64,000 bases of DNA from Methanosarcina sp. MTP4 (lineage in GTDB: Archaea; Halobacteriota; Methanosarcinia; Methanosarcinales; Methanosarcinaceae). Below the pieces are notes generated by a model. That model had not been told where the DNA came from. It worked only from the letters and a program-made list of their open reading frames with translations, and did not search any database. Shown piece by piece: positions 1 to 64,000 of the stretch. Every line of letters begins with the position of its first letter. Positions within the stretch are counted from its first letter, which is position 1. Both the position numbers and the translations under genes were made by a program. The stretch covers positions 2,814,808 through 2,878,807 of the forward strand of contig NZ_CP009505.1 in the NCBI RefSeq assembly GCF_000970045.1. The letters run 5' to 3'.

Positions 1-1092
1 CTCCACTCCTTCTTCTTTTCCCGGCCCATTAAGATACGGATCAACAAATGAAAGGGCCAGGGACCTCATATTCTTATCCTTAATATTGGAAGCTAATTCA
101 AGGGCCTGTTCTATAGTTTCTTCTTTTCTCTGCCCCTTCAGGTATGGGATCAGCAAAGAAAGAGCCTGCACCCTCAGATACTCCGATTGAATCCCGGATG
201 CCATCTCAAGAGCTTTTTCCATAAGTATTTCATTTCCAAGCCTTTCGTTTTCAGATCCGTCATTTCCGGACCCTTCCAGATGCGGGACAAGCGAGGAAAA
301 AACCTGAAATTTTGTATCTCCATACTGGATGTAGGGAGCGAAGTCAAGGATATCTTCAATAAGTTCTTCTTTTCCAGGCCCGCTCAGGTGAGGGACAAGC
401 GAAGAGAGGACTGCGGCTCGTTCGGCTTCATCATGGATATTGGAAGCAGAGGAAAGGGCTTTTTTGATGAGCTCTTGCTTTCCCGGGCCTTCCAGATGAG
501 GGACAAGCAGGGAAAGGGCCAGGGACCTTGCATCTCCGTACTGAATCCGGGAGGCAAAGTCAAGAGTTTTTTGCATAAGTGCTTCTTTTTCCATAATTTC
601 TTCTTTGCCTGGCCCGGCTTCCAATCGCTCAGAATCCTGAACAATACTGTATTTTGCCACGAATTCTTCAAGCAACTTATTGAATTCTTCAAGCACTCCG
701 GTCTTATCAGCCGGACTCTGTTGAAAAGCTGTCATCCTCTGTTCAGCAGTCAACTTCCGTATTAGCTCTTCTTCCATAAAAACCGAAATTTCTTTAGCAA
801 AATCAGGATTCATCTCAAACGATTTCAGAACTTCCCGGACCAGGACCTGCTTTAGCTCCGGGTCGGAAGGAGCAACAACAAGGTCTCCTGCGGCTTCTTT
901 CAACTCCGGCCTTACTCTCGAACACAATTTACCCCACAATTGATTCTCAAGCTCCCAGACCTCAGGCCCTACTCTTTTGCCGGCTTCTTCAGCCGCTTTT
1001 TTAGATCCAATGACCAGATAAGGGATTACAGGTTCGATAAAATCCGTTACTGTTTGTGCTAGTTGATTCATTTTTACGTTCTGTTGCCGCAT
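1..1092 (-). CDS. alpha-solenoid (HEAT/ARM-like) repeat protein, C-terminus cut by window edge
   Basis: The frame is open from the left window edge to an ATG at 1092 (a second in-frame ATG lies at 1071), with a TAG just upstream at 1105-1107. The first 150 or so residues are a non-repetitive helical region. From about residue 155 the protein is built of units of roughly 38 residues with the pattern ALxLLVPHLEGPGKEELIxKALxxASxIxDxxxRxxALS; at least five are visible and the last runs off the window. This is the geometry of a two-helix solenoid, so a protein-binding scaffold is the best inference. No catalytic motif or signal peptide is seen. It is not closely similar to the HEAT proteins at 12.3 and 14.7 kb, whose repeat consensus differs. 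Confidence 0.75.
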   Translation of the reverse strand, partial: MRQQNVKMNQLAQTVTDFIEPVIPYLVIGSKKAAEEAGKRVGPEVWELENQLWGKLCSRVRPELKEAAGDLVVAPSDPELKQVLVREVLKSFEMNPDFAKEISVFMEEELIRKLTAEQRMTAFQQSPADKTGVLEEFNKLLEEFVAKYSIVQDSERLEAGPGKEEIMEKEALMQKTLDFASRIQYGDARSLALSLLVPHLEGPGKQELIKKALSSASNIHDEAERAAVLSSLVPHLSGPGKEELIEDILDFAPYIQYGDTKFQVFSSLVPHLEGSGNDGSENERLGNEILMEKALEMASGIQSEYLRVQALSLLIPYLKGQRKEETIEQALELASNIKDKNMRSLALSFVDPYLNGPGKEEGVE

Positions 1093-1445
1093 TGTTTCAT
1101 CCTTCTATTTAACAAAATGTTATGTCCTTCTGTTTTTGGTTGGTTCCGGAATAAAATGAGATCAGTAAGTGTAACGCCTATATCAAAATACATAATAGCA
1201 AATAAATACTTCGTTGGAACCGCCTTCTACATCCTTCATTGACCACCTAAAGAAGCTACCTTTATATGCCAGTGCCTCGGGATCTACCAGGAACCTAGCC
1301 ATTAGAATTCAAAATACCATTAAAAATAGAATAAAATCAAAAAATATATAATAAATTATTGAAATATGCCCATCTTTATTTAAATTAAAACCTGGTATAA
1401 CGGTGAAAAAAAATACACAGTCATTTGAACTCGGAGATCTCAATA
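1093..1445. other. AT-rich intergenic region between divergent genes
   Basis: This 353-bp region separates the minus-strand solenoid gene from the plus-strand secreted-protein gene. It is strongly AT-rich, with runs such as aaaaatatataataaatta at 1340-1358 that would fit archaeal TATA elements for the rightward gene. No RNA gene or conserved ORF is apparent. Confidence 0.4.
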
Positions 1446-1967
1446 ATGGCAAAAAAAGTATATTCATGGATCGCAAAACTGTCAGTAATTTTTCTCATGT
1501 TGCTCGCAGTATGTGCAGTCCCGGGGGCTGCAGGAGAGGAACTGGAATCCGGCACCTGGGCCTGCGCAAGTGATTCCTATTTGAAAGAGGTCAAATGGGA
1601 CCACTTTATAGGAATCGTATCAGAACACTACTTAGATTCGGAAGACCAGGAAAAATACGTTTTGACCCGCCCGGAAGACGGTGTTTCAAAGGAATATAAT
1701 GCATGCGATGTAGTTCCGTTACTGGATTCGGGTGTAAAGCTCGTACTCCCCCTGCAGGCTGAATATTCAACCCCTTGCGTACAAAAAACCCGCCTGGGAA
1801 TTGCCACGGCGGTAAATAAAGAAGCCGGGACCTGTGATATCTTCGTTACGTGGTCCGGAGGAGCCTGTACCGGGGAAACCCTTGAAGGAATTCCGATTTG
1901 CGAGCTTAAAAAGTGTATAGTTCACCCCGCAGGCAGGAGGATGCTCTCGGATGGGTATCTTCTATAA
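1446..1967 (+). CDS. secreted Cys-rich protein of unknown function
   Basis: The protein has 173 residues from the ATG at 1446. An in-frame TTG at 1425 also exists, but CGGAG at 1432-1436 lies about 9 bases before the ATG, and the ATG places a typical signal peptide at the N-terminus (Lys-rich start, hydrophobic stretch, small residues ending near VPGAAG). The mature part of about 150 residues contains seven cysteines spread along its length (in WACAS, NACD, TPCV, GTCD, GACT, PICE and KKCI), which suggests disulfides or metal binding outside the cell. I do not recognise the family. It stands alone between a divergent solenoid gene and a convergent membrane-protein gene. Confidence 0.7.
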   Translation: MAKKVYSWIAKLSVIFLMLLAVCAVPGAAGEELESGTWACASDSYLKEVKWDHFIGIVSEHYLDSEDQEKYVLTRPEDGVSKEYNACDVVPLLDSGVKLVLPLQAEYSTPCVQKTRLGIATAVNKEAGTCDIFVTWSGGACTGETLEGIPICELKKCIVHPAGRRMLSDGYLL

Positions 1968-2050
1968 ATCGGGTTGTTTAGAGGCGATTTCAGAACAGGT
2001 GATTCAGAAAAAACCCTCTAATTGAAAACCCCTGCCACCTGATTTCAAGC

Positions 2051-2104
2051 TCATCTTTACTCACAAACTCATCTGTACTCAAAAATTCATCTGTACTCAA
2101 AAAC
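2051..2104. repeat. 18-bp tandem repeat, 3 copies
   Basis: Three successive units of tcatctgtactcaaaaat (2051-2068, 2069-2086, 2087-2104); the second and third differ at one base and the first is more diverged. The array lies in the 3' flank of the secreted-protein gene and belongs to the widespread class of short arrays seen across this window. Confidence 0.8.
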
Positions 2105-2190
2105 TATCATTTTTTCTTCCACTACTTTCCTGCTACATTCAACGAAAAAGGTTGAGATGCATTATATTCTCACTTTCTCTTTCATTTACG

Positions 2191-2262
2191 GGAAAAGCCG
2201 CCCGCTTCGCTACGCTAGCGGCCGGTGAGAACGCCGGTACTCGAAAAGCAATCCGAAAAAAT
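2191..2262. repeat. dispersed intergenic repeat, family A, copy 1
   Basis: The segment reads ggaaaagcc, then cgcttcgct, then gagaacgccgg, then cgaaaagcaatccgaaaaa. Related segments with the same order of blocks occur at 10045-10110 and 12144-12218. It looks like a decayed non-coding repeat; no ORF is conserved among the copies. Confidence 0.5.
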
Positions 2263-2274
2263 GCTGTTCTGTCT

Positions 2275-2349
2275 TCATTCCGGCAACTGCACAGCCGGCG
2301 CCAGCACATCCTCAAGCCCTATCACTCCTGTGATATGCCCTACTTTCAT
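2275..2349 (-). pseudogene. fragment of a cupin gene (C-terminal remnant)
   Basis: Read on the minus strand, this stretch encodes 24 residues ending in EDVLAPAVQLPE and a stop. That closely matches the C-terminus of the cupin at 8535-8903 (EDVLAAVVQLPD), and the nucleotide similarity continues past the stop into the flanking atccgaaaaaa. Only the last 20 or so codons remain, directly abutting the stop of the neighbouring minus-strand gene. I read it as the tail of a lost or recombined cupin paralog. Confidence 0.6.
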
Positions 2350-3179
2350 TTTGTGCTGGCAGTATCCAGGGCGTTTAGCTTTGCTGCAGCTTCTGTAAAA
2401 AAATAGTCTCCAAAGTCATTCACTTTCCACATGGGAGCGTGGATATCCACCATGATGAAATATTTGTCTTTAGCACATTCCCCGTGAAGGCACATGAGTT
2501 CTTCACTTGATCGGGCAATGTAATAAGTGCCGCGGCGGTCAATAGGAAGAAAGGCTCCGTTACTGCTGTTGTCCCAGTATATTTCCATGTTGGCTGGCCT
2601 GCGGGCATTTTCTTTATAGCCTTCCCAGAGCCAGAACGTAACGTTTCCTATTTGCATCGGTACCGTATTCCACCCTTTCTCTGTGGTATAATAGTCCAGG
2701 ACCTGACTGGCTGCTTCGGGACTCTCCATTTCGTATATGGAATATTCAACCTCGTAATCAGTCCGGACAGAATCACTGATATACAGGATACTGGCCTGAT
2801 CCAGCACCAGGGATTCAAATTTTCCTTCGGTTTCCACATTCATAGGGTCCATCAGGAGTTTTACACGCCTTGTATCCGGGACGTTATCAAGAAATAGAGA
2901 GGCAAATTCAGGCTTGAGGACAGGCTCGGGGACCTCGCCGGAGTACAGCACAGGCTCAATGTAGACGTCTCCCTCAAGATTGGGATTTGAAGAAGAATCC
3001 TGGCTGAGTACTCCGCTCAAGAGCAGGTATAAGATAACCAGCAACAGTGAGGCAAAAATAATCAGATACGGGATATAATCTTTAAGTGTTTTACCCGGTT
3101 TTGCTCCCCTGCCACGTTCATCATTTAGGGAATTTGTGGAAGTTTCTTTTGTTTTCTCGTTTTCGGCCAAGTCGATCAC
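2346..3179 (-). CDS. membrane-anchored protein of unknown function
   Basis: The protein has 277 residues. It has a charged cytoplasmic N-terminus (1-33), one strongly hydrophobic segment at about 36-58, then a Ser/Asn-rich linker and an extracytoplasmic domain of about 200 residues. The outer domain is mixed alpha/beta in composition and has two cysteines close together (CLHGEC), which could form a disulfide. There is no lipobox and no recognisable catalytic motif, and I do not recognise the family. The start at 3179 is the first in-frame start and keeps the soluble N-terminus before the membrane segment. A cupin-gene remnant abuts its stop, and a 17-bp tandem array lies just upstream of its start. 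Confidence 0.7.
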   Translation of the reverse strand: MIDLAENEKTKETSTNSLNDERGRGAKPGKTLKDYIPYLIIFASLLLVILYLLLSGVLSQDSSSNPNLEGDVYIEPVLYSGEVPEPVLKPEFASLFLDNVPDTRRVKLLMDPMNVETEGKFESLVLDQASILYISDSVRTDYEVEYSIYEMESPEAASQVLDYYTTEKGWNTVPMQIGNVTFWLWEGYKENARRPANMEIYWDNSSNGAFLPIDRRGTYYIARSSEELMCLHGECAKDKYFIMVDIHAPMWKVNDFGDYFFTEAAAKLNALDTASTK

Positions 3180-3183
3180 TGTT

Positions 3184-3234
3184 TTAGAGATATTTGCTGG
3201 TTAGAGATATTTGCTGGTTAGAGATATTTGCCAA
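3184..3234. repeat. 17-bp tandem repeat, 3 copies
   Basis: ttagagatatttgctgg at 3184-3200 and 3201-3217 is exact; the third unit at 3218-3234 differs at its last three bases. It sits immediately upstream of the membrane-protein gene that starts at 3179, so it lies in that gene's leader or promoter. Confidence 0.85.
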
Positions 3235-3319
3235 TTAAGGGATTACCTGACGAAGTACCTGCCCATTAACTGCCCATTACCAGGCAGATCTATTGTCTAA
3301 AAATGTAATTGTTATACCG

Positions 3320-4471
3320 TTATATACTTTTCTTATTACCCGTCCCCCCGATAACTAATTCACCGAATGGTAAATTGGATATCAGGCTGACACTCAATAA
3401 ACTCAACAGAGTTGTCCCCACGAAAAGGATCGGATAAAATACCCAATTATCACTGTAAATGTTAAAATGCTCTAACTGGATAATTATCAAAGTTATGAAG
3501 AAAAAATGGACTAAATATATTCCAAAAGAATGCCTGCCCAGAGAATACATTATTGATGTCAGCAGATTTTCTCTTTTCATGATTTTACTTGATGCTTCAA
3601 AGAGAAGGAAGAAGATAAGCGGATAATATAGGACCTCGATAATTACTGGAATGATAAAATATAGGGTTGACATGGAATAAAAGGAATCAAAACCTTTTAC
3701 GTAATACCCGAAGCCAACTATCCAGAAAAATGAGATAATTATTGTGATGAGGGCTAAAATCAAAAGTAATATGACTTTATATTTTTTTATTGATTCCATG
3801 TAAGCATATACAAAATGAAAATTCTTACTAACATAGATTCCTAAAACGAAGTAAAAAAGATACGGAATAAAGATCCTTTTTGCCAGATATATGAATAATG
3901 GCTCGTATCCACCGGTTTCAATAATGAGTGCCGATATGGACCATGTAACCTGGATAATTAATGAAAGCATCAGAAAAGTAAAGAGGTTATTCCGCTCATC
4001 AAAATGGCTGTAAATACATATTATAACCGGATAGAAAATATAAAAGCCCGTTATGGTTAAAAAAAACCACATATGAATAGCGCTATTTGCCGTAAGTATT
4101 TTTAAAATAATTTCCGAAAACGACGGAAGGTTATTGGATAGAATCGCAAAGAATGAAATATATAAAATTGAAAATAGAAGATATTGTGGGATAATTGATA
4201 TCACTCTTTTTTTATAGAATTCCTTTACCGAAAAGAGCCCGTAATATTTATTTGACAATACAAACCCTGATATGAAAATGAAAAGAGGAACCCCATACTG
4301 GGAAAAAACATCAATGAACAGGTTAAATATTACCAGGGAATTTAAATAGAATATTTTTGAGAAGTTTGTGGACGAGTGAATTGCTATTACTGCTAAGATT
4401 GCAAAGCCTCTTAAAAAATCAATTTCCCTTATCCGGGTGTTCTGGAATGAATTGTTAGCATTATTTTTCAT
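3320..4471 (-). CDS. acyltransferase 3 family membrane protein
   Basis: The protein has 383 residues from the ATG at 4471, which is preceded by AAGGAA at good spacing; an in-frame ATG at 4495 lacks such a site. The N-terminal motif IDFLRGFAILAVIAIHSS, with the Arg and His of the first membrane segment, is the signature of acyltransferase family 3 (OatA/WecH-like). About ten hydrophobic segments follow. Family members transfer acetyl or other acyl groups to surface sugars, so a role in modifying envelope glycans is likely, but the substrate cannot be read from the sequence. The coding region is notably more AT-rich than the core genes further right, which would fit acquisition by transfer. It is monocistronic. 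Confidence 0.85.
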   Translation of the reverse strand: MKNNANNSFQNTRIREIDFLRGFAILAVIAIHSSTNFSKIFYLNSLVIFNLFIDVFSQYGVPLFIFISGFVLSNKYYGLFSVKEFYKKRVISIIPQYLLFSILYISFFAILSNNLPSFSEIILKILTANSAIHMWFFLTITGFYIFYPVIICIYSHFDERNNLFTFLMLSLIIQVTWSISALIIETGGYEPLFIYLAKRIFIPYLFYFVLGIYVSKNFHFVYAYMESIKKYKVILLLILALITIIISFFWIVGFGYYVKGFDSFYSMSTLYFIIPVIIEVLYYPLIFFLLFEASSKIMKRENLLTSIMYSLGRHSFGIYLVHFFFITLIIIQLEHFNIYSDNWVFYPILFVGTTLLSLLSVSLISNLPFGELVIGGTGNKKSI

Positions 4472-4920
4472 AATTTCCTTCCATATACCCTTCATACTAA
4501 AATTTTTATTTGAAACTTATTTAAAACTTATTTGAAAATGAATTTTACAAAAAATTTACTTCAGGTCCTAAATATAACATCCCGATCACTGTTAATAAAA
4601 AATTAACATTAAAAATTGGCATTAGGACTTAACATTTTATAAATAATTTTCTGCAAGTTATATAATAAAATTGCAATCTGAAATGAGGATTTGCGATTTA
4701 GAGATTTAGAAGCTTTTCTGGTAAACATATGTTAATTTATTTAGTCCTGTACATGTACTATTTTTATAATTGAAGAGTAATAACTCTTTAATACATTTAT
4801 TATAGATATAGAGTGACAATTACATTTAAACACATGTGTATAAGGTAGTAAAGTATAAAAACAATATTTACTTTTTTATAATTTTTTTACTATGTACTAA
4901 AACAAATGGGTGGAAAAAAA
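4472..4920. other. AT-rich divergent intergenic region with promoters
   Basis: This 449-bp region is highly AT-rich, between the divergent acyltransferase and collagen-like genes. Several TATA-like stretches are present, for example ttttataaataattt near 4635 and agtataaaaacaat near 4853. No ORF or RNA gene is evident. Confidence 0.4.
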
Positions 4921-6309
4921 ATGAAAACGTGCAAAGGAAAAATTTTAGCTTTCCTTATGGCTTTTATAATGATATCCTCGATTCCGGGCCTGGCAGCTGC
5001 CCAGGCTCATGAACAGGATGGCAAAGATACGAATACACATTCGACCTTTGAGAACTGGTGGCTCGGGGTTCTTGGGATACAGACGAAAATAAGTAATATA
5101 GAAGAGCAGATTGCTAATCAGCAAGAACAAATAGACAACTTAGCCCAAGTTCTCGGTTCGGAAGAAACTCCGGGAACAGAAGAACAGGATCAACTAAATC
5201 AGGAAGGTATAGTAGGGCCACAAGGACCTGCAGGACCACAAGGTGAACAGGGACCGCAGGGTGAGAAAGGCGAAAAGGGTTCAAAAGGTAGTCGAGGTAG
5301 TGAAGGACCAGTAGGACCGCAAGGTGAGCAGGGACCAGCAGGACCGCAAGGTGAGCAGGGACCAAAAGGAGACACTGGTGACCAAGGACCAGCAGGACCG
5401 CAAGGTGAGCAGGGACCAGCAGGACCGCAAGGTGAGCAGGGACCGGCAGGACCACAAGGTGAGCAGGGACCAGCAGGACCGCAAGGTGAGCAGGGACCAG
5501 CAGGACCGCAAGGTGAGCAGGGACCAGCAGGACCGCAAGGAGAACAGGGACCGGTAGGACCACAAGGTGAACAGGGACCAAAAGGAGACACTGGTGACCA
5601 AGGACCAGTAGGACCGCAAGGTGAGCAGGGACCGGCAGGACCGGTGGGGCCACAAGGATTACCTGGAGCTGATGGTGCAGACGGTATTTCAAGCTGGGAC
5701 CTGAATGAAAATGGGATAGCTGATCCGGAAGAAGATATTAACGGAGACGGTGTGATAAACGTTTCCGATGCTCAGGGACCGAGAGGAATTTCATGCTGGG
5801 ACCTGAATGAAAACGGGATAGCTGATCCGGAAGAAGACATTAACGAAGACGGTGTAGTAAATGTCTTTGATGCCCGTGATAACAACACACATAGGTTATA
5901 TACAACATATACTGGAGGTAGCCAACCTTTCGATAATAGGCAACCCTATTTAGGAGTTAATTACATCATTGCACTTGTTGGGGTGTTCCCAAGCCGAAGT
6001 TCAGAACCCTTTATAGGTGAAATTAGAATGTTCGCAGGAAATTTTGCTCCTCGAGGCTGGGCTTTCTGTGATGGGCAACTTCTTCCCATTTCACAAAACA
6101 CGGCTCTCTTCTCTATCCTGGGTACGACCTACGGCGGAGACGGCCGAACCACTTTCGGATTGCCTGACCTTCGCGGCCGTGTGCCGGTACATGCGGGATC
6201 AGGACCTGGCCTCTCAACTGTAAGGCTTGGAGATACAGGTGGAGCAGAAACTGTAACTCTATCTCAGGCACAGATGCCAAGTCATAACCACACCATTCCT
6301 GAGGTATAA
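4921..6309 (+). CDS. secreted collagen-like protein with Ca-binding repeats and phage tail-collar domain
   Basis: The protein has 462 residues from the ATG at 4921; GGTGG at 4909-4913 is the likely ribosome-binding site, so the in-frame ATG at 4906 is less likely. Domains in order are: signal peptide (about 1-28); a short helical, coiled-coil-like stretch rich in Gln/Glu (about 45-75); about 52 uninterrupted Gly-X-Y triplets (about 99-254), mostly GPAGPQGEQ; two dockerin/EF-hand-like segments ([20 protein letters not shown] and its second copy with CWDLNENG); and a tail-collar domain of the microcystin-dependent-protein type ([23 protein letters not shown]). It stops soon after MPSHNH, so the usual collar-protein tail is missing. 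Collagen stretches in such proteins form trimers, so a surface fibre or adhesin is the likely role. A strong terminator follows. Confidence 0.85.
5215..5672. repeat. 27-bp coding tandem repeat (Gly-X-Y region)
   Basis: The collagen region is encoded by near-identical 27-bp units such as ggaccagcaggaccgcaagg followed by tgagcag, most regular at 5380-5560. High identity at the DNA level points to recent expansion or contraction by slippage or recombination, so the length of the collagen stalk is likely to vary between strains. Confidence 0.85.
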
Positions 6310-6312
6310 ATC

Positions 6313-6351
6313 GGTTCCTCCCCGCAGGAACCTTTTTCCCCTTTCTTTTTT
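6313..6351 (+). terminator. hairpin plus T-run terminator after the collagen-like gene
   Basis: A perfect 7-bp stem GGTTCCT / AGGAACC (6313-6319 and 6326-6332) with a 6-nt loop is followed by TTTTTCCCCTTTCTTTTTT. Its position 3 bases after the stop codon fits transcription termination before the subtilase gene. Confidence 0.75.
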
Positions 6352-6372
6352 ACATACAATCACTTGGGTAAC

Positions 6373-8463
6373 ATGAAGTTAATAGCCTTAATATTCATCA
6401 TAATTTCCTTAATAATCGGAACGGCAGTATTTCAGGGTATGTCCGGGAACGGCAATTTAGAGAATACCGTTGATGAAACTAAAATAAATCTGAATAATGA
6501 AATTGGTAGGGATTTGAACGATGAAGTTAGAAGCGATTTGAACGATGAAAATTCGGTATCCGATCACATAGTTAATCTTGCTCGAATCCCTGATGACCCT
6601 TATTTTAACAGGTCGTGGAGTTTGCATAATATGGGGCAGACCGGGGGTGTCCCTAATGCTGACATCGATGCTCCGGAAGCCTGGGGATTGCAAACAGGAA
6701 GCAATAATGCAGTAATAATTGCGGTTATTGATACAGGAGTTGACTACACCCATCCGGACCTTGCCGCTAACATCTGGACAAATCCCGGAGAAATTCCCGG
6801 CAATGGGATAGACGATGACCTGAACGGTTTTGTTGATGATGTCCACGGCTGGGACTTTGCAAACAATGACAATGACCCCTATGACGACGATTACACAGGG
6901 CATGGAACACACTGTGCGGGAATAATAGGAGCCTCAGGCAACAATAGCGCCGGGATAGCAGGCGTCAACTGGAATGTAAAAATAATGCCGCTCAAATTTT
7001 TTGATAGCAATGGGTTCGGCACAACAGATGATGCTATAAGTTGCATAAAGTACGCAACCATGATGGGCGCAGATATAATAAGCAACAGCTGGGGAGAGCT
7101 CGAATATAACCGGGACTTGAAAGATGCCATATCGACTGCCAATGATTCAGGGATATTATTCGTTACATCTGCAGGTGATTATAGGCTTGATACCGACCAT
7201 TCACCATATTACCCTGCAAGCTATGACGTTCCCTGCATAGTTTCGGTTGCTGCAACAGATCACAATGATCAGCTGTCTTTTTTATCCAACTACGGAGCTT
7301 CATCAGTAGATTTAGGTGCTCCAGGAGTTGAAATTTATTCAACCGCCCCCGGAAATTCCTATGCATATAACAGCGGCTCCTCCATGGCAGTTCCACATGT
7401 AGCCGGCGTCGCCGGGCTGATCAAAGCCCGGGATCCCGAACTCTCCTGTGAAGAGTTAAAAGAAAAGTTACTGGCGGCAGTAGACCCGATCCCGTCCCTG
7501 GAAGAAAAAACAGTTACGGGGGGAAGGCTAAATGCCTATAATTGCCTGGAAGCCGATTCCGTTCCTCCTTCCGAAGCCGCCAGCCTAACCGTTGTTAACA
7601 GGACGTTTTATTCCGTAACCCTGGCATGGACGGCTAGCGGAGATGACGGAAACGCCGGGATTGCAAAACTGTATGATATCAGGTATTCTACGTCTCCCCT
7701 CACCGATCTGAACTGGAATTCGGCAATAAAAGTATCAGGAGAGCCGAAACCACAAAGAGCGGGCTCTTCCGAGACATTTAAAGTGACAGGACTTTTGAAC
7801 AGGAGCACCTTTAACAGCACAACCTATTACTTTGGAATTAAAGTGATCGACAATGCAGGCAATCCTTCAAAGTTATCGGAAGTATCCGAAACGACAACAA
7901 CTCCGGTAATAGTATTTCAGGACACCATGGAAAACGGAATAGGAGGATGGACGCATTCGGGAGCCGGGGACAACTGGGAATACGGAAGTCCGACATCAGG
8001 CCCCGGATGTGCCTGTTCGGGCTCCAATGTGTGGGCAACCAACCTTTCAGGGAATTACGGAACAGAGTCCATGAACGCTTCACTGGTATCCCCTCAAATC
8101 AACCTGAGTGGAATCAGGTCAGCGCAGTTAACATTCCAGCATTTTTACAACACAGACACAGGATATGATGGGGCAATTGTCGAAATATCCAGTGACGGTG
8201 GCAGTTCCTGGACACAGGTAACACCATCCGGAGGATACCCGGCGATTATAGATGACAGCAATGGCAACCCACTCGGTCCGGTTCCTGCCTATAGCAGTTA
8301 TACCGGCGCCAGATGGCATGAAGCCGTTTTCGACATTTCAGCATTTGACAGAAAAAACGTAAAGATCCGGTTCAGGTTCGGAACTGACAGAGCAATCAGC
8401 AGGTTTTCCGGCTGGTATATCGATGATGTAGTTGTAAGAGGGGAAATTCTCGGGAATAAATAA
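6373..8463 (+). CDS. secreted subtilisin-like serine protease (S8) with FnIII and jelly-roll domains
   Basis: The protein has 696 residues from the ATG at 6373. Residues 1-20 are a signal peptide or anchor, and 25-65 form an Asn/Asp-rich linker. The peptidase S8 domain follows, with Asp120 in VIDTGVDYTHPDL, His177 in GHGTHCAGI, the oxyanion Asn in SNSWGE, and Ser337 in GSSMAVPHVAG. A fibronectin-III-like domain (about 396-512) and a C-terminal beta-sandwich (about 515-693, with FQDTMENGIGGWTH at its start and SGWYIDDVVVRG at its end) resemble the substrate-binding or carbohydrate-binding modules of secreted proteases. It should act outside the cell. It lies downstream of the collagen-like gene in the same direction and about 2.3 kb before a serpin. 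Confidence 0.92.
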   Translation: MKLIALIFIIISLIIGTAVFQGMSGNGNLENTVDETKINLNNEIGRDLNDEVRSDLNDENSVSDHIVNLARIPDDPYFNRSWSLHNMGQTGGVPNADIDAPEAWGLQTGSNNAVIIAVIDTGVDYTHPDLAANIWTNPGEIPGNGIDDDLNGFVDDVHGWDFANNDNDPYDDDYTGHGTHCAGIIGASGNNSAGIAGVNWNVKIMPLKFFDSNGFGTTDDAISCIKYATMMGADIISNSWGELEYNRDLKDAISTANDSGILFVTSAGDYRLDTDHSPYYPASYDVPCIVSVAATDHNDQLSFLSNYGASSVDLGAPGVEIYSTAPGNSYAYNSGSSMAVPHVAGVAGLIKARDPELSCEELKEKLLAAVDPIPSLEEKTVTGGRLNAYNCLEADSVPPSEAASLTVVNRTFYSVTLAWTASGDDGNAGIAKLYDIRYSTSPLTDLNWNSAIKVSGEPKPQRAGSSETFKVTGLLNRSTFNSTTYYFGIKVIDNAGNPSKLSEVSETTTTPVIVFQDTMENGIGGWTHSGAGDNWEYGSPTSGPGCACSGSNVWATNLSGNYGTESMNASLVSPQINLSGIRSAQLTFQHFYNTDTGYDGAIVEISSDGGSSWTQVTPSGGYPAIIDDSNGNPLGPVPAYSSYTGARWHEAVFDISAFDRKNVKIRFRFGTDRAISRFSGWYIDDVVVRGEILGNK

Positions 8464-8534
8464 CAGCCCGGTCTCAGGAGACATCCAGGCCTCCCAAATT
8501 CCCACCATCAATCCGAAAAAACACAGCTATGTCT

Positions 8535-8903
8535 TCAGTCCGGCAGCTGCACAACCGCAGCCAGCACATCCTCATCCCCTATTACTCTGCTGACGTGTCC
8601 TTTTCCTCCCGTATCCTCAAGCTGCACAATGCTGCCGGCCCCGAATCTGCGCATTTCCCCATCACTCACTCCGACTTCTATTTCCCCGGAAAGGAAGAAG
8701 AAAAACTGGTGATGCGGAGTCGGGTGCCAGTCCCCGAACCAGCCAGCCGGAAACCGGCAGAAAGCGAACTGCGATGCCTGGCGGAAAGACGAAAGGAAAA
8801 GCGGAGGAGCCGGAGGGGAAAAATCGACTTCTGCAAATTCAATATCCCTGTCCTCAAAATATGACATGCCGTCAGAATCCGAATATACACGAGTGTACTC
8901 CAT
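8535..8903 (-). CDS. cupin-domain protein
   Basis: The protein has 122 residues. The start is set by GGGAGGT about 8 bases before the ATG at 8903; an upstream in-frame ATG overlaps that site. The small single-domain cupin has a metal-binding-like stretch GDWHPTPHHQFFFFLSGEIEVGVSDG and a second motif around GAGSIVQLEDTGGKGH, so the usual His/His/Glu...His ligand pattern is plausible. Small cupins of this kind bind a metal and an unknown small ligand; the substrate is not known. The end of a second copy of this gene is found at 2275-2349. It is convergent with the subtilase gene and divergent from the AIM24 gene. Confidence 0.8.
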   Translation of the reverse strand: MEYTRVYSDSDGMSYFEDRDIEFAEVDFSPPAPPLFLSSFRQASQFAFCRFPAGWFGDWHPTPHHQFFFFLSGEIEVGVSDGEMRRFGAGSIVQLEDTGGKGHVSRVIGDEDVLAAVVQLPD

Positions 8904-9131
8904 ACAAAACAGACCTCCCATTTTTATGTTTATGAGGAAAGGATATAACCCTTTCCTAAGAAACCGGTATGCTGGTATTGGGGAGGGTATGGACCGTAAT
9001 AGAGAATAGGAGAACCGGGTTCACAGCACAATTAACAAAGCGCCACGAATGAACCATAATTTTTTACATATGTAAAACTATTTTAATATATCAAATAACT
9101 AATAGAGTGAAACTCTTAATGAGGTTTGCCG

Positions 9132-9962
9132 ATGGATGAAAAATTCTACTCAAACATAAAGATCGTCGATTCTATTCAAAAAGACGGTTTCAAAGTCGAA
9201 ATTCTCGAATGCAACCACCTTAAAGGCAGTAAAGATGCAGCCCTCGCAGAAGACCTGTTCTATATACGGAATGCAGGTATGTCCCTGAAAATGGTCAAGG
9301 TGACCCTTGAAGACAGCGGACTTATTACCGAATCAGGGGCTCTCTATTTCCACAAAGGGTGTATCGACTGCGTGTCAAATATAGGAGGAGTTGGCGGACT
9401 TGCTAAAAAGTTGATCAAAAGCAAGCTTACCAGTGAGTCCACCTTCAAACCCATATACAAAGGGACAGGAGAAATCTTCCTTGAACCATCCTTTAGCCAC
9501 TACATCATCATGAACCTGGAAAACGAGTCCATAGTCGTGGACAAAGGGATTTTCTACTGCTGTGAACAGGGGATGGAAATCGGGGTAGCTTCCCAGAAAA
9601 ACCTCTCATCTGGACTCCTGGGAGGAGAAGGCTGGTTCCAGACCCAGATCAGCGGTACGGGTGCCGTGGTTCTCGAAATCCCAATCCCGATGGAAGAAGT
9701 GCTTAAATACGAACTTAATAATGAAAGAATCCAGGTTGACGGGAATTTCACCCTGCTTCGTTCAGGCGCTGTAGCCTTCAGTGTCCAGCGCTCAAGCAAA
9801 AAACTCCTCGGTTCCATGACAAGTGGAGAAGGCTTGCTCCAGACCTTCGAAGGCACCGGACATGTGTGGATCGCTCCAACCCAGCCCGTCTACAACCGCC
9901 TGAAATACAACGGAATTCCCCAGATGGGAAGCGCAGGAAAGAACATCGATAATTCGAGTTGA
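9132..9962 (+). CDS. AIM24 family protein
   Basis: The protein has 276 residues from the ATG at 9132, with GAGGT at 9121-9125; an in-frame TTG at 9126 overlaps the spacing. It matches the AIM24 (formerly DUF124) family: repeated beta-strand blocks with GMSLKMVK, GEIFLEPS, GIFYCCEQGMEIGV, GGEGWFQTQISGTGAVVLEI and GEGLLQTFEGTGHVWIAPTQP, which form the paired beta-prism fold. Homologs are widespread in bacteria and archaea and one is a yeast mitochondrial protein; the biochemical role in prokaryotes is not established. It is monocistronic, preceded by an AT-rich promoter with aactattttaatatatcaa. Confidence 0.85.
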   Translation: MDEKFYSNIKIVDSIQKDGFKVEILECNHLKGSKDAALAEDLFYIRNAGMSLKMVKVTLEDSGLITESGALYFHKGCIDCVSNIGGVGGLAKKLIKSKLTSESTFKPIYKGTGEIFLEPSFSHYIIMNLENESIVVDKGIFYCCEQGMEIGVASQKNLSSGLLGGEGWFQTQISGTGAVVLEIPIPMEEVLKYELNNERIQVDGNFTLLRSGAVAFSVQRSSKKLLGSMTSGEGLLQTFEGTGHVWIAPTQPVYNRLKYNGIPQMGSAGKNIDNSS

Positions 9963-10143
9963 ATTAAAAAAATCGTGAATAGTTAACCTGCTTAATTCTT
10001 AGTTTTTTTCTTTCATTTCTTTTTTTACATTTTGGAATTTTACAGATAAAACAGGCAGATTCGCTTCACTCTGCTGCTGGGGAGAACGCCGGAACCTGAA
10101 AAATGAAAAAAAATAGAAGCTCAATAAAAAAATAAAATCACTG
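9963..10143. other. intergenic region with T-runs and family A repeat copy 2
   Basis: T-rich tracts at 10003-10031 follow the AIM24 stop and probably end its transcript. A family A repeat copy (10045-10110: aggcagattcgcttcact, then gagaacgccggaacctgaaaaa) follows. The region lies between convergent genes. Confidence 0.45.
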
Positions 10144-10425
10144 TTATGTTTTTGACGGTACTTCTTCCATCTCCCGGTGGGCTTCCTTGATTTGATCGGC
10201 GGTGAATTTGTTTAACTTTACTGCACGTGCTTTACTGCGCAGGGACCCGGGAACAATTTTCAGGGCTCCCGCTTCACTCTCAGCATTAACTATAGCCCAG
10301 CCCATATGCACCCCGACCAGGCAGCCAAAATGATACTGTTCCAATACAGCAGGCCCCATCTCAAGCAATTCATCCAGAGCTCCCAGACACTCCTCCGCAG
10401 TGTGTGGGGACTCAATAAGATACAT
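10144..10425 (-). CDS. small conserved protein, probable alpha/beta-barrel fold, unknown function
   Basis: The protein has 93 residues from the ATG at 10425 (MYLIESPHTAEECLGALDEL); a GTG at 10446 would add seven residues. The alternating strand-helix-strand pattern, with FGCLVGVHMGWAIVNAESEAGA in the middle and a basic C-terminal helix (KARAVKLNKFTADQIKEAHR), suggests a small ferredoxin-like, dimeric alpha/beta-barrel-type fold. I recognise similar short proteins in other prokaryotes but know no function. It is monocistronic. Confidence 0.65.
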   Translation of the reverse strand: MYLIESPHTAEECLGALDELLEMGPAVLEQYHFGCLVGVHMGWAIVNAESEAGALKIVPGSLRSKARAVKLNKFTADQIKEAHREMEEVPSKT

Positions 10426-10753
10426 ATCCGTAATTTTTCCCTCCACTCTTGTTCATATTCCTGGTTTCGACAACCATTGACACACTGAGGTATCATTTTC
10501 AACTACGATGTTTCATCATATATAATTTCTGATTATATATTGAGGATTGAAATATTACTCTTTTCCAAAATCCAGTGATTGATGAAAAACTGAGACATGA
10601 AACGAAAATGGAAAAACAAAATGGAAAACAAAATGGAAAAACGAAATGAAAAATCGGAAGAGAGCGCAGCTTTTAATTTAGTTACATGATGTATATATTA
10701 TATAGACCACATATAAATAAACTTTAGTATAGCTTATTTAAATATTAGAATGT
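10426..10753. promoter_or_regulatory. divergent promoter region with a 12-13-bp tandem array
   Basis: The region holds four units of aaaatggaaaaac (10605-10655) and, nearer the serpin, TATA-like stretches in gtatatattatatagaccac and catataaataaac (10691-10722), about 30-60 bases upstream of the serpin ATG. No ORF was found. Confidence 0.5.
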
Positions 10754-12025
10754 ATGTGCAAAATAAAAATTACTTTTCTGGTATTTACTCTAACGTTGCT
10801 GTGTACAGGCTGCGTTGAAGATACGGCTGTAATTACGGAAAATACAATCAATGCGGACTCGGTTGAAGACTACGATATCGCGGCCGCAAACAATGCTTTT
10901 GCTTTTGACATGTATTCGCAGTTTGCGCAAATGGAAGCAGGGGAAGAAAGAAACGTCTTCTTTTCACCGCACAGCATATCGGCTGCCATGGCGATCTGTT
11001 ATGAGGGGGCTGAAAACACAACTAAAGAGCAGATATCAAACGTATTTTATTTCCCCACGAACAAAACGGTTTTGAAAGTTCGTTTGAAAGAGATGAACGA
11101 CGGGATCAATTCCGGAAGCGGCGATTACGAGCTTGAAACTGCAAATGCGCTCTGGGTTCAGGAAGGGTATCCCATAAAAGAAGCGTATGTTTTCAACGTG
11201 AAAAACTACTATGACGGCGAAGTGACAAATCTCGACTTTGTGGGAAAACCGGTTGACTCAAGAGACACCATCAACGAATGGGTCGAAGACAGGACCAATG
11301 ATAAAATAAAAGACCTGGTTCCGAAAGATTCGATTACGCCTGATACACGGATAATTATCACGAATGCTATTTACTTCAATGGAAAATGGGTGTATGAATT
11401 TGATAAGGAGATGACGGGCAAAAGAACTTTCTATCCGGCGAAAGGGGAAGAAATTCCTGTGGACATGATGTACATGTTTAAAAGTTTTAATTATGGTGAA
11501 AACTCAAAAGCAAAAATCATAGAACTTCCTTACAAAGGCAATGACTTATCCATGTACATTGTGCTTCCGAAAGACAACGACATTAAAGACTTTGAAACCG
11601 ATTTCACGGCAAACGATTATAAAAAACTTAAAAACGACATGGAATTAACGGAGGAAGTGAAGACTTCGATACCGAAATTTAAGTTTGGGACTAAAACCAG
11701 GCTTACCAATTCCCTAATTGAAATGGGTGTCGTGGATGCCTTTAACCCCAACCGGGCGAATTTTTCAGGAATTAGTGACGGGCAATTAGAAATATCCGAA
11801 GTGATTCACCAAACTTTCATAGATGTGCAGGAAGAAGGCACTGAAGCTGCCGCAGCAACAGAGGTCGAGATGGAGATGGGTATGGATTTCTCATGGGATT
11901 CCAAACCCAAGGAATTCAAAGCCGACCACCCGTTCATGTTCTTCATAGAGGACAAAAGGACAAATTGCATTCTTTTCATGGGGAAAGTTGAATACCCGGA
12001 GTATGAGGAAGCTGAAGGGCTTTGA
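10754..12025 (+). CDS. lipoprotein serpin (serine protease inhibitor)
   Basis: The protein has 423 residues. The N-terminus is a lipoprotein signal with lipobox LLCTGC, so the protein should be anchored on the outer face of the membrane. The rest is a full-length serpin: NVFFSPHSISAAMAICYEGA, TNAIYFNGKWVYEFDKEMT, LPYKGNDLSMYIVLP and the C-terminal DHPFMFFIEDKRTNCILFMGKV. The hinge EEGTEAAAAT (360-369) matches the inhibitory consensus, so this should be an inhibitor rather than a non-inhibitory serpin. Counting from the hinge puts P1-P1' at about Gly376-Met377, with Met375 and Met377 as near alternatives, pointing to chymotrypsin- or subtilisin-like targets. The secreted subtilase about 2.3 kb upstream is an obvious candidate partner. 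Confidence 0.93.
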   Translation: MCKIKITFLVFTLTLLCTGCVEDTAVITENTINADSVEDYDIAAANNAFAFDMYSQFAQMEAGEERNVFFSPHSISAAMAICYEGAENTTKEQISNVFYFPTNKTVLKVRLKEMNDGINSGSGDYELETANALWVQEGYPIKEAYVFNVKNYYDGEVTNLDFVGKPVDSRDTINEWVEDRTNDKIKDLVPKDSITPDTRIIITNAIYFNGKWVYEFDKEMTGKRTFYPAKGEEIPVDMMYMFKSFNYGENSKAKIIELPYKGNDLSMYIVLPKDNDIKDFETDFTANDYKKLKNDMELTEEVKTSIPKFKFGTKTRLTNSLIEMGVVDAFNPNRANFSGISDGQLEISEVIHQTFIDVQEEGTEAAAATEVEMEMGMDFSWDSKPKEFKADHPFMFFIEDKRTNCILFMGKVEYPEYEEAEGL

Positions 12026-12143
12026 AGCCTGTAATAGAAAAAGTAACTGAAATAGGACTTACGCAGTTGAACCCAAAACCAGAAGCAGAAAAACTGCTGA
12101 GTTTTTGGATTTCAAAACCCTCTCTTCCTCCTTTTTGGCTTTC

Positions 12144-12218
12144 AGGAAAAGCCTTCCGCTTCGCTTCATTCTCCTGACGATGAAGACACAGGTACCCGAA
12201 AAGCAAACCGAAAAAGCC
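12144..12218. repeat. dispersed intergenic repeat, family A, copy 3
   Basis: The segment reads aggaaaagcc, ttccgcttcgcttcattctc, gaagacacaggtacccgaaaagcaaaccgaaaaa. It has the same order of blocks as the copies at 2191-2262 and 10045-10110 and lies between the serpin and the first HEAT gene. Confidence 0.45.
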
Positions 12219-12289
12219 CAACGACAATACCTTTAATAAAAATCCCGCTCAACTATGGATAAGGAGATAAAAAGGGACACAGGAAATAG

Positions 12290-13417
12290 TTGGTGGGAAT
12301 CTTGGTAGACCAATCAGGCATACACGATAAAACCTTCAGCTTGAGCGCAGATGAAAGAATCGATGCCCTGGAACAGTTCAGAGCCAGTTTTGAATCATTT
12401 CCGGATCGACAGCAGGTTTTTGATGACCTTTTAAGGCTCTGTTCCGATGAAGATGAAACTGTACAGGAAAAGGCAATTAATGCCCTTGAAGCCGTTTTTC
12501 CTCTTGTGCCTGATAGGAAAAAAGCCTGGGAAGAGCTTGCAGGACTTGTAAAATCGGTTTCGGTGCCGGAAACCGTCAGATGGGAGATCATCAACGTCCT
12601 TCCATCAATATTTCCACAAGTTGCGGACATGAAACAGGTCTGGACGGAACTGATCGAAATAACTGCTTCTGAAGACAGCCGTGTGCAGGAAAAGGCAGCT
12701 TCTTATCTTGAAACGGTTTTCCCGGAACTTTCGGAAAAGGAGAGGGAAGAAGCCTGGAAAGACTTTCTGGGGCTGATAGGGACGGAGAACCAGGCAACCT
12801 GGAAAGCTACTGTTTTGTCCCTTGTTTCTTCATTTGCCTATGTCCCGGACAAAAGGAGAGCCTGGGACAAACTCCTCCGGTTAACCGGAAAAGAAAGCAC
12901 TTATGCAAGAGAACAAACGATGGAAGCTCTCATTTTGCTTTTTCCCTCCATGCCGGACAAAACAAAGGTCTGGGCGGATTTTACAGCCCTTGCGGGGAGC
13001 AAGTATGAAAATGTCCGGGAAATGGCATCGGATGCACTGATTTTGCTATACCCCTACCAGGAAGACCGGGAGAAAGTCTGGGATGACCTGATCAGACTTG
13101 CACGAAAGGGAGATAACTATGTACGGGGAAGTGCTGCAGACATCCTGGCACGGATCTTCCACCAGCAGCCTGATGGCGAAAAAGTCAGGGAAGACATCAA
13201 GAGCCTGGCAGGGGAAAGATATGACTATATTGTCCAGAGGGCTTTAGAGGTGCTGGGGCCTGACTATCCCCAGCTTTTCGAAGCACAGGACCCGATTGAG
13301 GAGCTTTACAAGCTTGCGAGGGAAAAGGCTCCTTATGCAAAATGGAAAGCTGCCAGCGGCTCCGAGGTTGGGGATTCCCGGAAAAAAAGCGACAGCTCCC
13401 TTCAAGATGAAGAATAA
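12290..13417 (+). CDS. HEAT-repeat protein, apparent 5' frameshift
   Basis: The product is about 375 residues from a TTG at 12290 (GTG 12293 and TTG 12302 are alternatives). It is built almost entirely of units of about 39 residues with the pattern PDKxxAWxDLLRLxxxEDxxVRExAxxALxxLFP, a HEAT-type solenoid, ending in a Lys/Ser/Asp-rich tail. Its first 60 residues are clearly paralogous to the gene at 14682 (HDKTFS, ERI, ASFES, PDRQQ). In the paralog the match extends further upstream through NSWWEQLIDQD. Here that extension lies in another frame from an ATG at 12255 and hits TAG at 12306, one base short of alignment. The gene may have been longer at the N-terminus. Its function is unknown; a protein-binding scaffold is inferred. 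Confidence 0.75.
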   Translation: MVGILVDQSGIHDKTFSLSADERIDALEQFRASFESFPDRQQVFDDLLRLCSDEDETVQEKAINALEAVFPLVPDRKKAWEELAGLVKSVSVPETVRWEIINVLPSIFPQVADMKQVWTELIEITASEDSRVQEKAASYLETVFPELSEKEREEAWKDFLGLIGTENQATWKATVLSLVSSFAYVPDKRRAWDKLLRLTGKESTYAREQTMEALILLFPSMPDKTKVWADFTALAGSKYENVREMASDALILLYPYQEDREKVWDDLIRLARKGDNYVRGSAADILARIFHQQPDGEKVREDIKSLAGERYDYIVQRALEVLGPDYPQLFEAQDPIEELYKLAREKAPYAKWKAASGSEVGDSRKKSDSSLQDEE

Positions 13418-13498
13418 GAGGGGGGAAAGAAAAGGGAGAAGAAGAAAAGATAAGGAACAAATGGTACAGAACAAAAGTAGTAAGTAGTAAGCTGAAAG

Positions 13499-14287
13499 TC
13501 AGATTTCCGTTATCTCTCTGGACATGCCCCGGTAGTACGCAAAGAGGTCTTCTCCCCAGCGCAGGCCTTCGGGTTCAAAACACAAAATATCATTGTCATG
13601 GTCGTATGTCCCATTGTTGTAGAAAAGGCCAAGAGAAAGGAAGCAGTTCGTCACCGCACTTGAAAGCAGCATTTCTTTTTCATACACATAGAGCCGGGTG
13701 TTGTTCAGGCTCAGGAACTGCTCAATTTCAGGCCTGAATTCCGTCCTCATCCTTTCAAAAACAGGCTCAGTCACAATAAGGGAAACATCGATGCCTCTCT
13801 CTGCAAATTCCAGAAACATTTTCGGGTATAGTGGATGGAGAAAAGGGGAGATGCCTTTAACGAATTCCGATTTTGCAATGTTTTCCACGAATTCCGTGTG
13901 AGGGGAAAACATATTACTCTTATCAAGTGGGCTGGCAAAAGTGGAATGTTTAAGTTCGGAAATTCTATTTAATAGATCGGGGGGTATTCCTTCAAGCCTG
14001 TGATTATTCCAGAAATCATGTTTATTTTCAAATGATTCTAAAGTATCGACCAGCTCCCGCATATTTTCAGCTATTGTCTCCCCGATGAGTGTCAAACCGT
14101 ATTTATTATCCTCCCGGTACAGGAGATGTCTCTCTTTAAGTATTTTTATCTGCGGCTGAACCGATGTAGAACTGTAATTCAGGGAATTTTCGATTTCTTT
14201 AATGCTTTTCGGACCTTCCCTCAACAACAGAAGAACTTTTTCCCTTTTCTCGGAAAGAAAAACAAGATCAAGAAGGGAGGCTTCCAT
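13499..14287 (-). CDS. winged-helix transcriptional regulator of the FilR1/DUF1724 family
   Basis: The protein has 262 residues. An ArsR-like winged helix lies at about 1-85 (LLREGPKSIKEIENSLNYSSTSVQPQIKILKERHLLYREDNKYGLT). A linker and the family's conserved C-terminal ligand-binding-like domain follow, with FENKHDFWNNHRLEGIPPDLL, FVKGISPFLHPLYPKMFLEF, and CFEPEGLRWGEDLFAYYRG at the end. The family is abundant in Methanosarcinales, where members act as gene-specific regulators; the signal bound here is unknown. The gene lies between and opposite to the two paralogous HEAT genes, so control of one of them is possible but unproven. Its promoter region is AT-rich with taattattgaattattatatatgaagg. 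Confidence 0.85.
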   Translation of the reverse strand: MEASLLDLVFLSEKREKVLLLLREGPKSIKEIENSLNYSSTSVQPQIKILKERHLLYREDNKYGLTLIGETIAENMRELVDTLESFENKHDFWNNHRLEGIPPDLLNRISELKHSTFASPLDKSNMFSPHTEFVENIAKSEFVKGISPFLHPLYPKMFLEFAERGIDVSLIVTEPVFERMRTEFRPEIEQFLSLNNTRLYVYEKEMLLSSAVTNCFLSLGLFYNNGTYDHDNDILCFEPEGLRWGEDLFAYYRGMSREITEI

Positions 14288-14681
14288 TCAGGTATCCTCA
14301 TAATTAATATTGAATTATTATATATGAAGGATACATCTTTCATTATTTATAGATTTTACTAAATTTTATTGTTTTCATCTCTTATTCCATAAAGCAGAAA
14401 GCTTCCATGCGGATTGTGAATTATAGTCCCAAACATAAAAATTTACACTTACTTTATAAGCACGGAAGACACGGAACGTACGGAAGGATTGTGCCCCTAT
14501 TTCCGTTATCCGTGTTTTCCGTGATTTCTGTGGTTAAACTTCACTTGAGACTGATGAAGGAATTTGGGGCCTTGACTATAAAATATTGTGAATCCGAAAA
14601 CTATGAATCAAGGAATTTTTTAAAAATAAAATCAATACCTTTAATAAAACTCCCACCAACTGTTTTACAAGAAGTAGTAAG
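14288..14681. other. intergenic region with inverted-repeat element and duplicated promoter
   Basis: The region contains an inverted-repeat element at 14461-14538 (listed separately). The segment caatacctttaataaaactc at 14633-14652 is nearly identical to caatacctttaataaaaatc upstream of the other HEAT gene (12228-12247) and provides a TATA-like element for the downstream gene. Confidence 0.5.
14461..14538. repeat. dispersed inverted-repeat element, copy 1
   Basis: The left arm has repeated cacggaa blocks (cacggaagacacggaacg) and the right arm the complementary ttccgtgttttccgtgattt, with about 25 bases between. It can fold into a long imperfect hairpin. A second copy lies in reverse orientation at 24288-24374, with the conserved centre aaggattgtg and conserved outer edge gtttaaccac. 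Confidence 0.75.
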
Positions 14682-17057
14682 TTGGAAAGAAAGGAAACGG
14701 AAAAACTGGATAGTAAAAAAAAGAACTGGGAAAGAAAACCTGGAAAAAAACGGAAAGGAAAAAGGAACAGTTGGTGGGAACAGTTGATTGACCAGGACAT
14801 CGTACACGATAAAACTTTCAGCCCCCTTTCAAGCGAGCGAATCGAGGCTATGGGACAGCTAAGTGCTTCTTTTGAATCGGTTCCTGACAGGCAACAGGCT
14901 TTTGAAGACATGCTCAGGCTCTCTTCCGATAAGTGCGATGAAGTAAGGGAAAGCGCAGTTTCCTCCCTTTCAACCGTTTTTTCGAAGCTTCCGGAAAGCG
15001 GCAAAATCCAGGCATGGGAGAGGTTCATAAACCTCACGGCTTACCCTTCCGAGAAAATATTAAAAGCCGCAGTCCAGGCCCTAGTTTCTACTTTTCCACA
15101 CAACTCGAATAAGGAAAATGCCTGGGAAGACCTTATGGAACTGGTAAACTCAAATTCCAGCCTGGAAGATGTCCGCACTGGAATTATCCGTTCGCTCCCC
15201 ACCCTTTTCCTCCACATTCCAGACAGGAAAAAAGCTTATTCGGACCTCGTGCACCTGGCTGAAAAGGAGGACAGCGATGTGCTGAGGGAGCTTATAGAAA
15301 ACCCTGATTCAATCAATCCGCAATTCCCTGAAGAAGATCTGGAAAAGGACAGGAAAGAATGTGAAGAAAAGGGAAAAATAAGTGAAGAAAAGAGCAGGAA
15401 AGAATGTGGAGAAAAAGAGAGTATAGAAGAGGGAAGGAAAGAAAGTGAGAAAAAACTAATAGGGAAGAAAAAATCAGAGAAAAAAGAAGTTGGAAAACCT
15501 GAAAGATTTCATGATTACGAACCATCTTCCGAAAAAGCAGGGGCTTTTGAAAGAGCCAGATGCCTGCGAAAAGATGCCGCAGAGTTCTCTGCCGGATCAT
15601 ATCCCGCCAACCTGCCGGATAAAAAAGAAGTTGTTGCCGAACTTATCCGCCTGAATTCGGACCCCGACCCCTTGGTACGGAGAGGGGCAATGGACTCTCT
15701 GCTTGCCCTTTATTCCCGGAGGACGGGGAAAATGCAGGACATCTGGGGGGAGCTCCTTGAAAGGACGAAGGACGGGGACAGCGCTGTCAGGAAAGAGACT
15801 GCCGAACTGCTGGCCCATGTGCTGCCCGGGGTTGAGGAAAAAGCAGGGGTCTTTTTCGACCTAGTCCACCTGGCTTCAGGGCAGGATACCCAGCTCCGGA
15901 AGAGGGCAGCGGAACTTCTCTCCGGGGCTTTTTCCCATGCTGAAGACAAAAAAAGGGCCTGGGGAGAACTTGTCAGGCTTGCTTCCTCCGAGGACAGGGA
16001 AGTCCGGAGGGGAGCTGCAAAAGCCCTTGCCCCGGCTTATCCCGAGGTCCCCGATAAAGGGAAAGCCTGGAAGGACCTGGTCCGGCTTTCAGGGTACAGC
16101 GACAGTTTTGTGCAGAGGGCTGCAGCCCGGACCCTTACGCCTGCCTTTTTTCATGTGCCGGATAAAACCGGAGCCTGGAGGGACCTGCAGCTGCTTATCG
16201 AGGACCCATACACCTATGTCAGGAAGTATGCCTTCCGGACCCTTGCCAGGGCTTCCCTCTGGCGTTCGCTTAAGGCAGAAAATGAGGCTACATACATTTA
16301 CGGGCTGAAAGAGGCTGCGGGTTATTTTAAGGAAGCCTCGGAAATTCCCTTCGAAGGCGACACTCCCGAATTTTACCGGCCCTTTTACGAGGCCTACCTC
16401 TACATAATTGTCAGCGACCGGCCTTTAGAAAAAGCCAGGCTTGAGACCAAACTCTACCTTTCTAAGGCAGCACGGGAAGCAAGAGACCTTGAAGAAAAAC
16501 GGAAGCTGCTCGACAAAGGTGAAAAGTTCGCCGAACTTCTCCAGGCTGCGGGAAAACTCAGTCCCGAAGACCTGCCTGCCCGGAAAAAACTGCTTGAGAC
16601 CTGCATCCGGGAGTTTGACAGGGCAACGGAGCTCTTTAAGAACACCGAAGAAGAGGCGATTACTGCAAAGAAAATTGTGAAAAAAGAATACCCGAAAATC
16701 GGGAAAGTGCTCCTTGAACAGAAGCTAAAAGAGACCCTCTCCGGGATCCGGTACAAAGCCAGGATCACCTGCCTCAAGGCAAAAGGGACCCCTGCCGAAA
16801 ACCTGGCGTGCACGGTCAGCCTGAAGGTGAGAGGATGGAAGTTCGAAGCCCTTGAAAAAGACCGGAAGGAGCTGGACAGGCAGCTTGAGTCCCTGCTTAA
16901 CGTCCTCAGGAGCAAAATCCCCTTTGTGCCTGAAAACATGTACATCTTCGAGAAAATTGAAGACATCCGGCAGGAAGAAGATTTGCTTGAACGCTACAAA
17001 AAAGTTGCAAGGCTCGTGAGCCTTATCCCAGGAGCCAGAATGCCTTCAAGGAAATGA
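14682..17057 (+). CDS. large HEAT-repeat protein with charged linker and helical C-terminal domain
   Basis: The product is about 791 residues from a TTG at 14682; no ATG or GTG gives a comparable length. The N-terminus (1-40) is very rich in Lys and Trp/Asn (RNSWWEQLIDQD). HEAT-type repeats fill about 45-215, a low-complexity Lys/Glu linker spans about 216-280, and a second array of about six repeats (PDKxxAWxDLVRLxSxxDxxVRRxAAxxLxPAF) spans about 290-525. The last 265 residues are a long helical, partly coiled-coil domain with no repeats. It is paralogous to the 12290 gene across the first solenoid and the promoter. The architecture suggests a scaffold joining two solenoids to a helical effector domain. 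I do not recognise a named family. Confidence 0.8.
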   Translation: MERKETEKLDSKKKNWERKPGKKRKGKRNSWWEQLIDQDIVHDKTFSPLSSERIEAMGQLSASFESVPDRQQAFEDMLRLSSDKCDEVRESAVSSLSTVFSKLPESGKIQAWERFINLTAYPSEKILKAAVQALVSTFPHNSNKENAWEDLMELVNSNSSLEDVRTGIIRSLPTLFLHIPDRKKAYSDLVHLAEKEDSDVLRELIENPDSINPQFPEEDLEKDRKECEEKGKISEEKSRKECGEKESIEEGRKESEKKLIGKKKSEKKEVGKPERFHDYEPSSEKAGAFERARCLRKDAAEFSAGSYPANLPDKKEVVAELIRLNSDPDPLVRRGAMDSLLALYSRRTGKMQDIWGELLERTKDGDSAVRKETAELLAHVLPGVEEKAGVFFDLVHLASGQDTQLRKRAAELLSGAFSHAEDKKRAWGELVRLASSEDREVRRGAAKALAPAYPEVPDKGKAWKDLVRLSGYSDSFVQRAAARTLTPAFFHVPDKTGAWRDLQLLIEDPYTYVRKYAFRTLARASLWRSLKAENEATYIYGLKEAAGYFKEASEIPFEGDTPEFYRPFYEAYLYIIVSDRPLEKARLETKLYLSKAAREARDLEEKRKLLDKGEKFAELLQAAGKLSPEDLPARKKLLETCIREFDRATELFKNTEEEAITAKKIVKKEYPKIGKVLLEQKLKETLSGIRYKARITCLKAKGTPAENLACTVSLKVRGWKFEALEKDRKELDRQLESLLNVLRSKIPFVPENMYIFEKIEDIRQEEDLLERYKKVARLVSLIPGARMPSRK

Positions 17058-17200
17058 AAGGGTTCCGGACGGGAAACCCAAACTTTTCAAATACGGCAGC
17101 TATGAACCCCTGAAGTTGTCAACCCCTACCTTGAAATTCCTGCCAGCCTTCCCGCCTCCATTCAATTGATTTTATATCCGATCCCGTCAATCCCTTTTTT

Positions 17201-17515
17201 ATGTACGGGGCAGACATAAAAATGACTGTGGAAGACTTCGAACTTGCAAAACCCCCGCTCTCGAAAAAATTCATCAAACAGGCTTTTGAAAAATACGAAG
17301 TACAGCACATAGCTCACTTCGGGGGAGAAATGTTCTATGTCGCGGGAACGGACTCTGAACCCATTATTCCCATTTATACCGATGCCACCTACCCCCCGGA
17401 GATCGAACTGATCTTCGATTTCATGGCCCGGGAACGGATCCGCATGATAAGGTATGAAAAAGGGGTCATCTACCGGACCGAAATCCCGAAAATCCCGGAC
17501 TCAAATGGACCTTAA
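17201..17515 (+). CDS. small conserved hypothetical protein
   Basis: The protein has up to 104 residues from the ATG at 17201; a second in-frame ATG at 17222 (MTVEDFELAKPPLSKKF) may be the true start. It is a soluble, mixed-composition protein with FIKQAFEKYEVQHIAHFGGEMFYVAG and IYTDATYPPEIELIFDFMARERIRMIRYEKG. No motif is recognised. It lies downstream of the large HEAT gene after a 143-bp gap that contains a TATA-like ttgattttatatc. Confidence 0.6.
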   Translation: MYGADIKMTVEDFELAKPPLSKKFIKQAFEKYEVQHIAHFGGEMFYVAGTDSEPIIPIYTDATYPPEIELIFDFMARERIRMIRYEKGVIYRTEIPKIPDSNGP

Positions 17516-17573
17516 ACCGGAAGAACCAAATCGCTTTTTTTCTTTTGTTCTGGTTATTTATAGTTTTATCACG

Positions 17574-17597
17574 ATATTAAATATAATAAATACAGAT
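17574..17597 (+). promoter_or_regulatory. probable promoter of the DUF4177-like gene
   Basis: atattaaatataataaatacag forms an archaeal TATA-like box about 45 bases upstream of the start at 17631, and GAGGGGG at 17620-17626 provides the ribosome-binding site. Confidence 0.5.
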
Positions 17598-17630
17598 TGT
17601 GTTTTATCGCTAACGGAAGAGGGGGTTAAG

Positions 17631-17801
17631 ATGATGAAACTATGGGAATATGATTCTCGCAAGATCCACGCTGTGCACATGCCGCAGCAGATGACCGACC
17701 TTGAAAAAATTGGGAACGAAGGCTGGGAACTTGTCCTGATCAAGGACGACATTGATGATAATGGAACAGCGACGGCGATTTTCAAGAGGGAGAAAAAATA
17801 A
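17631..17801 (+). CDS. small DUF4177-like protein
   Basis: The protein has 56 residues from the ATG at 17631 (a second ATG follows directly at 17634), preceded by GAGGGGG and its own TATA-like promoter. The pattern LWEYDSRKI, then LEKIGNEGWELVLIKDD, then GTATAIFKREK is typical of the DUF4177 fold, a small beta-alpha-beta domain found as stand-alone proteins of unknown role. A longer frame extends upstream to 17454 through the promoter and over the end of the previous gene and is unlikely to be translated. Confidence 0.7.
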   Translation: MMKLWEYDSRKIHAVHMPQQMTDLEKIGNEGWELVLIKDDIDDNGTATAIFKREKK

Positions 17802-17961
17802 ACCTGGAGTTTTGAACCCGGGAAAATTTTCATATATTTTTTAATTTAGCTTTAATTTTTTGATATTAGGGTAATATTCCTTTTGCTAATTATTGATATT
17901 CTTCTGATTACATATTGAGTTTTATTCAGGTACTTGAGAACGTACTCCGTTGCATAAAATG

Positions 17962-18045
17962 GATATTGCAATGACTTGAATAGACATTGAAATAACTTTA
18001 GCAGGTATTGAAATAACTTTTATAGGCATTGCAGTAACTTTTATA
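17962..18045. repeat. 21-bp tandem repeat, 4 imperfect copies
   Basis: Units begin at 17962, 17983, 18004 and 18025 with the consensus ggcattgaaataacttttata. The array lies between convergent genes. A 67-codon frame across it on the minus strand is only a translation of the repeat. Confidence 0.8.
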
Positions 18046-18125
18046 GGCACCCGAGCAACCAAAAAAGTTGGTTGAATGCCTATTGAGAGTACTGAGACAA
18101 CTAAATTTTGGAATCTAAGTACCAC

Positions 18126-19538
18126 TCATTTTGGAGCTGAAGGTTTGAGCAATTTTTTCTCTAGCAGTTCATCCGCCTCTTCCTTGCTCAAAACCCCTCT
18201 CATCACCGCAACTTCCGCAACCGGAACCCTCCTTTCCAGCGCTTCCTTTGCAAGCTCCGCCGCCTTCAAATACCCGATTTTCGGGGTAAGGAACGTAACC
18301 AGAATCGGGTTAAGTTCAAGATAAGCCCTGCAGCTCTCCTCATTTGCCTTAATCCCCTCGACGCAGCGTTCCCGGAAGACCGGCAGGTAATTCGTTAGCA
18401 GGGCAATGGATTCCAGGATATTGCAGGTCATAACCGGGGTCATGACATTGAGCTCTAACTGCCCTGCCTGGGCTGCCATGGCAACGGTTGTGTCATTGCC
18501 CACGATCTGGAAGCCGATCATGTCCAGGCACTCTGCCATAACCGGGTTGTACTTCCCGGGCATGATGGAAGAGCCAGGTTGCACGGGAGGGAGCACTATT
18601 TCCGAAATCCCTGTGGTGGGCCCTGCGTTCAGGAGCCGGAGATCGTTTGCAATGCGGATGAGTTCGAGAGCGAGTTCCCGGAGAGCCCCGGAAAAGGCTG
18701 CAAGCTGGGACCGGCTCTGCAGGACTTCAAAACTGTCCAGGGCAGGGTGGAAGGGCAGGGAGCAAAGCCGGGTAAGCTTCGAAATTACCGTTTCCCTGTA
18801 CTGCGGATGCGTGTTTGCCCCGGTCCCGGTTGCCGTTCCTCCGATCGGGAGTTCCAGGAGGTCCCCCAACCTTTCTTCTATCCTGGAAGCTGCCCTTTCC
18901 AGGGAGGACGCGTAAGCCCCGAATTCGGCACCCAGGGAAACTGGAACCGCATCCATCAGATGGGTCCTGCCGGACTTGGGAATCTGCGAAAACTCAACGG
19001 CTTTTTCCCTGAAAGCGTCCGAAAGCCCGGAGAGGACGTCCAGGAGCCGCTCGCCTGCAAAAATAACCCCAATATGGGACGCCGTGGGGAAGGTATCGTT
19101 GGTGGACTGGGCTTTATTCACATAGTCGTTCGGGCTAAGGAAAGCGTAGTCTCCCCGCTTTCGCCCAAGCAGTTCCAGCGCCCTGTTTGCCAGCACCTCG
19201 TTTACGTTCATGTTAAAAGAAGTCCCTGCCCCCGCCTGGAAAACGTCCACAGGAAACTGGTCATGGTACCGGCCAGAAAGCCCCTCAAGCACCTCATCGG
19301 CTGCTTTCACGATGGCATTTCCCCGCTTTTCGTCAAGTACCCCGAGCTCCATGTTCGTAATAGCTGCCGCCTTTTTTACAAGGATATAGGCTCTCACAAA
19401 CTCCGGCCTTTCCCGCCTACCACTGACAGGGAAATTGTACATAGCTCGCCTTGTCTGGACGCCGTAATAGGCGTCTTCTGGAACATCCAATTCTCCAAGG
19501 GAATCACGCTCAATCCGGGTTTTCGGGTTAATAATCAT
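18126..19538 (-). CDS. fumC: class II fumarate hydratase (aspartase/fumarase superfamily)
   Basis: The protein has 470 residues, the usual length of class II fumarases. The superfamily signature GSSIMPGKYNP is near residue 320; SGRTHLMDAVPVSLG carries the catalytic-base His region, and AGTSFNMNVNEVLANRA and YVNKAQSTNDTFPTA match both fumarase and aspartase. Fumarase converts fumarate to malate; aspartase would give aspartate. Sequence motifs alone do not separate them with certainty, but location directly after sdhA-sdhB on the same strand (75-bp gap) favours fumarase. The start ATG at 19538 follows GAGGAGGT immediately, with the upstream GAGG at a more usual distance. It is the last gene of the sdhA-sdhB-fum cluster. 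Confidence 0.85.
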   Translation of the reverse strand: MIINPKTRIERDSLGELDVPEDAYYGVQTRRAMYNFPVSGRRERPEFVRAYILVKKAAAITNMELGVLDEKRGNAIVKAADEVLEGLSGRYHDQFPVDVFQAGAGTSFNMNVNEVLANRALELLGRKRGDYAFLSPNDYVNKAQSTNDTFPTASHIGVIFAGERLLDVLSGLSDAFREKAVEFSQIPKSGRTHLMDAVPVSLGAEFGAYASSLERAASRIEERLGDLLELPIGGTATGTGANTHPQYRETVISKLTRLCSLPFHPALDSFEVLQSRSQLAAFSGALRELALELIRIANDLRLLNAGPTTGISEIVLPPVQPGSSIMPGKYNPVMAECLDMIGFQIVGNDTTVAMAAQAGQLELNVMTPVMTCNILESIALLTNYLPVFRERCVEGIKANEESCRAYLELNPILVTFLTPKIGYLKAAELAKEALERRVPVAEVAVMRGVLSKEEADELLEKKLLKPSAPK

Positions 19539-19613
19539 ACCTCCTCTAATTATCAGTAAAAAGATTCTGAAATCTGTTTATTTTGGTTCCTTTCTTTATT
19601 CCGACTCCTTTTT

Positions 19614-20441
19614 TTATTCCGGCTCCTTTCCAAGCTTCTGGATTTCCCTTCTTGCCTTGCCGATCCCGAGGATCGGAGGAACGCCTTTAGGGCAGACAGC
19701 CTTGCAGTTTGCGTTGAACTCGCAGCCCCACCATCCTCTTTTGTCATTGGCAAGCATGAGCCTGGAATCGTCTTCCGCTTCGCGGGGATCGATATGGAAA
19801 CGGTAAAGTTTGGCAAGGGCTGCGGGTCCAAGGAACTCTTTTGTTTCTCCTTCTCCTTCTCCTTCTCCTTCTCCTTCTCCATCTCCTTGTTCATCACTTT
19901 CTGCTTTTCCCGAAATCGGGCAGGCACCTACACAGGAGGCGCAGAGCACGCAGTTCGTATACTTTTCAAGCTCTGAAACGGCTTCTTGATCCATTAAACG
20001 CTCTTTTTCGGGAGCTTCGGAAGTCGGCTTGAAGGTAGGTTCGACCGCCCGGTAGAACTCGAAGAATTTGTCCATGTCCACTATCAGGTCCTTTATTTTA
20101 GCCAGGTTCGGGAGAGGTTCTATGAGCACCTCCTCTTTTGGGTCCCAGTCAACAGTTTCTTCCATTCCCGGGAAGGGCCTGAGTTTTACCTGCCCTTTGC
20201 CTTTGAGGAGGGACTCCACCTGGGTCCGGCAGGCAAGCCTCGGCACCTTATTTATGAGCATCCCGCAGCTCCCGCAGACGGCACCCCGGCAGGAGTAGCG
20301 GAAAGCCAGGGAATCGTCAAGCTCCTCCTGGATTTTGAAGAGAGCGGAAAGCACGGTCATCCCGGGTTCGGGCTTGATTTCAAAGCTGTCGTATCGAGAC
20401 TCCCCGCTTTCCCCGTCATATCGAAACACTTTCAGCTTCAC
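19614..20441 (-). CDS. sdhB: succinate dehydrogenase/fumarate reductase iron-sulfur subunit
   Basis: The protein has 275 residues from a GTG at 20441 preceded by GGGGGGTG; this start puts the family's N-terminal strand (VKLKVFRYD) at the beginning, whereas the longer frame from 20483 adds a Cys-rich leader. [2Fe-2S] ligands are in CRGAVCGSC...C, [4Fe-4S] ligands in CVLCASCVGACP, and the [3Fe-4S]-type motif is CEFNANCKAVCPKG. An inserted (Gly-Glu)n run near residue 195, encoded by repeats of ccttct, is unusual. The protein lacks the C-terminal CCG domain of methanogen TfrB, so it is closer to Sdh/Frd-type subunits. It acts with the flavoprotein encoded upstream; no membrane-anchor subunit is visible. 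Confidence 0.88.
   Translation of the reverse strand: MKLKVFRYDGESGESRYDSFEIKPEPGMTVLSALFKIQEELDDSLAFRYSCRGAVCGSCGMLINKVPRLACRTQVESLLKGKGQVKLRPFPGMEETVDWDPKEEVLIEPLPNLAKIKDLIVDMDKFFEFYRAVEPTFKPTSEAPEKERLMDQEAVSELEKYTNCVLCASCVGACPISGKAESDEQGDGEGEGEGEGEGETKEFLGPAALAKLYRFHIDPREAEDDSRLMLANDKRGWWGCEFNANCKAVCPKGVPPILGIGKARREIQKLGKEPE
19842..19886. repeat. hexanucleotide microsatellite inside sdhB
   Basis: About seven tandem ccttct units encode Gly-Glu dipeptides on the minus strand. Changes in copy number keep the frame, so length variants are tolerated. Confidence 0.8.
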
Positions 20442-20472
20442 TTGTATGCACCCCCCATCAGCACAAACTCCA

Positions 20473-22386
20473 TCAGTACACACGCTCCTTTACCGGGAAT
20501 TTTCCGAGCCTGACAGTCAGGTACTCAAGTACCGGTTTTTCTTCTGGCTTTCCAACCTTCTCTTCAGGCTTTCTTTCGGGTTTCCCCTCAATCTTTCTTT
20601 CAGACCCCGGAACTTCCAGGCGGTAAATCGTATGGGCAAGGAATTTTTCATCGTCTCGGTCAGGGTAATCGGTCCGGGCATGGGAACCCCGGCTCTCTTT
20701 CCGGGCTATTGCGCCCCTTGCAACGGCTTCTGCAATGTCGAAGAGGCCCCTTAATTCCAGGGCGTAGATAAGAGCCTGGTTGAAAATAGCGGATTTGTTG
20801 TCAATGTAGACCTCAGGGTAGTGGCTTTTGAGTTCCAGGAGCTTTTCCAGCCCCTCTTCCATCTTCTTTCCTTCCCGGAATACCCCGAAAGACTCGAACA
20901 TAAGCTTCTTCAGCTCGTCCCGGAGCCCGGCCATTTTCACGCCCGAGTCCCTGGCAAGCAGGGCTTTTACTCTTCCATCTTCTTCGGAGAGCTTTTTCAG
21001 GACTGCTTTTTCATCCGCTTTTCTATCCTCTTTTCTATCCGCTTCTGCCGGCCGGGCTCCGAACCCTGAAGAGGAGAGGGATTTCCCTATCCCCTGTCCG
21101 GCAAGTTTTCCAAAGACCACGGTTTCGAGCAGGGAATTGCCTCCGAGCCGGTTTGCCCCGTGCACACTTACGCAGGAACATTCCCCTGCCGCGTAGAGCC
21201 CGGGAAGCTCAGTTGCAAGGTCGTTTCCGACAGCTATTCCCCCCATGGAATAGTGCTGCCCGGGCTGCACGGGAACGGGCTCTTCTATCGGATCCACGCC
21301 TGCAAAGTCCATGCTTATCAGGCGGATGCCGGGGAGACGTTCCAGGATCTTATCTTTTCCCAGGTGCCGGAGGTCGAGCAGGACGTACTTATTGTCAAAA
21401 CCCCTGCCTTCATCGATTTCCTGCTGGATCGAACGGGCTACGATGTCCCTTGGAGCCAGTTCCATGGACTTCGGGACATAAGCTTTCATGAAACGCTCAT
21501 TTTTATTGTTCAGGAGGTACCCGCCTTCCCCCCGAGCTCCTTCGGTGATCAGGATGTTGGTCCCGAAAAGGGTGGTCGGGTGGAACTGCACGAATTCCAT
21601 GTCCTTTAAGGGGACCCCTGCCCGCAGCGCCAGGGAAGCCCCGTCCCCGGTATTGATCAGGGCGTTTGTGGAACGGGTAAAGAGCCGCCCGAAACCTCCG
21701 GTTGCAAGGAGCAGAGCCCGGCAGGAAAAGCCGTGCAGGGTCCGGTCGGCAAGGTTTATAGAGGTACAGCCCACACAGCGTCCCCCGGTTTTTACCAGGG
21801 AAGTTACGAAAAATTCTTCGTAAAAAGTGATCCTTCCACTTCTTTTGCTTTTTACGCTGCTTTTACTTCCCTTACTTTCTTCACTTCCTTGACTTCCTTT
21901 ACTTTGCTCCAGTTCCCTGCCCATGAGCTGCTCATAAAGGGTATGCAGGATGTTGTGCCCGGTCCGGTCGGCTGCGTAGCAGGTCCTCGGGAACATCCCT
22001 CCTCCGAAGGGGCGCTGGGCAATCCTCCCGTCTTCCAGCCTCGAAAAAACGGTCCCGAAGTGTTCAAGCTCTATAACGGCACCGGGCGAATTTTTGCACA
22101 TTAGTTCCACGGCGTCCTGGTCGGCAAGGTAATCCGAACCCTTGACGGTGTCGAAGGCGTGGTCTTCCCAGGAATCCCCGGCCTGCGCGTTCCCGAGTGC
22201 TGCGTTCATCCCGCCCTGGGCTGCCACCGAGTGCGAGCGGAGCGGGTGTACCTTGGAAATTACCGCAGTATCAAGCCCGGAGTCCACCGTTTCGATGGCT
22301 GCCCGAAGCCCTGTCAGCCCGGCCCCGATAATGATGACGTCATGGGTGTGGATAGAATATCCTGATTCTGTTTCTTCTCCCCCCAA
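20473..22386 (-). CDS. sdhA: succinate dehydrogenase/fumarate reductase flavoprotein subunit
   Basis: The protein has 637 residues from a TTG at 22386, with GGGGG about 7 bases upstream. FAD-binding motifs are visible: IIGAGLTGLRAA near residue 20, SHSVAAQGGMNAALG (the region of the flavin-linking His), ATGGFGR, and HGANRLGGNSLLE near the end of the flavin domain. Active-site segments QFHPTTL and EGARGEGGYL match the succinate/fumarate oxidoreductase family. It oxidises succinate or reduces fumarate with SdhB. Two low-complexity insertions stand out: a Ser/Lys/Gly stretch near residue 165 and a Lys/Pro/Glu stretch near residue 610. The gene heads an sdhA-sdhB-fum unit preceded by a 14-bp tandem array. 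Confidence 0.9.
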   Translation of the reverse strand: MGGEETESGYSIHTHDVIIIGAGLTGLRAAIETVDSGLDTAVISKVHPLRSHSVAAQGGMNAALGNAQAGDSWEDHAFDTVKGSDYLADQDAVELMCKNSPGAVIELEHFGTVFSRLEDGRIAQRPFGGGMFPRTCYAADRTGHNILHTLYEQLMGRELEQSKGSQGSEESKGSKSSVKSKRSGRITFYEEFFVTSLVKTGGRCVGCTSINLADRTLHGFSCRALLLATGGFGRLFTRSTNALINTGDGASLALRAGVPLKDMEFVQFHPTTLFGTNILITEGARGEGGYLLNNKNERFMKAYVPKSMELAPRDIVARSIQQEIDEGRGFDNKYVLLDLRHLGKDKILERLPGIRLISMDFAGVDPIEEPVPVQPGQHYSMGGIAVGNDLATELPGLYAAGECSCVSVHGANRLGGNSLLETVVFGKLAGQGIGKSLSSSGFGARPAEADRKEDRKADEKAVLKKLSEEDGRVKALLARDSGVKMAGLRDELKKLMFESFGVFREGKKMEEGLEKLLELKSHYPEVYIDNKSAIFNQALIYALELRGLFDIAEAVARGAIARKESRGSHARTDYPDRDDEKFLAHTIYRLEVPGSERKIEGKPERKPEEKVGKPEEKPVLEYLTVRLGKFPVKERVY

Positions 22387-22438
22387 ATAATTCCCCCGAA
22401 GTTTGATTTCTCGGATTTAATTTTTTGGATTTGATTCC

Positions 22439-22508
22439 GGATTTGATTTATCGGATTTGATTTATCGGATTTGATTTATCGGATTTGATTTATCGGATTT
22501 GATTTATC
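22439..22508. repeat. 14-bp tandem repeat, 5 perfect copies
   Basis: ggatttgatttatc is repeated exactly five times, with degenerate flanking copies on both sides. It lies between the ThDP-enzyme gene and sdhA, in the leader or promoter region of sdhA. Confidence 0.9.
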
Positions 22509-22582
22509 AGATTTAATTTAGGATTTGGCTTTGGGATTATCATTATCAGTAAAAAGGTGCAGGGTGATCAGAGCCTGCACAA

Positions 22583-24217
22583 TCAAAGTTCACAGACCAG
22601 GTTCCCGAGTTCTATCGAAAAGGTCTCGTAGTTTACGGAATAATCGATAGGGCACTCGACGACCACCACTTTGTTGAGGGAAAAGGCTTTTTCCAGGACT
22701 TCGGCAAGGTCGTCTCCTTCTTCCACCCAGAAACCTGTAGCCCCGAAACTTTCGGCAAAGCGGGCAAAGTCAGGGTTCCCGTAGTCAAGGGCGAAGTCCT
22801 CAAAATGCATTTTCTTCTGCTTCCACTTGATGAAGCCAAAGGCGTTGTCGTTCAGGACGAGGACGACGACCGGGATCTTATAGCGGATTGCGGTTTCGAG
22901 TTCCTGGCAGTTCATCATGAAGCCCCCGTCCCCGCAGATGGCAAGCACCCGCTTATCAGGGTTGACCATTTTTGCGGCAATCCCTGCAGGGAGCCCGGCT
23001 CCCATAGTCGCCAGGGCGTTGTCCAGGAGGACAGTATTCGGGGCATAGGTCTTGTAGAGGCGGGAGAACCAGAGCTTGTATATCCCGTTGTCCAGGCTGA
23101 TGATGTCTTTCCTGCCGAGCACTTCCCGGACGCTTTGGACAACCGAATGGGGAAGGGGAGGATAACTTTTCCCTTCATATGCATTGATTTTCCCCTCGAT
23201 GAAAGCCCTTGTTGCTGCAAAGATGGGAAACTCCCGTTTCCCGGGGATCCTTGCAGCTATTTCCCGGATCGAGGCTGCAATGTCCCCTATGACTTCCAGG
23301 TCGGGGTTAAAGTACCTGTCAGGCAAGGACTCAACAAAATCAATGTTGATGATTTTTTTGTCCAGCATCCTGTTCCAGAGGTAAGGGGGATATTCAACTA
23401 TGTCGTATCCTACGGTTATGATCAGGTCTGCCTCGTCAATCCCGCAGTTTACGTAGTCGTGGGCATGGATCCCCGTGGCAAAGAGGCTGCAGGGGCAGTC
23501 GTCAGGGACAACGCCTTTTCCCATCTGGGTATGCACCAGGTAGATCCCGGTCTTCCTGGCAAAGTCCTCAAGCTCGTCGGTAATGGATGTTCTGTTTGCC
23601 CCGGAAGAGACGATGATCAGGGGTTTTTTTGCCTCACAGATCATGGTTGCAGCCTTTTCAATGGCAGCAGGTTCAGGGTACGGGATTTCGATTTTAGCCT
23701 TCCTCTGGACCACGGCATCGGTCTCCTTCTCTGCCACGTCCTCGGGAAGCTCTATATGGACCGCCCCGGGCCGCTCGGCTTCCGCGTGCTTGAAAGCGTT
23801 CCTGATCACGGTGGGGATAGTCCCGGGATCGGCTATGGAAACCGCCTTTTTGCAGAGCGGCTCCATCATCCGGACCACGTCCACAAGCTGGAAGCGGGCC
23901 TGCCAGTTATCGAAAAGGGCTTTTTGCCCCGAAATCGAGATGAAAGGAGCACCGATAAGCTGTGCCTGGGCAACGCCTGTTACGAGGTTGGTTGCTCCCG
24001 GCCCGAGCGTTGAAAAACAGACCCCCGCCTTCCCGGTCAGCCGCCCGTAAGCCGCAGCCATGAAAGCCGCTGCCTGTTCGTGCCTTGTTATGATAATTTT
24101 GATCTTCGATTTCCTGAGCGATTCAAGGAAGTCCAGGTTTTCCTCCCCCGGAAGCCCGAAAATGTACTCGACCCCTTCTTCTTCAAGCTGGGCCACGAAA
24201 AGATCTGAAGCTTTCAT
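22583..24217 (-). CDS. ThDP-dependent enzyme, acetolactate-synthase-like; candidate 2-oxoglutarate decarboxylase
   Basis: The protein has 544 residues with the three-domain layout of the acetolactate synthase/pyruvate oxidase family. Glu47 in TRHEQAAAF is the residue that activates ThDP. STLGPGATNLVTG is typical, and the ThDP/Mg motif GDGGFMMNCQELETA...LNDNAFG lies at about 427-456. By annotation habit it would be called catabolic acetolactate synthase. However, it lies next to a succinate-semialdehyde dehydrogenase of the Sad type and upstream of sdhAB-fum. In cyanobacteria (shown in Synechococcus sp. PCC 7002) an acetolactate-synthase-like protein paired with such a dehydrogenase is a 2-oxoglutarate decarboxylase. 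The sequence alone does not decide between the two activities. Confidence 0.85.
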   Translation of the reverse strand: MKASDLFVAQLEEEGVEYIFGLPGEENLDFLESLRKSKIKIIITRHEQAAAFMAAAYGRLTGKAGVCFSTLGPGATNLVTGVAQAQLIGAPFISISGQKALFDNWQARFQLVDVVRMMEPLCKKAVSIADPGTIPTVIRNAFKHAEAERPGAVHIELPEDVAEKETDAVVQRKAKIEIPYPEPAAIEKAATMICEAKKPLIIVSSGANRTSITDELEDFARKTGIYLVHTQMGKGVVPDDCPCSLFATGIHAHDYVNCGIDEADLIITVGYDIVEYPPYLWNRMLDKKIINIDFVESLPDRYFNPDLEVIGDIAASIREIAARIPGKREFPIFAATRAFIEGKINAYEGKSYPPLPHSVVQSVREVLGRKDIISLDNGIYKLWFSRLYKTYAPNTVLLDNALATMGAGLPAGIAAKMVNPDKRVLAICGDGGFMMNCQELETAIRYKIPVVVLVLNDNAFGFIKWKQKKMHFEDFALDYGNPDFARFAESFGATGFWVEEGDDLAEVLEKAFSLNKVVVVECPIDYSVNYETFSIELGNLVCEL

Positions 24218-24287
24218 ATAAAAATCTCCTGAATGTTTTCATTATTATAGTCTATACCCCAAATATCTTAACCAATCTCAGGTGAAT

Positions 24288-24374
24288 GTTTAACCACCGA
24301 AAGCACGGAAAACACGGAATAAAGAAGACAGGGTCACAATCCTTCCGTGCTTTCCGTGTCTTCCGTGGTTTTAA
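24288..24374. repeat. dispersed inverted-repeat element, copy 2
   Basis: gtttaaccaccgaaagcacggaaaacacgg forms the left side and ccttccgtgctttccgtgtcttccgtggtt the right; the arms can pair as an extended hairpin. It is the reverse-oriented relative of 14461-14538 and lies between the dehydrogenase gene and the ThDP-enzyme gene, so it would be transcribed if the two form an operon. Confidence 0.75.
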
Positions 24375-24492
24375 TGTAATTGTCCGTGGTTGTAATGCGG
24401 CTGTAAATGCTTACTTTCCGGACTATAATTGAGCACAAAGGTCCTCCACCTGTTGGCAGCTCAGTTCCTTATTTGTTGACCTCGATGGTCCC

Positions 24493-25857
24493 TTATTTGT
24501 TGACCACCACGGTCTTGATGTTCACGAACTCCTTGAGCCCGTAGTGGGAAAGTTCCCTTCCTACCCCGGACTTCTTGATCCCGCCGAAGGGCAGCCTGGG
24601 ATCGGACTTGACCATCCCGTTGACCACGACGAAGCCGGACTTTATGCGCTTTGCAAGCCGCTCTGCCCGTTCCGGGTCCCCTGACCAGATAGTGCCCCCC
24701 AGCCCGAACTCGGTGGAGTTTGCGACTTCCACGGCTTCGTTCTCGTCTTTGACCATGATAACCGGCGCAATCGGCCCGAAGATTTCCAGGCTGCAGACCT
24801 TCATGTCGGTGCTGGCAGCCGGGACAAGTGCAGGCCTGAAGAAAAAGCCCTTCTGGTGCTCTTGCCCATGGATTTTTGGCCTGGAACCTTTCTTTTCCGC
24901 GTCTTTCAGGACCTTTTCAAGCTCCCCCACAAATACCTTTTTCGCGACAGGCCCGATGTCGGTCTCCGGGTCCATGGGGTCCCCGACCTTGAGCTGCTGC
25001 ATATATTCGTCAAACTTCTCGGAAAACTCCACGACCACGTCTTCTATAATGATAAAGCGCTTTGCAGCAATACAGCTTTGCCCGGCATTGATAAAGCGAG
25101 CTTTTACCGCCATCTGCGCAGCCGCGTCCACGTCCGCGTCCTCGAGCACGATGAAGGGGTCGGACCCCCCTAGTTCCAGCACAAGCGGCTTGATCTTCTT
25201 TCCCGCAAGCTCTCCTACCGCAGACCCGGCTGCAACGCTTCCGGTCAGCGAGACCCCGTCCACAAGCCCGCAGTCAATCATCTTCATCGCAGTCTTCGAG
25301 TCGATCAGCAGCGTCTTAAACACGTTATCAGGCAGTCCCGCCTCCAGAAAGACCTTCTGGATCTCCAGTGCCGACCCCGGCACGTTCGAAGCATGCTTGA
25401 GCAAACAGACGTTTCCCGCAGCCAGCGCCGGCACCACAAAGCGAAACACCTGCCAGAACGGGAAGTTCCAGGGCATGATCCCGAAAATGACTCCAAGCGG
25501 CTCGAAGCTGATGTAGCTCTTCTCAGCCTCCGTTTCCACAACCTCGTCCTTCAAAAAGCCAGCCGCGTTCTCCGCATAATACTCGCAGGCCCAGGCACAT
25601 TTCTCAATCTCGGACAGGGACTCCCGGATAGGCTTTCCCATCTCCTTTGTTATGACCTCGGCATAAACCCGTTTGTTTTGCCTGAGCACGCCTGCAGCCC
25701 GGGCGATGTACCTGACCCTCTCCTCCACCGAAAGGGTACTCCAGCCCTCAAAAGCAGCCCTTGACAGTTCTATTTGCTGCTGGCAGTCTTTGAAAGAAAG
25801 CGGGTCGTAGGTCCAGTTGAGTTCTTCAGTATAAGGATTAACGGATTTGATTTTCAG
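24493..25857 (-). CDS. succinate-semialdehyde dehydrogenase (Sad/YneI-like aldehyde dehydrogenase), non-standard start
   Basis: The protein has 454 residues from a CTG at 25857, close to the usual 460 for this family. Homology to aldehyde dehydrogenases begins at once (KIKSVNPYTEEL...FEGWSTLSVEERVRYI), yet none of the first 43 codons is ATG, GTG or TTG; the first is GTG at 25728. GGGGGG lies 7 bases before the CTG. MPWNFPFWQV, LVLELGGSDPFIV (catalytic Glu near 230) and NAGQSCIAAKRF (catalytic Cys near 263) are intact, and LPFGGIKKSGVGRELSHYGL closes the protein. The match is to the Sad/YneI group, which oxidises succinate semialdehyde to succinate. It is upstream of the ThDP-enzyme gene on the same strand. 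Confidence 0.88.
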   Translation of the reverse strand: MKIKSVNPYTEELNWTYDPLSFKDCQQQIELSRAAFEGWSTLSVEERVRYIARAAGVLRQNKRVYAEVITKEMGKPIRESLSEIEKCAWACEYYAENAAGFLKDEVVETEAEKSYISFEPLGVIFGIMPWNFPFWQVFRFVVPALAAGNVCLLKHASNVPGSALEIQKVFLEAGLPDNVFKTLLIDSKTAMKMIDCGLVDGVSLTGSVAAGSAVGELAGKKIKPLVLELGGSDPFIVLEDADVDAAAQMAVKARFINAGQSCIAAKRFIIIEDVVVEFSEKFDEYMQQLKVGDPMDPETDIGPVAKKVFVGELEKVLKDAEKKGSRPKIHGQEHQKGFFFRPALVPAASTDMKVCSLEIFGPIAPVIMVKDENEAVEVANSTEFGLGGTIWSGDPERAERLAKRIKSGFVVVNGMVKSDPRLPFGGIKKSGVGRELSHYGLKEFVNIKTVVVNK

Positions 25858-34742: not shown

Positions 34743-35927
34743 TCACTGAATATTCTCGCCAATTCCGGCATACCTGGGGTCCAGTTCAACGGCTTTCCGG
34801 AAAGCTGCATCGGCTTCGTCTCCCCTGTCGAGGAAACTGAGACAGACGGCTTTCCCAAACCAGGCATCGGCGATCTCCGGGTTGATTTTGAGAACATTGT
34901 CATAGATTTCCACAGCTTCTTCAAAGCGTTTGAGCTGAGCGAGCACGAAGCCCAGGCTTGAATAGGCATCGAAGTATTCAGGGTTAAGCTCAAGGGCTTT
35001 TTTGAAGGCTTCCAGGGCTTCCTCGAATTTCTGCATCTGGCTCAGGGTGAAACCCTTGTTGTACCAGACATCGGCGTTTGTAGGGTTGATTTCAATGGAC
35101 TTTTCAAAAGTTTCTACTGCCTTTTCATACTCTTCAAGGTTTTCCAGGTCTATGCCCAGGTTGTTCCAGGCATCATCGTTAAGGGGATCGAGTTCCAGCG
35201 CCTTTTCATAAGCTTTCATGGCCTGCCTGTAGCTCCCTATACTGTCTAGGTCCACGCCCTTGTAGTACCAGGCTTCGGAAAAACCGGGGTCTAACTCGAT
35301 TGCCCTGTCATAGGCAATAACGGCTTCGTCATACATTCCCAGCTGTGCGAGGGCGATTCCCTTCCCTACCCAGGCTTCCTTGTAATTCGAGTCTTCCTCA
35401 AGGACCTTTTCAAAAGCTTCAACAGCCTTTTCGTAGGCTCCCATCTGGTTCAGGTTAAGGGCCTTTCCGTACCAGGCGTTGGGATAGTCAGGCCTGAGTT
35501 TGAGAGCTTTTTCGTAGGCTACAACTGCCTTATCGTATTTTCCTACCTGGGAAAGGGAAAAAGCCATGTTGTTCCACAGGTCCGGGTCTTCCGGGAAAAT
35601 CTCAACAGCTTTTTCATACAGTTTGAGGGCCTCCTCGTATTTCCCGATTCCTTCGAGTGCTGCAGCCTTGTTGTTCAGGAGGCAGAAATTCTTCGGGTCC
35701 AGTTTGATAGCATTGTCAAAAGCAACTATTGCTTCCCTGTACTTCCCCATCTTAACGAGGTCAAGCCCGTACCCGTTCCATTCGGCTGCAACTTCTTCTT
35801 CGGAAACATCCTCACCAGCATTTTCCGAATCGTCCAGAACATAGGCCACTTCCTCAAAGGATGCTTCCCCGCTGCTTTCATCGGCATTTCCCTTAAAACT
35901 CGTTTCCTTCGCTTCTTCAGAACTCAT
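34743..35927 (-). CDS. TPR-repeat protein
   Basis: The protein has 394 residues. After an acidic N-terminal tail (about 1-45) there are about ten consecutive canonical 34-residue TPRs (for example WYNKGFTLSQMQKFEEALEAFKKALELNPEYFD), filling the protein to its end. There is no signal peptide. The regular consensus repeats suggest a superhelical scaffold binding extended peptides; the partner is unknown. It is similar in style to the TPR gene at 37105-38028 but is not a simple duplicate. Confidence 0.9.
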   Translation of the reverse strand: MSSEEAKETSFKGNADESSGEASFEEVAYVLDDSENAGEDVSEEEVAAEWNGYGLDLVKMGKYREAIVAFDNAIKLDPKNFCLLNNKAAALEGIGKYEEALKLYEKAVEIFPEDPDLWNNMAFSLSQVGKYDKAVVAYEKALKLRPDYPNAWYGKALNLNQMGAYEKAVEAFEKVLEEDSNYKEAWVGKGIALAQLGMYDEAVIAYDRAIELDPGFSEAWYYKGVDLDSIGSYRQAMKAYEKALELDPLNDDAWNNLGIDLENLEEYEKAVETFEKSIEINPTNADVWYNKGFTLSQMQKFEEALEAFKKALELNPEYFDAYSSLGFVLAQLKRFEEAVEIYDNVLKINPEIADAWFGKAVCLSFLDRGDEADAAFRKAVELDPRYAGIGENIQ

Positions 35928-36128
35928 GCCACAATTTCCTATAATATTTTCATAATAAATTCAAATTAGAGGTTTCTGTACTACCCGGATTCGTTACATA
36001 CTTAAATCTATTGTTCGTATCTGTCCCTTGTAATGACCTATACATCGTACTTCATGGCTTTTATATGCTCGCCCTTCAAAAAAGCCCGAGCAAAGATACT
36101 CTAAAAACTAAAAATAAAACGGGAAACC

Positions 36129-36866
36129 ATGAACGAAAACCAGCCCAGCTTTTTGAGAGCAGTCCTCTTTGATATGGACAATACCCTTTTCGACTTCGTA
36201 GCAGCAAAGCTCGTAGCCTGCAGGAAGATCCTTGCCTACCTGGGAACGGAAAACAATAGGGGTAAAGAAAAAAAAGAGAAAGCCGCAAATGCGGAAGAAC
36301 TTTTCAGGTACTTCCTGAGAGGAGTCCATGGTTTTGAAGATTACGAAAATATAAAGGACTACATGCAGGAAAGGAACCTTTTTACACTCCCTGCCTACAG
36401 CAAGTGCTGTGAAATCTACGAGAAGGAAAAACTGGAAAACCTCGAACTCTATCCCGGCGTAAGGGCTACCTTTGACGAACTAAAAAAACTGGACCTGAAA
36501 CTCGCAGTCATAACGGATGCCGACAGCGCCCATGCCCGGGCAAGGCTCGGAAAAGTCGGGCTCCTTGACTCCTTTGAACTAATGGTTGCCGCGGACATGA
36601 CAGGTCGAAAAAAACCTGACCCCGAACCTTTCCTTTACGCCCTCCGGGACCTGGGAGTGAAACCCGGGGAAACCCTTGTCGTGGGGGACAACCTCCTGAG
36701 AGACATTGCCCCTGCCCGCAAACTCGGCCTGCACACGGCATACGCCGCCTATGGAGACTGGAAAGACTGGAGAAAATCCGGGGAAATCGCTCAAGCCTTC
36801 GATTTCCGGCTCAATACCTTCCCGGATCTGCTTCACTGCATCTGCTCCCTGAAAGAGCAAAACTGA
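36129..36866 (+). CDS. HAD-superfamily hydrolase (subfamily IA)
   Basis: The protein has 245 residues. Motif I is FDMDNTLFD (Asp15 nucleophile, Asp17 acid/base), motif II is VITDAD, motif III is the Lys in GRKKPDPEPF, and motif IV is VVGDNLLRDI. The helical cap lies between motifs I and II, with a short Lys/Glu-rich insertion (RGKEKKEKAANAEE). Such enzymes are small-molecule phosphatases of the phosphoglycolate phosphatase/haloacid dehalogenase type; the substrate is not evident. It is a single gene divergent from the TPR gene at 34743, with a 23-bp tandem array just after its stop. Confidence 0.88.
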   Translation: MNENQPSFLRAVLFDMDNTLFDFVAAKLVACRKILAYLGTENNRGKEKKEKAANAEELFRYFLRGVHGFEDYENIKDYMQERNLFTLPAYSKCCEIYEKEKLENLELYPGVRATFDELKKLDLKLAVITDADSAHARARLGKVGLLDSFELMVAADMTGRKKPDPEPFLYALRDLGVKPGETLVVGDNLLRDIAPARKLGLHTAYAAYGDWKDWRKSGEIAQAFDFRLNTFPDLLHCICSLKEQN

Positions 36867-36887
36867 AAAAAAACCCGTAATGTAAAT

Positions 36888-37001
36888 AAGAAAAGATATT
36901 GACACTGAAAAAGAAAAGATATTGACACTAAAAAAGAAAAGATATTGACACTAAAAAAGAAAAGATATTGACACTAAAAAAGAAAAGATATTGCCGCTGA
37001 A
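36888..37001. repeat. 23-bp tandem repeat, 5 copies
   Basis: Units beginning at 36888, 36911, 36934, 36957 and 36980 read aagaaaagatattgacacta plus aaa; the first and last differ slightly. The array lies between convergent genes. Confidence 0.9.
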
Positions 37002-37104
37002 TCTGAAAAATTCCGGGAAGATAAAATCCGGAAGAAATCCCCAGATAACGGCGTTTGCATGCTCTGGTTCAAAGCTATTTCGGAGACAGTGTCAAAACAA
37101 CTTT

Positions 37105-38028
37105 TTAGAGAAGGTCCGAGTATACCGGATTTACGTCTACTGCTTTTTCGTAGGCTTCCATAGCTTTCTGATGCTTCTTGACCCTGTCGTATACTATACC
37201 TTTGCCTATCCAGGCTTTGGTAAAGTTCGGGTTGATATCAATGGCTTTTTCGAAGGCTTCAAGGGCTTCTTTGTATTTCTCCAGGTCCCTCAGGGCAATG
37301 CCCTTGTTATACCAGAACCTGGCGTTCTCGGGATTTGCTTTGATCTTTTTGTCAAAAATCTCCACGGCTCTTTTAATGTACAGCTTTGATTCGTCATTGT
37401 TTCCAAGCCAGCGGAGAGCAACCCCTTTGTTGTAGAGGGCCTTTCCATTCCCGGGGTTCAATTCGATTGCCCGGTTAAAAGCTTCCAGGGCTTCCTCGTA
37501 ACTTCTTACCTTGCAGAGGCCCATTCCCTTCTTGCACCATTCGCTTGCGCTCATGGCGTTCAGGTCATAGCTCTTCTCATAGAGCTTGATCGCTTTTTCC
37601 AGGTCATCCATGGCTTCTTCGTATAACCTCATTTCCCGAAAGGCTACCCCGCGCATGTGCCAGACTTCAGGGTCATCGGGAGCGATTTCCACAGCCTTGT
37701 TATACGCATCAAGAGCCTCTTCATACTGCATCAGGTCGTAGAGCAACTCAGCTTTGCAGTACCAGGTTTTAGCATCCACGGGATTGATCTCAAGGGATTT
37801 ATTCATTGCCTCGAGGGCCAAATCATGATTCATCATACATTTCAGAACCATTCCCTTGCTGAACCAGATTTTTGCATTATTAGGGCTAATTTCAAGAGCT
37901 TTGTTGTAAGCATCCAGGGCTTCTTTAAACCTTTTAAGTTCCTGGAATGCAACGCCTTTATTGTACCAGTCATTGGACGTCATAATCTTTTTCCAGATCT
38001 TTTTTGGTATTTCCACCGTTTTAACCAC
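37105..38028 (-). CDS. TPR-repeat protein
   Basis: The protein has 307 residues from a GTG at 38028; the ATG at 37983 (MTSNDWYNKGVAFQELKRF) would remove 15 residues and begin directly at the first TPR. About eight TPR units follow, e.g. WYNKGIALRDLEKYKEALEAFEKAIDINPNFTKAW. It is a soluble scaffold of unknown partner. The region upstream has a cluster of TTACGC half-sites (38118-38137) that may be an operator for this gene. Confidence 0.88.
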   Translation of the reverse strand: MVKTVEIPKKIWKKIMTSNDWYNKGVAFQELKRFKEALDAYNKALEISPNNAKIWFSKGMVLKCMMNHDLALEAMNKSLEINPVDAKTWYCKAELLYDLMQYEEALDAYNKAVEIAPDDPEVWHMRGVAFREMRLYEEAMDDLEKAIKLYEKSYDLNAMSASEWCKKGMGLCKVRSYEEALEAFNRAIELNPGNGKALYNKGVALRWLGNNDESKLYIKRAVEIFDKKIKANPENARFWYNKGIALRDLEKYKEALEAFEKAIDINPNFTKAWIGKGIVYDRVKKHQKAMEAYEKAVDVNPVYSDLL

Positions 38029-38558
38029 TATCCCTGAACAACAATATTATATGCATTCAGAGCATTAAAGCCGTTTTGTATTTGAAATCCTTATCCAAAA
38101 TAAGGACCTATATACAGTTACGCGTAATACTTTACGCTCTGTTCTGTTTTAAACATTTTGAAATTTTCACAGACAGTAATTATTTAAAAATAGAGTTTTG
38201 AAAACTGAAGCTATATTTTTAAAAAAAGAAGGTAATTTTGGAGCAAGTCCAAAAAATTATCCCGCCTTATTTTCCTTCTATTTTCAGCAGCGGGTTTTCA
38301 CATATATAAACAATTCCCCTGGAAGGAAGTGTTCCAGGCTCTTATGCCACCCCCCTTGAAAAACATGTGTAATTCCAGTTTCAAACACGCAATCTCCCGT
38401 TTACTTTTCCTGAAAACTTTTCAAGACCGTTAACCCGGCTTGCTTTTCCCGGAATCTTTTCTCAACCGTTTTTCCAGAATCCGGAAGTCCGGCAATAAAT
38501 GGAACAGGCAAAATCTGCTTATATTCTCATCCGAAGCCGGACTCCCAGGACCTTCTTT
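38029..38558. other. intergenic region with palindromic half-site cluster
   Basis: This 530-bp region lies between the response-regulator stop and the TPR start. It contains the palindrome cluster at 38118-38137 (listed separately), a tatatacag element next to it, and T-rich sequence. No gene was found. Confidence 0.4.
38118..38137. promoter_or_regulatory. palindromic operator-like cluster TTACGC/GCGTAA
   Basis: ttacgcgtaatactttacgc contains the perfect palindrome TTACGCGTAA and an inverted repeat GCGTAA-4-TTACGC sharing the central half-site. It lies 90-110 bases upstream of the TPR gene that starts at 38028, a plausible place for a regulator site. Confidence 0.45.
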
Positions 38559-39071
38559 TCAGGCCCAGTTCCGCCGCAGGATCATCCTTATCCGGGTTTT
38601 CAGCTCCAGGGGATTAACAGGTTTCACAATGAAGTCCTCAGCTCCGGTTTCGAAACCCTCTATTCTAACACCCGGCTCGTCCTTTGAGCTGAGCAGCATC
38701 ACCGGCACATGCCTGCAAAGGGGGTCACTCTTTAACTTCTTGCAGACTTCAAACCCGTCAATCCCCGGAAGCTTCAGGTCGAGCAGGACAAGGTCCGGCC
38801 TCTGGGATTTAACCGCCTCAAGAGCAGTAAAACCATCCGAAGCTCCGGCAAGACTGTAATTCTCAGCCTCAAGCACCTTCGAAAGAGATGTCAGGGCTTC
38901 CGGATCATCATCAGCTATCAGGATCTTCTCGCGCGTGTCCTGAAAGCTTGTAATCCGGGCTTTTACCAGTTCCTCGGGAACCGAAAGGTTGTCTGCAATT
39001 ACGCTGTCACTGATTTCAGGATGCTCTTCAATTAATTTCAAAATTTCCAAATCGAGATTTCTCTCAGTCAT
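38559..39071 (-). CDS. response regulator with N-terminal helix-turn-helix
   Basis: The protein has 170 residues from the ATG at 39071 (GGAG about 10 bases upstream); a longer frame to 39098 covers that site. Residues 1-45 look like an Lrp-style helix-turn-helix (LDLEILKLIEEHPEISDSVIADNLSVPEELVKARI). Residues 48-170 are a CheY-type receiver: acidic pocket Asp54-56, phosphoacceptor Asp98 (VLLDLKLPG), Ser128/129, Lys150 (FIVKPV). It should be phosphorylated by a histidine kinase not present in the window. The order HTH-receiver is the reverse of the usual bacterial layout. It is monocistronic, divergent from a small HTH gene. Confidence 0.88.
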   Translation of the reverse strand: MTERNLDLEILKLIEEHPEISDSVIADNLSVPEELVKARITSFQDTREKILIADDDPEALTSLSKVLEAENYSLAGASDGFTALEAVKSQRPDLVLLDLKLPGIDGFEVCKKLKSDPLCRHVPVMLLSSKDEPGVRIEGFETGAEDFIVKPVNPLELKTRIRMILRRNWA

Positions 39072-39313
39072 ACCCACCACACTCCTTTCTTTATACATTT
39101 TATTAGGTATTAAACATTTCTCAAATATTTAAACTAACAGTAAAGAACCGGAGATTTCCGGGGAAACATAATAGAATTTCCCAAATATTTAGAGGATTTC
39201 ATATCAATCGCCAGACTTAATCAATAAGGAGATACCTTTATAATCATAAAGGATGACTTAATATCGGAAAGGAAAATTAAATTCCAATAACAGCCACCTC
39301 TGAGATGATATTA

Positions 39314-39595
39314 ATGGACACACTAGAAAAAATATTTGGAAAAACTGCACAGATGACAGTACTTAAAAACCTGATCGGACACCAGAATGAATCAACCTAC
39401 CTTTCCGGGATTGCAGAAGAAACCGGCCTGTCTCACTCAAGCGTTTCAAGGGTTATAACCCCCCTGATCGAAACAGGCATAGTAATCGAAAAACCCCTCG
39501 GAAAGCAGATCCGGACCTTCCAGTTAGACATGGAAAACGAGGCAACTCAGCTAATCATTGACTTCTATAGTAAGATCAACCAGATGGTAGAGTAA
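39314..39595 (+). CDS. small winged-helix DNA-binding protein
   Basis: The protein has 93 residues from the ATG at 39314; GAGATGAT a few bases upstream resembles the Shine-Dalgarno consensus and overlaps an alternative ATG at 39305. It is an ArsR/MarR-like winged helix: LEKIFGKTAQMTVLKNLIGH, STYLSGIAEETGLSHSSVSRVITPLIETGIV, EKPLGKQIRTFQL. It is probably a transcriptional regulator acting as a dimer; the target is unknown. It is divergent from the response-regulator gene, with a TATA-like tttataatcataaagg about 75 bases upstream. Confidence 0.82.
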   Translation: MDTLEKIFGKTAQMTVLKNLIGHQNESTYLSGIAEETGLSHSSVSRVITPLIETGIVIEKPLGKQIRTFQLDMENEATQLIIDFYSKINQMVE

Positions 39596-40170
39596 GCCCC
39601 GGACAATCCGGAAAGCAAGGATAAAGTATAGACATAAAATAGAGACCGAAAAAGAGTTCCTTTCTCTCTTTTTCATTTTACTTTATTTTTACCAAACTCT
39701 GAGCCTGTAAGTTCCGGAGTTTCGAGAATATTTAGTATTCTAGCTTAATCGGATCATTCACCAGATTCTTTTTCTAATTCTGTTTCGATTTTTGATCTAT
39801 CCTTGATCTATCCTTGATCTGTCCTTTTTTCGATTCCTTTCATCACTTTCGAGACCATTATTTTCGAGGTAATCCATTTCCAGACTGGCTGAAACCTTGT
39901 TCGATATTTTTAAAACATGTTTCCCGGATTTTTGAATTCGACCTCATGAGAAAGAAAAAGTAATACATCCGGACCATCTGCGCGGAACAAACTCCATAAA
40001 TACATTATGATAAGCAGAATTTTGTTAGAAGCCAGTACACATTTAAAAATATTTGAAATGATAAATAGTATTAAATACACTTTTGATATCACAAAATATC
40101 ACAAAATTTAATATATATGTTACCAATCTAGGGTTATCTCATTAATAGAAAATATAGGAGTTGTAGAGTC
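39596..40170. promoter_or_regulatory. intergenic region upstream of the metal-uptake genes
   Basis: This 575-bp region holds an 11-bp tandem array (tgatctatcct x3, 39793-39825) near its left end and AT-rich sequence with tttaatatatatgttacc at 40108-40126, a probable TATA region for the NikK-like gene. No gene was found. Confidence 0.45.
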
Positions 40171-41142
40171 ATGAAAAATGCATTAAAATACCTCTTTATT
40201 ATCGGGCTCATTCTCTGCTCGACGGGGATGGCAAGTGCACACTTTACCATGATCTTCCCGAGTGACGATGAAGCCAGTGTTTTCGATGTAACCCCCAAAG
40301 ATTTCATAGCAGATCTGGGCGAAGAAAAAACCGTTTACATAATCTGGGGACACCCCTACGAACACATCCTCTTTGACCTGGACCCTGCCCCCACGGTAAG
40401 TATTTACAAGCCGGACGGAAGCGTCGAGGAACTTGAAGTAAGCAAGATAAGCGTCCCCGGCCAGGATGAGGAAGGCAACGATGGGGAATTCGTAGCCTAT
40501 AAAGCTTCTTTTATCGTTGACCAGATGGGCGACACCATTGTGGCTGTCAGGTACGTCTCCGAAGGAGAGGAACTTATTGACTACACCAAGGCAGTTATCC
40601 ACTGCGGGGAAGAAGTCTGGGAAGGCTGGGACGCTGCAGTTGGACAGAAGACCGAACTGGTCCCCTATGTGAGGCCCTACGGCATGGAAGAAGGTTTCGT
40701 CTTCTCAGGAAAAGCCCTGTATGAAGGAGAAGCTCTCGCAGACTCCATAGTGGAAGTCGAAAAATACCACACCCTCGAAGCAGGCAGGGAAATTGTCGAG
40801 GATGCCGAAGCTCTTTTCCCCTACGACGCCCCCATGGTCTTCACCAGGCAGGTCAAATCCAACGCCGACGGGTACTTCGTATACACCCTTGATGAGCCGG
40901 GAATCTGGTACGTGGGCGCAACAAAGGAAAATGAAGGAGAATACAGCGTAAGAGGCGTACTGGAAGTGCCTGTCCTGGAAGCCTTCCCGACCGAAGAGAC
41001 CCCTGTCGAGACTGTCATTCTCTCGGAAGAAGGAGCTGAAGCCGAAGAAGAAGGCGAGGAAAGCACAAGCGCTCCTGGCTTTGGAGCTGTCTTTGCCGTA
41101 GGCGGAATGCTTGCAGTCCTCTTCCTCACAAGGAGAAAGTAA
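40171..41142 (+). CDS. DUF4198/NikK-like metal-transport accessory protein with PGF-CTERM anchor
   Basis: The protein has 323 residues. The signal peptide ends near MASAHF, leaving His at the mature N-terminus, a feature of NikK/CbiK-type proteins. The body is a DUF4198 domain (DUF4198: periplasmic component of nickel/cobalt ECF transporters), rich in acidic residues. A Glu-rich linker leads to the C-terminal signal APGFGAVFAVGGMLAVLFLTRRK, which fits the PGF-CTERM sorting signal, so the protein is likely processed by an archaeosortase and lipid-anchored at the surface. It should capture Ni or Co for the CbiM/NikM component encoded downstream. A terminator-like hairpin separates the two. Confidence 0.85.
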   Translation: MKNALKYLFIIGLILCSTGMASAHFTMIFPSDDEASVFDVTPKDFIADLGEEKTVYIIWGHPYEHILFDLDPAPTVSIYKPDGSVEELEVSKISVPGQDEEGNDGEFVAYKASFIVDQMGDTIVAVRYVSEGEELIDYTKAVIHCGEEVWEGWDAAVGQKTELVPYVRPYGMEEGFVFSGKALYEGEALADSIVEVEKYHTLEAGREIVEDAEALFPYDAPMVFTRQVKSNADGYFVYTLDEPGIWYVGATKENEGEYSVRGVLEVPVLEAFPTEETPVETVILSEEGAEAEEEGEESTSAPGFGAVFAVGGMLAVLFLTRRK

Positions 41143-41186
41143 AGGAAAAAATCGAAAAATTTTAATAATTATCTCTGAAAATCTCT

Positions 41187-41296
41187 CTAAAAAATAATTG
41201 AAAAACATCTAAAAAATAATTGAAAAACATCTAAAAAATAATTGAAAAACATCTAAAAAATAATTGAAAAACATCTAAAAACGAATTGAAAAACAT
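41187..41296. repeat. 22-bp tandem repeat, 5 copies
   Basis: ctaaaaaataattgaaaaac plus at is repeated at 41187, 41209, 41231, 41253 and 41275, the last with two changes. The array lies in the 3' flank of the NikK-like gene, just before a hairpin. Confidence 0.9.
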
Positions 41297-41306
41297 CTAA
41301 AAACGA

Positions 41307-41332
41307 GGGGGCTAACCCCCATTACTTTTTAA
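41307..41332 (+). terminator. hairpin plus T-run after the NikK-like gene
   Basis: A perfect GGGGG-CTAA-CCCCC stem-loop (41307-41320) followed by attacttttt fits a terminator ending the NikK-like transcript. Confidence 0.6.
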
Positions 41333-41343
41333 TTCATTTATAT

Positions 41344-41353
41344 GACAATTGTC
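41344..41353. promoter_or_regulatory. palindrome gacaattgtc near the nikM promoter
   Basis: A perfect 10-bp palindrome sits between ttcatttatat and ccaatatatatttgattg, the latter a likely TATA region. It could be an operator for a metal-responsive regulator; this is inference from position only. Confidence 0.35.
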
Positions 41354-41546
41354 CAATATATATTTGATTGTTAGATATGATCGTTTTCGAGTCTTATTCG
41401 AGCCTTATGATAAAGATTAGTGGGTAGAAGAATGGCCTGATTTGTATCCGAAAAATACAAAAAGTAGGAAAAATCTGGAAAAATTAGAGCTTAAAAAATA
41501 ATCATCTCAAGAAATAATTATCTTAAAAAAAATGAAGGGTTGAAAA

Positions 41547-42182
41547 ATGCACATATCGGATGGAGTGCTACCAACTTCAGTTGTTGCGGCCGGATGGGTA
41601 ATAACACTAATTTTGCTTGCGGTAACCCTTGGCCTGAGCAGGAAAAAGGGAAATATTTCAGAACAGGTCCCTAAACTATCGGTTATCACCGGGGCCTTTT
41701 TCGTGGCATCCCTGGTCCATATTCCCGTACCCCCCACAAGTGTCCACCTGATCCTGAACGGGCTTGTGGGAGTCGTGCTGGGGGTTCTGGCTTTTCCCTC
41801 GATCTTTGTGGGGCTCACCCTGCAGGCCATACTCTTCCAGCACGGAGGAATTACCACAATCGGAATTAATACTGTGAACATGGGCGTTCCGGCTCTCCTG
41901 GCCTATGCCGTCTTCAGGGCAGGGGCCGGGAAAGTAAAGACTAACAGAGGGGTGTCCGAAAGCTTATTCGGGGCTCTTGCCGGAGGGCTTGCCGTAATCA
42001 TTAATATCGTGTTTCTCTCCATCACCCTCCTTAGTTCTGGAGAAGCTTTCACCGAAGTTGCAAAATTTGCAGCACTGACTCATGTTCCGATTATAATTAT
42101 CGAAGCAGTGATTACCGGGGCTGTTGTAAGTTATCTTGCAAAGGTCAAGCCTGAACTGCTCCCCCTGAACACGGAGGTCTGA
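41547..42182 (+). CDS. nikM: CbiM/NikM-type substrate-binding membrane component of a Ni/Co ECF transporter
   Basis: The protein has 211 residues, starting MHISDGVL, the hallmark N-terminus whose Met1-His2 backbone and side chains bind the metal ion in CbiM/NikM. Six or so hydrophobic segments follow, including HIPVPPTSVHLILNGLVGVVLG and QHGGITTIGINTVNMG. It is the S component of an energy-coupling factor importer; choice between nickel and cobalt cannot be made from sequence. The ribosome-binding site is GAAGGG. The gene is followed after 4 bp by a NikL-like gene. The T (CbiQ/NikQ) and ATPase (CbiO/NikO) components are not present downstream. Confidence 0.92.
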   Translation: MHISDGVLPTSVVAAGWVITLILLAVTLGLSRKKGNISEQVPKLSVITGAFFVASLVHIPVPPTSVHLILNGLVGVVLGVLAFPSIFVGLTLQAILFQHGGITTIGINTVNMGVPALLAYAVFRAGAGKVKTNRGVSESLFGALAGGLAVIINIVFLSITLLSSGEAFTEVAKFAALTHVPIIIIEAVITGAVVSYLAKVKPELLPLNTEV

Positions 42183-42186
42183 AAAA

Positions 42187-42651
42187 ATGACAGGAACTCA
42201 GAAGAAAATTAGAAGTTTTGGAATTCTGGCCCTCACACTCATCCTCTGCCTGGCGCTTGCTCCTGCAGCATCCGCCCACAGGGTACACGTAATGGGCCAG
42301 GTTGACAGTATACAGGTAAAAGCCTGGTACGGCGGAGGCGACCCTATGGTGGACGCTGACGTGGAAATCTACACGATAAGGAACGAAGAGGAAGAACTGT
42401 ACCTTACTGGCAGCACCGACGAAGAAGGGCTCTTTTACTTCACCCCCAAACTGGGGGTCTCGGAATACAAAGTGGTTGCAAGCGCCAAAGGAGGACACAG
42501 GGGAGAAGAAATCATAAACCTGGAAAGCGGAGTTGCCCCGGAAGAAGATGAACTTCCACTCTTCATAAGGGTATTCGCAGGCTTCGGTTACCTGACAGGA
42601 CTTGCAGGAATCGGAATGATCAGCAGCGCCCGGAAAAAACAGAAAGCCTGA
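42187..42651 (+). CDS. NikL/CbiL-like accessory membrane protein
   Basis: The protein has 154 residues. A signal peptide is cleaved near APAASA, giving a mature N-terminus with HRVHVMGQV, two His close to the new N-terminus as in NikK/NikL proteins. A small beta-sandwich of the carboxypeptidase-regulatory type follows (VKAWYGGGDPMVDADVEIYT, TDEEGLFYFTPK), and a C-terminal membrane segment (about 124-145) ends in a basic tail. It starts 4 bp after nikM with GGAGGT upstream, so the two are one operon. Its expected role is handing metal to NikM. Confidence 0.78.
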   Translation: MTGTQKKIRSFGILALTLILCLALAPAASAHRVHVMGQVDSIQVKAWYGGGDPMVDADVEIYTIRNEEEELYLTGSTDEEGLFYFTPKLGVSEYKVVASAKGGHRGEEIINLESGVAPEEDELPLFIRVFAGFGYLTGLAGIGMISSARKKQKA

Positions 42652-42885
42652 TTGGGCACAAAGCGCAAACAAAAGCCTGCCCGGAACTGTAAAAAGGCCG
42701 GAAAACCGTAACGTACAGCTTAACAGCTCATTTCCGAAACTCCCCGGAAATGAGACAAAAATTCCGGGCTTTTGAGCGTATGCATTGGAAAACAGGAGCT
42801 TCTGAACAAATATGAGAGTCCGTTGGAGAGTCCGCAAGAATCCGAAAACACAAAACAAAAGTGTTAGGAGCAGAGCTTAAAAAGA

Positions 42886-43806
42886 CTACTTTTCAAGCCC
42901 CTGAATATACTCATTTGCAGCCGTAGCAGCCACCGCCCCGTCGCTTACGGCTGTCACTAGCTGCCAGATAGGAGTGTCCCGGCAGTCTCCTATAGCATAG
43001 ATTCCTTTCTCCGAACTTTCCATCCAGCGGCCTGTTTTGATGAAACCTTTCGGATCTTTTTCTACATCCACGATTTCTGTGTTAGGGTGGATACCGATGT
43101 AGATGAAAACGCCGTTTGTGAGAAGTTCCCTGGTCTCCCCGGTCTTCACGTTTTCCAGGATGACCTTTTCCACTTTCCGGATTTCGGTTCCGGTTCCCAC
43201 GATTTCCTGGACAAGGGAGTCCCAGATGAACTCAATGTTTGCCGCCGCAAAAGCTCGGTCCCGGAGGACTTTTACAGCCTTCAGTTCATCCCGGCGGTGG
43301 ACGACATAAACTTTTTCCACGAGCTTAGAGAGGATCAGGGCATCCGTAAGGGCGGAATCCCCCCCTCCGACCACAACCACGGTTTTATTCCTGAAAAAAG
43401 GCCCGTCACAGGTGGCACAGTAGGAAACTCCTTTGGCAATCAGTTCCTCTTCCCCGGGCACGCCCAGGTGTTTCGGGTTGGCCCCGGTAGCAATGATCAC
43501 GGCTTTTGCCTCAAGGTCCCCGCTGTCTGTCGAGACAAGCTTTTTCTCTCCTTCGGAACGGACCGTCAGGACATCCGTGATTTTAGTCTCCACACCGACT
43601 GCAAGAGCATGTTCTTTGTACTTCTCCATCAATTCAAAGCCCGTGATAGAAGGAAAACCGGGATAATTTTCCACAACATCAGTAAGGGCTATCTGCCCGC
43701 TGATTTCACTTCTTTCCAGGACGAGCGTCTCCAACCCGAACCTCACGCCATAAATTCCCGCAGTAAGCCCTGCAGGCCCTCCTCCAACAATAACCAGATC
43801 GTACAT
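42886..43806 (-). CDS. trxB: thioredoxin reductase
   Basis: The protein has 306 residues, the usual length of low-molecular-weight thioredoxin reductases. FAD motif VGGGPAGLTAG is at 7-17, the redox-active Cys130-Ala-Thr-Cys133 is in SYCATCDGPF, the second dinucleotide-binding motif is VVVGGGDSALTDA, and GIYAIGDCRDTP closes the FAD domain. It reduces thioredoxin, probably the one encoded just upstream at 43968-44210; in methanogens the electron donor may be NADPH or F420H2 and is not decided by the motifs. The GGGG before the ATG serves as ribosome-binding site. Confidence 0.93.
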   Translation of the reverse strand: MYDLVIVGGGPAGLTAGIYGVRFGLETLVLERSEISGQIALTDVVENYPGFPSITGFELMEKYKEHALAVGVETKITDVLTVRSEGEKKLVSTDSGDLEAKAVIIATGANPKHLGVPGEEELIAKGVSYCATCDGPFFRNKTVVVVGGGDSALTDALILSKLVEKVYVVHRRDELKAVKVLRDRAFAAANIEFIWDSLVQEIVGTGTEIRKVEKVILENVKTGETRELLTNGVFIYIGIHPNTEIVDVEKDPKGFIKTGRWMESSEKGIYAIGDCRDTPIWQLVTAVSDGAVAATAANEYIQGLEK

Positions 43807-43838
43807 GTTTACCCCATAAAAAAATAAATGAAAGCTTG

Positions 43839-43883
43839 GCCGATAAAACGCTAGCCGATAAAACGCTAGCCGATAAAACGCTA
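43839..43883. repeat. 15-bp tandem repeat, 3 copies
   Basis: gccgataaaacgcta is exactly repeated three times between trx and trxB, followed by a degenerate copy. If the genes are cotranscribed it lies in the intercistronic leader of trxB. Confidence 0.88.
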
Positions 43884-43967
43884 GCCGATGAAATGTTAAG
43901 GTGACTAAGGCGATTGAACCAGCTAATGAAATGTTAAGGTGATACAGGAACGTTCGATACAGGATAT

Positions 43968-44210
43968 TCAGGTAATGCGGGCGATAGCCTCGGCTTTTTT
44001 AGGAAGTCCTGCAAAAGCAAGTTCCCCATCGATAATGGTTGCGGGGATCCCAACTATACCGAATTTCTCGACCAGTTCTTCTCCCTCGGGCGTTTCCACA
44101 TCTATTTCCTCGTACTCAAAATCGTATTTTGATTTAAGATCATTCCAGAGCCTGCGTGCGGATGGGCAGACCGTACACCAGCTAGCGTGTATAAGCGTGA
44201 CTTTGACCAT
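43968..44210 (-). CDS. small thioredoxin-fold protein
   Basis: The protein has 80 residues, a minimal thioredoxin/glutaredoxin fold. Active-site Cys12-Thr-Val-Cys15 is in SWCTVCPSA, the cis-Pro is in GIVGIPATIIDG, and the C-terminal helix is short. Small proteins of this type in methanogens serve as thioredoxins. Its location upstream of trxB on the same strand suggests that the two are a redox pair. GGGAG lies 8 bases before the ATG. Confidence 0.88.
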   Translation of the reverse strand: MVKVTLIHASWCTVCPSARRLWNDLKSKYDFEYEEIDVETPEGEELVEKFGIVGIPATIIDGELAFAGLPKKAEAIARIT

Positions 44211-44345
44211 TTAAAGAGCTCCCGGGAAAATTTCAGGCTTAACCTCATTTCTATTATTAATTTCCAGATATTTATACGTTGAGCGCGGGCCAGAAACCCG
44301 CTGACGCCAAAAAGCTTTAAGCAAATAAGCCCCCTAAAAGCGGCT

Positions 44346-45146
44346 ATGCTCACATTCATAGGGCTGGGCCTCTTTGACGAACATGACATTTCTTTAAAAG
44401 GGCTTGAAGCTGTCAGGGCAGCCGATCTGGTCTACGCGGAGTTTTACACCTCCTACCTTATGGGCACAACTCCTGAAAAAATGGAGGAACTCTACGGAAA
44501 GGAAGTCCGCCTGCTCTCAAGGGAAGATGTGGAACAGCAGCCGGACTGGCTGGAGGAAGCAAAGACAAAAAACGTGGTATTCCTGACAGGCGGGGACACC
44601 ATGGTCTCCACGACCCACGTTGACCTGCGCCTGAGGGCAAAAAAGCTGGGCATCGAAACCCGCCTGGTCCATGGGGCTTCCATTACCTCCGCAGTCTCAG
44701 GGCTGACCGGACTCCAGAACTACCGCTTCGGGAAATCCGTAAGCATACCCCACCCTTATGAAAGCAAGCGGGGGGTCCTGGTCATTACCGAAACCCCCTA
44801 CGATACCATAAAGCAGAACTCCGAACTGGGGCTGCACACCCTTGTCTTCCTGGATATCGATAAGGACAAAGGCTATATGACCGTAAACAGAGCCCTGGAC
44901 CTCCTGCTCGAGGTGGAAAAAAGGAGAGGCGAAGGCGTTATGACCCGTGCCGTTGCCGTGGGAATTGCCAGGGCAGGTTCAAAACTGCCCGTAGTAAAGG
45001 CAGACTATGCGGAAGAGCTCCAAAATTTCGATTTCGGAAAACCCCTCCACATCCTTGTCATTCCCGGCAAGCTGCACTTCCTCGAAGCCGAAGCCCTTGT
45101 GGAACTCGCAGGGGGACCCGGGGCAATCCTGAAAGAAGCCGAATAA
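44346..45146 (+). CDS. dphB: diphthine synthase
   Basis: The protein has 266 residues, a tetrapyrrole-methylase-fold methyltransferase of the DphB/Dph5 family. MLTFIGLGLFDEHDISLKGLEAV, YAEFYTS, FLTGGDTMVSTTHVDLRLRA, LVHGASITSAVSGLTGLQNYRFGKSVS and VGIARAGS are all characteristic. It methylates the 3-amino-3-carboxypropyl-histidine of elongation factor 2 during diphthamide synthesis. Dph6, the last enzyme of the pathway, is encoded 2.6 kb downstream. A DUF357 gene follows it, a frequent neighbour in euryarchaea. Confidence 0.95.
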   Translation: MLTFIGLGLFDEHDISLKGLEAVRAADLVYAEFYTSYLMGTTPEKMEELYGKEVRLLSREDVEQQPDWLEEAKTKNVVFLTGGDTMVSTTHVDLRLRAKKLGIETRLVHGASITSAVSGLTGLQNYRFGKSVSIPHPYESKRGVLVITETPYDTIKQNSELGLHTLVFLDIDKDKGYMTVNRALDLLLEVEKRRGEGVMTRAVAVGIARAGSKLPVVKADYAEELQNFDFGKPLHILVIPGKLHFLEAEALVELAGGPGAILKEAE

Positions 45147-45205
45147 GGAAAAGATTAAGTAAGGAAAGATCGAGCAAGGAAAGATCGAGTAAGGAAAGAT
45201 CGAGT
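45145..45205. repeat. 15-bp tandem repeat, 4 copies
   Basis: aaggaaagatcgagt units at 45161, 45176 and 45191, with a diverged first unit at 45145 that overlaps the dphB stop codon. The array therefore seems to have grown outward from the end of the gene. Confidence 0.85.
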
Positions 45206-45249
45206 AAGGAAAAGCAAGTGAAAGAAAACCATCCTCAGAGGTAGTCCTG

Positions 45250-45531
45250 ATGCCTGCGGATTTGAACGAGAAGGTCAACAGATACGAAAATATGCTAAAA
45301 AGAGCGCTTCAGAAAGCAAAATATGCCCCAATCCCCGAATCCCACATGTACTCCGTGGCCGAGGACTATCACACAATGGCAGAAGCTTACTATAAAGACG
45401 GGCTCTATTTCCTGGAAAACGGGGACCCCGTAAACGCCCTTGCCTCTTTCAGCTATGGGCATGCCTGGCTTGATGCGGGAGCGAAACTTGGGGTCTTTGC
45501 TGTGGATGATGAAACACTCTTCACCATATAA
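45250..45531 (+). CDS. DUF357 protein
   Basis: The protein has 93 residues, a helical protein of the archaeal DUF357 family: LNEKVNRYENMLKRALQKA, AEDYHTMAEAYYKDGLYFLENGDPVNALASFSYGHAWLDAGAKLGVF. The helical-hairpin arrangement resembles a TPR pair. The function is unknown. It is downstream of dphB and probably cotranscribed, since only a 103-bp gap with a tandem array lies between them. Confidence 0.88.
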   Translation: MPADLNEKVNRYENMLKRALQKAKYAPIPESHMYSVAEDYHTMAEAYYKDGLYFLENGDPVNALASFSYGHAWLDAGAKLGVFAVDDETLFTI

Positions 45532-45801
45532 ACGAGCTAAACGAGCTAAACGAGCAAAACAGATCTCCGGATAAAGAGGCAAATTAAAGCCAGGGTATAA
45601 AACCTGGTAAAAAGGAAAACTTCCCCAACAGTAATAACTTTTGTGAAACAGAAATAATTATATCCTTTACCCTATTCTTTAGGTTCTGCAGGAATATTTC
45701 CCTGGATTCAGGATATTTTTGGACAGAAATTATTGAAGAGAAAACATTTAAAGAGAAATTTTATAAGAAAAACATTTAAACGGATAATTACGGTGACATT
45801 A

Positions 45802-46182
45802 ATGAAGAACTTTCATGTGGTACTTGAAGCAGCTTGGTTGGTTAGAGATGTAAAAACGGCTGATGATGCAATCGGGGTTGCGATTTCAGAAGCTGGAAAG
45901 CGCCTGAACCCCAAACTGGATTTTGTAGAGGTCGACGTGGGAACCACCTACTGCCCAGCATGTAACGAGCCTTTCGGCAGTGTATTCATAGCGGCAAACA
46001 CCGCCCTCGTTGGACTTGTTTTTGAGATGAAGGTATTTGACGCCGAATCTGCGGAACATGCAGAAAGGATTGCAAAGTCCGTGATCGGAAAGTCTCTCAG
46101 AGACATCCCCCTGAACGTAGTCGAAGTTACGGAATTCGAAAGGTCCTCAGAAAAGGAAGAAATGCAGAAAAAGCAGGCTTGA
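45802..46182 (+). CDS. DUF555/UPF0212 family protein
   Basis: The protein has 126 residues from the ATG at 45802, preceded by GGTGA; the frame is open further upstream to 45733 but that extension is Lys/Arg-rich and not typical. [37 protein letters not shown] and the Cys pair in [15 protein letters not shown] mark the archaeal DUF555 family, found almost only in methanogens and relatives. The CxxC could bind a metal. The function is unknown. Confidence 0.88.
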
Positions 46183-46602
46183 AATAATTCATTCTCCGGA
46201 AACCCGCATACTGAGTAAAGATAAACAGCCAGCATACAGCTGGCTCTGCACTTGCTCCGGTACAGGTTTCCGAGGATTTAAAACTTAAGACAGGGCATTA
46301 ATTAGCAGAGAGTCTTAGTGAAATTAAGCTAATTAAAACTTAGTAACTAAACTTAGCAATTAAGCTAAGTGATTAAACAAGGAATTAAGCTAATTAATTA
46401 AATTTAGTAACTAAACTTAGCAATTAAGCTAAGTAACTAAACTTAGCAATTAAGCTTAGTAACTAAACTTAGTAACTAAACTAAGTAATTTTTATCTTTT
46501 AAGGAATGTATGCTTTATTCCCTGCAATTCACCTTTTGAGATTTAGCCGGGCAAAAAAAGAAGGGGTGGCGCCCATAACCCACTTAAAATGAGGACAGCT
46601 AC
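46183..46602. other. intergenic region with 13-bp tandem array
   Basis: From 46342 to 46489 the sequence is made of alternating 13-mers taactaaacttag and caattaagctaag in about a dozen imperfect copies, followed by T-rich sequence. The PfkB gene start behind it has a tGAGGac ribosome-binding site. No gene was found. Confidence 0.7.
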
Positions 46603-47499
46603 ATGGATAGAGTGATTTCCGTGGTCGGGCACACTGCCCTGGACTACATCGTGGACGTTGAAAGGATAGCAGGAAAAAACGAGTCATCTCCGGTTACAGA
46701 TTACGAGGAACATCCCGGAGGAGGGGCTGCTAACATCGCGGTCGCCATTGCAAGGCTTGGGGGAAAATGCCAGCTCATCTCCCCTGTAGGTGCGGATTTT
46801 GAAAGTTCGGGATACGAAAAGCACCTGAAAGACGCCGGCATTGACCTCTCACACCTCTATCGGCTCGAGAACCAGAAGCTGTCCAAAGCCTTCATTTTCA
46901 ACGACAGGGAAGACGACCAGGCGACCTACTTTTACTGGGGAGCTTCCTCGAAATTCAAGGAACTCGAACCCGGACCCGTGGATTTCGTACACCTTGCGAC
47001 AGCAGATTCCGTCTATAACGCGAAAATGGCAAAAATCGCAGGTTTCGTTTCCTTTGACCCCGGACAGGACCTGGTAACCTATTCTAAAGAAAACCTGGAA
47101 ACTATCCTCTCAAATACCGATATCCTCTTTGCAAACCGGCATGAGATCAAAAGAGTCTCCGAGATGACCGGAAAAAGCTTCTCCGAACTCAAAAACATGA
47201 TCGCTACCATCGTGATCACCTATGACGCAGAGGGCAGCCGCATCTATACCGAAGCCGAAGAATACCCGGTTCCGGTCGTCCCCGTTACGGCCCTGGACCC
47301 CACGGGAGCTGGAGATGCCTACAGGGCAGGGTTCCTGCTCGCCTACACCAGAGGATATCAGCTACCCACCTGCGGGAAAATAGGGGCAACCGTGGCATCC
47401 TATGCCGTGGAGACCCGGGGCCCCCAGACCGAACTCCCAACCTGGGAGAAAATGCAGGCCCGCTACGAAGCCCATTTCGGGAAACTGGAAAAAACCTGA
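46603..47499 (+). CDS. PfkB-family carbohydrate/nucleoside kinase
   Basis: The protein has 298 residues. The ribokinase fold is marked by VVGHTALDYIVDV, EHPGGGAANIAVAIARLGG (the first PfkB signature) and DPTGAGDAYRAGFLLAY (the second signature with the catalytic Asp). The closest group appears to be the archaeal nucleoside kinases of the MJ0406 type, which phosphorylate several nucleosides, but sugar substrates are possible. It is preceded by GAGG at good spacing and is monocistronic. Confidence 0.88.
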   Translation: MDRVISVVGHTALDYIVDVERIAGKNESSPVTDYEEHPGGGAANIAVAIARLGGKCQLISPVGADFESSGYEKHLKDAGIDLSHLYRLENQKLSKAFIFNDREDDQATYFYWGASSKFKELEPGPVDFVHLATADSVYNAKMAKIAGFVSFDPGQDLVTYSKENLETILSNTDILFANRHEIKRVSEMTGKSFSELKNMIATIVITYDAEGSRIYTEAEEYPVPVVPVTALDPTGAGDAYRAGFLLAYTRGYQLPTCGKIGATVASYAVETRGPQTELPTWEKMQARYEAHFGKLEKT

Positions 47500-47743
47500 A
47501 AAAGCCAAATCTGAAAAACAGCCACCTAAAAGGACCCCTTAAAAATCGCTTTAAAGGACCCTTAAAAACCTTAAAGACCTTAAAGACCTTAAAAAAACCC
47601 TTCTAATCACTTTTATATAATTTCAAACGAGTTATCAAAGCCTCCTTAAGAAGAGGAACCTTATAAAGGTCCAATGGATACAACTCAAAAAAATCGAATT
47701 ATTAATACAAAGAATAAATGAAAAAAATAAAATGGGGATGCAG

Positions 47744-48415
47744 ATGAAATTCGCAGCACTGGTTTCCGGTGGCAAGGACTCGATCTTCGCCATTCAAAAA
47801 GCTCTCGAAGCAGGGCATGAGGTCACCGACCTCATAAATATCATCCCTGCCAGGGATGACTCCTATATGTACCATTCCATCAACCTGCACATGGTGGAAC
47901 TTATCTCCGAAGCCTCCGAAATTCCGCTCATCCAGCAGGAGTCCAGTGGGATAAAAGAGCTTGAACTCGACGATCTTACCCTTGCCCTGAAGAAAGTTGA
48001 CGTTGATGGAGTAACCGTCGGCGCCATCGAGTCCCAGTACCAGGCAAACAGGGTGCAGAAGATCTGCGCCTCCCTGGGCCTTGAGGTCTACTCCCCCCTC
48101 TGGCACCGGGACCCTGAAGAATTGCTTCAGGAAATGGCCAAAGTGCTCGACGTTCGGATTGTCCGGGTCGCAGCCGACGGGATGGACGAGTCCTGGCTGG
48201 GCAGGCCGATCAACAGCACCTCCATCGAACAGCTTAAAGCCCTGAACCGCAGGCGCATGGTCCACATGGCGGGGGAAGGCGGAGAATACGAAACCGTCGT
48301 CCTGGACGCCCCCTTCTACAAAAAGCGCATCGAAATCGTAAGAAGCGAAATCGAATGGCTGGGAGACCAGGGGACCCTGAACATCATTGAAGCAAAACTT
48401 GTCGACAAGACCTGA
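47744..48415 (+). CDS. dph6: diphthine--ammonia ligase
   Basis: The protein has 223 residues from the ATG at 47744 (GGGG at 47734-47737 fits; in-frame ATGs at 47732 and 47738 overlap it). The PP-loop motif SGGKDS lies at the N-terminus (KFAALVSGGKDSIFA), and the family continues with VDVDGVTVGAIESQYQANRV, PLWHRDPEELL and HMAGEGGEYETVVLDAPFY. The enzyme uses ATP and ammonia to amidate diphthine on elongation factor 2, the last step of diphthamide synthesis. It shares the pathway with dphB upstream. Confidence 0.92.
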   Translation: MKFAALVSGGKDSIFAIQKALEAGHEVTDLINIIPARDDSYMYHSINLHMVELISEASEIPLIQQESSGIKELELDDLTLALKKVDVDGVTVGAIESQYQANRVQKICASLGLEVYSPLWHRDPEELLQEMAKVLDVRIVRVAADGMDESWLGRPINSTSIEQLKALNRRRMVHMAGEGGEYETVVLDAPFYKKRIEIVRSEIEWLGDQGTLNIIEAKLVDKT

Positions 48416-48447
48416 TTTCAATCATCCCTTCCAGAAGCCCGGAAACC

Positions 48448-48477
48448 CCCGGGCCAAACCCCAACTCTACGCCCGGG
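48448..48477 (+). terminator. possible hairpin terminator after dph6
   Basis: A CCCGGGC / GCCCGGG stem (48448-48454, 48471-48477) with a 16-nt loop lies 33 bases after the dph6 stop, followed by ttcttcaaaatattc. The T-run is weak. Confidence 0.35.
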
Positions 48478-49290
48478 TTCTTCAAAATATTCGCTTCAGA
48501 GACACATGCCCTGCACCCTATGAAGCCTAAGGAAGGTGTTTTATCACGAAAAACGAAAGTACCCCTATTTTTGATTTAAACCCGGACACGTCCCCCATAT
48601 GATTCAAACCTTCACATAATTCAGGTCCTTCACATTATTTCTACGGAAAAAGCCCCTGTTTAGCTCTGCGTCCTTTCATCAGCAGCATAAAAACACCTGA
48701 GAGCCGTTTAAGCCTGCCTTTTTCTGGCTGACAGCACCCTCTCCGCCAACTTTGTATAATATAATATTAAATATATATATAATATAGAAATATATATTAA
48801 TATGGCATCTGAGAAGTCTGAATTCCGCCAGATACCCCTTCTCCAGAATATCTTCCTGATCAGATGTCTGTTCAGACCACATTCTTTCACCTATTTTTTC
48901 AATTTTTTATTTTATTCAAGCCATAAGCTTCGATTTTGGAAGAACTGAAATTTCCAGCTTTTGTATCCTCCGATTTACAGCTTTGAGGATTTCCAGGCTC
49001 CAGATTTGAGGATTTCAAATTCAATATTTCATCAATAAGCCTATACCGGCATAATTCAGGACCTAACTTCTCAAAGTGAGAAGATCTTATTAAAAAAATA
49101 AAAGTACTGCAAAAAATAGCAGAAATATGACAGTATAAGCCTGTTTATATATATTGTAAGCGATAATTTATAATTAGGGCATCTGAGAAAAATCTTTTCT
49201 CGTTGTAAATCTCAACCAACTCTTTACCCCCCTATTCCCACCCACTACTTCCAAAATTCAGATGCCCACCCCCCAAAATCCGATTTCTGA

Positions 49291-49337
49291 CAAATCTATT
49301 TTCAACAAATTCTATTTTCAACAAATTCTATTTTCAA
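49291..49337. repeat. 15-16-bp tandem repeat, 3 copies, plus a distant copy
   Basis: caaattctattttcaa at 49306-49321 and 49322-49337 is exact, with a one-base-shorter copy at 49291-49305. ctctattttcaacaaat recurs at about 49481-49497. Confidence 0.85.
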
Positions 49338-49787
49338 CAAATGCACATTTCGAACCCCTGCCAATATAGGCAAATAATTCACGATTCCAGGTTGTTTTGT
49401 TGACTTCATGTCAGCAAAATGATCTTTTTGTGCAGTATATTGACACAAAAGTGCCAGGGTTCGGAATGTGAGTAACAAAGCTCTATTTTCAACAAATCCT
49501 GCTAACTCGGATTTAAATAAGGACAGTGTTATAAAAATAATCAATTCAGCTGCCCCCATCCATCATAAAAAAGCACTACAAACCCTAAAGCCCGGCAAAA
49601 AAATATCAAGAGCAAATATATGACCACGATTTTTCCCGGCAGCATGAAGCGTGGGCAGTGTGAAGCATGTTTAGCCCTTTCCTGTAAAGCAAGAGACAGG
49701 AATCAAAAAAGAGAATGAAAAGATTAGAATGGGAAAAATGAATGGGAAGAAATGGAAAATTTGCAGGTTAAGAGAATCCGTGTCAAA

Positions 49788-50183
49788 TTATTCCTTTTTC
49801 GTTAAATCCAGGATCCTTAAGGCAAGGTGCGCACCGTTTGCCCCGTTATCGACCCCCACACTTGCTACAGGCACCCCCGGAGGCATCTGGGCTATGGAGA
49901 GAAGGGCATCAAGACCCCCAAGCTTTGCGCTTACGGGGACACCTATGACCGGCTTTTTGGTTTTAGAAGCAACGACTCCTGGGAGGGCAGCCGATAAGCC
50001 TGCTATGGTGATAAAGACCTTTGCATCTGAGCCCGCAACGTAGCTGTCAAGCTCATCCGGGTTACGGTGGGCGGAAATTACCCTTACTTCGTATGTGTAC
50101 TCGCTTTTTTCAAGAACCGAAATCGCACGGTTGGCGATTGCCCGGTCAGATTCAGAACCCATTATCAGTGAAATGTCTGCCAT
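49788..50183 (-). CDS. purE: N5-carboxyaminoimidazole ribonucleotide mutase / AIR carboxylase
   Basis: The protein has 131 residues. [10 protein letters not shown] and [12 protein letters not shown] are the PurE signatures, with [25 protein letters not shown] and the C-terminal substrate loop present. The protein is slightly shorter than class I PurE (about 160) because of a short C-terminus. It takes part in the carboxylation step of de novo purine synthesis. AAGGAG precedes the ATG. It is the last of three same-strand genes after aroK and aroQ, 23 bp after aroQ. Confidence 0.92.
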
Positions 50184-50206
50184 TTTTGACTCCTTTGAAA
50201 ACCGCT

Positions 50207-50494
50207 TCAGGGAAAGTTCCCCTTACCGCTTAACTCTTCCTGGCGCTCGATACTCATCCGGATCAGGATATCGAAAATATTTTTTACGAATCCCACGTCG
50301 AGGTTAAGTTCTGTGGCAGCGCTCACGGCCCGGTTGATTACAACCTCGTTTTGCGTACGGTCATTTATGGAGGTCCCATTTATTCTTTTTGATTCCAGGA
50401 CCTTTTCGGCAAGGTTGACCCTTCTGCTAATCAGGGCCAGGATTTCCCTGTCGATTTCTTCTATTTCCTTACGGACAACTTCAAGTTCGCTCAA
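50207..50494 (-). CDS. aroQ: chorismate mutase, AroQ class
   Basis: The protein has 95 residues from a TTG that overlaps the stop of aroK (TTGA), indicating translational coupling. The three-helix AroQ fold carries the conserved residues: [42 protein letters not shown] and [13 protein letters not shown]. It converts chorismate to prephenate for phenylalanine and tyrosine synthesis. Confidence 0.9.
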
Positions 50495-51372
50495 ATGGAT
50501 CCCTCGCTGCTTAAAGATATTGCGTCCCTGTTATTTATAGTGGTTTCTATGACCCGGCCTTCAAGCCCGCAACTTTCCCAGGCACTCCTGACTTCCTTCA
50601 GTTCCCCGGCGCTGACCAGGGCGGCGTAGGAAGGCCCTGTCCCGGAAAGGCTTACGCCCCTTACACCACATTCCAGGGCTCTGAGCATGTATTCGGTATC
50701 AAACCCAAGCGCCCCGCAGTAGAGAAAACCGTTAAGGGTCATTGCCCTCTCATAGTCACCCCCGAGAGCAAGGTCGTATGCCATTTCCACATAGGGGGCA
50801 ATCAGGCGGGAACGCTTCACGTCAGTCTCCGCACTGAAGGCTTTCTTATCAGGGGCAAATATCAGGACCTTTGACTCGTACTCTTCCCTTCGTACCAGCT
50901 CCATCTGCCTGTTGTCGGTCAGCACGACTCCCCCGAAAAAGGAGGCACACGCATCATCAAAAGCTCCTGTGACCGTAACTCCTACATCTTTTGCAGCCCT
51001 GACCCCCAGTTTCACAATATCAAGCGGGGGGAGAGTTTTGTCAATTGCCCTCAGGGTTGCAAGGACAGCCGCGTTTGCCGCTGCACTGCTGCTCTTGAGC
51101 CCCCCTGCGAGAGGGACTTCACTCCGGGTCATCACGGTACCCCCGAGTTCAAGCTCGAACTGCCCCAGGACCATCTCAACGCAGCGTTCGATAAGCCTGG
51201 TGTCTCCCTCAGGCAACTCCTCGATTGAGCCGGAAATCCCGGGTTTACCTTCCGAAAGTTCCACTTCTGCAAAAGTCTTCAAGTCTATCCCGAATGCCGA
51301 ACCTTTCCAGGTGGCAATCGCGTTTATGATGGTTCCTGCCCCGGAAGCACAGGCATACCCTTCAAACGTCAT
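50491..51372 (-). CDS. aroK: shikimate kinase, archaeal GHMP type
   Basis: The protein has 293 residues from the ATG at 51372, preceded by GGGGGG (an in-frame GTG one codon earlier overlaps). GHMP-kinase motifs are visible: EVPLAGGLKSSSAAANAAVLA (phosphate-binding loop) and VSLSGTGPSYAAL (C-terminal glycine motif). MTFEGYACASGAGTIINAIATWKGSAFGI is typical of archaeal shikimate kinases, which are unrelated to bacterial AroK. It phosphorylates shikimate in the aromatic amino acid pathway. It is first in the aroK-aroQ-purE unit. Confidence 0.93.
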   Translation of the reverse strand: MTFEGYACASGAGTIINAIATWKGSAFGIDLKTFAEVELSEGKPGISGSIEELPEGDTRLIERCVEMVLGQFELELGGTVMTRSEVPLAGGLKSSSAAANAAVLATLRAIDKTLPPLDIVKLGVRAAKDVGVTVTGAFDDACASFFGGVVLTDNRQMELVRREEYESKVLIFAPDKKAFSAETDVKRSRLIAPYVEMAYDLALGGDYERAMTLNGFLYCGALGFDTEYMLRALECGVRGVSLSGTGPSYAALVSAGELKEVRSAWESCGLEGRVIETTINNRDAISLSSEGSI

Positions 51373-51613
51373 CACCCCCCAGATGCACTGTTAGTTAATA
51401 TTTTTTGCCTCAGGCCTAGAACGTTTAAAGACCAAAAATTTCAAGAGGCGAAACCATAAAAAGTAGCATTGTTTTAAATATGTACATAGCACATGGAAAT
51501 TCTATATATTTAACAGAGACTTATTTTAATACTAAAGGATATATGCCATAATTAGTTAGTATGTAGCAACCAATAACCATAAACCCCTAATGATCTAAAA
51601 AAGAGGAATAGAT
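51373..51613. promoter_or_regulatory. divergent promoter region, aroK and phoU
   Basis: AT-rich sequence with attctatatatttaacagag near 51499-51518 and ggatatatgccataatt near 51538-51554, suitable as TATA regions for the rightward gene. No ORF was seen. Confidence 0.4.
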
Positions 51614-52609
51614 ATAGAGACAAGGAAAGTTCAACAGACCGGCGGGTCCACATATATAATTTCCTTACCCAAACCATGGGCCGAAAAGGTAGGGATCAAG
51701 ACCGGAGTGCGGGTTTCTATCCAGACCCAGCCTGACGGGAAACTGGTAATCGACCCTATCCTTGAAGGCCGCACGATTAAAACGAAAAGGATTGATGTCA
51801 CCGGCTGTGAAGGGCAGGCCCTGGAAAGAGACATTATTGCCGCCTATATCTACGGATACGACAAAATGGAGTTCGTATCGAAACGGATTCTTTCCGAACA
51901 GAAGCAGATCATCCGAAAAGTCTGCTATAAACTGATAGGCCCTGAAATCATTGAAGAGAGTTCAAACTGCCTGGTCATCCAGGATCTCCTGAACCCCAAC
52001 GAACTCCCAATCAAGAAAGGGATACACCGGATGTACCTGATCTCAAGTTCCATGCAAAAGGATGCAATAAGGGCACTCAAAACCATTGACCACGACCTGG
52101 CCCTTGATGTCAGCCTCAGGGACGACGAGGTTGACAGGCTGTATCTCCTGATCTCAAAACAATTCAGGTCTGTCCTCTGCGGCTCGAAGATACCTTATCC
52201 TTCGGAAACAAGTATCGAGGAATACCACGACTTCAGGATGGCGGCAAGTCCCCTGGAGCGTATAGGGGACCACTCCCAGAGGATAGCAAACGTTGCCTCA
52301 AAACTGGAAACTCCCATTCAATCCGATGTGATGGGAGGAGTAGAGGACCTCAGCGTCGCTTCAATGGAACTCGTCAAACAGGCAATTGACGCTCTTTTTA
52401 ACGCGGACACGGCCCTTGCAAACAGGGTAATAGACAGCGACGGAATCCTCCGTGACCAGGCAAAAGACCTGGATGCATCCATCCTCAAACTCGAATCCCA
52501 TGAAACCATGGTCTACCTCAGAACGGTTGTGGACAGTCTCACCAGGATAGGGGACTACGGCAAGAACATAGCCGAAATAGCCATAAATTCCGCAATCAAC
52601 AGCAAGTAA
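51614..52609 (+). CDS. phoU: PhoU-family phosphate regulator with AbrB-like N-terminus, non-standard start
   Basis: The protein has 331 residues if it starts at the ATA at 51614. Only then is the N-terminal AbrB/SpoVT-like domain whole (ETRKVQQTGGSTYIISLPKPWAEKVGIKTG). The first ATG, GTG or TTG in frame is GTG at 51707, which would cut that domain in half. GAGG at 51603-51606 lies about 7 bases before the ATA. Two PhoU helical bundles follow (FRMAASPLERIGDHSQRIANVA and LRTVVDSLTRIGDYGKNIAEIA, each with the E/D-R-IGD metal-binding motif). Archaeal proteins of this design regulate phosphate uptake; no Pst transporter genes are in the window. Confidence 0.88.
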   Translation: METRKVQQTGGSTYIISLPKPWAEKVGIKTGVRVSIQTQPDGKLVIDPILEGRTIKTKRIDVTGCEGQALERDIIAAYIYGYDKMEFVSKRILSEQKQIIRKVCYKLIGPEIIEESSNCLVIQDLLNPNELPIKKGIHRMYLISSSMQKDAIRALKTIDHDLALDVSLRDDEVDRLYLLISKQFRSVLCGSKIPYPSETSIEEYHDFRMAASPLERIGDHSQRIANVASKLETPIQSDVMGGVEDLSVASMELVKQAIDALFNADTALANRVIDSDGILRDQAKDLDASILKLESHETMVYLRTVVDSLTRIGDYGKNIAEIAINSAINSK

Positions 52610-53082
52610 ACTACCCTCTCGGAAAAAGTAAGGGGTTTCAAGAAACCCCAAAAGATAGGAACTTATATAAAGGAAAGTACTGAACATTATTACACATCGA
52701 AAAAATTTCGCGTAATAAGAAAAAATTTCATGGGACCAGAAATTTTCTGTATGAGTAAGGGCCTTCAATGATCGCATTCAAGGGAACCGGAAGCTGTACA
52801 GGAATATTTATTTATACTCCGGGATGCATTTTCCCCGGATACACTTACCTCCTCGGGGAAGCAGGAGTTAAAGTTTCAATAATATATATAGGTTCAGAGT
52901 AGAATACCTTAGGAAAAACCTACCCTTTTCAGCTTCTCCGGTACCCGGGGATTAACAAATGAAAATTATTTATATACAAGGGCCAATTAAGATAGAAAAA
53001 TTATGAAAAACACCAGTTACCCTATCAGGAAAGCAATCTGAAAATCCTTTGGTGTTTATGCTGTTCCCAAGGGAGGGAAGCG
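52610..53082. promoter_or_regulatory. promoter region of the GTPase operon
   Basis: This 473-bp region holds TATA-like stretches taggaacttatataaaggaa (52659-52678) and aaaattatttatatacaagg (52962-52981), and a possible hairpin tccggg/cccgga at 52819-52839. The GTPase gene is preceded by GGGAGGG. No gene was found. Confidence 0.45.
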
Positions 53083-53724
53083 ATGAGTATGATAAAACGA
53101 TTTAAGATAAGCTTTTCAAGAATATTTGACAAATTGTTCAAGAAAAAGGGCGCATGCATAGGAATTTACGGACCCCCCAATGCCGGCAAAACGACCCTTA
53201 GCAATAGAATCCTCCGGGACTGGGTAGGAAACGAAGAAACCATGGGTTCGGTGTCCCACATCGCACACGAAACAAGGCACGCAAAACGCCGTAATGAGGT
53301 TTCCATAGAATCTAAAGGGCATACGATCAGCCTGGATATCGTGGACACCCCCGGACTTGCGACAAAAATAGATTTCCATGACTTCATGGGACAGGGGATG
53401 AGTGATTCCGAATCGAAGAAGAGGTCCAAGGAAGCAACGGAAGGTGTTATCGAAGCAGTAAAGTGGCTCGAAGACCTGGACGGCGTGATCCTTGTTATGG
53501 ACTCCACGGAAAACCCGTACACACAGGTCAATGTCACGGTAATCGGAAATATGGAAGCCAGGAACCTTCCGCTCCTTATCGTTGCAAATAAGGTAGACCT
53601 TCCGGAAGCTGACCCGGGAGTCATAAAGGAAGCTTTCCCCCAGCACCCAATGGTACCGATTTCAGCCCTTGACGGAGTCGGGATGGACTCTTTTTACGAA
53701 GCTCTGGCAAAACAGTTCGGGTGA
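53083..53724 (+). CDS. Era-like small GTP-binding protein
   Basis: The protein has 213 residues. G1 is GIYGPPNAGKTTLSN (P-loop), G3 is DIVDTPGL, G4 is VANKVDL and G5 is PISALDG. The N-terminus is basic and hydrophobic (MIKRFKISFSRIFDKLFKKKG), perhaps for membrane or RNA contact. In euryarchaea a GTPase of this type is encoded beside DUF2073, as here, with the genes overlapping by 4 bp, so the two probably act together. The cellular role is unknown. Confidence 0.88.
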   Translation: MSMIKRFKISFSRIFDKLFKKKGACIGIYGPPNAGKTTLSNRILRDWVGNEETMGSVSHIAHETRHAKRRNEVSIESKGHTISLDIVDTPGLATKIDFHDFMGQGMSDSESKKRSKEATEGVIEAVKWLEDLDGVILVMDSTENPYTQVNVTVIGNMEARNLPLLIVANKVDLPEADPGVIKEAFPQHPMVPISALDGVGMDSFYEALAKQFG

Positions 53725-54089
53725 TCGATATGCAGGGAATTCAAATGGACCTTATATCCGAAGCCAAGATTTCCCAGATGGCTTCGATGGAAAAAGTCCG
53801 CTACATAATCGACGAAGTAAGAAAGGGAAAAATCCTCGTGCTTGAAAAAGGCTTAAACCCGATGGAGGAAGCAAAGCTCATTGAAGTGACAATGTCTGCT
53901 ATCCAGCCAGATGAGTTTTCAGGCATCGAGATGCAAAGCTATCCCTCAAATGGGGAAGCCTCCATCCTTGGTAAGATCTTCAAAAAACAGGGTAATAAAA
54001 GGCTTACAGTGATAGGCCCTGCAAACCAGCTCAAGACCCTCAAGAAGGACCGGAATCTGATCAGTGCACTTGTCTCTGCAAGTAAATAA
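53721..54089 (+). CDS. DUF2073 protein
   Basis: The protein has up to 122 residues from a GTG overlapping the GTPase stop codon (GTGA); an ATG at 53730 is the alternative. GIQMDLISEAKISQMASMEKVRYIIDEVRKGKILVLEKGLNPMEEAKLIE is typical of the archaeal DUF2073 family. It has an alpha/beta composition with no catalytic motif. Translational coupling with the Era-like GTPase suggests that it is a partner or effector of it. Confidence 0.85.
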   Translation: MIDMQGIQMDLISEAKISQMASMEKVRYIIDEVRKGKILVLEKGLNPMEEAKLIEVTMSAIQPDEFSGIEMQSYPSNGEASILGKIFKKQGNKRLTVIGPANQLKTLKKDRNLISALVSASK

Positions 54090-54103
54090 ATGAAGTGGAA
54101 ACA

Positions 54104-54619
54104 ATGTGCGCCCATAAGAGCCAAGATTTGGAACTAAGAATATCCCCTCCCCAATCCCTCGGATCCTTTGAAATGGGCAGGAATGATGTCGATGTGATAT
54201 GTACCTACGGTAAAATCGCCGTATGGTTCGGAAGAAAGGTTCCCGATTACATCATCGCGCAGGTACTCATAGGAATATCTAAAGTGGACCCGTCAACAGT
54301 CCACGAATTTGAGGTAATCTGTGATTTTGAGGAGATCACGGAATACGAAAGCAAGGGGTACACCCTGGTCTCCTATGGGAAAACCACAGGTGGGTACAGG
54401 GTAAACTACAGCATCCCTTTTTCCAGCAAAAAAGCCCTGTTCCACCTATCCAAATTCATTCTTGAACAACTCCGGAGGGGAGACGTCCACAAAGACTTCT
54501 ACTGGAACGGAAACGACTCGGATATTCAACGGCTATACCAGGAACTGAGATCCAGTATCGAAAACTGGGAACTAAAAACCATCAATTATAAGGAAGGAAA
54601 AGAAGGTACGGCAAATTAA
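54104..54619 (+). CDS. conserved protein of unknown function, GTPase operon
   Basis: The protein has 171 residues from the ATG at 54104; a GTG at 54095 would add three. It starts 14 bp after the DUF2073 stop, so it is very likely the third gene of the operon. A mostly beta N-terminal half (VDVICTYGKIAVWFGRKVPDYIIAQVL, FEVICDFEEITEYESKGYTLVSYG) precedes helices near the C-terminus. The place in the operon is often taken by a Zn-ribbon protein in other euryarchaea, but no CxxC pairs are present here. The function is unknown. Confidence 0.72.
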   Translation: MCAHKSQDLELRISPPQSLGSFEMGRNDVDVICTYGKIAVWFGRKVPDYIIAQVLIGISKVDPSTVHEFEVICDFEEITEYESKGYTLVSYGKTTGGYRVNYSIPFSSKKALFHLSKFILEQLRRGDVHKDFYWNGNDSDIQRLYQELRSSIENWELKTINYKEGKEGTAN

Positions 54620-54952
54620 CCGGTTCAATAAGCCGGGAACCTGCAGTCAGGACTGACCTGTCAAAGGATTTTAAAAGTACGTTGTTTTGTACGTCTCTTT
54701 GAAAAACCGTACATAGGTTACGAAACTTTTATAACTTACAACCCGTTTAGGGATTTAATGGCAGATAAATTTCCTACCAGAATAATGCTTCTTACCGGAA
54801 TAATGCTTAATGGACTTTTTGAGGAACGTTAATTATTTGAAGGAAACCGTTAATCAAGCCGCTAAATCAAGTGCTAAATCAAGCGCTAAACAATCAAAGA
54901 TATACTTAAAAAATAATCGGGACTTTACCCAACATTTTTTTGGAGAACTCAT
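54620..54952. other. intergenic region with short tandem array
   Basis: This 333-bp region contains gctaaatcaagt/gctaaatcaagc in tandem (54861-54884) with degenerate flanking copies, and an AT-rich stretch near 54722-54740 (acgaaacttttataacttac) that may be a promoter. No gene was found. Confidence 0.45.
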
Positions 54953-55567
54953 ATGACAGACTGTCAGGTTACAGACTGCGAAGACGTAATATTATCGATG
55001 AGATTGATAGTGGATCAGCTAAATGACGTGATTAACAGGCTTGACAATAAAGCCATAAAGGGTATGCTTCAGAAGACCCTCGATGCCGAGAGGATCTTCC
55101 TGATGGGAGCAGGCAGGTCAGGGCTTGTTGCCAAGGCATTTGCCATGCGCCTCATGCACCTCGGGTTTACCGTCTATGTGGTTGGAGAAACAACAACCCC
55201 TGCTGTCCAGGAAAAAGATGTCGTGATTGCCATTTCAGGCTCCGGGGAAACCCGTTCCATCGCCAACCTCGGGAAGATCGTAAAGGACATAGGTTCCACC
55301 CTGATAACGGTCACCTCTAAAAAGGAGTCAACCCTCGGTAGGATTTCGGATATAGCCGTGGTCCTCCCGAGCAAAACCAAAAACGACCTTGACGCCGGGG
55401 GCTACCTTGAGAGGAACATGCGAGGAGACTACAAGAACCTGCCACCTCTCGGAACGGCTTTCGAGATTACCTCACTTGTATTCCTGGACTCGGTAATCGC
55501 CCAGCTGATTACGCTTACCGGAGCATCCGAAGCCGAGCTCAAGTCCAGGCACACGAACATCGAATAA
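54953..55567 (+). CDS. hxlB: 6-phospho-3-hexuloisomerase (SIS domain)
   Basis: The protein has 204 residues, a single SIS domain: IFLMGAGRSGLVAKAFAMRLMHLGF, VVIAISGSGETRSIAN, TLITVTSKKESTLG and PLGTAFEITSLVFLDSVIAQLI match the PHI family. It interconverts arabino-3-hexulose 6-phosphate and fructose 6-phosphate, in archaea mostly part of ribulose-phosphate synthesis or formaldehyde handling. The partner synthase (HxlA or Fae-HPS) is not in the window. GGAG precedes the ATG at 8 bases. Confidence 0.88.
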   Translation: MTDCQVTDCEDVILSMRLIVDQLNDVINRLDNKAIKGMLQKTLDAERIFLMGAGRSGLVAKAFAMRLMHLGFTVYVVGETTTPAVQEKDVVIAISGSGETRSIANLGKIVKDIGSTLITVTSKKESTLGRISDIAVVLPSKTKNDLDAGGYLERNMRGDYKNLPPLGTAFEITSLVFLDSVIAQLITLTGASEAELKSRHTNIE

Positions 55568-55655
55568 AATTCTGAAATCGGCCAATACCCGCATTCCGAG
55601 GTAGCATTTCGCCTAAATTTGCCCTGGCAGGGAATTGGAGCAAGAGGGTTTTAAG

Positions 55656-56768
55656 ATGAAGGACATGAAGTTTTCAGAGAATGTACTCAGGATAGACACA
55701 TCGGGAATCAGGAAGATCTTCGAAGCCGCCGGCTCGGACGCCATAAATCTCGGGCTCGGGCAGCCGGACTTTGACACCCCGGCACATATCAAAGAGGCGG
55801 CGATTAAAGCCATAAGCGAAGGTTTTACCGGTTACACCGTGGGCCCGGGAATTCCGGAACTCAGGGAAGCCCTTAGCAGGAAATTCGAAGAGGAAAACGG
55901 GTTTTCAGTCTCCCCCCAGGAAATTATTGTCACCTCGGGAGCATCGGAAGCCCTTAGTATTGCCCTTGCCGCCCTCCTGAACCCGGGGGACGAAGTTCTG
56001 ATCTCGAATCCCGGTTTCGTTTCCTACAATGCCCTTGTCGAAATCCTGAACGGCAAGACAATAAGCGTGCCCCTCTCGGAAGACCTCACCATGAAACCCG
56101 AAAGCGTTCTCGAGAAGATCACCCCGAAGACCAGGGCCCTGATCCTGAATTCCCCCTCGAACCCCACCGGAGCCGTGACGAGCAAAGCCGACATCAAAGC
56201 TCTTGCCGAAATTGCCGACGACCATAACATCACCATCATCTCCGATGAGGTCTACGAGTACTTCATCTACGAAGGGGAACACGTAAGTCCTGCCAGCTAC
56301 TCGGACAACGTCATCACCGTGAACGCCACCTCCAAGAGCTATGCCATGACCGGCTGGAGACTCGGCTATGTGGCAGCCAGGAAGGAGTACACGGACCAGA
56401 TGCTCAAAGTCCACCAGTACATCCAGGCCTGCGCCAACTCGGTCGCCCAGAAAGCCGCCTATGCCGCTGTTGCCGGCCCGAAAGACTCGGTAAACACCAT
56501 GCGCGAAGAATTCAGAAAACGCAGGGATGTGCTGGTAAAGGGCCTCAACGACCTTGGAATGGAATGCCCTACCCCCAAAGGGGCTTTCTACGCCTTCCCG
56601 AAAGTCCAAAACTCTGAGGAAGTTGCTTCCAGGTTCATCTCGAACGGCGTGGTCGTCGTCCCGGGAACGGCTTTTGGAAGCGGAGGCGACAGTTACATAA
56701 GGCTTTCCTATGCAGCTTCCATGGAAAATATAGAAAAGGCACTCGGCATCATGGAAAAAGTGCTTTAA
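55656..56768 (+). CDS. PLP-dependent aminotransferase class I/II (aspartate-aminotransferase-like)
   Basis: The protein has 370 residues from the ATG at 55656 with GAGGG 8 bases upstream; an in-frame TTG at 55635 is less likely. INLGLGQPDFDTP, YTVGPGIPELREAL, LNSPSNPTGAV, ISDEVYEYFIYEG and NATSKSYAMTGWRLGYVAA (PLP-binding Lys near 227) define a fold-type I aminotransferase of the aspartate/aromatic group. The amino donor is likely aspartate or glutamate. It is monocistronic, followed by a 9-bp tandem array. Confidence 0.9.
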   Translation: MKDMKFSENVLRIDTSGIRKIFEAAGSDAINLGLGQPDFDTPAHIKEAAIKAISEGFTGYTVGPGIPELREALSRKFEEENGFSVSPQEIIVTSGASEALSIALAALLNPGDEVLISNPGFVSYNALVEILNGKTISVPLSEDLTMKPESVLEKITPKTRALILNSPSNPTGAVTSKADIKALAEIADDHNITIISDEVYEYFIYEGEHVSPASYSDNVITVNATSKSYAMTGWRLGYVAARKEYTDQMLKVHQYIQACANSVAQKAAYAAVAGPKDSVNTMREEFRKRRDVLVKGLNDLGMECPTPKGAFYAFPKVQNSEEVASRFISNGVVVVPGTAFGSGGDSYIRLSYAASMENIEKALGIMEKVL

Positions 56769-56850
56769 AAACCCTTAAGTTCAAAGCAGGGGATTAAAAC
56801 CTTCTCTCCCCTCCTTTTAAGCATTATTTTTTCACTTTTATCGTTTATAT

Positions 56851-56904
56851 CACTTTTATCACTTTTATCACTTTTATCACTTTTATCACTTTTATCACTT
56901 TTTT
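56851..56904. repeat. 9-bp tandem repeat
   Basis: cacttttat is repeated exactly five times from 56851, followed by a partial copy; it lies in the spacer after the aminotransferase gene. A similar but independent cactttt array lies at 28154-28181. Confidence 0.88.
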
Positions 56905-56959
56905 CCTCACGCTTTTCAATTTAAAAAAAGTTAAATCTAGATACCCCGAATAGTACACC

Positions 56960-57421
56960 ATGAAAAGCAGCGAACTCTTTGCTGTTTTTACGGCAGCTGT
57001 TCTCGTCATTATCATATTATGGAACATCTTTCCAGTCCATACTTTTTTGGGACAGGGAGAAGAAGAGGCCGTTCCGGACCTGAAAGTCAGTGCTTCCCGG
57101 GCAATTCAAACGGTTGTCAACGACTCCAATGCATCCGCGTACCTCTCGGAGAACTTCAGGGTTCCGGAATGGAGGGTTGTCAGAACCACCCTCATCTGCC
57201 ACAGCACATACGACGTGAACGGGACTGCAACCCAGGAGGGAGAAGATGTCTGGAAAGTCGAGATGATGGAAAGGAACTGCGCCTGCGCAGGGGTGAACAG
57301 CCTCTACGTAATCGAAGGCTACGTGTCCGCAGACACGGGTGAACTCCTGGATGTATCCACAAAAATCTCCTCGGAAAGCGGCTATGAAAAAGCGACCTGC
57401 TCCTCAACGGCATGCCATTGA
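56960..57421 (+). CDS. membrane-anchored Cys-containing protein, partner of the downstream thiol-redox protein
   Basis: The protein has 153 residues. A hydrophobic segment near the N-terminus (about 8-25) anchors a soluble outer domain. Cysteines occur in LICHST, ERNCACAG and the C-terminal ATCSSTACH; the last resembles a redox or metal site. The family is not recognised. The stop TGA is 1 bp from the ATG of the CcdA-type gene, so the two are coexpressed and may act together in disulfide exchange outside the membrane. Confidence 0.75.
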   Translation: MKSSELFAVFTAAVLVIIILWNIFPVHTFLGQGEEEAVPDLKVSASRAIQTVVNDSNASAYLSENFRVPEWRVVRTTLICHSTYDVNGTATQEGEDVWKVEMMERNCACAGVNSLYVIEGYVSADTGELLDVSTKISSESGYEKATCSSTACH

Positions 57422-57422
57422 T

Positions 57423-58553
57423 ATGAAACCGGGGCTGAAAATATACCTCTTATTACTGTTCGGCCTTCTGTCCTTTAGCCCTGCGCCCGCTTCTGCTGCA
57501 GAAAACGGGACAGTTTCAGTGGAGTATTTCTATGAAGAAGGTTGCCTGAAGTGTCAGCAGGCCCTGCCTGTGGTAGGCCAGGTCGTTAAGAGCTACCCTA
57601 ACGTCGATTTTTCTATTTACGAAATAATGAGTTCCTATACCCGCATGAAAGAATACGGGATAACTACCGTCCCCACCATCGTCGTCAACCGCAGTACGGT
57701 AATCACTTACCGGGACTACGAAGGAAACGAGACAATTCTCAAAGCCCTGCTTGAGGAGGCAATCGAAACCTCCACTCTTCCGCCCCTTCCTGCAGGCGAG
57801 CCTCCTGCAGGAGAAAGTCCGGATTATAATAATGAGACTAACAATGAAACCCCGGAGGAGCTGAACGGGGGGATAATGAATCCCTTCTTTATCCTTGCCG
57901 CAGGCATCCTTGCAGGTTTCAACCCCTGTCTCCTTGCCGTAATGGCTTTTCTGGCCTCGATCACCCTTTCCCAGCAAGGAGGAAAAGGGGAGATGCTCAA
58001 GATCACAGCCGGCTTTTCTGCCGGGATCTTTGTAATGTATATGGTTGCCGGGATTAGCATCCTCGGCACGGTCAGTTTCATCCCGAGAATCAGGGAGACT
58101 GTCACGACTTTCCTGGCACTGATGACCGGGATTGTCGGGCTCTGGCATATCTACGATGCATACAGGCTCAAAGTGGACGCAAAATCAACCTTCAGGACCC
58201 CGAAAGCCCTGAAAAGTTTCATGGAAAGGATCGGGGAAAAGAACCTCCTGCTCCTTTCTTTCCTGGCCGGAGGAATGTTTTCGCTGGTTAAAGCCCCCTG
58301 CGTGGGAGCAATCTACCTCTCCATCCTGAACATGCTGGTCACGAAAACCGGCGTGCTCGAAGGAGCATTCTACCTTGCCATCTACAACCTTGGCCTGGTG
58401 CTCCCGGTAATTGGCCTGGGAATACTGCTAACCATCGGCATGAGCCCGGAAACAGTCACGGAATTCAGGGAAAAAAGGAGAGTCGAAATCAGGCTGGTGA
58501 CAGGGCTTATCCTTATTGCCCTGGCCCTGCTAATGCAGTTCAGGATACTCTGA
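57423..58553 (+). CDS. thioredoxin-domain/CcdA-type membrane thiol-disulfide protein
   Basis: The protein has 376 residues from the ATG at 57423, 1 bp after the previous stop. After a signal peptide (about 1-26), a thioredoxin-like domain with Cys41-Leu-Lys-Cys44 (EEGCLKCQQ) and cis-Pro in TTVPTIVVN faces outside. A Pro/Gly/Asn-rich linker leads to six hydrophobic segments of the CcdA/DsbD type with one conserved Cys in GFNPCLLA and another in KAPCVGAI, which pass electrons across the membrane. This is a fused reductant-delivery protein, probably reducing disulfides of exported proteins or apocytochromes. Confidence 0.88.
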   Translation: MKPGLKIYLLLLFGLLSFSPAPASAAENGTVSVEYFYEEGCLKCQQALPVVGQVVKSYPNVDFSIYEIMSSYTRMKEYGITTVPTIVVNRSTVITYRDYEGNETILKALLEEAIETSTLPPLPAGEPPAGESPDYNNETNNETPEELNGGIMNPFFILAAGILAGFNPCLLAVMAFLASITLSQQGGKGEMLKITAGFSAGIFVMYMVAGISILGTVSFIPRIRETVTTFLALMTGIVGLWHIYDAYRLKVDAKSTFRTPKALKSFMERIGEKNLLLLSFLAGGMFSLVKAPCVGAIYLSILNMLVTKTGVLEGAFYLAIYNLGLVLPVIGLGILLTIGMSPETVTEFREKRRVEIRLVTGLILIALALLMQFRIL

Positions 58554-58578
58554 ACAGCCACAAGAATATCTAATATGG

Positions 58579-58646
58579 GATTCCAGCTAAAATGGGATCT
58601 CAGCTAAAATCAGATTCCAGCTAAAATAGGGTTTCAGCCGAAATAA
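58579..58646. repeat. 17-bp tandem repeat, 4 imperfect copies
   Basis: The consensus gattccagctaaaatgg starts at 58579, 58596, 58613 and 58630, with 2-5 changes per copy. It lies between convergent genes. Confidence 0.8.
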
Positions 58647-58710
58647 GTCCTGAATGAAGCAGCTTATAGCTAAAAGAAATTCCAAAACTAAATACAGGTC
58701 AAATAAGGAA

Positions 58711-59721
58711 TCAAAGAATGGATCCCTCATCGGACTCTTCTTCAGACTCTTCTAAAGATTGAAGACGCTTTTCTTCAATCATTCCGACCAGTCTTTCAAC
58801 CACCTCTTCAATCCCTTCCCCTGTAATGGCGGAGATGTTCATTTCGACTTCTTCAAGCTTCTGGAATTCCGGCCTGTCCGCCTTATTTGAAACTACCAGT
58901 ACGGGGAGGTCAAAGTTTTCCTTAATTTCTTCAAGGAGATGCCTCTGGTCTTTGATCTCGTACCCGCAGCTTTCACTAGGGTCCATGATGAACATGACAA
59001 CTGCATCCAGGTAGCTGATTGCAGTAATTGCCTGGCGTTCGATGTCGTTTCGCTCGGACATTGGCCGGTCCAGGAGACCCGGAGTGTCCATGACCTGGTA
59101 GCGGACTCCTTCCCGCGTGAAGTGCCCTATGCTGACCCCTTTTGTGGTGAAGGGATAGGAAGCGACTTCCGGGGTTGCCCCGGTAACTTTCGAAACAAAA
59201 CTGGACTTTCCTACGTTCGGGTAGCCTGCAACCACGAGTGTGGGCTCGTCCTGGACTTCAGGAAGCTTCCTCAGGATGTTTCTCGCCTTGTTCAGGAAGA
59301 GGAGGTCCTTGTTAATGGACTTGATAATCGAAGCCAGCCTCCCGAAAGCTTCTTTCCGGACAGTGTCGGGATTGTCGGCAACCCTTATCTTCCCGACATA
59401 AGACCTGGCAAGCCCGTGGATTTTCTGGCTGGCCCACTCTACGGAACCCAGGGACATCCTGAGCTGGTCCACCCCTACCAGGATATCCGTGATTTCGTAA
59501 TAGAAACGGGGAAGGTTTTCAAAAGTCGGGAAACGCCGGACAATATTTGCGAGGTTATCGGACAAAATGTTTGCTGCTGTCAGCAGCATGGATTCATTTG
59601 CACTGATTCGGCTATCTCTGCCGTCAATGGTTTTCCCGGACATTGCCCTGGAAGCCCTTCTGAAGGATTTATTGATTAATTCCTCGGAAGTGGGAACTGT
59701 GTGAATTTTCTCGAATATCAT
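58711..59721 (-). CDS. NOG1-type GTP-binding protein
   Basis: The protein has 336 residues. The N-terminal helical domain (1-165) with DNPDTVRKEAFGRLASIIKSINKDLLFLNKARNILRKLP is typical of NOG1. The G domain follows with VVAGYPNVGKSSFVSKVTG (G1), PFTTKGVSIGHF (G2), QVMDTPGLLDRP (G3) and VVSNKADRPEF (G4). It ends in an acidic tail. NOG1 relatives act in large ribosomal subunit assembly; the archaeal protein lacks the eukaryotic C-terminal extension. It is monocistronic. Confidence 0.92.
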   Translation of the reverse strand: MIFEKIHTVPTSEELINKSFRRASRAMSGKTIDGRDSRISANESMLLTAANILSDNLANIVRRFPTFENLPRFYYEITDILVGVDQLRMSLGSVEWASQKIHGLARSYVGKIRVADNPDTVRKEAFGRLASIIKSINKDLLFLNKARNILRKLPEVQDEPTLVVAGYPNVGKSSFVSKVTGATPEVASYPFTTKGVSIGHFTREGVRYQVMDTPGLLDRPMSERNDIERQAITAISYLDAVVMFIMDPSESCGYEIKDQRHLLEEIKENFDLPVLVVSNKADRPEFQKLEEVEMNISAITGEGIEEVVERLVGMIEEKRLQSLEESEEESDEGSIL

Positions 59722-60109
59722 ACTTTTCAGACTCTTTAATAGACGCTCTTCTACTGGCTTCTTGCGGAAAAACCCTTTTCAGGGCCGTTCAAAGGCTCAA
59801 AAACTTAAAAGTTCAATATCTTAAAGGCACCATGGCTTAAAGCCCCTATGGCTTAAAGCCCCTATGACTGAATACTTCTTCAGGCTGTCCTGACCCCGGT
59901 AAAATTTACTTATGAAGGTTTTTCCGGGCTTTTACGTGTGCCGGAAGAAACTACCCGATAAACCATACATAAAGATTAGGCTGTTACTTGCCGCAGCATC
60001 AGAAGGTTCAGGCAGAAGACCCGGGCACAAACTACCAACATCTTGACCATTCTTAATCTGTGGCGACAAACCAATGAACGTTTAATGACATTACCGCCAT
60101 TTTTTATAT

Positions 60110-60125
60110 ATTTGTAATTACAAAT
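60110..60125. promoter_or_regulatory. 16-bp perfect palindrome ATTTGTAATTACAAAT
   Basis: The two half-sites ATTTGTAA and TTACAAAT meet without a spacer. The half-site ATTTGTAA recurs twice at 60195-60216, so this looks like a binding site for a dimeric regulator, perhaps the HTH-CBS protein encoded downstream. Confidence 0.5.
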
Positions 60126-60194
60126 TGAAGCAACAAACTGTAGATATAGCCCGTAATCTGTTGAATACTCAAAGCAGGACCGGACTCTTTTTAT

Positions 60195-60216
60195 ATTTGT
60201 AATTGTAATTTGTAAT
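60195..60216. promoter_or_regulatory. direct repeats of the ATTTGTAAT half-site
   Basis: atttgtaattgtaatttgta plus at contains ATTTGTAAT twice, 13 bases apart, the same half-site as in the palindrome at 60110. It lies about 110-130 bases upstream of the HTH-CBS start. Confidence 0.45.
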
Positions 60217-60274
60217 AGGAATTTATAATAATTAATTATGGCAAATCGTCATGTTGCATATTATTATCGGTGTA

Positions 60275-60286
60275 TATAGCGCTATA
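60275..60286. promoter_or_regulatory. palindrome TATAGCGCTATA
   Basis: A perfect 12-bp palindrome within gtgtatatagcgctatacat, 41 bases upstream of the start ATG. It overlaps the probable core promoter of the HTH-CBS gene and could be an autoregulatory operator. Confidence 0.4.
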
Positions 60287-60326
60287 CATCAATAGAATAC
60301 ATGTATATGAAATTGATGGTGGTTGT

Positions 60327-61202
60327 ATGGAACTCACACCTATTCAAAAAGATATTATAATTGCATTACTCAATCTCCAGCGGCAGAAAGACCGGGCGAT
60401 CAAAGGGGAAGAAATCGCCGAGGTCATACAGCGCAACCCGGGGACCATCCGCAACCAGATGCAGCTTTTAAAAGCCTTAGGTCTGGTAGAAGGGGTACCC
60501 GGACCGAAAGGAGGGTACAAACCCATGGGAGCAGCATACGGTGCCCTGAGGATCCAGCAGTTGAAACATGAATCCGTAGTCCCGATCTACAAAAACAACG
60601 TTATTGTTAACGGGGCGACTGCTGCCGAGATCAGCTTTACGACAGTCCGCAGCCCGGACATGTGCAATGGGATAATTCGGGTACTCGGGAACACCAAGGA
60701 CTTCATACTCGACGACAAGATCCAGGTAGGGCCGACTCCTGTAAACCGGCTGATCATCCGGGGGGAAGTTACAGGGAGAGATGATACTAACAATTCCATT
60801 CTTTTCAACATCAACGAAATGATCTCCCTTCCGAAAAAGCAGGTCAAACACTACATGAAATACCCGCCCATGCTCGTGAACGTGAACGCCAGCATCCAGG
60901 AAGCAACCAGGCTTTTTATCCGCAACAACGTCCACGGTGCCCCGGTTGATGACAAAGGGAAAATCGTCGGGATTGTAACATACACCGACATCGCCCATGC
61001 CATTGCCCAGGGCAAACTCAACATAAAAATAAAGGACATCATGACAAAAGAGCTGATCACCGTAGACGGGGACATGCAGCTCTACGACGTCGTGAAACTC
61101 TTCCACAAATACAACGTAGGAAGACTGGTTGTCACCATAAACGGGGTACCCAAAGGAACCCTCTCAAAAACCGACGTGCTTAACGAACTCGCAGTTTATT
61201 GA
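60327..61202 (+). CDS. HTH transcriptional regulator with C-terminal CBS domains
   Basis: The protein has 291 residues from the ATG at 60327 with GGTGG upstream; longer frames upstream run through the promoter. Residues 1-70 form a winged helix (ELTPIQKDIIIALLNLQRQK, NPGTIRNQMQLLKALGLVEG). A middle domain (about 75-170) with KDFILDDKIQVGPTPVNRLIIRGEV is specific to this archaeal group (COG2524-type). Two CBS motifs close the protein (LVNVNASIQEATRLFIRNNVHGAPVDDKGKIVG...DIMTKELITVDGDMQLYDVVKLFHKYNVGRL), a likely sensor of adenine nucleotides or related ligands. The palindromes upstream suggest autoregulation. Confidence 0.88.
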   Translation: MELTPIQKDIIIALLNLQRQKDRAIKGEEIAEVIQRNPGTIRNQMQLLKALGLVEGVPGPKGGYKPMGAAYGALRIQQLKHESVVPIYKNNVIVNGATAAEISFTTVRSPDMCNGIIRVLGNTKDFILDDKIQVGPTPVNRLIIRGEVTGRDDTNNSILFNINEMISLPKKQVKHYMKYPPMLVNVNASIQEATRLFIRNNVHGAPVDDKGKIVGIVTYTDIAHAIAQGKLNIKIKDIMTKELITVDGDMQLYDVVKLFHKYNVGRLVVTINGVPKGTLSKTDVLNELAVY

Positions 61203-61337
61203 AAAGTACAGTAATGAAAAAAAAGTAGGAAATTTTGCAGGAGAAATCTCCGGCCCGAAGGTATCCGGAATCAGTATATCCGGTAATAGATTGGGGCCGT
61301 GAGCCCTTAACTCAATTCCTCTTTTCAATTCCTCTTT

Positions 61338-61652
61338 TCAATCCCTTTTCATACTTTCATGGCGGGCGCTAAGCTCGGCTGCAATTTCATCCAGAGTGAT
61401 GTCATTTGCCGCAAGCATCACCAGAAGATGGAAAATCAGGTCTGAAGTTTCCGAAACGATCTCTTCATGGTCATTATTTCGAACCGCCAGGATCGTTTCA
61501 ATGGACTCCTCCCCTACTTTTTCAAGGATTTTGTTCATACCCTTGCGGTGGTTCAAAAGTTTACAGACGTATGAACATTCGTCATAGTTCATTTTTCGGT
61601 CCAGGATAATATCATACACTCTGTTTAAAATGGATAAGTCGGCATCCAGCAT
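61338..61652 (-). CDS. hisE: phosphoribosyl-ATP pyrophosphatase
   Basis: The protein has 104 residues, an all-helical MazG-type fold. [29 protein letters not shown] holds the conserved Lys-Val-Gly-Glu-Glu metal-binding stretch, and [18 protein letters not shown] the second Glu/Asp pair. It hydrolyses phosphoribosyl-ATP in step 2 of histidine synthesis. AGGTG lies 6 bases before the ATG. A 320-bp tandem array separates it from the gene that precedes it on the same strand. Confidence 0.93.
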
Positions 61653-61690
61653 TCTAACACCTGTTCAAGAATTGTAAAAACATCGATAAT

Positions 61691-62010
61691 TGGAAATTAA
61701 TGGAAATTAACTGAAATTAACTGAAATTAACTGAAATTAACTGAAATTAACTGAAATTAACTGAAATTAACTGAAACTAACTGAAATTAACTGAAACTAA
61801 CTGAAATTAACTGAAATTAACTGAAATTAACTGAAACTAACTGAAACTAACTGAAACTAACTGAAACTAACTGAAACTAACTGAAACTAACTGAAATTAA
61901 CTGAAATTAACTGAAATTAACTGAAATTAACTGAAATTAACTGAAATTAACTGAAATTAACTGAAATTAACTGAAATTAACTGAAATTAACTGAAATTAA
62001 CTGAAACTAA
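61691..62010. repeat. 10-bp tandem array, 32 units
   Basis: Thirty-two uninterrupted 10-bp units, 61691-62010: ctgaaattaa in most, ctgaaactaa in blocks, and two tggaaattaa at the left edge. Period 10 keeps every AAATT tract on the same face of the helix, so the array should be intrinsically curved. Blocks of the C variant suggest repeated local duplication. It lies upstream of hisE. Confidence 0.95.
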
Positions 62011-62064
62011 TGGAAATGGAAATTAAATGGGAATTGATTGAAAACAAATGAGTGAGAAAGGTTT

Positions 62065-63360
62065 TCAGACCTTTCTCGGGTCGGTAATTTCTCCGGTAAG
62101 GGCGGATGCTCCCGCTGTTGCCGGGGAACATAGATATACGAAGGATTCGGCACTTCCTTCCCTGCCCTTGAAGTTGCGGTTGGAGGTTGCCAGCCCCACT
62201 TCTCCAGCACCGAGGAGGCCGAAAGAGCCACCCATACAGGGTCCACAACAGGGGGATTCAACGATTGCCCCGGCTTCCATGAGCTTTTCGATGTAGCCGG
62301 CTTTCATCAGTTTCATGTATTCGGTCCTTGAAGCCGGGACTACCAGAAGACGCAGTCCCTTTGCCACGGGCTCGTCTCCCATGATATCAGCCAGAATCTT
62401 GATGTCCTCAAACCTACCGTTCGTGCAGGAGCCCATGAAAATCTGGTCGACTTTCGTACCCTCGACTTCGGAAACGGGCTTTACGTTGTCCACGTTGTGA
62501 GGGCAGGCAACCTGGGGTTCCAGGTCCGAGATGTCGTAATGCCTTACATCGAAGTACGCGGCATCCTCGTCAGACTTCCAGTACGGGTCAAACTCGTAGT
62601 CTGGAATGCGCTCTTTCAGATATGCGGCTGTTACCTCGTCCGCCTCGATGATGCCTGCCTTTCCGCCCATCTCGATTGCCATGTTGGACATGGTCATACG
62701 CTCGGGGATGGAAAGGGAACGGACGGCGGGACCTCCGAATTCGGCAGCCATATACCTGACTCCTTCTACTCCGACGTCCCCGATAAGGTGGAGGATAAGG
62801 TCCTTGGAATAAACACGCTCAGGCAACTTTCCTTTGATATCAAAGCGGAAGGTTTCAGGTACCCTGAACCAGAGTTTCCCCGTGGCAAAGACGGCTGCCA
62901 TGTCGGTTGAGCCTATGCCGGTAGAAAACGCCCCTAAAGACCCGTAAGCACAGGTGTGAGAGTCCGATCCCACGATAAGGTCTCCAGGCATCACGTGCCC
63001 TTTTTCGGGCAGGACCTGGTGGCAGACCCCTTCATAAACGTCATAATTTAAAATGCCCTGCTCTTCCGCGAACTTCCTTAACATGATATGGTTCTGCGCG
63101 GCGTGGATGGAATCCGCAGGGACCTGGTGGTCAAATACGATTACAATCTTGCTGGGGTCCCAGACTGTTTTCTCTTCCTGGCCATTCATAATCTCGTAAA
63201 AGCCCTGGATCGCCAGCGGACCTGTAATGTCATGCGTCATTGCCAGGTCTATATTTGCCAGTACAAAATCCCCGGCCTTTACGGATTTCCCGGAGGCTTT
63301 CGAAAATATCTTCTCCGAAACAGTCATCGGACGTTCATCACTACCAGACATCCCGGTCAT
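62065..63360 (-). CDS. leuC: 3-isopropylmalate dehydratase / homoaconitase large subunit
   Basis: The protein has up to 431 residues; in-frame ATGs at 63360, 63351 and 63327 are possible starts, the last giving [14 protein letters not shown], which is where the family usually begins. Aconitase-superfamily features are [56 protein letters not shown] and CCGPCMGG; the Cys of SCTNG and of CCGPC bind the [4Fe-4S] cluster. The archaeal enzymes of this size serve leucine synthesis, citramalate-route isoleucine synthesis or coenzyme B synthesis (homoaconitase). The specificity is not evident from motifs, and the small subunit is not in the window. Confidence 0.88.
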
Positions 63361-63585
63361 GGGGAATACTACGCTTTATAATAAATAAATTTAATTGATG
63401 GTTCGGAGATGGACTGTGAAGAGAAACGTTGTACAGAAGTGCCCGGAAATGTCCGAAAAAGCACAAATAAAGAAGATAAAAAGGGGAATAAAAGGAGATA
63501 ATAGGGAGAAAAGAGGAAGAGAAGGGAAGAAAAGAGAGATAGAAATAAAATGAGAAGTAAGAGAAAGCGCAATCACATAGAAAGT
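63361..63585. other. purine-rich intergenic region
   Basis: The spacer between the YkgJ-type gene's stop and leuC, both on the minus strand, has one purine-rich strand (for example gaagataaaaaggggaataaaagga near 63467-63495). Overlapping frames here are compositional artefacts. Confidence 0.4.
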
Positions 63586-64000
63586 TCAATCATATTCCGG
63601 AATTTTCCAGGGGATCTTTGAAACCCCGCTGCTGTCATGGACAATAAAGGCAAAAGCACCTTTTGCCGCATTTTTCTTTGCGAGTTCCAGGCCGCCACCA
63701 TCTTTTTCGAAATTTTCAAACTTTTCGTACACAGCAAGCATGTCTTCAAGTTCGGCAAGGTATCTGGAAAGCAGGTCCTCAGCCAGTTTCAGGCTCTCTT
63801 CCCTGGATATTGGGCATCCCAGCCCTTCACATTCACAGGTATAAAGCTTCAGGTCTTCCATGTAAAAAGGGTAAGTCCTGCAGAGCATCGGGCGCACTGG
63901 GTAGATCCTGCACCTGTTTGCCCCCTGCTCCAGAAAAACACAGTCCCCGTTCCTTTTTCGCCTGAGCATCCAGCCAAAGGCATGGATATTGCCTTCGGAG
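63586..64000 (-). CDS. YkgJ-family Fe/Zn-cluster protein, 5' end beyond window
   Basis: The frame is open to the right window edge, so only the last 137 or so residues are seen. GDCVFLEQGANRCRIYPVRPMLCRTYPFYMED is the Cys-rich core of the YkgJ/PF03692 family, whose upstream Cys pair would lie outside the window; a further pair (CECEGLGCP) follows. Members are thought to bind a metal or Fe-S cluster, with no established reaction in archaea. The C-terminal half is helical and unremarkable. Confidence 0.82.
   Translation of the reverse strand, partial: SEGNIHAFGWMLRRKRNGDCVFLEQGANRCRIYPVRPMLCRTYPFYMEDLKLYTCECEGLGCPISREESLKLAEDLLSRYLAELEDMLAVYEKFENFEKDGGGLELAKKNAAKGAFAFIVHDSSGVSKIPWKIPEYD

Follow-up and report, generated by a model that had tools for sequence, protein, structure and literature searches.

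In Methanosarcina sp. MTP4, five genes on one strand of the window (the whole 64,000-nucleotide stretch of DNA that was analysed) are tentatively best explained as two independent enzyme modules that have succinate in common, the second of which most likely reduces fumarate (probability roughly 0.45). The cluster had been proposed as the missing half of the citric-acid cycle, but rather than a proven missing half it looks like two modules meeting at one metabolite. In the Methanosarcinales, the oxidative half-cycle is held to make 2-oxoglutarate and then to stop (PMC3146512). Because this selected, conserved set could take 2-oxoglutarate to succinate, beside enzymes of succinate, fumarate, and aspartate, that half-cycle view becomes directly testable. 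A passage of PMC12214013 that recounts Zhang and Bryant 2011 mentions relatives of the decarboxylase and succinate-semialdehyde dehydrogenase (SSADH) pair in some methanogens; since the pair was thus noted in 2011, the new element is that it is linked here to succinate dehydrogenase and an aspartase-like enzyme.

For both modules, we infer the substrates, cofactor preference, direction, and electron partner as follows: (i) the ThDP enzyme would decarboxylate 2-oxoglutarate from the oxidative half-cycle to succinate semialdehyde, which SSADH would oxidise to succinate with NADP+ as acceptor, yielding NADPH, and (ii) the aspartase-like lyase would interconvert aspartate with fumarate and ammonia, and a soluble, anchorless SdhAB would interconvert fumarate and succinate. 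The latter reaction would most likely run toward fumarate reduction with electrons from a methanogen carrier, for which thiols, ferredoxin, F420, or methanophenazine are candidates.

The preliminary description placed five genes on one strand, in order from right to left. All five minus-strand open frames were confirmed at the coordinates it gave and are listed here with their Pfam and NCBIfam matches and two noncoding features:

25894..25910, minus strand: TATA-like element CCTAAATTATAATACC, conserved ahead of the SSADH gene and a putative promoter (six-genome alignment)
24493..25857, minus strand: SSADH, 454 aa, CTG start; Pfam Aldedh
24218..24492, no strand assigned: SSADH-ThDP gap, containing a palindromic repeat and, immediately ahead of the ThDP gene, a conserved stretch (four-genome alignment)
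22583..24217, minus strand: ThDP-dependent 2-oxo acid decarboxylase, probably a 2-oxoglutarate decarboxylase, 544 aa; NCBIfam PRK08322, 802 bits
20473..22386, minus strand: SdhA-type flavoprotein, 637 aa; TIGR01812, 727 bits, over cut-off
19614..20483, minus strand: SdhB-type iron-sulfur protein, 289 aa; dhsB TIGR00384, 197 bits, over cut-off
18126..19538, minus strand: aspartase/fumarase-superfamily lyase, 470 aa; aspartase-type motif

Besides Aldedh in SSADH, the domains were TPP_enzyme N/M/C (ThDP enzyme), FAD_binding_2 and Succ_DH_flav_C (SdhA), Fer2_3 and Fer4_8 (SdhB), and Lyase_1 and FumaraseC_C (lyase). From SSADH to the lyase, the intergenic distances are 275, 196, -11, and 75 bp, sdhB overlapping sdhA by 11 bp. 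The CTG start of SSADH aligns with a GTG in four close relatives, and the SSADH-ThDP gap may hold a second promoter, judging from its repeat and conserved stretch. A scan for sigma-70-type promoters, a model ill-suited to archaea, found no excess.

Conservation of the gene order, suggested earlier as a check, was borne out: about nine Methanosarcina-type genomes keep the five-gene order at 71-92% protein identity, and all five genes are under purifying selection (dN/dS 0.04-0.15). With this conserved order and dN/dS near 0.1, the arrangement is therefore not a chance neighbourhood. In a set of 80 relatives, SdhA and the lyase are found together almost without exception (p = 1.5e-16), and the co-occurrence of the ThDP enzyme and SdhA is not significant (p = 0.24); inside the genus, several losses of sdhAB have left the ThDP gene in place. 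On the co-occurrence pattern, one ancestral pathway unit was rejected, and inheritance of the five genes as a single unit finds no support. The recurrent losses within one genus also amount to natural experiments. In other Methanosarcinaceae, a stand-alone operon links the same three gene families as in MTP4, but in the order lyase-SdhA-SdhB, away from SSADH-ThDP, with a QSSND lyase and an SdhA of a different lineage.

The SdhA of MTP4 was the only one found in a genome search at E<=1e-60. Its FAD-binding His motif, HSVAAQGG, carries the SDH-type Gln rather than the FrdA-type Glu, and the protein is nearer to E. coli SdhA than to FrdA; it therefore leans toward succinate oxidation, an observation that counts against the two-module reading. 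SdhB has the cysteine motifs for 2Fe-2S, 4Fe-4S, and 3Fe-4S clusters, and a whole-genome search with PF01127 (Sdh_cyt) gave no match for a membrane anchor. The thiol:fumarate reductase TfrAB is likewise an anchorless SdhA/SdhB-like pair in methanogens. However, TfrB has a CCG domain, whereas SdhB of MTP4 (289 aa) has neither this nor a second cysteine-rich domain, and identity with TfrAB was rejected; against the TfrB model, SdhB scored 123 bits, far below the cut-off of 385.

The lyase shares the GAGTS, QSTND, and GSSxMPGK motifs with aspartate ammonia-lyase AspA/AspB (1j3u), the aspartase that is also its best solved match. QSTND is found in all four AspA references and in 8/8 Methanosarcina-type lyase copies, whereas the five FumC references all carry QSSND and have GSGT in place of GAGTS. 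The protein as a whole shares about 46% identity with AspA of E. coli, against 44% with FumC. The lyase scored 497 bits against the fumC_II model (cut-off 665) and 529 bits against the aspA equivalog TIGR00839 (cut-off 681), and the tree leaves its position relative to AspA undecided. It exceeds the PRK12273 cut-off, but QSSND lyases pass the same model too, so the NCBIfam name was rejected as proof of an aspartase. Given the QSTND motif and a separate class I fumarase elsewhere in the genome, a fumarase assignment is doubtful for this sequence. The gene identities first proposed hold for SSADH, the acetolactate-synthase-like ThDP enzyme, SdhA, and SdhB, and the class II fumarase finds no support in view of the aspartase motif, the match to 1j3u, and the sub-cut-off fumC_II score.

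It is also conceivable, if somewhat unlikely, that the genes serve an oxidative bypass, running from 2-oxoglutarate through succinate semialdehyde, succinate, and fumarate and ending either in malate, formed by the lyase or the class I fumarase, or in aspartate. Every required enzyme family is encoded, and the genome has a citrate synthase and lacks a 2-oxoglutarate dehydrogenase E1, in keeping with the metabolic context first supposed. The SDH-type Gln of SdhA and the five-gene order kept under purifying selection speak for the same route, as does an analogous operon in two genomes of family f2, in which genes for an aldehyde dehydrogenase and a class III aminotransferase are joined by those for the lyase, SdhA, and SdhB, and in one genome by SdhC; its content would suit an oxidative order, and it too counts against the two-module reading. 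However, the potential of fumarate/succinate (~+30 mV) lies far above those of methanophenazine (~-165 mV) and CoM-S-S-CoB (~-140 mV), and by these established potentials succinate oxidation would be uphill by ~30-40 kJ/mol against the known Methanosarcina carriers. Because of this, and because no PF01127 anchor was found, the oxidative direction of the preliminary description finds no support. The route beyond succinate to malate or aspartate is disfavoured on thermodynamic grounds; the independent distribution of the ThDP and Sdh genes and the repeated loss of sdhAB alone argue against it as well. If true, the bypass would close the citric-acid cycle in a methanogen, but a full oxidative cycle that dispenses with 2-oxoglutarate dehydrogenase and runs through these intermediates to aspartate or malate seems decidedly unlikely.

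For the first of the two modules, the original suggestion of a 2-oxoglutarate-decarboxylase-like enzyme paired with SSADH is upheld by the tree, the active-site residues, and the SSADH structure matches. The best solved matches of SSADH are the succinate-semialdehyde dehydrogenases 4it9 and 3vz1-3 (E 2.6e-126), which we take to come from Synechococcus PCC 7002, so that among solved structures the cyanobacterial enzyme is the closest. This source is documented for 3VZ3 (PMC7510979). All seven literature-mapped residues are kept, for catalysis (C262, E228), substrate (R139, W135, S419), and cofactor (K154, S157). The ThDP enzyme in turn has the ThDP motif of MaKGD, with the catalytic Glu and GDG Asp present (E47, D430, and D457, equivalent to MaKGD E50, D435, and D462), and both lysines proposed to bind 2-oxoglutarate (K381 and K466 for K386 and K471), neither of which occurs in the AlsS and IlvB rows of the alignment.

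Beyond these lysines and Ala408/Met410, the pocket differs, with N377, I379, Y380, F460, and F462 in place of MaKGD V382, A384, H385, Y465, and L467; this also counts against the two-module reading. The VGAHK/YGL pattern of MaKGD is found in a sister clade, presumably Methanolobus-type (the genus name is our guess), and not in the MTP4 clade, which has DNGIYK and F..F residues. MaKGD belongs to the cyanobacterial 2-oxoglutarate decarboxylase and SSADH bypass, which has both enzyme families in common with the MTP4 pair, and its pocket contacts are based on docking (PMC10418658), so the remaining residues are not strictly defining. The differences would fit another 2-oxo acid as substrate (e.g., 2-oxoadipate, 2-oxosuberate, or a branched acid), with SSADH taking the matching semialdehyde, and a proteobacterial sister clade does pair a similar ThDP enzyme with another aldehyde dehydrogenase family; we consider this unlikely, as the SSADH residues that hold the carboxylate of succinate semialdehyde are all present.

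That the ThDP enzyme is a true acetolactate synthase, a neighbour by chance, is very improbable despite the PRK08322 name 'acetolactate synthase large subunit': it falls outside both AlsS and IlvB (in a tree with few AlsS rows and no cyanobacterial sequence, the split adjoining AlsS being supported 92/69), an IlvB-type enzyme is encoded elsewhere in the genome, and the SSADH pairing is conserved across phyla, with an SSADH 54-60% identical adjoining a ThDP-clade gene in Nitrospirota, Syntrophaceae, Planctomycetota, Woesearchaeota, and Nanoarchaeota. The ThDP and SSADH distance matrices correlate (r = 0.87, 0/2000 permutations), for part of which shared ancestry accounts. The pair is separable, since some Methanosarcina with an intact ThDP gene have a broken or Cys-less SSADH; such cases likewise count against the two-module reading.

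Five minus-strand genes lie in the window as the preliminary description had it, and their superfamilies were confirmed by family scans:

25857-24493, minus strand, SSADH (succinate-semialdehyde dehydrogenase)
24217-22583, minus strand, ThDP enzyme
22386-20473, minus strand, SdhA
20483-19614, minus strand, SdhB
19538-18126, minus strand, lyase of the aspartase/fumarase superfamily

The genome carrying them, G000, is a single contig of 4.21 Mb. The SSADH gene starts with a CTG codon at 25857, preceded by a GGGGGGA element, and four close relatives have GTG at this position. sdhA and sdhB share 11 bp, and the other neighbours in the set are separated by 275, 196 and 75 bp. The SSADH-ThDP gap (24218-24492) contains a palindromic repeat (ACCACGGAAGACACGGAAAGCACGGAA...), and a similar sequence is found upstream of sdhA in the compared genome G003.

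SdhA has its catalytic and FAD motifs and SdhB the cysteines for three clusters; a motif check of SdhB found no CCG domain, and a search of G000 found no Sdh_cyt anchor. For this pair, several low-complexity insertions differ from one close relative to another. The lyase had been called a class II fumarase, a reading that was not upheld: all eight Methanosarcina-type copies carry GAGTS and QSTND, the latter present in 4/4 AspA references, whereas 5/5 FumC references have QSSND (references named by database annotation, except two from E. coli K-12), and G000 has a class I fumarase gene at another site. In the tree, a 99/96 split leaves the lyase on the same side as AspA but does not fix its position, and NCBIfam models fail to separate aspartase from fumarase for it. 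On these sequence features, aspartase is the better guess. In G001 (locus L031, 3439-3891), the C-terminal part of the lyase occurs a second time as an incomplete copy, which suggests local duplication and recombination.

Among 80 relatives, in counts that treat related genomes as independent, SdhA and the lyase occur together in 30 and alone in 4 and 1 (p 1.5e-16), and the ThDP enzyme and SdhA show no significant co-occurrence (both in 14; p 0.24). The set thus reads as two modules, the ThDP-SSADH pair and the lyase with SdhAB. In other Methanosarcinaceae, a lyase-SdhA-SdhB operon stands by itself, with an SdhA of a different lineage from that of Methanosarcina, whose nearest row in the SdhA comparison comes from genome family f2. 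In two f2 genomes (loci L191, 1028-7666, and L201, 1258-8222), aldehyde dehydrogenase and class III aminotransferase genes share an operon with those for the lyase, SdhA and SdhB, and L201 alone adds SdhC.

Beyond G000, the five-gene set is conserved in G001-G003, G047, G106, KYL-1 (in-frame TAG in sdhA), STD2_179 (in-frame TAG in SSADH) and G091 (SSADH 1.9 kb away). The lyase is kept without sdhAB in G087 and G023, remnants persist in G089, G090 and G098, and some other Methanosarcina genomes have the ThDP-SSADH pair alone. The window-type ThDP gene is present in 26 of the 31 genomes of the genus, with stops in two, and all five window genes have a dN/dS of 0.10-0.15 within the genus. In six genomes (L237, L247, L250, L251, L252 and L253), the full-length SSADH beside the ThDP gene has Y, H or F in place of Cys262; in G089, SSADH is broken, and no close second copy was found there. 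Therefore, the ThDP gene outlasts its partners. The Cys262-less proteins are under purifying selection (dN/dS 0.10-0.14) and are possibly selected pseudoenzymes. Further Cys-less copies lie away from the ThDP gene (L267, L269, L270 and L271). In-frame TAG codons in otherwise intact Methanosarcinaceae genes (L190, 6634-7989; L051, sdhA codon 471; L053, SSADH codon 248) possibly encode pyrrolysine. According to PMC12214013, the ThDP-SSADH pair had already been noted in methanogens with the 2011 work of Zhang and Bryant. Among open papers covered by a limited search, none was found to describe how the pair is linked to SdhAB and to an aspartase-like lyase, or the decay series.

The best solved structures for the window SSADH are the succinate-semialdehyde dehydrogenases 4it9 and 3vz1-3 (E 2.6e-126), which we take to be from Synechococcus PCC 7002; Sad ranks behind. 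For 3VZ3 this source is documented, and roles in cyanobacterial SSADH are known from mutagenesis or structure for C262, E228, R139, W135, S419, K154 and S157 (PMC7510979), 7/7 of which are identical in the window protein. Since Ser157 and Lys154 are kept, a preference for NADP+ is suggested.

The ThDP enzyme matches NCBIfam PRK08322 ("acetolactate synthase large subunit"), and in a 68-row tree, with no cyanobacterial ThDP sequence among its rows, it lies outside both the IlvB-type and AlsS acetolactate synthases (AlsS-adjoining branch, 92/69), which agrees with the preliminary proposal. Elsewhere in G000 lie two other ThDP enzyme genes, one of IlvB type at 839998 and another at 2037076. Residues of the 2-oxoglutarate decarboxylase MaKGD have been probed by docking and mutation (PMC10418658); mapped through published residue numbers and surrounding motifs rather than the full MaKGD sequence, E50, D435, D462, M410 and A408 are retained, as are lysines K386 and K471 (here K381 and K466), but V382, A384, H385, Y465 and L467 differ. 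The MaKGD-like VGAHK/YG pattern instead characterizes a sister clade in other Methanosarcinaceae. Members of the window clade in Nitrospirota, Syntrophaceae, Planctomycetota and DPANN almost all adjoin an SSADH that is 54-60% identical to the window one, and because Methanosarcina branches among bacteria, acquisition by transfer is suggested. ThDP and SSADH protein distances correlate (r 0.87, 30 pairs; 0.66 in 11 window-clade representatives; 0/2000 permutations each). In the proteobacterial sister clade, the gene after the ThDP gene often encodes an aldehyde dehydrogenase of another type, which calls for caution on the substrate. A distant relative on a Dinoroseobacter plasmid (L165, 1643-4626) directly follows gdhA, whose glutamate dehydrogenase makes 2-oxoglutarate.

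G000 encodes citrate synthase, a genome search found no 2-oxoglutarate dehydrogenase E1, and Methanosarcinales are described as producing 2-oxoglutarate oxidatively (PMC3146512). The ThDP-SSADH pair would convert 2-oxoglutarate to succinate, CO2 and NADPH, and the lyase with SdhAB would exchange aspartate, fumarate and succinate. Oxidation of succinate to fumarate by SdhAB is a live alternative, in keeping with the conserved linkage of the modules and with an SDH-type Gln in SdhA where FrdA has Glu. However, by established redox potentials, succinate oxidation by methanophenazine or heterodisulfide is uphill, and fumarate reduction is therefore the likelier direction.

What the first reader, a model, noticed from the sequence alone, without database searches (positions are those of the whole stretch)
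51603..51709. PhoU-type regulator apparently starting at ATA
The AbrB-like domain (ETRKVQQTGGSTYIISLPKPWAEKVG) is complete only if translation begins at the ATA at 51614, with GAGG about 7 bases before it. The first standard in-frame start, GTG at 51707, would remove half of that domain. Together with the CTG case at 25857, two of about sixty genes here seem to use non-standard starts, which may point to a general relaxed start-site choice or to leader-controlled expression.
Basis: partly seen in the sequence, partly recalled or inferred. Interest (0 to 1): 0.5.

Follow-up and report, generated by a model that had tools for sequence, protein, structure and literature searches.

The report
Conserved AUA start codon, archaeal regulator
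A DNA-binding, PhoU-type regulator gene of a methane-producing archaeon appears to begin translation at the weak codon AUA instead of AUG, and most relatives in the same archaeal family keep AUA or AUC there and AUU, AUA or AUC in a sister gene, which suggests that a weak start is a built-in brake on how much regulator is made.

Summary
The frame with an intact AbrB/MazE-PhoU protein has no ATG/GTG/TTG between its upstream stop (51596-51598) and ATA 51614, 7 nt after GAGG. Of 111 family genomes (named relatives: Methanosarcinaceae), 94 hold the gene; the aligned first codon is ATA 71, ATC 15, ATG 8, others 0. In 61 of the 86 non-ATG cases no canonical start lies in frame before it. A paralogue is less uniform: ATT 42, ATA 14, ATC 10, ATG 10 in 76 loci read of 81. 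Of 18 loci read in other families of the order, 17 start canonically.

So this is neither a private oddity nor general start-site relaxation. The CTG case at 25857 is GTG in a sister genome, and no comparable AUH case appeared among window ORFs covered by sister genomes.

Best reading: SD-guided initiation by ordinary Met-tRNAi at a mismatched AUH codon, kept to hold regulator levels low. Bacterial counterparts are infC, pcnB and S. aureus ccpN and cvfC1. The initiation site is well supported; the purpose is inferred. Three sister genomes have lost the gene.

The parts
51614..52609 (+). CDS of AbrB/MazE-PhoU regulator, 331 codons plus TAA, starting at ATA
   Evidence: orthologues
51614..51616 (+). 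ATA start codon
   Evidence: aligned codon is ATA/ATC in 86 of 94 orthologues
51603..51606 (+). Shine-Dalgarno core GAGG, 7 nt before ATA
   Evidence: 16S-type 3' end GGATCACCTCCT found three times in the genome; spacing 7-10 nt in 86 of 86 non-ATG orthologues
51596..51598 (+). in-frame TAA that closes the frame upstream
51632..51760 (+). AbrB/MazE DNA-binding domain (residues 7-49)
   Evidence: Pfam PF04014
52022..52291 (+). best of two PhoU domain matches (residues 137-226)
   Evidence: Pfam PF01895
51707..51709 (+). first standard in-frame start (GTG); would remove most of the AbrB domain
51502..51508 (+). CTATATA box, promoter or possible operator element
   Evidence: within 150 nt upstream in 65 of 94 main-line genes and 38 of 50 paralogue loci, against 16 of 310 control ORFs
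53083..53724 (+). Era-like GTPase, conserved downstream neighbour
   Evidence: Pfam; found in 60 of 63 named loci
53721..54089 (+). OapB/PF09846 protein, conserved downstream neighbour
   Evidence: found in 57 of 63 named loci

Best explanation
Translation of this AbrB-PhoU regulator starts at AUA 51614. Shown by sequence: a Shine-Dalgarno element at normal distance, no in-frame AUG/GUG/UUG before it in most non-AUG orthologues, and an AUA/AUC state kept through most of the family, with AUU/AUA/AUC in most copies of a paralogue. Inferred: the SD duplex places the codon in the P site, ordinary initiator tRNA (CAU) accepts it with a third-position mismatch at low efficiency, and the protein starts with Met. 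Inferred: selection keeps the weak start because it holds the amount of a DNA-binding regulator low, possibly making it sensitive to initiation conditions or factors.
For: 86 of 94 orthologues have ATA/ATC at the aligned first codon, and in 61 of these 86 no ATG/GTG/TTG lies between the in-frame stop and that codon. In G075 a TAA stop directly precedes the ATA. The first canonical start downstream lies at codon 25 or later in 78 of 86 (list). The SD-to-start distance takes values 7, 8, 9 and 10, so the spacer is not held in frame. Residues 2-20 show synonymous change with conserved amino acids. ATT is absent at codon 0, while 17 other conserved Ile columns use ATT 468 times of 1401; changes on the tree are 5 against 13-27. 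In the paralogue 66 of 76 loci read are non-AUG, 44 of the 66 with no canonical codon up to the in-frame stop. The genome's two initiator-type tRNAs have anticodon CAU, and no TAT anticodon was found among the tRNA hits. Precedent: S. aureus ccpN AUA and cvfC1 AUU starts, with extended SD, gave about 10% of AUG reporter expression in poor medium, ccpN up to 30% in rich medium (PMC13009471, passages).
Against: There is no protein or ribosome data. In 20 of 86 orthologues a canonical codon lies within 9 codons upstream, 11 of them ATG at codon -2 (in or against the SD), so those species might use it. Low change is not unique to codon 1: Q7 changes 4 times and K5 7 times. For the window copy the duplex program preferred another stretch (-5.8 kcal/mol) over GAGG. 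The gene is missing at E 1e-70 in 17 of 111 family genomes (10 of 85 good ones), and three sister genomes keep only pieces, so it is dispensable. AUG occurs in 8 of 94 main-line genes, and in 10 of 76 paralogue loci: all five Methanohalophilus-type loci read, four Methanolobus-type and one Methanosarcina-type. The low-dosage purpose rests on analogy.
Confidence: 0.77

Rival explanations
1. Start-codon loss: the ATA is an early step of pseudogene decay in this genome.
For: Three same-genus genomes keep only remnants at the same place, with internal deletions.
Against: The ATA/ATC state is shared by 86 of 94 orthologues in 11 of 13 genus codes, isolates included. The window copy is a full 331-codon frame without stops, and its branch (0.22) lies within the range of intact relatives.
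Confidence: 0.03
2. The real start is a canonical codon downstream (GTG 51707 here), giving a PhoU-only protein without a complete AbrB domain.
For: Default ORF calling gives this (likewise a shortened frame in L076 and L052).
Against: 15 of the first 30 columns are invariant in a 15-sequence alignment, with synonymous codon change. The downstream canonical codon differs between species (index 5 to 120). The SD lies before ATA.
Confidence: 0.03
3. Translation starts two codons earlier, at the codon -2 ATN (ATA 51608 here), and ATA 51614 is internal.
For: Codon -2 is ATN in 80 of 86 rows, ATG in 11.
Against: Codon -2 begins inside or directly after the SD core, too close for normal spacing. It is TCA, GTA or GTT in 6 of 86. 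Codon -1 is a TAA stop in G075. The ATN can be accounted for by extended pairing with the 16S end (inference).
Confidence: 0.07
4. Programmed frameshifting from an upstream out-of-frame ATG supplies the start.
For: 37 of 86 rows have an ATG-started frame reading over position 0 in another frame, including ATGAGGGAT in many Methanolobus-type loci.
Against: 49 of 86 have none. Slippery sites were not searched for.
Confidence: 0.03
5. A dedicated initiator tRNA or A-to-I editing of the mRNA turns AUA into a normal start.
For: None found; AUA alone would fit editing to AUI.
Against: AUC and AUU alternate with AUA in the same gene lines and are not explained by A-to-I editing. No TAT-anticodon tRNA among the tRNA hits; the GAT tRNAs are tRNA-Ile by ARAGORN, and both initiator-type tRNAs read CAU.
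Confidence: 0.02

Closest known systems
S. aureus / B. subtilis ccpN (AUA in S. aureus), S. aureus cvfC1 (AUU) and infC (AUA)
   Same: Conserved non-NUG start with strong extended SD; ccpN is a transcription repressor; weak start lowers expression (PMC13009471, passages).
   Different: Bacterial, with IF3 as the fidelity factor. Here archaeal (aIF1/aIF1A/aIF2), unrelated protein, two paralogous lines, and the codon drifts among AUA, AUC and AUU.
E. coli infC and pcnB AUU starts
   Same: AUU start codon in E. coli (PMC4245954, passages); for pcnB an inefficient start limits expression (title in the reference list of PMC13009471).
   Different: Bacterial; infC is thought to be autoregulated through its own product IF3 (passage). 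I know of no translation role for AbrB-PhoU.
Archaeal AbrB/MazE-PhoU proteins of other lineages (other families of the order, Lokiarchaeota, Thermoplasmata)
   Same: Same N-terminal motif and homologous full length.
   Different: 17 of 18 loci read in other families of the order start canonically, and all 12 loci read from outside the order have ATG or GTG near the N-terminus.
Aldehyde dehydrogenase with CTG at 25857 in this window
   Same: Non-standard start with a G-rich SD before it.
   Different: Sister genome G002 has GTG: a lineage-specific change.

Membership tests
AbrB/MazE-PhoU regulator | N-terminal MazE/AbrB domain over Pfam cut-off | tested here: met
   43.5 bits against cut-off 24.7, residues 7-49, only with the ATA start
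AbrB/MazE-PhoU regulator | C-terminal PhoU domain over Pfam cut-off | tested here: met
   97.5 bits against 23.5, two stretches
PhoU phosphate-signalling equivalog (TIGR02135) | score over NCBIfam cut-off 130.25 | tested here: not met
   68.4 bits: a relative, not filed as this equivalog
Genes with conserved non-canonical (AUA/AUU/AUC) start | no usable NUG start at the conserved N-terminus | tested here: met
   61 of 86 non-ATG orthologues have none in frame before it; the window copy is one of them
Genes with conserved non-canonical (AUA/AUU/AUC) start | strong or extended SD at proper spacing | tested here: met
   GG core 7-10 nt before the start in 86 of 86, mean duplex -8.75 kcal/mol; the window copy itself has only GAGG, and its best computed duplex is elsewhere
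Genes with conserved non-canonical (AUA/AUU/AUC) start | conservation across genera | tested here: met
   ATA or ATC in 11 of 13 genus codes; g10 and g11 have only ATG
Genes with conserved non-canonical (AUA/AUU/AUC) start | start codon lowers expression relative to AUG | not testable with these tools
   needs a reporter assay

The most novel reading that the evidence does not exclude
In Methanosarcinaceae a regulator family, in two paralogous lines, is kept under a weak-start brake, so that its synthesis reads the stringency of archaeal start-codon selection (for instance aIF1 or Met-tRNAi supply). This would be an archaeal counterpart of IF3-dependent control, perhaps layered on autoregulation through the CTATATA box found before many members of both lines.
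Probability: 0.18. Interest if true: 0.8.

Novelty: new variant of a known kind. Interest (0 to 1): 0.62.

Why it matters
It gives a phylogenetically deep archaeal case of genes kept on AUA/AUC/AUU starts, in a family with genetically tractable members (recalled), so start-codon stringency in archaea could be tested on a natural gene. It also means that gene callers which allow only ATG/GTG/TTG will cut part of the DNA-binding domain off these regulators, as the default ORF list does here.

Tried and rejected
Pseudogene decay was my first alternative after finding remnants in the same-genus genomes; it was dropped when distant orthologues showed the same ATA. A private sequencing error was rejected: the state occurs in independent isolates and assemblies. 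Downstream start, codon -2 start, frameshift, special initiator tRNA and editing were weighed as listed under rivals. Genome-wide relaxed start choice was tested with three sister genomes over the covered part of the window. That control could not include the finding gene itself (lost in the sisters) or the part of the window without sister contigs. An SD strength comparison with ordinary genes was not made; only 86 non-ATG against 8 ATG orthologues (-8.75 against -6.5 kcal/mol), which are not independent. No structure was predicted. Literature: searches listed no paper that I could recognise, from titles, abstracts and the passages I opened, as reporting a conserved AUA/AUC/AUU start in archaea. 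The library is open-access only, and supplementary tables could not be read, among them those of the M. mazei Ribo-seq paper (PMC11456600, passages), which could contain this gene. They raised its ATG count from 1 of 50 to 10 of 76, and I lowered the best explanation from 0.78 to 0.77 and the novel case from 0.20 to 0.18 for that reason.

Full report
What is there. The frame of the gene is closed upstream by TAA 51596-51598 and holds no ATG, GTG or TTG before GTG 51707. From ATA 51614 it encodes 331 residues with an AbrB/MazE domain (7-49) and PhoU (two stretches, best 137-226); from GTG 51707 the AbrB match disappears. GAGG (51603-51606) stands 7 nt before the ATA. The genome has three copies of GGATCACCTCCT, as expected for 16S 3' ends.

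Orthologues. In a search of 111 genomes of the family, 94 hold a match at E 1e-70 or better (75 of 85 genomes at least 90% complete and at most 5% contaminated). I read the start region of all 94 (on loci). The codon aligned with ATA 51614 is ATA in 71, ATC in 15, ATG in 8, and no other codon occurs. Eleven genus codes hold ATA or ATC; g10 and g11 hold only ATG. There 63 loci are Methanosarcinaceae relatives: ATA 49, ATC 8, ATG 6. They include isolates without any canonical codon in frame upstream, such as Methanolobus vulcani PL 12/M, Methanolobus bombayensis DSM 7082, Methanolobus halotolerans SY-01 and Methanosalsum natronophilum AME2. The two collections overlap and must not be added.

No alternative start. 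In 61 of the 86 non-ATG rows no canonical codon lies between the in-frame stop and position 0. In 42 the stop lies within 6 codons, and in G075 it is the codon directly before ATA. In 20 rows a canonical codon lies within 9 codons upstream; 11 of these are ATG at codon -2, inside or against the SD core, so use of these in their species is not excluded. The first canonical codon downstream differs between species and lies at codon 25 or later in 78 of 86. The distance from SD core to start is 7, 8, 9 or 10 nt in 53, 4, 22 and 7 rows, so the spacer is not kept in frame, as expected of non-coding sequence.

Selection on the codon. Seventeen other columns of the protein are at least 90% isoleucine; they use ATA 539, ATT 468 and ATC 394 times, while position 0 never uses ATT. 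On a tree of 97 rows, with 85 non-AUG rows counted, codon states change 5 times at position 0 and 13 to 27 times (mean 19.7) at those 17 columns. Against this: some other early codons also change little (Q7 4, K5 7), so part of the restraint may be general to the start of the gene. AUG against non-AUG needs 3 changes on the tree including the outgroup. They fit a change between the ATG outgroup and the family, a return to ATG in the clade of g10 and g11 (Methanofrustulum and Methanimicrococcus by the named set), and a return in two Methanococcoides-type rows nested among ATC rows. The count alone does not give direction.

The paralogue. The genome's second AbrB-PhoU gene (G000:C1:3382631-3383638, 33% identical over the match) has relatives in 66 of 111 family genomes, 81 matches in all. 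I read 76 of the 81; four are fragments without the N-terminus and one is cut at a contig edge. The start is ATT 42, ATA 14, ATC 10, ATG 10 (50 loci, 26). One of the ten ATG rows, L352, has ATT directly before the ATG. The ATG rows are all five Methanohalophilus-type loci read, four Methanolobus-type and one Methanosarcina-type. Of the 66 non-AUG loci, 44 have no canonical codon up to the in-frame stop (33 of 49, 11 of 17). In the first 49 a G-rich core stands 8-11 nt before the start. One-base length differences between SD and start (L207 against L208, L250 against L252) again show a non-coding spacer. In the window's genome a GTG lies further upstream in frame, but it is missing in same-genus G001.

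Controls. In 15 genomes from other families of the order, 14 hold 19 AbrB-PhoU loci. I read 18: 17 canonical, 1 ATC (G032). The latter groups with two family members in the tree of 53 paralogue rows (support 93), perhaps by transfer. Twelve loci from outside the order all have ATG or GTG near the N-terminus. A third AbrB-PhoU type in two family genomes starts at ATG, and seven PhoU-only genes start at ATG (6) or GTG (1), by eye. In the window, 37 ORFs show synonymous excess against sister genomes. Three meet my flag for coding-type conservation upstream of the first canonical start, and all three are antisense to another listed ORF. The aldehyde dehydrogenase (24493-25998, minus strand) aligns upstream of its GTG but does not meet the flag (3 synonymous, 5 nonsynonymous). 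ORF 42886-43998 also aligns somewhat upstream of its first ATG, with more nonsynonymous (11) than synonymous (3) change. The CTG at 25857 is GTG in G002.

Initiator tRNA. Of 54 tRNA hits in the genome (150 of 211 candidates scored), ARAGORN with and without introns names the anticodons. Two identical tRNA-Met genes of initiator type (A1-U72 and GGG/CCC anticodon stem, recalled criteria) read CAU. No TAT anticodon appears; the GAT tRNAs are named tRNA-Ile by ARAGORN.

Mechanism. Shown: a conserved SD, a mostly conserved AUH codon at normal spacing, and no in-frame alternative in 61 of 86 rows. Inferred: Met-tRNAi initiates with a mismatch at the third position and low efficiency, helped by the SD. 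In S. aureus, ccpN (AUA) and cvfC1 (AUU) have conserved non-canonical starts with extended SD; about 10% of AUG expression was measured in poor medium, and up to 30% for ccpN in rich medium (PMC13009471, passages). In archaea aIF1 is reported to destabilise initiation complexes on a non-AUG mRNA (PMC6237735, passages). The review PMC4611024 (passages) lists AUU, AUC and AUA among bacterial start triplets and describes IF3 discrimination. A low dose of regulator is the simplest purpose. Dependence on initiation factors is possible and untested.

Surroundings. A match to the Era-like GTPase lies near the gene in 60 of 63 named loci and one to the OapB-family protein in 57 of 63. A CTATATA box lies within 150 nt upstream in 65 of 94 main-line genes and 38 of the first 50 paralogue loci, against 16 of 310 ATG ORFs of 150 aa or more in the same loci. 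That control includes operon-internal genes and antisense ORFs, and only 1 of 22 g8 (Methanosarcina) main-line genes has the box. Three same-genus genomes keep only pieces of the gene; in G003 the stretch matching window 51460-52483, start included, is gone.

Novelty. Conserved non-NUG starts are known in bacteria. I found no report of such a conserved case in archaea in the searches named under Tried and rejected; that is a statement about those searches only. Hence: new variant of a known kind.

Noticed in passing
24493-25857, minus strand: Aldehyde dehydrogenase gene seems to start at CTG 25857 after GGGGG; sister genome G002 has GTG at the same place.
   Followed up: partly
L046, L047, L048 (G001, G002, G003): The regulator gene is lost in three same-genus genomes, leaving pieces of coding sequence at the same site between flanks 86-97% identical.
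   Followed up: partly
51502-51508 and upstream regions of orthologues and paralogues: A CTATATA box, often part of TCTATATAGA in the paralogue, is enriched before AbrB-PhoU genes of both lines; a TATA box or an autoregulatory operator.
   Followed up: partly
53083-54089: The regulator sits near an Era-like GTPase and an OapB-family (origin-associated) protein in nearly all named relatives.
   Followed up: partly
L334 (G032, another family of the order): A paralogue copy with ATC start outside the family, grouping with two family members; possible transfer that carried the weak start along.
   Followed up: partly
L258, L356, L357, L360, L362; L363, L364, L365, L368: The paralogue uses ATG in all Methanohalophilus-type loci read and in a few Methanolobus-type ones, so the weak start has been given up several times.
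   Followed up: no
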